DNA of 22,257 nt from a virus, in the IMG/VR virus record IMGVR_UViG_3300008450_000514, positions 1 to 22,257 of that record; one strand, written 5' to 3'. The stretch's first letter is position 1, and every line of letters begins with the position of its first letter. This document shows, piece by piece, positions 1 to 22,257 of this stretch. Below the pieces are notes generated by a model, which ran no database searches, was not told where the DNA came from, and saw only the letters and a program-made list of their open reading frames with translations. The translations under genes were made by a program, and so were the position numbers.

Positions 1-58
1 TCATACGCCCGTCGATCCAAAGGTGAGTATAGCCCACCCAGATCAGCGGCACGCTCAC
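1..58 (-). CDS. 5' end of an unidentified gene leaving the window (partial)
   Basis: A GTG codon at 58-56 overlaps the TGA stop (57-55) of the preceding gene in a GTGA arrangement, the same coupling used at 20154-20157. The frame stays open to the left edge and begins (M)SVPLIWVGYTHLWIDGRM, which is rich in hydrophobic and aromatic residues. The other two minus-strand frames lack a start here or contain stops. The upstream SD is weak (GAGAAA directly before GTG). Its position after the fibre genes and the small membrane protein suggests a lysis or other late gene, but too little is present to identify it. Confidence 0.45.
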   Translation of the reverse strand, partial: MSVPLIWVGYTHLWIDGRM

Positions 59-288
59 TTTCTCAAAGCGGCTTCAATGCCGTCCAGCTTTTCAAAGACG
101 CGCTTGAAGTTTTCCCTCATCTCTTTGAACTCGCGGTCATGGGCTTCTTTGTTTGCCTCATGCACTGCCGCAAGCACAGCCAGCTTGGTAGCGTGGTCTT
201 GCTGTGTGCGATACATCCAGAAAACAAAGCCCGCAATTGGGGCTACGATCCACTGCATAACCGTCTCAACAACTTCCATCGTTTCCAT
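55..288 (-). CDS. small membrane-anchored coiled-coil protein, possible lysis protein
   Basis: This 77-residue protein has one hydrophobic segment near the N-terminus (about residues 11-26, WIVAPIAGFVFWMY), followed by a highly charged, predicted helical or coiled-coil tail (about 30-77, with repeated E/K/R and the pattern REFKEMRENFKRVFEKL). A good SD (CGGAG) lies 6 nt before the ATG, three bases after the stop of the tail assembly gene. A single TM helix with a charged helical tail, placed after the tail fibre genes where T7 carries its holin (gp17.5), suggests a holin, antiholin or inner-membrane spanin-like role. This is positional inference, since I recognise no family. An internal Met at residue 4 is an alternative start. 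Confidence 0.75.
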   Translation of the reverse strand: METMEVVETVMQWIVAPIAGFVFWMYRTQQDHATKLAVLAAVHEANKEAHDREFKEMRENFKRVFEKLDGIEAALRK

Positions 289-291
289 GGT

Positions 292-693
292 TTACTCCGG
301 CTTGGTCGGCCAAGTCACCGAATGAGGGAAGCCTGCTTGCGCCGTGATGTCGAGCAGGGCGCGGCGGTAGGTTGCCCACTCGGCTTGCTTTTCGGCGCTT
401 AGATCGGCCCAGCGAAGCGGGTTGCTGACAATCGGGTCAACTTGCGTTGCCAAAAGGTTATCCCGCTGCGTCCGCACGGATGCGGCTGCGGCAGCATCAA
501 GTTCTTCCTGTGTCGGCGGAACATAGGCTGCGGTGGCAGGGTCTGCGTCCATAGCTGCGTGGAGTGCAGCCGTGTCAAATTGCGCCCCGGTGTCGTTGGG
601 GTCGCAGGTAAACGGTATCCACCCGAAGGTTCCGTGTTCGATCTCGCAGTCGATCATCCCGTTTGCGAGGCGCTGTGCGTTGCGGTAGTTCAT
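292..693 (-). CDS. tail fibre assembly / phage tail assembly chaperone-like protein
   Basis: A 133-residue protein. The C-terminal half (about residues 70-130) has the layout of the Phage_tail_APC type of chaperone domain: an R-T-Q-R-D-N-L-L helix, then W-A-x-Y-R-R-A-L-L-D-I, then the closing GFPHSVTWPTKP, matching the familiar 'YRqaLRdi..q.gfP..v.WP..P' pattern. The N-terminal 65 residues are a variable domain (FGWIPFTCDPND), often fibre-specific in such proteins. Such proteins are thought to assist folding or trimerisation of the fibre encoded just upstream, which fits the adjacent fibre gene (one base between stop and start). The SD AAGGA lies inside the end of the fibre gene, about 9 nt before the ATG. 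The family call is from pattern memory. Confidence 0.8.
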   Translation of the reverse strand: MNYRNAQRLANGMIDCEIEHGTFGWIPFTCDPNDTGAQFDTAALHAAMDADPATAAYVPPTQEELDAAAAASVRTQRDNLLATQVDPIVSNPLRWADLSAEKQAEWATYRRALLDITAQAGFPHSVTWPTKPE

Positions 694-694
694 G

Positions 695-1831
695 TCAGGA
701 AATCCTTAGCCAAAGGGATGGGTTCCATGAGTAATTACTGCCGGTCGGCGCCCGGCCACCCCCGATAGTCATTGCTCTCCAAGTCCCAGTTAAGGCGGTT
801 GTATCAGCAGTCGGGAACGATGTGCTACTGCTAATTATATTGTCAAACACCGGCTCAATTGCAGAGTTTGTTGTTACATACCTGATGCTTGACCCAGCAA
901 GAGTTCCACCAGACGCAACTGCCGTTGTGGTGGTATTAAAGCCAACAATGTAAGTCCCCACGGCTCTGGCCGATAGATCAGCCGTGAGACTACCAACGCC
1001 CTCCCAAGTCGGAGCAGCAGCAGAGCCTCCAGAGGTCAGCACTTGGCCTGACGTGCCGTAGTTTGCCCCGCCGATGCCGATTTGGCCTGCGGAGGCGATA
1101 CGGAAGCGTTCACCGCCGTCAACTTCAGAGCCGACAGTTCCCGTTTGGGTGCCAAAAACAAGGCCGTTCCCATCAGTGCCAATATAGCCGCCGCCAAGCG
1201 TTGTGGATGTTCTTGTCCACTGAGAATATACGCCATTCCCTGCAAGGACTTGCTTGGCCAGCGACGATGACGGGCTAGTACTCGTCCCCACAAGCACGTT
1301 GCCCGAGGGGTCGATCCTCATGCGTTCTGCGCCGCCAGTATGAATGACTAGAGGGCTGGACGTTCCTGTGCCAGCGGCAAGGCTTTCAAGGCGGCTTTCC
1401 GTAGCTGTTGCCCGCACTCTGATTTGGTTGAAGTTGGTATTGTCACCAGACCGGGCGATTACTTGTGCGGTGCCAGCAATAACGTCAGCAATGCCGCCCG
1501 ACGCCTCAAGACGGACAGCAGGAGTCGCAGTTCCCACGCCCACATTACCTGAGCTATCCACCCGCAACCGCTCAAGCCCACTCGTTTCTACAGTCACCGT
1601 ATCAGCAGCAGGAAAACGAACAGAGGTGTTTGTATCACCCGAATGCACAATCTTGTCTTCGATGGTAACATCGCCAGTAAAGGATGGGCTAGAAGAAACT
1701 TCAGTTTCTACAAACGCAGCAATCTGAGCGCCAGTAACGCTCTTGGATGTGCCACTATCGTTTACCTCAAACTGTTGGGTTGAGCTTGCGGCAGCGGCTG
1801 CTGTCAGATCGGATATTTTTACGTTTGCCAT
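695..1831 (-). CDS. tail fibre / receptor-binding protein with ERMRID-type repeats
   Basis: A 378-residue Gly/Ser/Thr/Ala-rich protein typical of trimeric beta-structured phage fibres. It starts MANVKISDLTAAAAA, a frequent N-terminus of such fibres. Three copies of an E-R-hydrophobic-R-hydrophobic-(D/A)-x-x-G-x-hydrophobic-x-hydrophobic-G unit lie at residues about 85-102, 167-184 and 239-255. The last runs into GTSGQVLTSGGSAAAPTW, a common linker. Many fibres with these repeats end in an intramolecular S74-type chaperone. None is visible here: the C-terminal 100 residues (from about 280) form an unidentified domain ending NPSLWLRIS. The next gene encodes a separate chaperone-like protein instead. 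The ATG overlaps the previous stop (TGATG). The C-terminal domain is the best candidate for the receptor-binding tip (inference). Confidence 0.85.
   Translation of the reverse strand: MANVKISDLTAAAAASSTQQFEVNDSGTSKSVTGAQIAAFVETEVSSSPSFTGDVTIEDKIVHSGDTNTSVRFPAADTVTVETSGLERLRVDSSGNVGVGTATPAVRLEASGGIADVIAGTAQVIARSGDNTNFNQIRVRATATESRLESLAAGTGTSSPLVIHTGGAERMRIDPSGNVLVGTSTSPSSSLAKQVLAGNGVYSQWTRTSTTLGGGYIGTDGNGLVFGTQTGTVGSEVDGGERFRIASAGQIGIGGANYGTSGQVLTSGGSAAAPTWEGVGSLTADLSARAVGTYIVGFNTTTTAVASGGTLAGSSIRYVTTNSAIEPVFDNIISSSTSFPTADTTALTGTWRAMTIGGGRAPTGSNYSWNPSLWLRIS
1067..1579 (-). repeat. three ERxRID...GNVxVGT repeat units in the tail fibre
   Basis: Three copies of an 18-residue unit are encoded at about 1526-1579, 1280-1333 and 1067-1117 (residues 85-102, 167-184, 239-255), spaced 82 and 72 residues apart. 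Key residues are E-R at the start, R-hydrophobic-D/A in the middle, and G-x-hydrophobic-G-hydrophobic-G at the end. The repeats are diverged at the DNA level, so they reflect structural repetition of the fibre shaft, not recent duplication. Confidence 0.75.
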
Positions 1832-2559
1832 CAGGCAATCCTCTTCCAGTTTCCGTTGATGTTCCTGTAAATTTTATCGGGATTGCTCCAGGCGCCACCA
1901 TACTTAACATATGGATTAGCTTCTAACCAATCGCCATCATATTTTGCATATGTTTCTTGGGTAAACTCACGTCTTTCTGCACTAGCAACCAGAGAGGCAA
2001 CAAAGTCATTCTGAGATATAAGGCCAGTAATCCGAACATCATCTTCTTCGGTTACGCGAGTATCTCCAGCCTCAGTAAGTCTAACATAGTTCTCAAGTAT
2101 TCCACCAAACCTGCCACCAGCAATAAAGCTTTGAGCGGAAGACATTAATGCAGAAGACAACATCGAAGAGTCGCCAATAAACTTAAAGCCAGCCACGCTA
2201 GCAAACGACCCACTCGAAGAAAAGTTTGCAAACCCATACTGAATTCTTACAGCAGAAGAAGAAATCAGTGAGGAAGCAGAAACATCCAAGAGGCCATTGG
2301 CAACAAGGTCGCCATCAAAAACAACAGAGCTTGAAGCATTTAAGTCTAGTCTGCCAAAGAGCGTAGACTCTCCAACAAGAAGAACGCTGCCATCAGAAGT
2401 TAAGTTTGCAAAGACTTTGACAGAAAAGTTTGCAAGCGCATCAACTGAGCCAACCGCACTTAACGAAGCAAAGCCTTCAATGAAGCCCTCAGTAACACGA
2501 CGATCAGAAGCTTCCGTTACACGGACATCTCCTGACTCTGTTATCCGAGGGCCGTCCAT
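1831..2559 (-). CDS. RITE/RVTE-repeat virion (tail) protein with C-terminal YxKxxGxW repeats
   Basis: A 242-residue protein with four visible parts. Residues 5-24 hold three octapeptides (RITESGDV, RVTEASDR, RVTEGFIE). Residues 30-150 are a Ser/Gly/Ala-rich segment of alternating hydrophobics (ANFSVKVFANLTSDGSVLLV and similar), likely a beta-solenoid. Residues 160-183 repeat the octapeptide three times more (RLTEAGDT, RVTEEDDV, RITGLISQ). The C-terminus (204-238) has three aromatic repeats, YAKYDGDW, YVKYGGAW and YRNINGNW. Proteins with RITE-type blocks occur in tail regions of uncultured aquatic phages as I recall, without assigned function. It lies between the fibre adaptor genes and the fibre, so a tail appendage component is likely. 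The SD AAGGTG lies 8-9 nt before the ATG. The DNA looks more A/T-rich than its neighbours. Confidence 0.75.
   Translation of the reverse strand: MDGPRITESGDVRVTEASDRRVTEGFIEGFASLSAVGSVDALANFSVKVFANLTSDGSVLLVGESTLFGRLDLNASSSVVFDGDLVANGLLDVSASSLISSSAVRIQYGFANFSSSGSFASVAGFKFIGDSSMLSSALMSSAQSFIAGGRFGGILENYVRLTEAGDTRVTEEDDVRITGLISQNDFVASLVASAERREFTQETYAKYDGDWLEANPYVKYGGAWSNPDKIYRNINGNWKRIA
1846..1950 (-). repeat. C-terminal Y-x-(K/N)-x-x-G-x-W triple repeat
   Basis: Residues 204-211, 217-224 and 231-238 read YAKYDGDW, YVKYGGAW and YRNINGNW, a period of 13 then 14 residues with conserved Y, G and W. The pattern resembles short aromatic repeats often found at the ends of phage tail proteins, where they may pack as small beta-hairpins. 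A sugar- or tail-binding role is speculation. Confidence 0.7.
2020..2082 (-). repeat. second octapeptide block (R-L/V/I-T-E/G) in the same protein
   Basis: Three further octapeptides begin at residues 160, 168 and 176 (RLTEAGDT, RVTEEDDV, RITGLISQ). They lie 155 residues after the first block and on the far side of the predicted beta-solenoid, so the two blocks bracket it. Confidence 0.75.
2488..2547 (-). repeat. first octapeptide block (R-I/V-T-E) in the 242-aa tail protein
   Basis: This stretch encodes three tandem octapeptides beginning at residues 5, 13 and 21, each starting R-(I/V)-T-E followed by small or acidic residues. The 8-residue period and alternating charged/hydrophobic residues suggest beta-strand rungs. 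A second copy of the block is encoded at 2020-2082. Confidence 0.75.
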
Positions 2560-2571
2560 TCCTATGCCACC

Positions 2572-2964
2572 TTACGCAAGGGTTAGGTCGATGTTGCCGA
2601 TTGCAAACTCAAGAGTATCGCCATCAGCAATAGTCTTGGCCGCAGTCATGGCCCCATGCCACAGAAGGTTTCCGCCAGTTAGGGCGTCATGCAAACCAAT
2701 GTGGCTGATAGAACCCCAGCTACCGCCAGCAGCAGTAAAGGTTACAGCGCCAGTGTTTGAAGTAGTTCCACCCGGCGTAGCTGCCGCAGAAAAAGCAACA
2801 GTTTGACGAGCGTAACCACTACCAGATACCTCAGTGCCGCCACCAGAATCAGAGGGAGCAGCAGTGTAGAGAGCAACATACCAAGCTGTTGGGCGAGTTG
2901 CACTTCCAGTGGTCATTAACCAGTCAAGCAGTAGCTTTTCAGCATAGTTAGAAAGAGCGGCCAT
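2572..2964 (-). CDS. small phage tail fibre-type structural protein
   Basis: A 130-residue protein. It opens with an amphipathic helix (SNYAEKLLLDWLMTT), followed by WYVALYTAAPSDSGGGTEVSG-type sequence, a Thr/Gly/Ala-rich beta region (about 50-85), and IGLHDALTGGNLLWHGAM. The order 'helix - ALYTAAPSDSGGGTEV - GYAR - SWG.I.H.GL.DA..GGNLLW.G' is characteristic of a family annotated in many phages as a tail fibre protein. I recognise it from pattern memory and cannot give a mechanism. It sits directly after the T7 gp17 N-domain-like gene, with SD GAGGAA before the ATG, supporting a role in the fibre or its attachment. Confidence 0.75.
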   Translation of the reverse strand: MAALSNYAEKLLLDWLMTTGSATRPTAWYVALYTAAPSDSGGGTEVSGSGYARQTVAFSAAATPGGTTSNTGAVTFTAAGGSWGSISHIGLHDALTGGNLLWHGAMTAAKTIADGDTLEFAIGNIDLTLA

Positions 2965-2976
2965 TTGCGTTTCCTC

Positions 2977-3570
2977 TTAGGTTAGAATTCTAAACCAGAT
3001 ATCCCCGTCAACGCCGCCAGAAGGTGCATCAACACTAACCGTCACTCGGTTAGGGAAGTCCTTGTAGATAGTCGCATCACCAGTTTCATCGTCAAAGTAA
3101 AGAACGCCACCAGCGCGAGCTTGAGCATTTGGAAGTTGAGAATCTGGGGATATTTCGTAGTCTGTAAACCGCAGAGAGCGATCAATGCGATCCTTTGCGT
3201 CAGCAACCATTGCGGTGAGGATGTCTAGCTGTTCGTTCAACGCAGCGCGATTGATGTCAGCGCCCGCAGAGAAGTCACTGGTGCGCTCAATAGCCGTCCG
3301 ACGAAAGATAACAACGCTAGAGCCGCCAGTCGCACCAAGAACTTGCTGAACATCAGGAGGCGTTGCGGTGACAAACACTACGTTACCAGTAGAGCCGTCT
3401 CCACCAGTGAGCGTGTAGTCAGTGCCTTCCGCCTTTAGCACCCCATCGACATAGACACTTAGGTCAGAGTCGTTGAAGAACTCAAATGGCACAGCAAAGG
3501 TTTGCTGAGTCGCCCCTTGAGCAACTGTGTATTCAATACGCGGATTGTTGTCGGCAAGATTGATGGTCAT
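2977..3570 (-). CDS. T7 gp17 N-terminal-domain-like tail fibre adaptor
   Basis: A 197-residue protein. Residues about 10-135 match the T7 tail fibre N-terminal domain layout: an opening YTVAQGATQQTFAVPFEFF (T7-type 'fafpF.fl'), an LSVYVDG strand, a VVFVTATPP strand, VVIFRRTAIERTSDF, and then INRAALNEQLDILTAMVADAKDRIDRS, the long helix before the shaft. In T7 this domain fixes the fibre to the tail. Here the protein ends about 60 residues later (GDIWFRILT), with no shaft or tip, so it is probably an anchor onto which the following gene products dock. It is the first gene after a 58-bp gap carrying the conserved 16-base element (3611-3626), with SD GAGGTGAT just before the ATG. Confidence 0.88.
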   Translation of the reverse strand: MTINLADNNPRIEYTVAQGATQQTFAVPFEFFNDSDLSVYVDGVLKAEGTDYTLTGGDGSTGNVVFVTATPPDVQQVLGATGGSSVVIFRRTAIERTSDFSAGADINRAALNEQLDILTAMVADAKDRIDRSLRFTDYEISPDSQLPNAQARAGGVLYFDDETGDATIYKDFPNRVTVSVDAPSGGVDGDIWFRILT

Positions 3571-3610
3571 AGATCACCTCGTTGCCCTAGCAATTACAGC
3601 GAAAGAAGGC

Positions 3611-3626
3611 TGCATCAACGCACAAA
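3611..3626 (-). promoter_or_regulatory. conserved 16-base element, copy A (candidate late promoter or operator)
   Basis: The minus strand reads TTTGTGCGTTGATGCA in the 58-bp gap between the gp16-like gene and the fibre adaptor. It matches 15/16 bases of the element at 18411-18426 and ends 40 nt before the ATG, versus 43 nt there. Ungapped similarity continues downstream, including an AGGG(C/A)AAC segment 22-30 nt after the element. It contains a TGC..TTGATGCA near-palindrome. I see no convincing host -10 box at proper spacing. The position before the fibre gene corresponds to that of the T7 phi17 promoter. Confidence 0.5.
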
Positions 3627-3628
3627 GA

Positions 3629-6600
3629 TTATCTGATGCCAGTCACATTGTTGATGAAGGCGTTTGAGTCTTCTTTCAACCAGAACAGACCAGTCAATGG
3701 CAGCATCAGATAAAACTCTTTGAGTGCTTCCCCGTAATCGCCACCAGCAAGTTTGGCTGTAGCATCAAAGCCATCTTTGATAGTGCTAGAGCCAGCGCCA
3801 AGGATAGTAGTCGCGGCAGAGCCAAACCCATCCTCGCCATAAAACGACAATGGCAAGATGTCGTTTTCAGGGTTGTTAAGGCCAGCTTGCACTGAGAAGC
3901 GAAGAGAGTTCAGCGCAATGTCAGAGTAGATTGAGCCAATTCCACTACGCTCAAATGCCGCAGACAGCCTCTCTTCTTCATCCATATCTTCCCAAGCCCA
4001 GTCTGGAGTGCGAAGCTTGGCAAGCATATATCCAAATCCAAACATTGTAGCAAAACCAGCTACGCGATGTTTTGATTGCTGTTGGGCTGCGGTTCGAAGG
4101 ATGTTGCTATAAGCATTCATTGAGTAGTTGTAGAAGATAAACGGCATAGTCATGATGCCGCTTTCCATTTGAACATAGCCGGGAAAATCTTCAGCCTCTT
4201 GAGCGCTTGGATAGATTTTTCGCGCCTGCTTGATTGGCAAAAACACTGATCCATCAGCGTAAGTGTAGCGAGTGGCGGCGCTAGAGCTAAGAATTGTGTT
4301 GCCAATAGACATTGAAACAGCGGCTCTAAAAGAGGCAATGGTTTCAGTAGAGATGCCAAAAGTATCCCAGTCTTGGATGTTTGCAACAAAAAGTCCGTTT
4401 GAGGTTTTCTCAACAGGCGCTGACTTTGCAATTTCCTTAGCCGCTTTCATAGAAATTCCATGCCTTAGCAGATATTCACGGTCAAACTTAGAGGCGGTGC
4501 CATCAAGAATGCGACGAGAAATGTCCACAAAGTTATGAGCAGACAGGGAACCACCTAAAGTTTTTAGTGCAACAGTTGCTGGGCCAAGGCCGTTAAGAAC
4601 AAAGGCAGCATTCTTAATAGTTGTCCAAGTTTTTGAAGCAACCTTTGCCCCGGTATCCTCAATCGCTCTTTGCTGACTAATCCCAAGTGAAAGCTCAAGA
4701 GCTTCAGCAAACTCAGACTTCACAGCGCTCAATTGTTTTTGCCAAGCTTTGCTTTCAGCAGAAGCCATAATGCCTTTGAACGTATTCTTGAAGCCATGCT
4801 CAAAGATAATCTTTCCAAAGTCACCAATTGCAGTGAAGCCAGCGCCACCAAGGTAGTTTGTAGATGTAAACTCCTTGATGAACTGAACAGTCCTGTTGGT
4901 TAGGCTAGTCGGGTCTGAGAGCGTAGTTGCTGTGACGCGCTTGTGAAGGATGGTTAAGTCCTTCCTAAGCATGTTGGCCTTTTCAACGGAAACGCCATTA
5001 TCAATAAGATCGCCAACAAGTTCGTCAGCAAGATCGTTGTAGGTCTTGTTGCCAAATTGTTTGGAAAACTCGATCTTGTTTCCAATGTTGTGCGAGTAAG
5101 CTCTCATCACGCCACGAAAATCTGTGTCGATGAAGTCTATGATTTCCGAGTTTGGAATGTTGAGCATACGGCTGGGATACCGATTGCTTCTGCTGCTTGC
5201 AGAACTGTTGATTGGATCATCATCAGTCAAGATAGACTTGATAACCGAGTCAACATATCTGTCCTGTGCAGGAATATCCCCAGTCAAGTCGCGAGGCTTG
5301 TAGAGACCGCTTACGTTGTCGTATTCGGTCCCATATGGGTTGAGCCTAATGTATTCAGTAATCTTGCGACGAAACTCCTTCGGGCCAGCTTCATCCTTAG
5401 AGATTCGATCCACAAGATATTGACGTGTATAGAACGGCTCAGGTTTGCCCATTGGGCGAATGGGGCCAGACTGAATGTATGCTAAGCTGTTATTAAGCTC
5501 CGCCAACTCATCACTGAATTTTTTGAGCTGACCCCTCCAATACTTTGCAGCATCACTATCGTTCTGACGTGCAGCAAGAAGCCGATCAACTTCCTTACGA
5601 AGCTTTATGTTTGCATTATCAACCCGGTTCTGAGCAACCAAGATTCGCTGGTTAATAAAGTCTTGAGACCCGATAACGCCATACTGTTTAGCTTCATCGC
5701 CAATTTTTCCAAGGTAATCATCCATTAGCTTGGCTGCTTCCATTTCCTTTGGAAGCATTGGCTCACCCTTGATCCTCTTTATGTTTACGCTGTTTAGCCA
5801 GTCATCAAAAGTAGGACCAGACTTTGTAACCCTGCGGACAAGGTTTGGGGCAATCTTCGGCGCACTCGTCGCGTCCCTCCAGATAGAAGCAAGCTTTTCT
5901 TCAAAGTTATAAAGCTGACCGCGACGAAGCTTTACGTTGATTTCAACGCTAGGGGCGATTGTCATGCCAAGTTTTTGCCCAGCATAAAGTGTTGAGCTAT
6001 CACCAGCCAAAAGCAAAGCAGTCTTCTTAAAGACGTTTAATGCCTCACGCGCAGAAGATGTAGCGCCTGCATCTAGCTTAAACTTAGCAATGCTTGTCAT
6101 TGGCGTTGGCATGATGTCAACGTAATCGAAGAAGCTGCTAGCAATGGCATACGGGTCTTCGATTCCATCAACCAACCCTTCATCCAGTCTGCGGATGTTA
6201 AGCTCATCAATGATTGCTTGGCGCTGAGACGACATGTTGAGGATGTCAGCCTCAATGGTTTGGATAGCTGATGGTGGAAGGTTTAGTTGGCCGTTGTTGA
6301 TGCGATCAATTACCTGCTGCTTGCCAGTCATTTGCTGAGAGAGAAACATGCTGTCGGCTCGAAGTTTGTCCGCGTCAGCAGTTCCCATTGGGCGTTGGCC
6401 TTTGACCATAGCCTTTAGGATTTCCTGACGATCAACAAAGTCTTCCATTTCACGAATGGTCTGAGCGTGTTGGCCAAGGCGATAGTGGGCGTTGTCAACG
6501 TAATTGCCGTAGGCCTTCTTGCCAGTGTAGATACCACCGCCAAGCAAGCCGCCAACAGCAACGGATGCCGCAACATTAAATGCGCCTTCCATCGGATCGT

Positions 6601-7084
6601 AACCGGGCATGACAAAGGATCGAAGAACCTCTTCTCCAGCAGTTACAGCGCCAGCAGTCAACGCTACGTTAGCCGCAGAGCCCAGCAAAGATGCACCCTT
6701 GTAAAAACGAACAATCGGGATTGCAGACAGTGGATCGGCAACAGCGCCGACAACCGTCTGACCAAAGGTTGCATTCTTGAAGGTTGCCCGATCAAGCTGA
6801 TCCTTGTCGAACAGTGTCTTCATGTATTCAAAGTCTTGTTGCCGTGGAGCCATGTAGAGGTCCAGTGCAATAGACTTGTATCGCTCAGGAACACTTCGAT
6901 CAAACTCCTCGCGAGGAGCCGATACATCAGTTTTAAACAAGGCAACAAGTGGGTCTTTCCATCTGGAGATGGAGGCGTAAACCACTTGAGTCGTAGATGG
7001 CGGAGGCTCTAGTCCCGGCTGTCCAGTAACAGGGCGAAACGGAATAGCGCCTGAAGTTTGGCCCAAGCCAGTGTCTATCTCCAT
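3629..7084 (-). CDS. large internal virion / DNA ejection protein (T7 gp16-like by position)
   Basis: This 1151-residue protein is the last of three consecutive ejection-type genes (gp14-, gp15-, gp16-like order as in T7). Two hydrophobic Gly/Ala-rich segments lie at about residues 105-190 (VVGAVADPLSAIPIV; AFNVAASVAVGGLLGGGIYTG). More follow at about 735-760 and 800-825, and near 965-1010 (GIMTMPFIFYNYSMNAYSNI, then AGFATMFGFGYMLA). The middle is helical and charged. The C-terminal part has WAWEDMDEEERLSAAFERSGIG (split around residue 1031), a pattern I associate with podovirus ejection proteins. In T7, gp16 crosses the inner membrane during DNA entry, and the hydrophobic segments fit that. 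T7 gp16 begins with a lytic transglycosylase domain, but I see no such motif here. The ATG lies 1 base after the previous stop, with only a distant SD. Confidence 0.75.
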   Translation of the reverse strand: MEIDTGLGQTSGAIPFRPVTGQPGLEPPPSTTQVVYASISRWKDPLVALFKTDVSAPREEFDRSVPERYKSIALDLYMAPRQQDFEYMKTLFDKDQLDRATFKNATFGQTVVGAVADPLSAIPIVRFYKGASLLGSAANVALTAGAVTAGEEVLRSFVMPGYDPMEGAFNVAASVAVGGLLGGGIYTGKKAYGNYVDNAHYRLGQHAQTIREMEDFVDRQEILKAMVKGQRPMGTADADKLRADSMFLSQQMTGKQQVIDRINNGQLNLPPSAIQTIEADILNMSSQRQAIIDELNIRRLDEGLVDGIEDPYAIASSFFDYVDIMPTPMTSIAKFKLDAGATSSAREALNVFKKTALLLAGDSSTLYAGQKLGMTIAPSVEINVKLRRGQLYNFEEKLASIWRDATSAPKIAPNLVRRVTKSGPTFDDWLNSVNIKRIKGEPMLPKEMEAAKLMDDYLGKIGDEAKQYGVIGSQDFINQRILVAQNRVDNANIKLRKEVDRLLAARQNDSDAAKYWRGQLKKFSDELAELNNSLAYIQSGPIRPMGKPEPFYTRQYLVDRISKDEAGPKEFRRKITEYIRLNPYGTEYDNVSGLYKPRDLTGDIPAQDRYVDSVIKSILTDDDPINSSASSRSNRYPSRMLNIPNSEIIDFIDTDFRGVMRAYSHNIGNKIEFSKQFGNKTYNDLADELVGDLIDNGVSVEKANMLRKDLTILHKRVTATTLSDPTSLTNRTVQFIKEFTSTNYLGGAGFTAIGDFGKIIFEHGFKNTFKGIMASAESKAWQKQLSAVKSEFAEALELSLGISQQRAIEDTGAKVASKTWTTIKNAAFVLNGLGPATVALKTLGGSLSAHNFVDISRRILDGTASKFDREYLLRHGISMKAAKEIAKSAPVEKTSNGLFVANIQDWDTFGISTETIASFRAAVSMSIGNTILSSSAATRYTYADGSVFLPIKQARKIYPSAQEAEDFPGYVQMESGIMTMPFIFYNYSMNAYSNILRTAAQQQSKHRVAGFATMFGFGYMLAKLRTPDWAWEDMDEEERLSAAFERSGIGSIYSDIALNSLRFSVQAGLNNPENDILPLSFYGEDGFGSAATTILGAGSSTIKDGFDATAKLAGGDYGEALKEFYLMLPLTGLFWLKEDSNAFINNVTGIR

Positions 7085-7085
7085 C

Positions 7086-10000
7086 TTAGTTCTGCCCTCT
7101 CAGTTTGCCTTGAAGTTCAAGAAGCTGCGAAACAATCTCATCGCGACGAGGGCTTGGGCGAAGTTCACCCATTGCTCGAATGACCTTGCGAAGTTGTCCG
7201 CTTGCAACCCCGGTGTCTTTGCCAGCCGACTCAGCAATCATTGGCATGAGCTTAGCCGCTTCTGAGTTCTTTCCAAGGACAGACGAAATGCTATCGACCA
7301 GTGCTTGATCCACTGTCAAAGCCATTGAGGCTGGGACTTGAGCGGGCGCTTCAATGCTTGGCGTTTGAACAGTAGCGGCTTCAGTCGTTTGCTGCTGAAC
7401 CTCTTCAGCCATATCCGGCGGAAGGGCTGCGGCAATTGCTTCCGCAGAAATTATTCCGTCTTCTACTGGCAGCGTTGGGCTTTCGGGCGGCATCATCTTT
7501 CCAAGTGCTTTAGCCATTGGCAAGCTATCAGCAGTAAAGGCGCTGTTAGGAACAACAGTTACAAACCCATTCTGATCTGCTGCGTAGAGTTGCCACTGTG
7601 GCTTAGACGTAGTTGACCCAGGCGTTGGGCCGTAGAATACGCGCCGAGCGATGCCCAAGTTTGCTTGAGCTTGAGACGCATTGCCAACAACGTCCTGAAC
7701 AATCTGAACAGGGAAGTAGTTTGGATTTGCCTGAAGTTCCTCAATCGAAACAATGCCCAGACCAACGCCGTAAGCGCTTCTCTTGGGAAAGCTTAGACGA
7801 TTGTCTTCCGTGCTAAGCTTCTTAACGATTTCAGCAACGCCGCTTTCAAAAGCCTTGATGTCGTAACCAAAGCTTTCAGGATGATGGCGAACAGTTGATC
7901 CACCAGTCAGGGGATCATAGCCATTAGGATTTTGAGTAAACCGCTTCTCAACGGCCTTCTCCATGATCCCATAGGCATTGCCACGATGAACAGTTGCCAT
8001 TGCCATTGCCAGTGGAACAAACTCATCCATCAATGAAGATGGAACGCCAAGGTTTGCCAGCATCTGAGCGGGATTGTCGTAGCTTGTAAGTTCTTTGAAG
8101 ATTTCGTCAGACATTGGGTCGCGCAGTCTATCGCCAACGGCAACGACATAAGAACCTTCAGCGCCAATTGGAGCCATCTCAGCAGCACTAACAAGTGCCT
8201 CAAGTTTTGCGGCATCGCCCTGAAACTCTCGAACAACGCCTTCGTTCACAGACATCTTTCCAGTTGCATCAACAGTGAAAAGATTTGAGCGAACATAGCC
8301 AAGAATGATCTGAGCTTGCTCAGCGGAAGCTGTGCCATTCAAAATTTGAGAGGCAGCATACTTAAGCTCTTTAGGAATGACGCCTCTATTGGCAATGCTT
8401 AGCGCAACAGCATTTGCCTCAGCCTCATTGGCAGGAGGACGCATAAAGAGATCAGTTGGAAGCGAAGCAAGGCCAACAGCCTGAGAGACTAACTGGCTGG
8501 TTTCTTCCGCAGTTTTGCCAACCAAAGTGCCAGCACCCAAGTTTTGCAGGTCAGTTTGCTCCTGCTGGATTGCTTGAGTCTGTGCAAAGCTCTTGGCAAT
8601 AGCTTCAGACTGACTTGAAAGCTCTTCAGATACCTTAGTGCGATTTGCAGAGACGACCTTTCCTTCGATGTTAGTCGATGTGCCAAGAGCTTTATCAATC
8701 TCAGCTTTCAACTCAGGCAACAAGTTTTTAGCATCATTTGGATTTCCAGTGTCAGCGTAGATAGATGCGGCTTTGAGTTGCTGAGAGCGCATTGCCGCAT
8801 CTGGGATGTTCGACAGAATGTTTGAGATTGAGCTATATGCAGCAGCCGTTACTGCCTTTGAAGCAGCATCAATGTGAGCAGGTGTTCCCGTCTGACCAGT
8901 TTTTGCTGCAAGAGCGTTAAGAACTCCAATATTGCTGGTGAAGTTTGCGCTCGTAGTGCCAGTTGAAATCCTTTCCGCGCCAAGATTGAAGTTCTTCTGG
9001 TTCTCGCCGTTCTGAAGCGTTGTCATCTTGGAAGACAGATCGCTGTTGATTGACTGAACATACTGAACAATCTCTGGATCAGCGTATGATCCATGCTTCT
9101 TGGTAAACGCAGCATAAGCAGCTTGCTTCTGTGCAAACGGAACAGTGTCGTCGCCAAAGATTGACTTCAGGGCCGTCGAATCTTCAGTGATATTGATCTG
9201 CGTCAGGCTTTTTTCTTTAGCCCGCGCAATGTCGCCACCTTGCTTCCAGCTTTTAGCAATAGAGCTAAGGGTTCCACCTTCTCCAGCAACTTCTGGCGCA
9301 AGAATGTTGTAGAAGATTGGCGGCATAATATCGGCAAGAGTTGCCTGATCCCCAGCAGCAAGAGCTTCCGCAAAGACAGACAATGTTTGGCCGCTTGGAT
9401 CACGGCTATTCAGCATTGACGAGACACGACGAACAACGCCTTCGTTCAACTGTTTCTCAGCAGAATTAATCTTAGAAAGGATCGAGTTGTAAGCGTCCCG
9501 GCCAATAACTCTTGGATCATACTTAGAGATTTCATCAATGAGCTGTTGTCTAGCCTGATAGATTTGAGTCGCTGAACCAAATTCGCCATAGCCAGCATAG
9601 GTGTTTGAGTCAACAGTCTGAGCCAAGGTGACATCAAAAACCGTAGCATTGTCTTTTTCGGCGGCAGCTTCAGCCTCAGACCTAGCTTTGGCATTGTTTG
9701 CAATCGCAGCCCCAACATCTTTTGAAATCTCAAAGACATCTTTGTTTTCATTGGCAAACTTTATGTAGTCAATCGGAGCATCAACCCCAGACATGACTTC
9801 CATTTGCTTGACAACACCACGTGCTGCTGGGCCCATCATCTCATAGATTGTCTTTTGGCCACCGCTCTGCATGTAGAGTTGGATAAGGCCAGAATCCACG
9901 GCCACATTTGGATCGGCCATTGCAGCAGACAAACGACCAGACATGTAAGCCGTGCGAGCTTTCTCAAGAAATTCAGGCTTAGAGTTTGGAGAAATTCCAG

Positions 10001-10673
10001 CATCAACATAGTCAATATGTTGAGCATTTATTCCTTTAGTAGCGCGGTCAGCTTGGTCAAACGCAACGGCACCGCCAGATGCGCCAATGTTAAACATGCT
10101 TTCGATGTAGGCGTCTTCAGACTTTTGCTTAGCAGCTTGAGCCTCAGCGCGGATTCTGTTCATCTGAGCAATCTGAAGCCGGGTGCGTCCGTCTTCCAGC
10201 GCAGACGCGCCACGATCCACAACGATCTGCTTATAGAAACCAGATGCGTTTGCACCAGTGCCTTCAAGATACTGAGAGAACGCAGTCTCAAAAGCCTTGG
10301 GCGAGTCCTGATACCTGTTGAGCATCAGCTCTTTTGTGTTCTGAATGTCGTCAGCAATAGCCTGCTCAAAGCGTTGAAGAGCTACCTTCTCAAACGCTTC
10401 CCGCGAAAACCGACCCATAGTCTGAGTTAGTTCCATTGCCATCGGAAGCTTGTTGTTGGCATCGAAGGTGGTGATGAGATTGATGTCAGTCTCAGCAGCA
10501 AGTTCACCGCCACGCTTTACAGCTTGATCGCGGGCAATCTCATAGGAGCGCCGATAAATTTGGTCTGCGCCAGAGACAACGGCTTCAGCAATCGACTGAC
10601 CAGCCTGCGGTGTCCGAAGAACGCCAATAGGCTGGATGCCAAATTCGCGAGTCTGACGTTTGATTTCGACCAT
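7086..10673 (-). CDS. large internal virion protein (T7 gp15-like by position and composition)
   Basis: A 1195-residue, mostly helical, Ala/Gln/Glu-rich soluble protein without clear TM segments. The N-terminus is MVEIKRQTREFGIQPIG. An RIRAEAQAAKQKSED-type coiled-coil segment lies near residue 174, and many regular Ala-rich helices fill the centre. A Pro/Ala/Thr-rich linker (about 1080-1115) precedes a C-terminal helical domain ending LLELQGKLRGQN. It is longer than T7 gp15 (747 aa) but in the same place between the gp14- and gp16-like genes, so a tube-forming ejection protein is the best call. The start overlaps the previous stop as TAATG. No enzymatic motif is visible. Identification rests mainly on synteny. 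Confidence 0.72.
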   Translation of the reverse strand: MVEIKRQTREFGIQPIGVLRTPQAGQSIAEAVVSGADQIYRRSYEIARDQAVKRGGELAAETDINLITTFDANNKLPMAMELTQTMGRFSREAFEKVALQRFEQAIADDIQNTKELMLNRYQDSPKAFETAFSQYLEGTGANASGFYKQIVVDRGASALEDGRTRLQIAQMNRIRAEAQAAKQKSEDAYIESMFNIGASGGAVAFDQADRATKGINAQHIDYVDAGISPNSKPEFLEKARTAYMSGRLSAAMADPNVAVDSGLIQLYMQSGGQKTIYEMMGPAARGVVKQMEVMSGVDAPIDYIKFANENKDVFEISKDVGAAIANNAKARSEAEAAAEKDNATVFDVTLAQTVDSNTYAGYGEFGSATQIYQARQQLIDEISKYDPRVIGRDAYNSILSKINSAEKQLNEGVVRRVSSMLNSRDPSGQTLSVFAEALAAGDQATLADIMPPIFYNILAPEVAGEGGTLSSIAKSWKQGGDIARAKEKSLTQINITEDSTALKSIFGDDTVPFAQKQAAYAAFTKKHGSYADPEIVQYVQSINSDLSSKMTTLQNGENQKNFNLGAERISTGTTSANFTSNIGVLNALAAKTGQTGTPAHIDAASKAVTAAAYSSISNILSNIPDAAMRSQQLKAASIYADTGNPNDAKNLLPELKAEIDKALGTSTNIEGKVVSANRTKVSEELSSQSEAIAKSFAQTQAIQQEQTDLQNLGAGTLVGKTAEETSQLVSQAVGLASLPTDLFMRPPANEAEANAVALSIANRGVIPKELKYAASQILNGTASAEQAQIILGYVRSNLFTVDATGKMSVNEGVVREFQGDAAKLEALVSAAEMAPIGAEGSYVVAVGDRLRDPMSDEIFKELTSYDNPAQMLANLGVPSSLMDEFVPLAMAMATVHRGNAYGIMEKAVEKRFTQNPNGYDPLTGGSTVRHHPESFGYDIKAFESGVAEIVKKLSTEDNRLSFPKRSAYGVGLGIVSIEELQANPNYFPVQIVQDVVGNASQAQANLGIARRVFYGPTPGSTTSKPQWQLYAADQNGFVTVVPNSAFTADSLPMAKALGKMMPPESPTLPVEDGIISAEAIAAALPPDMAEEVQQQTTEAATVQTPSIEAPAQVPASMALTVDQALVDSISSVLGKNSEAAKLMPMIAESAGKDTGVASGQLRKVIRAMGELRPSPRRDEIVSQLLELQGKLRGQN

Positions 10674-11113
10674 TAGCGTGTGTCCCTATAATCTGAGTAA
10701 GCAGTAAGACCAGTTGCTGTTGCTTTGAGCAACGAGCCAATAAAAGCTTCCTGCCCAACACGGCGCTCAGTTGCGCCTTGCTGTCTTAGCTTTAGTTCGT
10801 TGAGGCGAGTCATAAGGTTTAGATCGGAGATGTCTTCGCCAAAGACCTTCTGTTCCTTGCGCTTAAACGCCTCAATAGATGGGTCAATGTCTCGACCAGC
10901 AGCATAGAAGGCGGCATCGGCGGCAGACATGGCTTCCTTAAAGGCAGCGTTCCGCATGTTTGCTTGCTGAACGCCCTGAGCCTTAGCTAAGATTGATTCC
11001 GTCTTCGTGCTGAATGCGTTTAGCTCACCAGTTCTTTTGGCAGCAATGCCGCCATAAATAGAGCCAGCGGCTGATACGCCAGCGGAGAGCAGCATTAAAG
11101 TAACTGGGTCCAT
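10673..11113 (-). CDS. small internal virion protein (T7 gp14-like)
   Basis: A 146-residue protein. The N-terminus is a Gly/Ala-rich hydrophobic helix (about 4-25, VTLMLLSAGVSAAGSIYGGIAA) followed by Ala/Gln/Glu-rich helices and a second small hydrophobic stretch near the C-terminus (IGSLLKATATGLTAYSD). T7 gp14 forms the outer-membrane pore of the ejection machine and has a similar N-terminal glycine-zipper-like segment. Such short proteins sit directly after the tail tube genes. TAATG overlaps join it to both neighbours, so translation is likely coupled through 13308-7086. Confidence 0.75.
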   Translation of the reverse strand: MDPVTLMLLSAGVSAAGSIYGGIAAKRTGELNAFSTKTESILAKAQGVQQANMRNAAFKEAMSAADAAFYAAGRDIDPSIEAFKRKEQKVFGEDISDLNLMTRLNELKLRQQGATERRVGQEAFIGSLLKATATGLTAYSDYRDTR

Positions 11114-13308
11114 TAGATCATCAACTCCGCAATCAAGCCGTTCAACTGAAGCGGCAACGGTTCATTCTGAGATACAGTAACCTGTGGATCGCGCCCATAG
11201 CCAAGAAGTCGAAACTCCTTCTTGCCACTGAACGTAGAGTCTATCGACGCAGCCCTGTTGTTTACCTTTACGGATCGAGTTGAGCGCAAGTCAACGATAG
11301 CAGCAGAGACGCCACGGACATCGCCAGTTCTAGGCCCGCCCTGAAGCGCAGCATCAATTGGGTTTGTCGTCACGCTAACTGGGAAGGCCACACCAACGTG
11401 GTAGGTTCCAGTGTATCCAGTCATAGAAATTTTGTTGACACCGCCATCTAGGACAACAGTTCTTTGACCAATGTATTGAAGGCCATCATTACTTACGACA
11501 GAAACGACATCGCCAACACTGTAAGAGCTACCAACAGTGATGTAATTAGATGAAACGGTTCCAGTGACGTAAAAGTCTAGGCCAATTTCTCCGTCAAACT
11601 CGCACAGGTGCATATCGCCATCTGCATCATAGACATTGGCAAACACTCTTGTTCCAATGCCAAGAACCGAACAGAAGTTTCCGTCAGTGGTCAATCGAGT
11701 CCAAGATGCACGTTTTTCAGCGCGGTTGGAGTTGAAGAGCGCAATATCCCCATTTGCATTTGACATGAACGCATAAGATTCAGCCTGACCAAATGCTCCA
11801 TGAGTAACAGTCATGCACTTTGGCGTCACAATCAAATGAGAAGCCAACGTAGAAACAGATGTCGAGGTGTAGGCGTCTTCACGATCTGTGTAGAGATACT
11901 CTCGAACAACAGTTCCGCCGCGCTGAACGTAGATTGTTGCCCCGTCAATCGAAACTGGCTGAACGTGGTCGCACCCATACGGAGTTTGCAACCGAATTTG
12001 CACATTGGTTGGCGTAATTGGCTGGTTAAGGTAGCTAGGGACATACAACTCGCCCCATGCACCGAAGATTTGCAAATCACGGTTGGAGATTAGGTATCTA
12101 ATCTCATTCACAGTGCCAGTAGCGGCAACAAGAGCAATGGCATCCGTATCTCCAGCATCGCGAACATCGAAGTTGAAGAAGTCGCCAAGTGCGCTCATCC
12201 AAAGTGAGTCGGGTTGAGCCAAGGTTCCTGCGTAACACAGTCTGTTTTCGTGAAAAACTACAGCCGCAGGGTATCCGCGCACCGCAGAGAAAGCTTGTTC
12301 GTCCCAGTCCGCGCTTGGAGCGTGAGTTGTAATGGTAACATAGCCACCGCCATCTTCTGCCAAAGACGCAGCGCCTCCAGCGGTGAAATACCAAGTGTTT
12401 TCATTAATCACGCCACCAACAGTTCTGGTGCCATTAAGGTTGCCAGCGTTGATGCCACCAGTTGCGCTTGCATTAGAGATCACAACGCTTTCGCCACCAG
12501 CAAAACCATGAGCAATCTGTGTAACCTCAACTCTGGTGCTGCCATCAGTGGTTCTAAGTGGGTTTAAGACCGACAATCTAATTGCAAGTGTGTCGATCAC
12601 CGTTCCAGTCACAACAGTCGAAGAGGTGTATGCAGTAATTTCAATCTCTGCCTCACCATAGCGAACAACGGCTCCAACATGGTCCGCTGTCCAGTGTGGT
12701 GCGCTTGTGGTCAGCGTAACCGATCCAGTCGTTCCGCTTGGATTAAGCGTCACACCAGTAGCCTGAAACTTAGAGTAAGGCTGATAGGTTTTCAGGCCAT
12801 CATATCGCTGGTCAAACGAAAACGGAGTTACCTCAAAGCTGGTAAGGCCCGTCCGAATGATCATTCGCGGCATGAACAACGGATGGCAGATGAACATTAC
12901 ATCGCCATACTGGGCATAGGTGTATTCTTGCAGGTAATCCTGATCGAACGGCAAAGGATCAGCATTTGTATCTTGAGTGATTGTTTCCTCTAGGGTCACA
13001 GTGCCATTCGGATTGAGGAAGAAGCAACGAACCTGCTCATGCTCAACGGAAACCAAATACTGCTCATCGTCGGAGAAGACGAATTTAAACAGGTGGGACT
13101 GAGCGGGATTAGCGGAGTCAAAGACAATGCCATAGTCGTAAATGTGCTTGAGCCCGTAACGTTTCTTTACGGACCCCTCAGACATTACGATCATGTTTTC
13201 TAGCGATTGAGCCGAGGATGCGTAGACTGGACTGTCAACGCGCATTAGCAAAGAGCCACTGACTTCCCCATACTGAAAGCTATTGATTGGGACTCTGACC
13301 TTTTGCAT
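11113..13308 (-). CDS. tail tubular protein B (T7 gp12-like nozzle)
   Basis: A 731-residue protein that forms the distal nozzle of the short tail in this family. Its N-terminus has the usual layout: VPINSFQYGEVSGSLLMRVD, then YASSAQSLENMIVMSEGSVKKRYGLKHI (the 'l.N....qG.v.rRpGl..i' pattern). Next come repeated beta-propeller-like strands, including HLFKFVFSDDEQYLVSVEH, GDVMFICHPLFMPRMIIR and AVVFHENRLCYAGTLAQPDSLWMSALGDFFNFD. That last segment is a strong marker of the family. Length is close to T7 gp12 (794 aa). TAATG overlaps at both ends. No odd features. Confidence 0.92.
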   Translation of the reverse strand: MQKVRVPINSFQYGEVSGSLLMRVDSPVYASSAQSLENMIVMSEGSVKKRYGLKHIYDYGIVFDSANPAQSHLFKFVFSDDEQYLVSVEHEQVRCFFLNPNGTVTLEETITQDTNADPLPFDQDYLQEYTYAQYGDVMFICHPLFMPRMIIRTGLTSFEVTPFSFDQRYDGLKTYQPYSKFQATGVTLNPSGTTGSVTLTTSAPHWTADHVGAVVRYGEAEIEITAYTSSTVVTGTVIDTLAIRLSVLNPLRTTDGSTRVEVTQIAHGFAGGESVVISNASATGGINAGNLNGTRTVGGVINENTWYFTAGGAASLAEDGGGYVTITTHAPSADWDEQAFSAVRGYPAAVVFHENRLCYAGTLAQPDSLWMSALGDFFNFDVRDAGDTDAIALVAATGTVNEIRYLISNRDLQIFGAWGELYVPSYLNQPITPTNVQIRLQTPYGCDHVQPVSIDGATIYVQRGGTVVREYLYTDREDAYTSTSVSTLASHLIVTPKCMTVTHGAFGQAESYAFMSNANGDIALFNSNRAEKRASWTRLTTDGNFCSVLGIGTRVFANVYDADGDMHLCEFDGEIGLDFYVTGTVSSNYITVGSSYSVGDVVSVVSNDGLQYIGQRTVVLDGGVNKISMTGYTGTYHVGVAFPVSVTTNPIDAALQGGPRTGDVRGVSAAIVDLRSTRSVKVNNRAASIDSTFSGKKEFRLLGYGRDPQVTVSQNEPLPLQLNGLIAELMI

Positions 13309-13886
13309 TAGCTGCGCCTTTGAGCAATGAACCTCGAAGTGTTGAGCTTGCGCGTAGTCTGCTGTTGAGAGTCAAGACGACGAGCCTGCATCATGTAGAG
13401 ATTGGCCTTTTGCTCCATGAGCGAAGCAAGCTGAGAATCCCGCGCCACTGATACAGCCAGCAAAGCCGCCATCGAAAACTCCACAGCAATGGTGAAGTAG
13501 GCAGGCCAGTTGGCTTCAACGGCGCGGAAAACATAGTCAGCAATGACAGTATCAGCGGCCACTGCGTTGCAGTAAGCCTTGTCACCATAGATGTCATACT
13601 CAATCGGCAGATCATTCACAGTGATTGCGTTCAGCATAATCATGCCAGACGGAAGCTGATAAGCCGCATCGAAGCGGCCAGTTGGTGCAGTTGCAAGCCG
13701 AGTCAGGGTTGCCTGATTAGTGGCAAAGCGCCAACGAGTATTGGTCAGAGAAGCCCGCGCAAGGTCTTCATACATTGCATCGCAGACATCAGCTTCAACC
13801 GTTCCATCCTCGAATGAAGTAATGGCAGAACCACCCATTAGGATGGAGGCGCGGGAGCATACTTTGATTGCGGTGTTTGCGGGCAT
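13308..13886 (-). CDS. tail tubular protein A (T7 gp11-like adaptor)
   Basis: A 192-residue protein, close to T7 gp11 (196 aa), which forms the ring between portal and nozzle. Visible family features are the start MPANTAIKVCSRASILMGG, the ADVCDAMYEDLARASLTNTRWRFAT segment (cf. 'a..ly...r...L....W.fa..r'), the LPSGMIMLNAI strand, YCNAVAADTVIADYVFRA, and a helical C-terminus. The start is ATG at 13886-13884. Its SD (AAGGAGA) is separated from the ATG by a very stable UUCG hairpin (13896-13913). This separation is unusual and is described separately. It overlaps gp12 by TAATG. Confidence 0.92.
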   Translation of the reverse strand: MPANTAIKVCSRASILMGGSAITSFEDGTVEADVCDAMYEDLARASLTNTRWRFATNQATLTRLATAPTGRFDAAYQLPSGMIMLNAITVNDLPIEYDIYGDKAYCNAVAADTVIADYVFRAVEANWPAYFTIAVEFSMAALLAVSVARDSQLASLMEQKANLYMMQARRLDSQQQTTRKLNTSRFIAQRRS

Positions 13887-13895
13887 GTGGGGTTA

Positions 13896-13913
13896 GGGGG
13901 GCCGAAGCCCCCC
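13896..13913 (-). promoter_or_regulatory. C(UUCG)G hairpin between SD and start codon of the gp11-like gene
   Basis: The minus strand reads GGGGGGC UUCG GCCCCCC, a perfect 7-bp GC stem capped by the extra-stable C(UUCG)G tetraloop. The SD AAGGAGA (13914-13920) lies directly 5' of the stem and the ATG (13886) 9 nt after it. Linear SD-to-ATG spacing is thus about 27 nt, but folding would bring it to a normal distance. The site also matches the T7 Tphi terminator position (after the capsid, before gene 11), yet no U-tract follows (UAACCCCAC). A structured ribosome site or transcript-stability element fits better than a classical terminator. Confidence 0.7.
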
Positions 13914-13922
13914 TCTCCTTTC

Positions 13923-14192
13923 TTAGTCGGAGTCGGTGTTCGTGATAGCAACACCATTCACCACATCAACGACACCGCCGCTGTTTGCGTTGACATAGGT
14001 GTGGCTCACAACCGGGGTGCCACCAGTTTCGGTAACGGCCATGATAACATCGTTGATGTTGAGCATGTTTGATGCCGAGTTAAAGTAACCAGCGGTGTTG
14101 ACATCACCAAGCGTGTCGGCAGTGGAGTAGTGCCACAGCGAAACGCCCGAAGCGCCAGCAAGGCGAGTCAGACTAGAAGCGGTAAAAGCCAT
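13923..14192 (-). CDS. small capsid-associated (decoration-like) protein
   Basis: This 89-residue protein directly follows the major capsid gene. It begins MAFTASSLTRLAGASGVSLW and continues HYSTADTLGDVNTAGYFNSA, then NMLNINDVIMAV, and ends in TDSD. The layout is familiar from many podoviruses (MAFTA..L.r..G..g..lWhY.t.D....v...gYF), where it is usually annotated hypothetical or as a virion protein. I infer a head decoration or stabilising role from its place and small beta-rich composition, not from a known mechanism. The SD AAGGAGA sits in a small hairpin loop (14195-14211), 7 nt before the ATG. Confidence 0.8.
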   Translation of the reverse strand: MAFTASSLTRLAGASGVSLWHYSTADTLGDVNTAGYFNSASNMLNINDVIMAVTETGGTPVVSHTYVNANSGGVVDVVNGVAITNTDSD

Positions 14193-14194
14193 AT

Positions 14195-14211
14195 CTGATT
14201 CTCCTTATCAG
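14195..14211 (-). promoter_or_regulatory. Shine-Dalgarno displayed in a hairpin loop
   Basis: On the minus strand CUGAU-AAGGAGA-AUCAG forms a 5-bp stem with the full SD as its 7-nt loop. The 5' arm contains the UGA stop of the capsid gene and the 3' arm ends 2 nt before the AUG. A terminating ribosome would open the stem, so translation of the decoration-like gene may be tied to capsid translation (inference). Confidence 0.55.
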
Positions 14212-15017
14212 TTGTTGTCGAGCAGTTCGTAGATGCCGTTGCTATCAATTGCGATAGCGCCCATCGACATCATCGAAGTTGCAAGGTGCGAGACTTTCTC
14301 GGCCACATAGTTGATTTCCGTCTGCACATCGGCGTTGATGCCGAGGCCGACTGCGGAGGTGTGGTAGGCAAAGTTCTTGCCAGCCGTAACCGCCGAGGTC
14401 GAGAAAATCTTGAAGCCAAGGAATTCCTTCATGGTCATGCCGCCAGCAAACGGCAGGTTCTGCGGGCCAACAAAGTCCGAGGAAGCAAACTCGGTGATGT
14501 TGAACAGGTCCGCAAAGCCCTTCGGGTGCATAGCGATGTAACGCTGACCATCTTCGGGAACGTCATTGGTGCCGAACAGTTCGAACAGGGTCAGCATGTC
14601 AGCCTTTTCAACAGCAGCAGCAGCCGAGTTGACTTGGGTTCCGTTTGCGCCTGCGTCCATAGCGGTGATCAAAATCTCGTCGGTCTTGCGACCCAGAGCG
14701 GCAGCAGCCGACTGAGCAACAGCTTGACGCTCGTTGATGTTGATCTTCAGTTCGTCCAGCTTGTCGATGTATTCGGCAGCGTAGAAGTCTGCCATCGTTG
14801 CTTCGACGTAGGTGTGAGCCAGTTCCATCGGAGTGACCATACCATTGCGGGATTTGGTCGAGGCAGAGCCAGCGCCGATTTTCTGGAAGCGAGCAGACGA
14901 ACCCGTCACGTTGGTCGTGCGAACAGTGTTCCGCAGTTTGGAACCCATGCGCTGATACGCCATGTGAACTTCGGTCTCGAACTGCTTGATGAAGGCTTGG
15001 TCGATAGTGTTTGCCAT
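14208..15017 (-). CDS. major capsid protein
   Basis: A 269-residue protein starting MANTIDQAFIKQFETEVHMA. Family features are the N-terminal helix with HMAYQRMGSKLRNTVRT, the RFQKIG and YVEATMADFYAAEYIDKLDELKININERQ segments (spread over residues 40-95), QRYIAMHPKGFADLF, NLPFAGGMTMKEFLGFKIFST, and a C-terminal IDSNGIYELL. It belongs with short HK97-fold podovirus capsid proteins. T7 gp10A is 344 aa. An in-frame TTG two codons upstream is less likely than this ATG. The SD is weak (GGA about 9 nt away), and an 8-bp stem lies just upstream (15031-15073). An out-of-frame ATG at 15030 precedes it. Scaffold and gp13-like genes lie upstream and the decoration-like gene downstream. Confidence 0.9.
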   Translation of the reverse strand: MANTIDQAFIKQFETEVHMAYQRMGSKLRNTVRTTNVTGSSARFQKIGAGSASTKSRNGMVTPMELAHTYVEATMADFYAAEYIDKLDELKININERQAVAQSAAAALGRKTDEILITAMDAGANGTQVNSAAAAVEKADMLTLFELFGTNDVPEDGQRYIAMHPKGFADLFNITEFASSDFVGPQNLPFAGGMTMKEFLGFKIFSTSAVTAGKNFAYHTSAVGLGINADVQTEINYVAEKVSHLATSMMSMGAIAIDSNGIYELLDNN

Positions 15018-15030
15018 TTTCAAGGTCCAT

Positions 15031-15073
15031 GTTGAAGTTGCGGTCGGACGGGTATCCGCCTTCTCACTTCAAC
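15031..15073 (-). promoter_or_regulatory. 8-bp stem-loop in the leader of the capsid gene
   Basis: In the 77-bp gap before the capsid ATG, GTTGAAGT and ACTTCAAC form a perfect 8-bp stem (outer arms 15066-15073 and 15031-15038 on the minus strand). A smaller GCGG/CCGC or CGGA/TCCG stem can form inside. The base of the stem is 13 nt from the start codon. Plausible roles are mRNA processing or 5' stabilisation for a highly expressed transcript, or translational control. It has no U-tract and is not a terminator. Confidence 0.5.
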
Positions 15074-15094
15074 GAGGGTGTCCTTGCGGGCCTC

Positions 15095-15604
15095 TCAGTG
15101 CAGCACGGGCCGTGATGTCACAGTCTCACCAGATTTTACTTGTGGACTGCAACGCACAAAACGGATGACCACTTGTCCATTTGCAGTTTGAATATCACGT
15201 TCTGGCAAAAAGCCAAGAGAAACTAACCACTGATGGATCATCTCGTTCTCTGTCCAAACATCACAGGTTAGGCGCGGATGCAGCAGATTGTAGAAAGCCA
15301 TCAATTTGATTGAAGCTCTGGCAAAACTAATCCAGTGTTTCCGCATGTCTTTGCTAAACATGGCCCACATAAAGCCGTGATCTGGATCAATGCCAGTCAC
15401 CGCCAATGCCTGACCATCCTTCTCCACAGCATAGACCAGAGGATTGTGAACGATAGCCTCAAGTGATTCGAGAGGCGACCGCTCATAGAGTGTTTCAAAC
15501 TCTCTAAGGTTTTCTGAGCTAAGATTGGCTACGAAGGGTAGGATGTGGCGCTGTTCTAACGCCACAAGCCGTAGGCCACGCTCTTCAAGGAACGGCTTAG
15601 CCAT
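15095..15604 (-). CDS. T7 gp13-like (internal virion protein A type, GNAT-like fold) protein
   Basis: A 169-residue protein from the ATG at 15604 (MAKPFLEERGLRLVALEQRH). This start overlaps the scaffold stop as ATGGCTAA. The ATG 14 codons upstream has no SD and would overlap scaffold by 50 bp. Its second half resembles T7 gp13 in layout: LVYAVEKDGQALAVTGI, GFMWAMFSKDMRKHWISF, LTCDVWTENEMIHQWLVSLGF (T7: 'v..gN..HirfL...Ga.f'), then a final GQVVIRFVRC strand. T7 gp13 is needed for assembly but is not kept in the mature virion, and the fold resembles GNAT acetyltransferases without proven activity. Its place between scaffold and capsid, not after gp12, is unusual and suggests a morphogenesis role. 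Confidence 0.75.
   Translation of the reverse strand: MAKPFLEERGLRLVALEQRHILPFVANLSSENLREFETLYERSPLESLEAIVHNPLVYAVEKDGQALAVTGIDPDHGFMWAMFSKDMRKHWISFARASIKLMAFYNLLHPRLTCDVWTENEMIHQWLVSLGFLPERDIQTANGQVVIRFVRCSPQVKSGETVTSRPVLH
15150..15160 (-). promoter_or_regulatory. partial copy C of the 16-base element, upstream of the capsid gene
   Basis: The minus strand reads TTTGTGCGTTG followed by CAGTCC, identical over 11 bases to copy A (TTTGTGCGTTG-ATG-CAGCC) except for three missing bases and one substitution after it. It lies inside the 3' end of the gp13-like gene, 132 nt before the capsid ATG. In T7 the capsid gene also has its own promoter (phi10). It is partly constrained by coding (F-V-R-C), so it may be chance. 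Confidence 0.3.
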
Positions 15605-16352
15605 AGATTTTCTTGAACCCTGCATCGACCTTCTTGATGAAGTCATTGTCGCGCTTGGATGGGTTCCAGTAACGCTCGTCCCGCATCATCTCGCGCAGGT
15701 CCGCTTCGGAAGTGCCGCTTGCCGGATTCGCGCCTTGAGCAAAGCTACCATCCTTCATTGCGTCCATCATTACCTCAAGGGCAACAATGCCTTCTGCGCT
15801 TTCGCACAGACGCTCAATGGCAGGCAAAGTTTCTTTGGGGAAAAACTTGTTTGCAAACATTGACGCAGCTTCAATGCGTTGGTTTGCGCTGTCCCCTAGT
15901 TTCTTAACTTCTGCGCCCAAGTCCACAGGGCTTGGAAGCGAATCCATGTAGGTCTTGATGCCGCTTTCAAATTCATCCTGAGAGTATCCGTTCTCGAATG
16001 AGTGATCGGCCCACCACTTCAGCAACGGATTGTCGCCAATCTCAGACGAGTCAACGTAGTCTGGAAGGGCATACTCGCCAGCAGATGCAGGGCGATCTTT
16101 GTATGCCTCAGACTGAAGCTCCTCAATCACTTTCTTACGCAACTCTTCGTCGCGTGTGCCAAGCTTGCCCTCAAGCTCTTTGTAGGCTTTAGCCAAGTCT
16201 TCGGGAGACTTGTATTTCTCAGGGAGCCATTCGGGGCGCTGAGAAGAATCAGTTTGCTGTGGTGCAGCTTGAGTTACTGCGTCAGTGATCTGGCTATTCT
16301 GCGGTGCAGCAGTTGTATCCTGCGGTGCAGCGCCCAAGAGGGATTCGCTCAT
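15597..16352 (-). CDS. capsid assembly scaffolding protein
   Basis: A 251-residue acidic protein of the T7 gp9 type. The N-terminal 35 residues are Gln/Ala/Thr-rich and disordered. They are followed by the typical RPEWLPEKYKSPEDLAKAYKELEGKLG segment (residues about 39-65), charged helices, and a basic helical C-terminus (DNDFIKKVDAGFKKIYG), as expected for the capsid-binding end. It acts inside the procapsid and is normally lost on maturation. The ATG overlaps the stop of the Bbp19-like gene (ATGA). Its own stop overlaps the gp13-like start by 8 bases. Confidence 0.88.
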   Translation of the reverse strand: MSESLLGAAPQDTTAAPQNSQITDAVTQAAPQQTDSSQRPEWLPEKYKSPEDLAKAYKELEGKLGTRDEELRKKVIEELQSEAYKDRPASAGEYALPDYVDSSEIGDNPLLKWWADHSFENGYSQDEFESGIKTYMDSLPSPVDLGAEVKKLGDSANQRIEAASMFANKFFPKETLPAIERLCESAEGIVALEVMMDAMKDGSFAQGANPASGTSEADLREMMRDERYWNPSKRDNDFIKKVDAGFKKIYG

Positions 16353-16612
16353 TGTTTGCTCCTGTGTGCATGGGAAATGCGGCGCTCAAGAAGGCCGACG
16401 AGATAACGCTGCCCCTCTAAGTGCCGCAATTCTTCTGTGCTAATGCTGGGTCCACTGACCATTTCGATGGTCACTGAACGAAGATAGCGGAGAACTTCCT
16501 TTCCCGTGGGGGATGAGAAGACCTCCGCTATGTTCTGACTGATCTGTTTGTCCTGCTCGACTGATCGAGTCATGCCGTCTATGCCGATGTTAACCTTGGG
16601 CTGGTTGACCAA
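16349..16612 (-). CDS. Bbp19-like small phage protein
   Basis: An 87-residue protein between portal and scaffold. Residues 28-80 read like the Bbp19-like phage domain: AEVFSSPTGKEVLRYLRSVT, then a short loop, then LRHLEGQRYLVGLLERRI ('F.s..G..VL..L......f......h.EG.R.l...I...I'). Its function is unknown, and it is usually found beside head genes. The start is uncertain. TTG at 16612 has a good SD (GGAG, 6 nt spacing) and overlaps the portal end by 23 bp. The ATG at 16573 (74 aa) lies after the portal stop but has no clear SD and would remove only the non-conserved N-terminus. Confidence 0.72.
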   Translation of the reverse strand: MVNQPKVNIGIDGMTRSVEQDKQISQNIAEVFSSPTGKEVLRYLRSVTIEMVSGPSISTEELRHLEGQRYLVGLLERRISHAHRSKQ

Positions 16613-18128
16613 GTTGCGCTCCAGACTGTTGCTGCGCTAACTGCTGCGCCATTGCAGCTATCTGCTTACGCTGGTCTTCGTCGCGGATCAAGCTTTCTGG
16701 AACACCAAACTTCTTCGCCAAGTGAATAGCAGTCTTTTCGCCATCAATGAGAAGCTGCAACATCTCAGGGCCGAAGGTTCCACCAACAAGCTGCAAGTAG
16801 CGGGCGACATTCGAGATGTCTTGATTGGCTTGAGCTTGTGCCAGCGGAGACACCGAGCGAACTTTGACCTCGCGGCCATTAATCACTGGCATCTGAATGC
16901 GGCCCTGCTTCTTCAGGATATAGATCACGCGCTGAAGAACGGGCTGAACCAACTCAGCTTGCAGTCGGCCAAAGGCGGAACCGATGCGCCGCGAAAGGTC
17001 GGCCATGCGCTCAGCCACTTCCGTAGCCGTGGCAGGCGTCTTGTCTGGGTTGCCCAGCATATCGTTGTAAAGCGCCCGCTTAATGTTCAAGCGCATGTCG
17101 CTTAGGATAAGCTGGGCCACGTCAAACCGACCAGCAGCATTGATGGGCTGCAAGCCTTGGCTTCCCATGGCCTTGGGAATGATCGTGCCGGGAACCAAAC
17201 GGATTGTATCGGGGTTGATCACCCCATCGTCTTCCATTTGGTAGATACCGCTGATCGACATCTGAGCGTTTTCAAGGATCAACTCAATCGTCAGGTTCGT
17301 GGTCTTGATAGCAGAAAGAGCATTGAGAAGCGGGCCCCGGCCATAGACTTCACCAGCGCACTTTGACCAGCGGAAGCAAACAAACGGATTGGAGCCAACG
17401 CCCTTCATCTGTTTCTTATGCAAGACAGTCTGCGTCTCCATGCAGATTGCGTAGTGGTAGTAACCCTCTTCATTGCGAAGATCGTAGTCGCGGCACACCA
17501 CCTCAAGCACAGTGGTCGTGTCGTCGCCCTTCATGCGAGCCATAACCTTTTGGTCAAACGTCCCCTTGGGATAGAGGATTTCCAGATCAGCGTATCGAAC
17601 CTTCTTCCGCTCACGAAACACATGGTCGATGCGGTCATCAGGCCCAGTATCTAAGACGATGTGCGGCAACGGAACTGCTGAGAAGACGATAGGGTTAATT
17701 GAGTCCCCCTCTTCTACAGCCAAGACGCCAGTGCCAACCGCCAAATCCATGAACGACTCATGGACTTCTTGGTTAAAGTTGGAGCTTTGAAGGATTTCGA
17801 AGACATACTCAGTGACCGAATCAAGGTCGTTGTCTACTGAGTCGCGCTGATCTGGCGGAACCTCTGAGCCGGAAACAAGGTCGGCCCACCGCGCAAAGTT
17901 AGGCACAAGGCCGCTTTGCAGTCGGCTAGCAAACTCTTGCACACCAACCACGGCAGTCTCGTCAAAGATTCTATCGTCGCGGCGCTGACCAGCTTCCTCA
18001 TAGTAAAACGACTCGCGCTGAGGAAGCGCATACTCGTAGCACTCCTCAAACAACGGAACCCAGTTCTCCCGAAAAGCCTTGGCCTTTTGGTAGCGATCTA
18101 GATACTTCTTGGCCAAGGGGTCTTTCAT
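16590..18128 (-). CDS. portal (head-to-tail connecting) protein
   Basis: A 512-residue protein, close to T7 gp8 (536 aa), forming the dodecameric ring for DNA entry and tail attachment. Family features: KKYLDRYQKAKAFRENWVPLFEECYEYALP at the N-terminus, then DDRIFDETAVVGVQEFASRLQSGLVPNFARWADLVSG. The core has YHYAICMETQTVL, FVCFRWSKCAGEVYGRGPLLNALSAIKT, and TATEVAERMADLSRRIGSAFGRLQAELVQPVLQR, a hallmark of the head-tail connector family. The C-terminus is Gln-rich (MAQQLAQQQSG) and flexible. The ATG overlaps the previous stop (TAATG). Confidence 0.93.
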   Translation of the reverse strand: MKDPLAKKYLDRYQKAKAFRENWVPLFEECYEYALPQRESFYYEEAGQRRDDRIFDETAVVGVQEFASRLQSGLVPNFARWADLVSGSEVPPDQRDSVDNDLDSVTEYVFEILQSSNFNQEVHESFMDLAVGTGVLAVEEGDSINPIVFSAVPLPHIVLDTGPDDRIDHVFRERKKVRYADLEILYPKGTFDQKVMARMKGDDTTTVLEVVCRDYDLRNEEGYYHYAICMETQTVLHKKQMKGVGSNPFVCFRWSKCAGEVYGRGPLLNALSAIKTTNLTIELILENAQMSISGIYQMEDDGVINPDTIRLVPGTIIPKAMGSQGLQPINAAGRFDVAQLILSDMRLNIKRALYNDMLGNPDKTPATATEVAERMADLSRRIGSAFGRLQAELVQPVLQRVIYILKKQGRIQMPVINGREVKVRSVSPLAQAQANQDISNVARYLQLVGGTFGPEMLQLLIDGEKTAIHLAKKFGVPESLIRDEDQRKQIAAMAQQLAQQQSGAQLGQPAQG

Positions 18129-18367
18129 TATTCAAACCTGCTCAGGTAGCCAGCACCGCCGCCGGGAGATGTGAACAAGGAGCGACGACCAGAGCCGCCA
18201 CGTTTAGCAGCATTTGCTATCCGCATATCGAGTGCTGCGCCAATATCTTGCTTTTTTTGGACAGCTTTTTCTTGGATTGCTTCTTCTTTTGCAACTTCTG
18301 CTTCTACCTGTTGCTCAGCAGCAGCTTTATTCTCTTTGGGACTTGGTCCCGCGCTCTTGAAACACAT
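18128..18367 (-). CDS. small pre-portal protein, coiled coil with Gly-rich C-terminus
   Basis: A 79-residue protein. The N-terminus is MCFKSAGPSP. Residues about 12-45 are an Ala/Glu/Lys/Gln coiled coil (ENKAAAEQQVEAEVAKEEAI and onward). The C-terminus is basic and glycine-rich (RRSLFTSPGGGAGYLSRFE). Proteins with this two-part layout, especially the 'GRRSLFTSPGG.GYL.RF' end, often precede the portal gene in podoviruses. No function is established as far as I know. It is the first gene after an 81-bp gap with a terminator-like hairpin and the 16-base element, with an ideal SD AGGAGG 6-7 nt before the ATG. It overlaps the portal by TAATG, so it probably starts the head transcript. Confidence 0.78.
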   Translation of the reverse strand: MCFKSAGPSPKENKAAAEQQVEAEVAKEEAIQEKAVQKKQDIGAALDMRIANAAKRGGSGRRSLFTSPGGGAGYLSRFE

Positions 18368-18410
18368 GGTTGCCTCCTATGTTTCCCTTGGAAAAGCACA
18401 GATGCGCGAT

Positions 18411-18426
18411 TGCATCAATGCACAAA
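18411..18426 (-). promoter_or_regulatory. conserved 16-base element, copy B (candidate late promoter or operator)
   Basis: The minus strand reads TTTGTGCATTGATGCA in the gap between terminase large and the pre-portal gene, 43 nt before the ATG. It differs from copy A (3611-3626) at one base. TGCAT-TG-ATGCA inside it is a perfect 5+5 palindrome. Downstream, an AAGGGAAAC segment aligns without gaps to TAGGGCAAC at copy A. It overlaps the U-run of the hairpin at 18428-18446, a terminator-then-promoter arrangement. Confidence 0.5.
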
Positions 18427-18446
18427 ACAGCGAAGCAGCTTCGCTG
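18424..18446 (-). terminator. terminator-like hairpin after terminase large
   Basis: Just after the TAA of terminase large, the minus strand reads CAGCGAA-GCTGC-TTCGCTG followed by TTTTG: a perfect 7-bp stem, 5-nt loop and a run of four U. The stem is moderate in GC and the U-run short, so it may act as a leaky terminator or an mRNA 3' end, separating the packaging transcript from the head transcript. Confidence 0.5.
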
Positions 18447-18448
18447 AA

Positions 18449-19972
18449 TTACATTCTGGCCCAGAGTCCCTGCCTGCGCTTGGGCTTATCTTGCCGCTCA
18501 AACACGTTAAAGTCACGCTTTGCGACCGTAACCTGTGCTGGTTTTTGTGAGTTCATCAAGGCTCGTCCCTCGCCTGCGCCGAGAAGAAGATACTGCAAGG
18601 CGTCATGAACGTGGCTATACATGTTCTTGTCGGGCTTGTCGGCATACCGCTCTCCCGAAACCTCCATCCGCTTGTAGGAATAGCCACCCTCGAAGCCCTT
18701 GATGATGGTCGAACACCTGCGATCTATGAGAAACGCTGGCTTTCCCTCCACCATCTTAGTCAATTGGGACGCAACAGCCTCAATCCGCAGGTCTGGAGAG
18801 TTGGATGGAGCAGGAAATGCCCTCAGTCCAGCGCCACGAAGGATGTGGAACGGCGTGGATTCGTCTGTCTGCGCTCTGAAATCGCCAGCCGGATCACCAT
18901 AGATGATAGTTTCGCCCGCTGCCGCAAATCTAGTTGCCAGTTCGTTGCGTAGAACCTCAGCAAACCTGACAATCCCCATGTCAATTGCCACGATCTCAGA
19001 CTGGATGAGCCATCGGCCCCTGATCTTCTGACCAATCGCAGCCGCTGGCGTCAGACCAAAGTCCAATCCGACATAGACAGGAAGCCCCGCAGCAATCGGA
19101 ACCTCCTCTGTGGCAATGTGGGCCTCTGCCGCGAACATAGGATACACTGGTTTCCCATCCTGAATGGTGCCAAGGCGGTTCATCACATAGACATCAATCC
19201 AACTCTTGGTCTTGCCCTGAATTAGATTGGGGTAATAGCTCTGCATCATGTTCTTGCGGTTCTCAGCAAGAGCATTCGGGACATACTTGTCTACCGATCC
19301 CTCGTCGTCCCTTACCTCTGACATGCCGGGAGGCTGGGTGAAGAAGCGCCAGTTGTCTGGCTTCACCAGCATCTTGGCCTGCTCTCGCGGAATGTGGTCT
19401 GGAATCGGAACCTCGCCCGACATGATCGGCCACCAGTGATCCTCTTCCGGCGCGTTGGTATCTGCAATCACGCCAGTCCAGCTAGGGCCACCATCACGCA
19501 TAGAAGGGTAGCGACCGACACGCATGGTGCAGGCGTCAATAATGCTCTTGGGAATCTCTCTGGCCTCGTTGATCCAGATGCCCGTAAGTTCTAGTGACAG
19601 AAGCTTCTTCACATCTTCGGGTCGATCAAGGGCGAGGAAGATAACCTCAAGCTCCATGTCGCCCTTCTTGATGTTGTGCGTGTAAGGCACTGACCAAGTA
19701 AACTTGCCCCAGTCATTCTCTGGGAACCAGTCCAGCCAAGTCTTGATCGTCGTCGTTCTTAACTGTGGGTTTGTGTTTCGGATGATGGCCCATCGACTCT
19801 TGCGCTTACCATCCGGCCCCTTTGCCTGCATCAAGGCGCGACGAAACACCTCAACGCAACAGCCGACAGACTTGCCGCTGCCAACTGGACCCCTGATGCC
19901 ACGAAAAAAAGTATCGTCCTTCATGAACTGCTTTAGCACTTCACCATCAGGCTTATACTTGAAGTCGATCAT
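18449..19972 (-). CDS. terminase large subunit (packaging ATPase and nuclease)
   Basis: A 507-residue DNA packaging motor subunit. The ATPase domain has Walker A GPVGSGKS at residues 28-35 and a Walker B-like LTGIWINEARE with catalytic Glu136 (Asn precedes it where many terminases have Asp). The RNase H-like nuclease has Asp304 in VGLDFGL, Asp360 in IYGDPAG and Asp457 in HVHDALQYLL, the usual acidic set. The C-terminus is basic (RQDKPKRRQGLW), suiting portal or DNA contact. The ATG overlaps the preceding stop (ATGA) with SD AAAGGAC. It lies directly upstream of the portal cluster, unlike T7, where the terminases follow the tail fibre. Confidence 0.95.
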   Translation of the reverse strand: MIDFKYKPDGEVLKQFMKDDTFFRGIRGPVGSGKSVGCCVEVFRRALMQAKGPDGKRKSRWAIIRNTNPQLRTTTIKTWLDWFPENDWGKFTWSVPYTHNIKKGDMELEVIFLALDRPEDVKKLLSLELTGIWINEAREIPKSIIDACTMRVGRYPSMRDGGPSWTGVIADTNAPEEDHWWPIMSGEVPIPDHIPREQAKMLVKPDNWRFFTQPPGMSEVRDDEGSVDKYVPNALAENRKNMMQSYYPNLIQGKTKSWIDVYVMNRLGTIQDGKPVYPMFAAEAHIATEEVPIAAGLPVYVGLDFGLTPAAAIGQKIRGRWLIQSEIVAIDMGIVRFAEVLRNELATRFAAAGETIIYGDPAGDFRAQTDESTPFHILRGAGLRAFPAPSNSPDLRIEAVASQLTKMVEGKPAFLIDRRCSTIIKGFEGGYSYKRMEVSGERYADKPDKNMYSHVHDALQYLLLGAGEGRALMNSQKPAQVTVAKRDFNVFERQDKPKRRQGLWARM

Positions 19973-20157
19973 CGAAGTCCTTTGTCCACTCCAAAGCGGA
20001 TCATCTTCTCTGCAATCTCTGGCCCCAAGCTTTCAATCAGCTTGTCGCACTCTTTGTTGGTGGCGTGTTCCTTGGGGACATAAGCCAAATGAACCTTCCT
20101 CACTATGCCGCGAAGAAGGTCCAAGTCTTGTTTTCCGATTGTGCTGATGAAGCTCAC
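19969..20157 (-). CDS. small conserved-looking protein upstream of terminase large
   Basis: A 62-residue protein from GTG at 20157, which overlaps the preceding stop (GTGA). The sequence is helical: DLDLLRGIVRKVHLAYVPKE, then NKECDKLIESLGPEIAEKMI, then FGVDKGLR. It ends inside the terminase start (ATGA). I recognise no domain. The regular hydrophobic spacing and embedding between coupled genes support a real gene. Being directly before terminase large, it may help packaging, but this is only positional. Confidence 0.65.
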   Translation of the reverse strand: MSFISTIGKQDLDLLRGIVRKVHLAYVPKEHATNKECDKLIESLGPEIAEKMIRFGVDKGLR

Positions 20158-20315
20158 TTGCCCTTAGCCGCCATTTCTTGAAACTTGGTCTTGCCATACT
20201 TCTTGCGACCAATGCTTGCCGCCAAAGCCTTCGGGTCTTTCACACCTTTAGCTGCCAACTCCTTGGTCAACTTCTTAAAGCGACCACCGCCACCAAGCTT
20301 CATGTTATCAGCCAT
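20154..20315 (-). CDS. tiny basic Lys/Gly-rich protein, unknown function
   Basis: A 53-residue protein beginning MADNMKLGGGGRFKKLTKEL, continuing AAKGVKDPKALAASIGRKKY and ending GKTKFQEMAAKGK. SD AAGGAA lies about 8 nt before the ATG. The start overlaps the previous gene by 8 bases (ATGGCTGA) and the stop overlaps the next start (GTGA). The GxxxPxALAAxIGRKKYGKxKFxxMAAKG pattern recurs in small phage proteins near terminase genes, as I recall. The high positive charge suggests nucleic acid contact (inference). Confidence 0.7.
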   Translation of the reverse strand: MADNMKLGGGGRFKKLTKELAAKGVKDPKALAASIGRKKYGKTKFQEMAAKGK

Positions 20316-20559
20316 CTCGGTATTTCCTTACCTTGTCTGCGATTGTCTTGGGTTGCTTGCTCACCTGTTTGCCAGCCTTAGTCGCTTGCTTCTTAGCTGC
20401 GCTGGTTCTGGCATACTCTTCAGAGCTTAACGCCTGAATAGCCTTCTTGGGAAGATACCTCTCGCCCGTGGCATTAGGGCCTTGCGTAGAAGGTTTACCA
20501 CTCTTCGTGGTCCACTCCTGCTTCGTCCACGCAACCAAGGACTTCTGAGGCTTCTTCAT
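20308..20559 (-). CDS. small basic protein of the 'WTKQ-W-TKSGKPS...TGERYLP' type
   Basis: An 83-residue Lys-rich protein. Residues 5-48 hold a distinctive motif order: KSLVAWTKQEWTTKSGKPS, then NATGERYLPKKAIQALSSEEYA. A basic tail follows (KKQATKAGKQVSKQPKTIADKVRKYRDG). This pattern is widespread in aquatic phages as a small protein of unknown function. The ATG overlaps the previous stop (ATGA). The invariant Trp pair and the basic tail would suit DNA or RNA binding, but no activity is known to me. Confidence 0.78.
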   Translation of the reverse strand: MKKPQKSLVAWTKQEWTTKSGKPSTQGPNATGERYLPKKAIQALSSEEYARTSAAKKQATKAGKQVSKQPKTIADKVRKYRDG

Positions 20560-20702
20560 TTCTTCACCTTGGGTGGTGTGTGCGTCAGCTTCTGGCTCTT
20601 CGCAGTGTGCGTTGCGCCAGTCATGAGTTCCTTCCCGGTCTTGTGAACAGGACCAGTATAAACCTTGCCGCTTGCCAAGTAGTGCTTAGAAGACTTGCTC
20701 AT
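20556..20702 (-). CDS. tiny basic protein, unknown function
   Basis: This 48-residue gene runs between two ATGA overlaps, with its start on the previous stop and its stop on the next start. The protein begins MSKSSKHYLASGKVYTGPVH, continues KTGKELMTGATHTAKSQKLT and ends HTPPKVKK. It contains a (Y)xGxVHKTG(K)xxMTGxxHTxxSxxL segment rich in Lys, His, Gly and Thr. I do not recognise a named domain. The overlap with two plausible genes and the continuous frame support it as real. Basic charge is shared with its neighbours. Confidence 0.68.
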   Translation of the reverse strand: MSKSSKHYLASGKVYTGPVHKTGKELMTGATHTAKSQKLTHTPPKVKK

Positions 20703-20875
20703 GAAGTATACCCTCCACCTTTGGCCTTATACTGCTTTGCCAGCATCTGCGCTTTCCGCGCACTCCACTGACCGGGATTCCCACCCTTGTCTCCAGCCTT
20801 AATGCGCTGAAACAAACTCTTCCGCATTCCCGGTTTTGTATAGTTCCCAGCCTCATTGACCTTAGACTCAGCCAT
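20699..20875 (-). CDS. tiny basic protein with 'YTKPGMRKSLF...GQWSARKAQ' motif
   Basis: A 58-residue protein. The central motif is NYTKPGMRKSLFQRIKAGDK, then GGNPGQWSARKAQMLAKQYK, then AKGGGYTS. The 'YTkP.mR..L...Ik.g.kGG.pGQWSARKaQlLa..YK..GGGY' pattern recurs among small phage proteins of unknown function. The start overlaps the HNH gene's stop by 8 bases (ATGGCTGA) and the stop overlaps the next ATG (ATGA). Conserved W-S-A-R-K and the net positive charge suggest a defined fold that meets nucleic acid (inference). Confidence 0.75.
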   Translation of the reverse strand: MAESKVNEAGNYTKPGMRKSLFQRIKAGDKGGNPGQWSARKAQMLAKQYKAKGGGYTS

Positions 20876-21143
20876 TGTTCAGTTTCCCTGCGTTCTTGTT
20901 TCTGGCAATAGAACGATTGGCCGCTCTGGAAATCACTCGAAGGTTTTTCTTTGAGTTGTCGGTCGGGTTGCCATTCTTGTGGTCAACATCCTTCCCATCA
21001 TTCCGCTCAGCCTTGCCTTCTTTCTCCATCTCATAGCGGGCTTTCTTGCGCGCACGATTCGCAGCCATCCGCTTAGCAGACTTGTCGTATTTGCCCTCGC
21101 CACTCATAGAGTAGTCGCGCACATAGTTCTCATTGCTGGGCAT
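20868..21143 (-). CDS. HNH-type endonuclease-like protein
   Basis: A 91-residue protein. The C-terminal half has the HNH pattern KDVDHKNGNPTDNSKKNLRVISRAANRS (residues 51-78 in all): His55 after Asp52/Asp54, Asn59, Asn63 and Asn67 and a final Asn77, matching the 'DH.NGN..DNr..NLR......N' layout of phage HNH proteins. The N-terminal half is highly basic (KSAKRMAANRARKKARYEM). HNH proteins beside terminases in other phages assist DNA cleavage during packaging, while similar ones are homing endonucleases. Here the gene is tightly overlapped by both neighbours, which favours a resident packaging or DNA-processing role. The classic zinc-binding Cys pairs are absent. Confidence 0.82.
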   Translation of the reverse strand: MPSNENYVRDYSMSGEGKYDKSAKRMAANRARKKARYEMEKEGKAERNDGKDVDHKNGNPTDNSKKNLRVISRAANRSIARNKNAGKLNNG

Positions 21144-21318
21144 TCATCATCCCCATCGTCAGAAGAGAACGCCGCTCAGCACCAGTCCGAAACTTCTTAT
21201 AAGCCGGACCAGTCCGCTTGACAGGATCAGTAGTCAACGAAGGAAGCGGCGCAGGCTCAACCTTCATCTCGTTATAATAATCCTCAGCAGTCTTAACCTT
21301 GCCTCCGCCCATGCACAT
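21130..21318 (-). CDS. small MCMGGG-type phage protein
   Basis: A 62-residue protein from ATG at 21318, chosen because SD AAGGA lies 8 nt upstream and the start follows the previous stop by 4 bases. Upstream extension in the frame is not needed. It begins MCMGGGKVKTAEDYYNEMKV, continues EPAPLPSLTTDPVKRTGPAY and ends KKFRTGAERRSLLTMGMMNAQQ (split at residue 60). Proteins starting MC(M/F)GGG with a Pro-rich middle and 'RRSLL' end recur in podovirus head regions. The 'RRSL' end is shared with the pre-portal protein at 18128-18367, which may indicate a common role (inference). It overlaps the HNH start by 14 bp. Confidence 0.72.
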   Translation of the reverse strand: MCMGGGKVKTAEDYYNEMKVEPAPLPSLTTDPVKRTGPAYKKFRTGAERRSLLTMGMMNAQQ

Positions 21319-21322
21319 AGCG

Positions 21323-21631
21323 TCAATCCTTCTTAGCTTTGAGGCGACGACTAATGGCCCGCGCCTTGGCCTTGGCATCATCCTTACTACTAGCGCCCCA
21401 TGCCTTTAGGCTGAGAAGGAGGCGAGTCGGTCTTCCCTTCTCATCCTTCTCTGGACCCGGCATGTTACCCATCCGCGCCAAGAAACTAGCACGTCTAGGA
21501 TTATCCCCAGACTTAACAGGAGGCTTCAAGCTACCTCCAGTCTCGCGATTGTAAGAAGCCCTACCAGCAGCGTTCAAGCCACCCTCAGGATTCTTCCCCG
21601 CCTTCCTCTGCCACGCTGGTGTCTTTGCCAT
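21323..21631 (-). CDS. small basic protein of the 'PAWQRKAGKNPEGGLNAAGR' family
   Basis: A 102-residue protein. Key segments are TPAWQRKAGKNPEGGLNAAG, then SLKPPVKSGDNPRRASFLAR, then MGNMPGPEKDEKGRPTRLLL and SLKAWGASSKDDAKAKARAI. The order (P-x-x-Q-R-x-x-G-K-N-P-x-G-G-L-N; R-x-S-F-x-x-R-x-x-x-x-x-G-P; L-x-x-W-G; K-A-x-A-I) is a widespread phage family of unknown function (DUF6321 from memory, number not checked). The ATG at 21631 is preferred over the in-frame TTG at 21637. The 5' end overlaps the 42-aa gene by 47 bp. The many basic residues fit the charge of the whole cluster. Confidence 0.8.
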   Translation of the reverse strand: MAKTPAWQRKAGKNPEGGLNAAGRASYNRETGGSLKPPVKSGDNPRRASFLARMGNMPGPEKDEKGRPTRLLLSLKAWGASSKDDAKAKARAISRRLKAKKD

Positions 21632-21713
21632 ACCCAATGCTCTTCAGCTTCTGTTTCGCCAAACTAGTGTCAGACCTTACAGCCTTCTCAGGCTTCTTAT
21701 CATATCTAGCCAT
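21585..21713 (-). CDS. 42-aa basic protein at the head of the small-gene cluster
   Basis: A strong SD (GGAG, 6-7 nt spacing) precedes ATG at 21713. The encoded protein is MARYDKKPEKAVRSDTSLAK followed by QKLKSIGYGKDTSVAEEGGE and ES. It is the first gene after the gap and terminator-like hairpin that follow terminase small. It overlaps the next gene by 47 bp in another frame. No family is recognised. The SD and position support it, while its length and the overlap limit confidence. Confidence 0.55.
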   Translation of the reverse strand: MARYDKKPEKAVRSDTSLAKQKLKSIGYGKDTSVAEEGGEES

Positions 21714-21747
21714 AAATCACTCCAAGTTGATAGCGAACCTTTTTGGG

Positions 21748-21778
21748 AAAAAATACGAGTGGTGGATCACTTACCACT
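21748..21778 (-). terminator. terminator-like hairpin between terminase small and the small-gene cluster
   Basis: On the minus strand AGTGGT-AAGTGATCC-ACCACT forms a 6-bp stem with a 9-nt loop, followed by CGTATTTTTT. The U-run of six is good, the stem short. It lies in the 131-bp gap 21714-21844, which has no gene. The gap also carries a G-rich stretch (GGGGGTAGGGGGG) and a T6 run near the terminase stop. Confidence 0.5.
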
Positions 21779-21844
21779 GGAACACTACACATTTTCCCCC
21801 CTACCCCCGTCAATCAGGCTGACAGGGAAAAAAGCACAGGAGAA

Positions 21845-22225
21845 CTAGCCAAGGTCTATCTGCACTCGGATATCACCTGCTACCTGCACCTGTGCCCTAT
21901 CTATCGGCTTGAACCCAGCACGATCTAGCAAATCCTTAGCCGCTTCTAGCTGAACATACTCGCTCTTCGCGCTCTTAGCTAACCCAGCGACCTTACCTAC
22001 TGCCATCGCTGCGTGCATACTGAACACCTCTGCTGTCTGCTGCATCAGATACTGCTGCACATGGGGTGTCTTCATCGCCTTCCATGCAGTCACTCTTCCG
22101 CTGTTCCCTTCGGAGTATCCTGCTTCTTCTGCGGCTTTTGTCAGGTTACCGCCGTTTGCAACATACGCTTCAACCAGCGCCTTCTGTCTTGTGGTTAGCT
22201 TACGCTGTTCTAGCGCTCTAGACAT
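21845..22225 (-). CDS. terminase small subunit
   Basis: A 126-residue DNA-recognition subunit of the packaging machine. The N-terminal domain (about 10-62) is a helix-turn-helix of the terminase type: LTTRQKALVEAYVANGGNLT, then KAAEEAGYSEGNSGRVTAWK, then MKTPHVQQYLMQQ ('f...y...g.n.t.AA..AGYs...a...a...l..p.v..yl'). The C-terminal part has VQLEAAKDLLDRAGFKPIDR, a frequent ending that may form the oligomer or large-subunit contact. The ATG (22225) has no classical SD. A pair of G7 runs (22235-22252) lies about 10 nt upstream. The large subunit gene is separated from it by nine small genes, which is unusual. Confidence 0.9.
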   Translation of the reverse strand: MSRALEQRKLTTRQKALVEAYVANGGNLTKAAEEAGYSEGNSGRVTAWKAMKTPHVQQYLMQQTAEVFSMHAAMAVGKVAGLAKSAKSEYVQLEAAKDLLDRAGFKPIDRAQVQVAGDIRVQIDLG

Positions 22226-22257
22226 ATCTCATGGCCCCCCCTGATCCCCCCCATAAT
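22218..22257 (-). CDS. possible C-terminal end of an upstream gene (partial)
   Basis: A minus-strand frame is open from the right edge to a TAG at 22220-22218, encoding LWGGSGGAMRYV, and overlaps the terminase small start by 8 bases. Such overlaps are normal in this genome, but the fragment is too short to judge, and it runs through the G-tracts. Confidence 0.2.
   Translation of the reverse strand, partial: LWGGSGGAMRYV
22235..22252 (-). promoter_or_regulatory. G7-N4-G7 tract (G-quadruplex-compatible) before terminase small
   Basis: The minus strand reads GGGGGGGATCAGGGGGGG, two runs of seven G separated by ATCA, ending 9 nt before the terminase small ATG. Each G7 can supply two GGG runs, so the tract fits the G3+N1-7 quadruplex rule. 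It may act as SD-like purine, as a translation block, or as part of a packaging recognition site. These are inferences. Confidence 0.45.

Follow-up and report, generated by a model that had tools for sequence, protein, structure and literature searches.

The question raised by this locus is what a 16-base element, carried twice on the minus strand between virion genes, does there and which protein reads it. The window, as the whole stretch of DNA under analysis is called here, is 22,257 bases long and by itself makes up the virus record IMGVR_UViG_3300008450_000514, and searches of the phage's own genome were confined to these bases. It contains genes for terminase, portal, capsid, tail tubular, internal virion and fibre proteins. 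The first-pass annotation had proposed that the two 16-mers constitute a phage-specific late promoter, served either by an undescribed phage RNA polymerase or by a dyad-binding regulator. Comparison with related phages strongly supports the late promoter, by the places at which the element occurs, by its spacing to a TG and an A and by frozen codons, and points to a promoter much more widespread than first thought, with a small early protein as the candidate regulator. The core of the element, the decamer TTGTGCRTTG, is very probably the heart of late promoters preceding virion gene blocks in a large group of uncultured, podophage-like phages. For this group, which comprises hundreds of IMG/VR contigs and has hardly any named relative, the analysis predicts how late transcription is organized and where it starts, and names a candidate master regulator; the decamer also offers a means to detect such phages and to determine their orientation.

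The repeated element and its copies in the window

The two 16-mers are located at 3611-3626 and 18411-18426, are identical at 15 of 16 positions with one base different, and are separated from the next ATG by 40 and 43 nt, as originally described. The statement that such a match between gaps is unlikely by chance was borne out as well, since the best real gap-to-gap match was 15/16, whereas 300 dinucleotide shuffles reached at most 14 (in 2 of the 300). This test covered seven gaps, and the region above 19,972 was left out because gene calls there are uncertain. A scan allowing up to three mismatches is weak when taken by itself, with two or more matches in 17 of 100 shuffles. The similarity AGGG(C/A)AAC downstream of both 16-mers was confirmed, and the predicted start base falls within it. 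Relatives conserve TTGTGCRTTG but not the dyad TGCAT-TG-ATGCA. Three exact copies of this decamer are found in the window, all on the minus strand, as compared to about 0.08 expected, and the third, before the capsid gene, had been missed in the first pass.

The genes, promoter sites, hairpins and leader given here for the window are on the minus strand. The fibre-site decamer, site A (TTGTGCGTTG, 3616..3625), is located 3 nt past the stop codon for the internal virion protein and would serve the fibre/adaptor gene at 2977..3570, which matches tail fibre families (best phrog_1640, E 2e-12). The terminase-site decamer, site B (TTGTGCATTG, 18416..18425), follows the gene for the terminase large subunit (TerL, 18449..19972), the same place that it takes in relatives, and is followed first by a small pre-portal gene (18128..18367, without PHROG match) and next by the portal gene (16590-18128; phrog_332 head-tail adaptor, E 9e-97). 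The capsid-site decamer (TTGTGCGTTG, 15150..15159) is situated within the 3' end of a gene at 15095-15646, where it encodes Phe-Val-Arg-Cys, and would serve the major head protein gene at 14208..15017 (phrog_3437, E 5e-60).

Between the TerL stop and site B, the sequence CAGCGAA-GCTGC-TTCGCTG followed by TTTT (18428..18446) forms a predicted terminator-like hairpin; a similar hairpin is present in the relative L055, and its 3' arm adjoins the site in the relative G001. Another likely hairpin, with a UUCG-type loop and without a T run, lies between virion genes at 13887-13922 (GGGGGGCTTCGGCCCCCC). The capsid mRNA leader past the stop, at 15018-15094 (GAGGCCCG...), appears conserved in relatives and may be structured.

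Recurrence of the decamer in related phages

At least 600 IMG/VR stretches contain relatives of the window TerL, from which 80 loci were taken for a survey of the TerL site. TTGTG(C/A)(A/G)TTG was found at the TerL stop in 69 of the 80 loci; four others carry the exact decamer overlapping the TGA stop, one has TTATGTATTG, five are without it and one contig ends in the gene. When loci were anchored on other genes, the exact decamer was found upstream of the capsid gene in 67 of 77 assessable loci (10 without, 3 too short), at the fibre gene in 71 of 76 (5 without, 4 too short) and at the small terminase (TerS) gene in 42 of 74 (32 without, 6 too short). The search of related phages that the first-pass annotation had suggested finds the decamer recurring at fixed places, namely before TerS, after TerL, before the capsid gene and before the fibre gene. 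Some phages have an extra copy between TerS and TerL, where it precedes a further small gene, such as that at 13050 in G013. In G015 and G023, the variant TTGTGAGTTG occupies both the TerL and TerS sites and the two other copies keep TTGTGCGTTG.

A strong strand bias was observed in 46 contigs (window, Hodr and MEP301 included, near-duplicates kept), with 123 exact copies on the virion-gene strand versus one on the opposite strand. A chance match, or a packaging-site repeat without any role in transcription, would fit the three-mismatch scan, which by itself is unremarkable, but has a negligible probability in view of two to four exact copies per decamer-bearing contig at fixed places, as compared to about 0.1 expected.

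The named phages nearest by TerL are Pelagibacter phage Hodr (OQ414635; 65%), which is the only named relative above 45%, Methylophilales phage MEP301 (MW452941; 43%) and Burkholderia phage BcepC6B (also 43%). Unlike the window, the Hodr and MEP301 records contain no exact decamer. In assembled genomes, relatives were found at 14 loci, 12 of them in metagenome bins of unlike phyla and two in named Vibrio strains. A literature search for the decamer gave, among the matches listed, no phage paper by title.

Anatomy of the proposed promoters

The anatomy was examined in non-redundant sites selected by their exact decamer (30 TerL, 32 capsid, 25 fibre and 12 TerS sites). Counted from the first T of the decamer, a TG is found at 27 nt in 28 of 30 TerL sites, at 28 nt in 28 of 32 capsid sites and at 29 nt in 9 of 12 TerS sites, while fibre sites are divided between 27 nt (10/25) and 28 nt (9/25). 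A TG at any of the offsets 27-29 is present in 29/30 TerL, 28/32 capsid, 19/25 fibre and 11/12 TerS sites. Within the sites with such a TG, an A is located 15 nt beyond its T in 93% of TerL (29 sites), 96% of capsid (28) and 95% of fibre sites (19), and T+15 has the highest A fraction over T+8 to T+19 in each of these three classes. The 11 TerS sites have at T+15 a purine run, mostly G, in place of the A. In the window, the TG and the predicted start A are located at 3597..3598 and 3583 for site A, at 18397..18398 and 18383 for site B and at 15130..15131 and 15116 for the capsid site, with the TG 27, 27 and 28 nt from the decamer start, respectively.

In the standard register of an extended -10 promoter, the T of the TG is at -15 and the start at +1. 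Given this T and the conserved A as these two positions, the decamer would span about -42 to -33 with its TTG at -35, which for site A proposes 3616-3618 as the -35 TTG. A full TTGACA is present in all 12 TerS sites of the decamer-chosen set, and the other classes are without it. The decamer-chosen sites thus have a TTGACA-like hexamer within the 16-19 nt expected before the -10, its TTG being present by construction, and in this register the TG falls at -15/-14, with a purine as the predicted start 15 nt past its T. For a TATAAT-like -10 hexamer, the best scores are higher than those of shuffles for capsid (4.53 versus 4.03) and TerS sites (2.15 versus 0.76) and lower for TerL (2.32 versus 3.23) and fibre sites (2.18 versus 3.05). 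The reading of TNTGCT as the -10 of TerL sites was dropped once the other site classes and the start A had set the register. From the decamer start to the predicted start the distance is 42-44 nt, with a spacing that depends on site class. The predicted geometry is that of a host sigma70-type extended -10 promoter and is not T7-like.

The position of the decamer on the sense strand, about 50-150 nt upstream of the next gene, would also suit an element of the late transcript itself, such as a processing, translation or antitermination signal. However, the distance to the gene varies widely whereas the distances to the TG and the A are nearly fixed, TTGACA completes the decamer at TerS, and the link to an XRE protein described below points to DNA, which makes a role in RNA very improbable.

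A purine run (GGGGGGAGAGAGGGAGAGGGGGG or shorter) is found at 22226-22257 of the window and, in many relatives (G045, G020 and L358 among them), separates the TerS promoter from the TerS start. This run is also present in decamer-free relatives and represents a possible packaging site or leader element.

Constraint on the capsid copy

The first-pass annotation had counted matches within coding regions against a promoter. The capsid copy is such a match, yet synonymous sites there are nearly frozen, and because of this it constitutes the best evidence for selection on the DNA. In a set of 46 non-redundant genes assembled without regard to the decamer, the codons covering it are almost invariant (TTT in 44/45, GTG in 38/39, CGT in 41/43), whereas control codons in the same genes vary, with two conserved Phe residues split 25/13 and 31/15 between their codons and a conserved Arg using six codons. 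In the 32 non-redundant decamer-bearing capsid sites, the codon with the T of the TG has T as its third base in 31, and the codon with the predicted start has A as its third base in 30, these 30 codons specifying nine different amino acids. This codon comparison demonstrates a DNA-level constraint on the capsid copy inside the gene, and such synonymous freezing of a putative in-gene promoter preserves its anatomy, including the TG and the start A, with unusual clarity.

Candidate readers of the site

The first-pass annotation had envisaged an undescribed phage RNA polymerase and proposed that a single-subunit polymerase gene be sought beyond the window. Such a promoter would agree with an element that is phage-specific and lies in gaps between virion genes, and with structural genes that are T7-like. 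However, no single-subunit RNA polymerase (PF00940) was found in 41 records, with T7 as a positive control, and no sigma region 2 (Sigma70_r2) in 27 records; the records may be incomplete, and the window genome is a fragment, with 25 relatives being at least 30 kb long. An undescribed phage polymerase is unsupported because of this absence of PF00940 and Sigma70_r2 matches and because the spacing is not the same in all site classes but shifts by 1-2 nt, which is a trait of -35/-10 promoters. With no PF00940 match in the 41 records and the decamer placed 42-44 nt from the predicted start, a T7-like promoter can hardly be the right explanation.

Some phage proteins were considered as readers and rejected. 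TGTGCRTTG resembles a DnaA box, and a phage protein with DnaA domain IV is encoded in G001 (9979-10404, plus strand) and in five other records; it was set aside as present in only 6 of 41 records. The zinc-ribbon neighbour comp14 stays in G045 and G046, both without exact decamer. The second HTH-like neighbour comp17 also stays in these two and is absent from G010, which has three decamers.

An XRE protein that accompanies the decamer

Outside the window, relatives carry an early operon on the other strand that encodes comp15, an 82-aa HTH_3 (XRE) protein located at 6158-6409 in G001, the nearest relative of the window. Both domain and fold place comp15 in this family, with an HTH_3 match of 27.7 bits against a cut-off of 23 and an AlphaFold model (pLDDT 85) whose nearest folds are C.AhdI, HipB, C.BclI and P22 c2 (E 2e-3 to 1e-2). 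A profile search with comp15 returns XRE proteins, and its helix GC(T/A)xSL(I/V)HKWE is found in 168 of 185 matches, duplicates included.

Presence of comp15 was established in all 25 decamer-bearing contigs where its neighbour comp14 was found; G004, G015 and G017 reach only the operon edge and G031 is without that stretch. G045, G046 and G026 are without comp15 although other genes of the operon are retained, and their virion strand carries no exact decamer. From the operon set, G045 lacks only comp15 and G046 lacks comp15 and comp25, and in both the flanking genes abut or overlap. An exact TerL site was found in 36 of the 37 comp15 contigs and in none of the 4 without the gene (Fisher 5e-5, relatedness ignored), the sole comp15 contig without an exact site being G023 with TTGTGAGTTG. 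Two further searches gave 136 loci with operon context, 120 with comp15 and 16 without. The exact decamer is absent from all 16, of which 7 cover a late site that could be assessed. In 58 comp15 loci with an assessable late site, the exact decamer is present at a checked site in 24 and not in 34. Nearly all of the latter were judged only by the TerS site, which frequently lacks the decamer in any case. Twelve comp15 loci of at least 10 kb are without an exact decamer: nine yielded no late gene, two can be assessed at TerS only and one has a one-mismatch fibre copy. The apparent exception L547 begins inside the operon. On the best terminase tree, the label needs three changes and only two independent pairs are available, both concordant (p 0.5), and the apparent gene-site link comes from few independent events. 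Regarding the regulator proposed to bind the 16-mers, a small XRE gene does come and go with the decamer, while the site is asymmetric and is not the dyad that had been named.

Ten near-invariant asymmetric bases followed by a fixed TG resemble the -35/-10 pair of a sigma factor, and the decamer could be the -35 of a non-housekeeping sigma or another specificity factor, encoded by the host or by an unrecognised phage gene, with the XRE gene linked to it by descent only. Independent gene-site events are few, which leaves room for this explanation. It is nonetheless quite unlikely, as Sigma70_r2 was not detected in the 27 records searched, related phages lack the decamer and the XRE gene together, and the start geometry fits an ordinary extended -10.

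Variants of comp15 and of its putative site were also compared. Diverged comp15 homologues in Hodr and L359 are without the HKWE..PSGF signature, and neither the Hodr record nor the L359 locus has an exact decamer. The comp15-less G046 has CTGTGCATTGACA, with one mismatch, at the TerS site, and G045 and L358 have TTGTTCGTTG in the capsid-site codons; these may be relics. The helix residue C46 is changed to I or V in G023, G055 and G051, which belong to the clade with TTGTGAGTTG sites, and not in G056, which has a variant site with a normal helix, and G030 has H52 changed to G yet exact sites. Covariation of recognition helix and site is suggestive only, and helix changes do not track site changes cleanly.

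Activation or repression

The explanation that we consider probable as a whole is that these are late promoters activated by comp15 and used by the host RNA polymerase, with the decamer as their upstream half. Host RNA polymerase with its housekeeping sigma would begin transcription at the predicted A. The TTG of the decamer would serve as the -35, completed to TTGACA at TerS, and would be followed after 17-19 nt by an extended -10 that combines the TG with a poor hexamer. Directly upstream of the -35, TTGTGCR would be the binding site of the small early XRE-type protein, which, placed beside sigma region 4, would activate the promoters at the late stage of infection. Palindromes are the usual binding sites of XRE proteins, and the asymmetry of TTGTGCRTTG counts against XRE binding in this explanation.

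XRE proteins frequently act as repressors, and the decamer overlaps the -35 TTG in a geometry of host sigma70 type. It could then be an operator at which the XRE protein, bound over the -35, silences virion genes early or in lysogeny, host sigma70 being sufficient for transcription. What makes repression unlikely is that TerL and fibre -10 hexamers are poor for unaided promoters, and that the comp15-less G045 and G026 have lost the TerL promoter gap and keep only TTGACA at TerS. The same TTGACA without TTGTGC at the TerS promoter is found in L358/L359, where comp15 is present but far diverged, and in G020, where the operon falls outside the contig. In these relatives, too, the TerL gap is gone or nearly so, and short decamer-less gaps are kept in G046 and G044. 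Since the TerL gap is lost and only TTGACA is left at TerS, such promoters appear to be of little use without the XRE protein, from which we infer that it is an activator. A narrower proposal is that comp15 by itself retargets host RNA polymerase to a fused TTGTGCR and -35 TTG, a one-protein sigma appropriation governing a late regulon of three to four promoters; we offer this tentatively, as a possibility that is more doubtful than probable.

Comparison with known systems

The proposed activation by comp15 resembles the MotA/AsiA middle promoters of T4, which combine a phage box with a -10 element and in which host RNA polymerase is redirected by phage proteins (PMC6755090). There, the MotA box takes the place of the -35, with its centre at about -30, and the DNA-binding domain of MotA is a double-wing (PMC6755090). 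In contrast, the decamer centre would be at about -38 in the predicted register, spanning about -42 to -33 and including the -35 TTG, and the protein is XRE and not double-wing. The controller (C) proteins of restriction-modification systems are small XRE activators acting on a promoter-region box, and C boxes are palindromic and located in the promoters of the C gene itself or of linked genes (PMC4824078). comp15 is likewise a small XRE protein, with C.AhdI and C.BclI among its nearest folds. Unlike C boxes, its putative site is a single asymmetric decamer at virion promoters, the flanks carry no conserved palindrome and only 1 of 124 exact copies is on the opposite strand. In the ORF lists of two genomes, no restriction or modification genes stood out. 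Neither system is the one seen here, given the position of the MotA box and the palindromes bound by C proteins.

The XRE fold of comp15 is also shared with the P22 c2 and lambda CI repressors. These control lysogeny from palindromic operators, and lambda CI activates PRM from a site near -42. P2 Ogr and P4 delta are small phage proteins that switch on several late promoters with host sigma70; they are zinc-finger proteins and bind a dyad near -55. The zinc-ribbon-like early neighbour of comp15 does not follow the site, as it stays in G045, G046 and G026, all without a virion-strand decamer.

The early genes have an organization of their own. In G013 (7451-8148, minus strand), the HTH-like, XRE and zinc-ribbon genes overlap by up to about 130 nt when first start codons are used, and the same gene order is found in 21 other genomes. 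In G009 (43,851 bases), the early operon occurs twice within a single contig, in differing versions, which may reflect a misassembly or a composite.

Follow-up and report, generated by a model that had tools for sequence, protein, structure and literature searches.

The interval between the terminase small and large subunit genes (TerS and TerL) in the window, the 22,257-nucleotide stretch of marine phage DNA analyzed here (IMG/VR record IMGVR_UViG_3300008450_000514), carries nine small genes that may encode late, DNA-associated head-cargo proteins collected in an insertion hotspot, in the manner of the internal proteins of phage T4. On the basis of comparative analysis, we give this reading a probability of about 50%. 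Under it, the interval would be a hotspot for late-gene cargo in which g9 is the fixed neighbor of TerL, and the space between TerS and g9 would hold lineage-specific, changing small basic proteins. The recurrent cargo would be a DUF6321 protein (g2) and a pair of proteins (g5 and g7) that jointly form one DUF5872-type protein. These proteins would presumably bind nucleic acid, be made alongside the head and packaging proteins, and, in this podophage group, enter the head with the genome; they might then help to condense or protect the DNA or perhaps act in the host after ejection.

The initial annotation had described about 1.9 kb between the terminase genes, filled by nine small, coupled genes, and the measured spacing is indeed 1872 bp (1.87 kb) with nine ORFs (g1 through g9), all of which lie on the minus strand together with both terminase genes. 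The upstream border, TerS (21845..22225), follows the assignment in that annotation and is conserved in 46 related loci, and the downstream border, TerL (18449..19972), matches phrog_2 (terminase large subunit, E 6e-22) and is 65% identical to that of pelagiphage EXVC031P (Hodr). The proposed coupling by short overlaps holds in large part, with 4 to 14 bp at seven junctions, including g9/TerL. Overlaps measure 14 bp for g3/g4, 8 bp for g4/g5 and g7/g8, and 4 bp for g5/g6, g6/g7, g8/g9, and g9/TerL. However, g1 and g2 overlap by 47 bp, where 8 to 14 bp at most had been claimed, and g2 is separated by a 4-bp gap from g3, which probably starts at position 21318. Scanning the interval for promoters and terminators gave nothing useful (four promoter-like sites versus 1.4 expected), and only two of the four sites are on the coding strand, both within g2.

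The description of these genes as basic was borne out, with a pI of at least 8.0 for all nine proteins and above 10 for six. Elsewhere in the window, virion genes are mostly acidic, and a few small ones have pI values of 8.6 to 9.3. For conserved small ORFs, the net charge per residue is +0.133 inside the interval versus +0.027 outside (p 2e-11, a value that is optimistic because the sequences are related). Median dN/dS values are 0.12 to 0.36 across eight families (all except g4), and these eight are under purifying selection. Because gene order is largely constant in the 46 related loci, dN/dS is low, and charge is biased toward basic residues, the cluster is more than a chance collection. 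The same three observations argue against plain mosaicism, in which the interval would be a hotspot of unrelated small genes without a shared role, spread partly by HNH nucleases. Mosaicism would account for the variability of every family but g9 and for g4 (20868..21143, 91 aa), a rare insertion found in 2 of 46 intervals with three changes on the TerL tree. By profile, g4 is a predicted HNH protein, as initially annotated (HNH_3, PF13392, E 7e-8, 32.4 bits versus a cut-off of 24.8; phrog_4590, E 6e-11). Nevertheless, g5 and g7 are never apart in complete intervals, and HNH is joined to DUF6321 in a 962-aa phage protein (locus L364) that also has seven SAR[ED]xLxxI repeats and whose gene sits a few genes upstream of that for a major head protein. 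We regard mosaicism as quite improbable. When relatives of the repeat-tagged protein were sought, only its own contig was recovered.

Co-occurrence among the 46 complete intervals rules out the single nine-gene functional unit that had been proposed, since genes turn over independently and some relatives carry g9 only. The core gene g9 (19969..20157, 62 aa), directly before TerL, is present in 46 of 46 intervals with zero changes on the TerL tree, and the DUF6321 gene g2 is nearly always there (40 of 46). The accessory genes g1 (21585..21713, 42 aa, dN/dS 0.29), g3 (21130..21318, 62 aa, dN/dS 0.36), g6 (20556..20702, 48 aa), and g8 (20154..20315, 53 aa, GRKKYGK motif) have homologues in 23, 29, 29, and 6 intervals, respectively, and the place of g6 relative to g5/g7 varies. 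Each of these four, as well as g4, has its own pattern of change on the TerL tree, apart from the g5 and g7 pair. That pair is all-or-none: both genes are present in 24 loci, fused in one, and missing in 21, and their nine changes on the tree are always joint (concordance in all 8 independent pairs, p 0.008). Several relatives are reduced to TerS-g9-TerL, and no copy of the other cassette genes was found in the rest of the fragments (24 kb and 18 kb) from g9-only relatives. In other relatives, the same site is taken up by different ORFs, including one of 386 aa.

The invariable presence of g9 and its 4-bp overlap with the TerL start are compatible with g9 and the basic proteins being terminase accessory subunits that aid DNA holding or translocation in packaging, as are the small genes of these families located beside or between terminase genes in three unrelated backbones. 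However, all genes but g9 are absent from relatives with intervals of 277 to 278 bp, an objection that spares g9 itself, and in other phages the same genes are distant from terminase and adjoin those for the adaptor, the capsid, or the tail. We judge such a subunit role to be improbable, and the evidence favors carriage in the head over action during packaging itself. The predicted model of g9 is helical at medium confidence (pLDDT 73), and neither g8 nor g9 had a match in isolated phages (tblastn, E 1).

By sequence comparison, g5 (20699..20875, 58 aa, GQWSARKAQ motif; phrog_17747, E 7e-33) and g7 (20308..20559, 83 aa, TGERYLP motif; phrog_14910, E 4e-31) are two split halves of one protein. 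The halves are fused in some phages, for example pelagiphage Hodr, on SAR11 chromosomes, where their order is reversed, and on Sphingomonas and Roseomonas chromosomes, where the fused proteins overlap Pfam DUF5872 (PF19197). Against the curated cut-off of 27.5 bits for DUF5872, one bacterial fused homologue (L119) scores 27.7 and two others (L153 and L148) are just below. Neither g5 alone nor g7 alone has a Pfam match, DUF5872 included, and NCBIfam profiles gave no convincing match for the fused proteins. Jointly, g5 and g7 align with the bacterial fused members, although a member of DUF5872 is a single two-part protein and the window has two separate genes. The protein is found in many marine phages and SAR11 and, as DUF5872, also in giant algal viruses; our literature search returned one passing mention of DUF5872, and no virion proteome of a phage bearing g5 and g7 was found.

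The Sphingomonas and Roseomonas fused proteins and their kin carry C-terminal Rho_N-like, histone-H1-like, or DUF3140 regions. In Sphingomonas the fused gene neighbors UvrD, and in SAR11 it neighbors a Cfa/DUF1365/DUF3833/TspO cluster. A predicted model of the fused protein (pLDDT 85) had no fold match among solved structures; the case for DNA binding therefore rests on charge, fusions, and neighbors. The giant-virus protein CeV-01B DUF5872 is among the weaker fold matches, and comparison of g2 and g7 with solved structures by sequence and fold gave nothing useful. Within 3 kb of 79 viral g7 loci, TerL is found in 30 and an SU10-type adaptor gene in 26.

The g2 protein (21323..21631, 102 aa) matches DUF6321 (PF19846, E 9e-26, 90.7 bits versus a cut-off of 28.5) over profile positions 1 to 72 of 72 and thus covers the full domain with no domain-level difference. 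In cyanophages, the domain is often located at the C terminus of a larger protein, and some of these proteins exceed 500 aa. DUF6321 matches more than 500 phage records, and our literature search found no paper on it. All 14 T4-like loci that include both flanks have it between TerS and TerL. The T4 capsid targeting sequence is defined by residues 4 and 7 for targeting and 8 and 10 for cleavage (PMC9026906), and N termini resembling it occur in 7 of 86 DUF6321 ORFs of T4-like loci versus 22 of 4872 other ORFs (p 4e-7), most of the 22 being an adjacent gene of ∼105 aa. A targeting sequence on every DUF6321 protein is ruled out, as 79 of the 86 are without one, and by eye none of the nine N termini in the window has the pattern.

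The virion MS set of S-CREM2 includes ORF137, which has a weak DUF6321 domain (E 2e-4; four peptides), and ORF136, both encoded between TerS and TerL (PMC10665884). A DUF6321 homologue of S-SCSM1, gp029, is labeled “virion protein,” and that phage has an MS virion proteome (PMC9602691). S-SZBM1 ORF192, a DUF6321 protein with a targeting-like N terminus, is missing from the MS list of its phage, and the DUF6321 protein of S-SM1 has no structural label in its record. Virion association is supported for some DUF6321 proteins, those of relatives, and virion presence would extend to this podophage group.

We also considered that the small proteins act only in the infected cell, in late or early host takeover or counter-defense, and are located here because the TerS–TerL gap tolerates insertion. 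High turnover of g1, g3, g4, g6, and g8, cassettes with g9 alone, the different ORFs at the same site (that of 386 aa among them), and the metabolic genes of host origin that T4-like cyanophages carry in this gap would all fit. Against it are the targeting-like N termini of some DUF6321 proteins, the two homologues in virion MS sets, and the repeated location of DUF6321 and of g5 and g7 beside head and packaging genes in unrelated phages, and we consider it rather unlikely.

For head cargo, the recurrence of the same genes in head and packaging modules of unrelated marine phages is the broader pattern. The initial view of a basic gene cluster acting on DNA is supported in part: the cluster is real, under selection, basic, and associated with packaging and head genes, and its links to DNA are indirect. 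Families occurring independently and far from terminases, or without selection, had been named in advance as counterevidence; in some genomes, copies are indeed chromosomal in bacteria or, in phages, close to genes for the capsid, the tail, or the SU10-type adaptor, but phage copies are mostly in virion modules and selection is clear. “Undescribed system” does not fit most of the families, which are known (g2 as DUF6321, g4 as HNH_3, and g5 with g7 as akin to DUF5872). A tentative extension, which we think possible with the odds against it, is that marine phages share an exchangeable nucleoid-type kit (DUF6321, the split DUF5872 pair, and occasionally HNH) that is loaded into heads and delivered to hosts, the same DUF5872 protein being chromosome-associated in SAR11 and other bacteria. 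If the proteins are virion cargo, they would form a packaged protein set that is widespread among ocean viruses. The status of g5 and g7 as halves, their joint inheritance, and the clustering of the families with head and packaging genes make a specific and cheap test of function available.

Among known systems, the internal proteins IPI to IPIII and Alt of T4 are likewise small, basic, variable between relatives, and linked to the head. To our knowledge, the cassette proteins have no sequence similarity to T4 internal proteins, and some DUF6321 proteins of T4-like loci resemble them in the targeting N terminus. A hyperplastic region around the terminase genes of cyanophages was reportedly described by Millard et al. 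in 2009. There too, accessory genes gather near terminase genes, DUF6321 included, but the cargo of that region includes host metabolic genes, whereas that of the window consists of small basic proteins.

The window is an IMG/VR virus record of 22,257 bases. The large terminase subunit (TerL) of the window phage shares 65% identity with that of pelagiphage EXVC031P Hodr, and 43% with that of Methylophilales phage MEP301. As the initial annotation had noted, nine tiny ORFs separate TerL from the small subunit (TerS); the spacing is 1872 bp, and the ORFs, all on the minus strand, are numbered g1 to g9 in transcription order. Their basic character was likewise borne out, with pI values of at least 8.0 for all nine. 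Profile matches identify g2 as DUF6321 (PF19846) and g4 as HNH_3 (PF13392), and PHROG matches place g5 and g7 in the unnamed families phrog_17747 and phrog_14910, respectively; family searches with g1, g3, g6, g8, and g9 gave no confident match. Elsewhere in the window, an N-acetyltransferase-like ORF (15095–15646) lies between the genes presumed to encode the scaffold and the capsid, and MEP301 carries a putative acetyltransferase gene immediately past TerL.

A TerL-based scan of IMG/VR yielded 80 related loci, and the 46 loci with both TerS and TerL (Hodr included) served as complete intervals. Among these, the order g1-g2-g3-g5-g7-g9 is conserved, and g6 and g8 change place. The g9 gene is present in all 46 intervals, g2 in 40, g3 and g6 in 29 each, g1 in 23, g8 in 6, and g4 in 2; g5 and g7 each occur in 24, plus one fusion. 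Purifying selection on the small families, the lack of which had been named as a refuting observation, is evident in the eight families analysed, whose median pairwise dN/dS values lie between 0.12 and 0.36, with gene overlaps perhaps slightly biasing g1 and g2. Net charge per residue for conserved small ORFs is +0.133 within the interval versus +0.027 outside.

The proposal that all nine genes act as one functional unit did not survive an examination of their gain and loss. On a TerL tree (47 rows, quick search, simple model), the number of changes was 0 for g9, 2 for g2, 3 for g4, 4 each for g6 and g8, 5 for g3, 6 for g1, and 9 each for g5 and g7. The latter two change jointly in all eight independent pairs (p = 0.008), and changes in g6 are not coupled to g5. 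Three relatives have g9 as the sole gene in intervals of 277 to 278 bp, and DUF6321 and g7 were absent when sought elsewhere in fragments of 24 and 18 kb from g9-only relatives. In two other relatives, loci L042 (4653–5813, 386 aa) and L057, an unrelated ORF of 386 aa or similar replaces the cassette, filling the gap between TerS and g9 where the basic genes would be; a Pfam search with these ORFs gave no match. Because of the tree changes, the g9-only relatives, and the replacement ORFs, we conclude that the interval is an insertion site with g9 as core, g2 as near-core, g5 and g7 as an obligate pair, and the remainder as accessory genes.

The g5 and g7 products are two halves of a single protein. 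Hodr encodes both as a single 132-aa ORF. When g7 was used as a query against GTDB genomes, fused proteins of 138 to 142 aa with the reversed order g7-g5 were recovered from SAR11 single-cell genomes, and fusions with the order g5-g7 were recovered from Sphingomonas, Roseomonas, Croceibacterium, and Belnapia chromosomes; many contigs bearing these bacterial genes reach hundreds of kilobases. Many g7 matches in MAGs of other phyla resemble phage contigs, and the phage-like g5/g7 contigs (L104–L113, L128–L131, and similar) in MAGs labeled Euryarchaeota, Woesearchaeota, Chloroflexi, and others probably reflect binning contamination. Pfam DUF5872 (PF19197) overlaps three fused proteins, one of which scores just over the cut-off. 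Downstream of the shared region, Sphingomonas- and Roseomonas-type fusions carry Rho_N-like segments, histone H1-like lysine/alanine-rich tails, or DUF3140, and the Sphingomonas gene often follows uvrD. In SAR11 (contig L123, 2710–8878, and others), the fused gene resides in a conserved cluster with genes for amine oxidase, DUF1365, cyclopropane synthase (Cfa), DUF3833, short-chain dehydrogenase (SDR), and TspO, which we take to resemble light-response (LitR/photolyase-type) clusters. The structural model of the fused g5-g7 protein is confident (pLDDT 85); its BFVD matches are phage and giant-virus proteins, and comparison with solved folds gave no match.

Among isolated phages, the g5 and g7 searches gave 17 records each and have 16 in common; the remaining g7 record belongs to Hodr, where g5 is fused. 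These carriers have unrelated backbones, including the HMO-2011 type, Zobellviridae MEP401/402 (gene order g2-g5-g7-TerL in MEP402), and several pelagiphage and roseophage groups. The suggested tie of the small families to terminase holds in part. TerL lies within 3 kb of g7 in 30 of 79 viral loci and an SU10-type head-tail adaptor gene does so in 26, although such nearness is modest evidence given that structural modules are large. DUF6321, matched by 514 phage records, mostly cyanophages, is annotated between gp16 (TerS) and gp17 (TerL) in the T4-like phages P-HM1, S-SM1, Syn9, and S-CREM2, and occupies this position in all 14 T4-like IMG/VR loci holding both flanks. The g5/g7 pair of a T7-like locus (L160) is flanked by major head protein and tail protein genes. 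The DUF6321 proteins of pelagiphage Greip (L096, 3791–4042) and Synechococcus phage MinM2 are labeled "RecA-like recombination protein," a likely misannotation perhaps transferred from the Syn9 label gp114.

T4 packages small basic internal proteins via an N-terminal targeting sequence (PMC9026906). A pattern derived from the residues given in that report was applied to ORFs of T4-like loci, and targeting-like N termini were found in 7 of 86 DUF6321 ORFs versus 22 of 4872 others (p = 4e-7, which is optimistic for related sequences). The 22 are mostly a gene of ∼105 aa adjoining DUF6321. This family, immediately downstream of DUF6321 in T4-like phages (L341–L370 and others; e.g., L341, 3576–3890), has a T4-like capsid-targeting N terminus (MKSFKQFLSESVNI) and gave no match in a Pfam search. 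The virion proteome of S-CREM2 includes ORF136 and ORF137, both located between TerS and TerL (PMC10665884); the DUF6321 match of ORF137 is weak (E = 2e-4). In S-SCSM1, for which an MS-defined virion proteome exists (PMC9602691), gp029 contains a clear DUF6321 domain and is labeled "virion protein" in the phage record. S-SZBM1_192, a DUF6321 protein whose targeting-like N terminus reads MKTFKQYITEAK, is absent from the S-SZBM1 MS table (PMC9146016), which counts against virion association of DUF6321 proteins.

One further locus, L364, encodes a 962-aa ORF (4697–7585) with a g4-type HNH domain and DUF6321 separated by seven SAR[ED]xLxxI repeats, and two genes separate it from the major head protein gene. 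By its domain content, this protein joins the g4 and g2 types in one head-module protein, and it looks like a tagged or processed internal-protein polyprotein; a search for relatives recovered no second example.

The most parsimonious interpretation treats DUF6321 and the split DUF5872 pair as cargo that associates with DNA and is produced together with the head. Gene organisation, selection, co-inheritance, fusion, and recurrence with head and packaging genes were all observed, and support for virion association comes only from relatives. The DUF6321 and g5/g7 proteins would bind DNA and, in the podophage group of the window, where no targeting sequence was seen, would be loaded into the head; they may then be ejected and act on the host or genome. 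Competing explanations are intracellular roles in host takeover or counter-defence, accessory roles for the terminase, which may yet apply to g9, and plain mosaicism.

The individual families were already known as DUFs, as was gene insertion around the cyanophage terminase; Millard et al. in 2009, a study cited in PMC9146016, reportedly described extra genes at this location. Four points are apparently new: phrog_17747 and phrog_14910 are recognised as the two parts of a DUF5872-type protein, they are strictly co-inherited, this protein has chromosomal versions in SAR11 and Sphingomonas, and some DUF6321 proteins bear targeting-like N termini.
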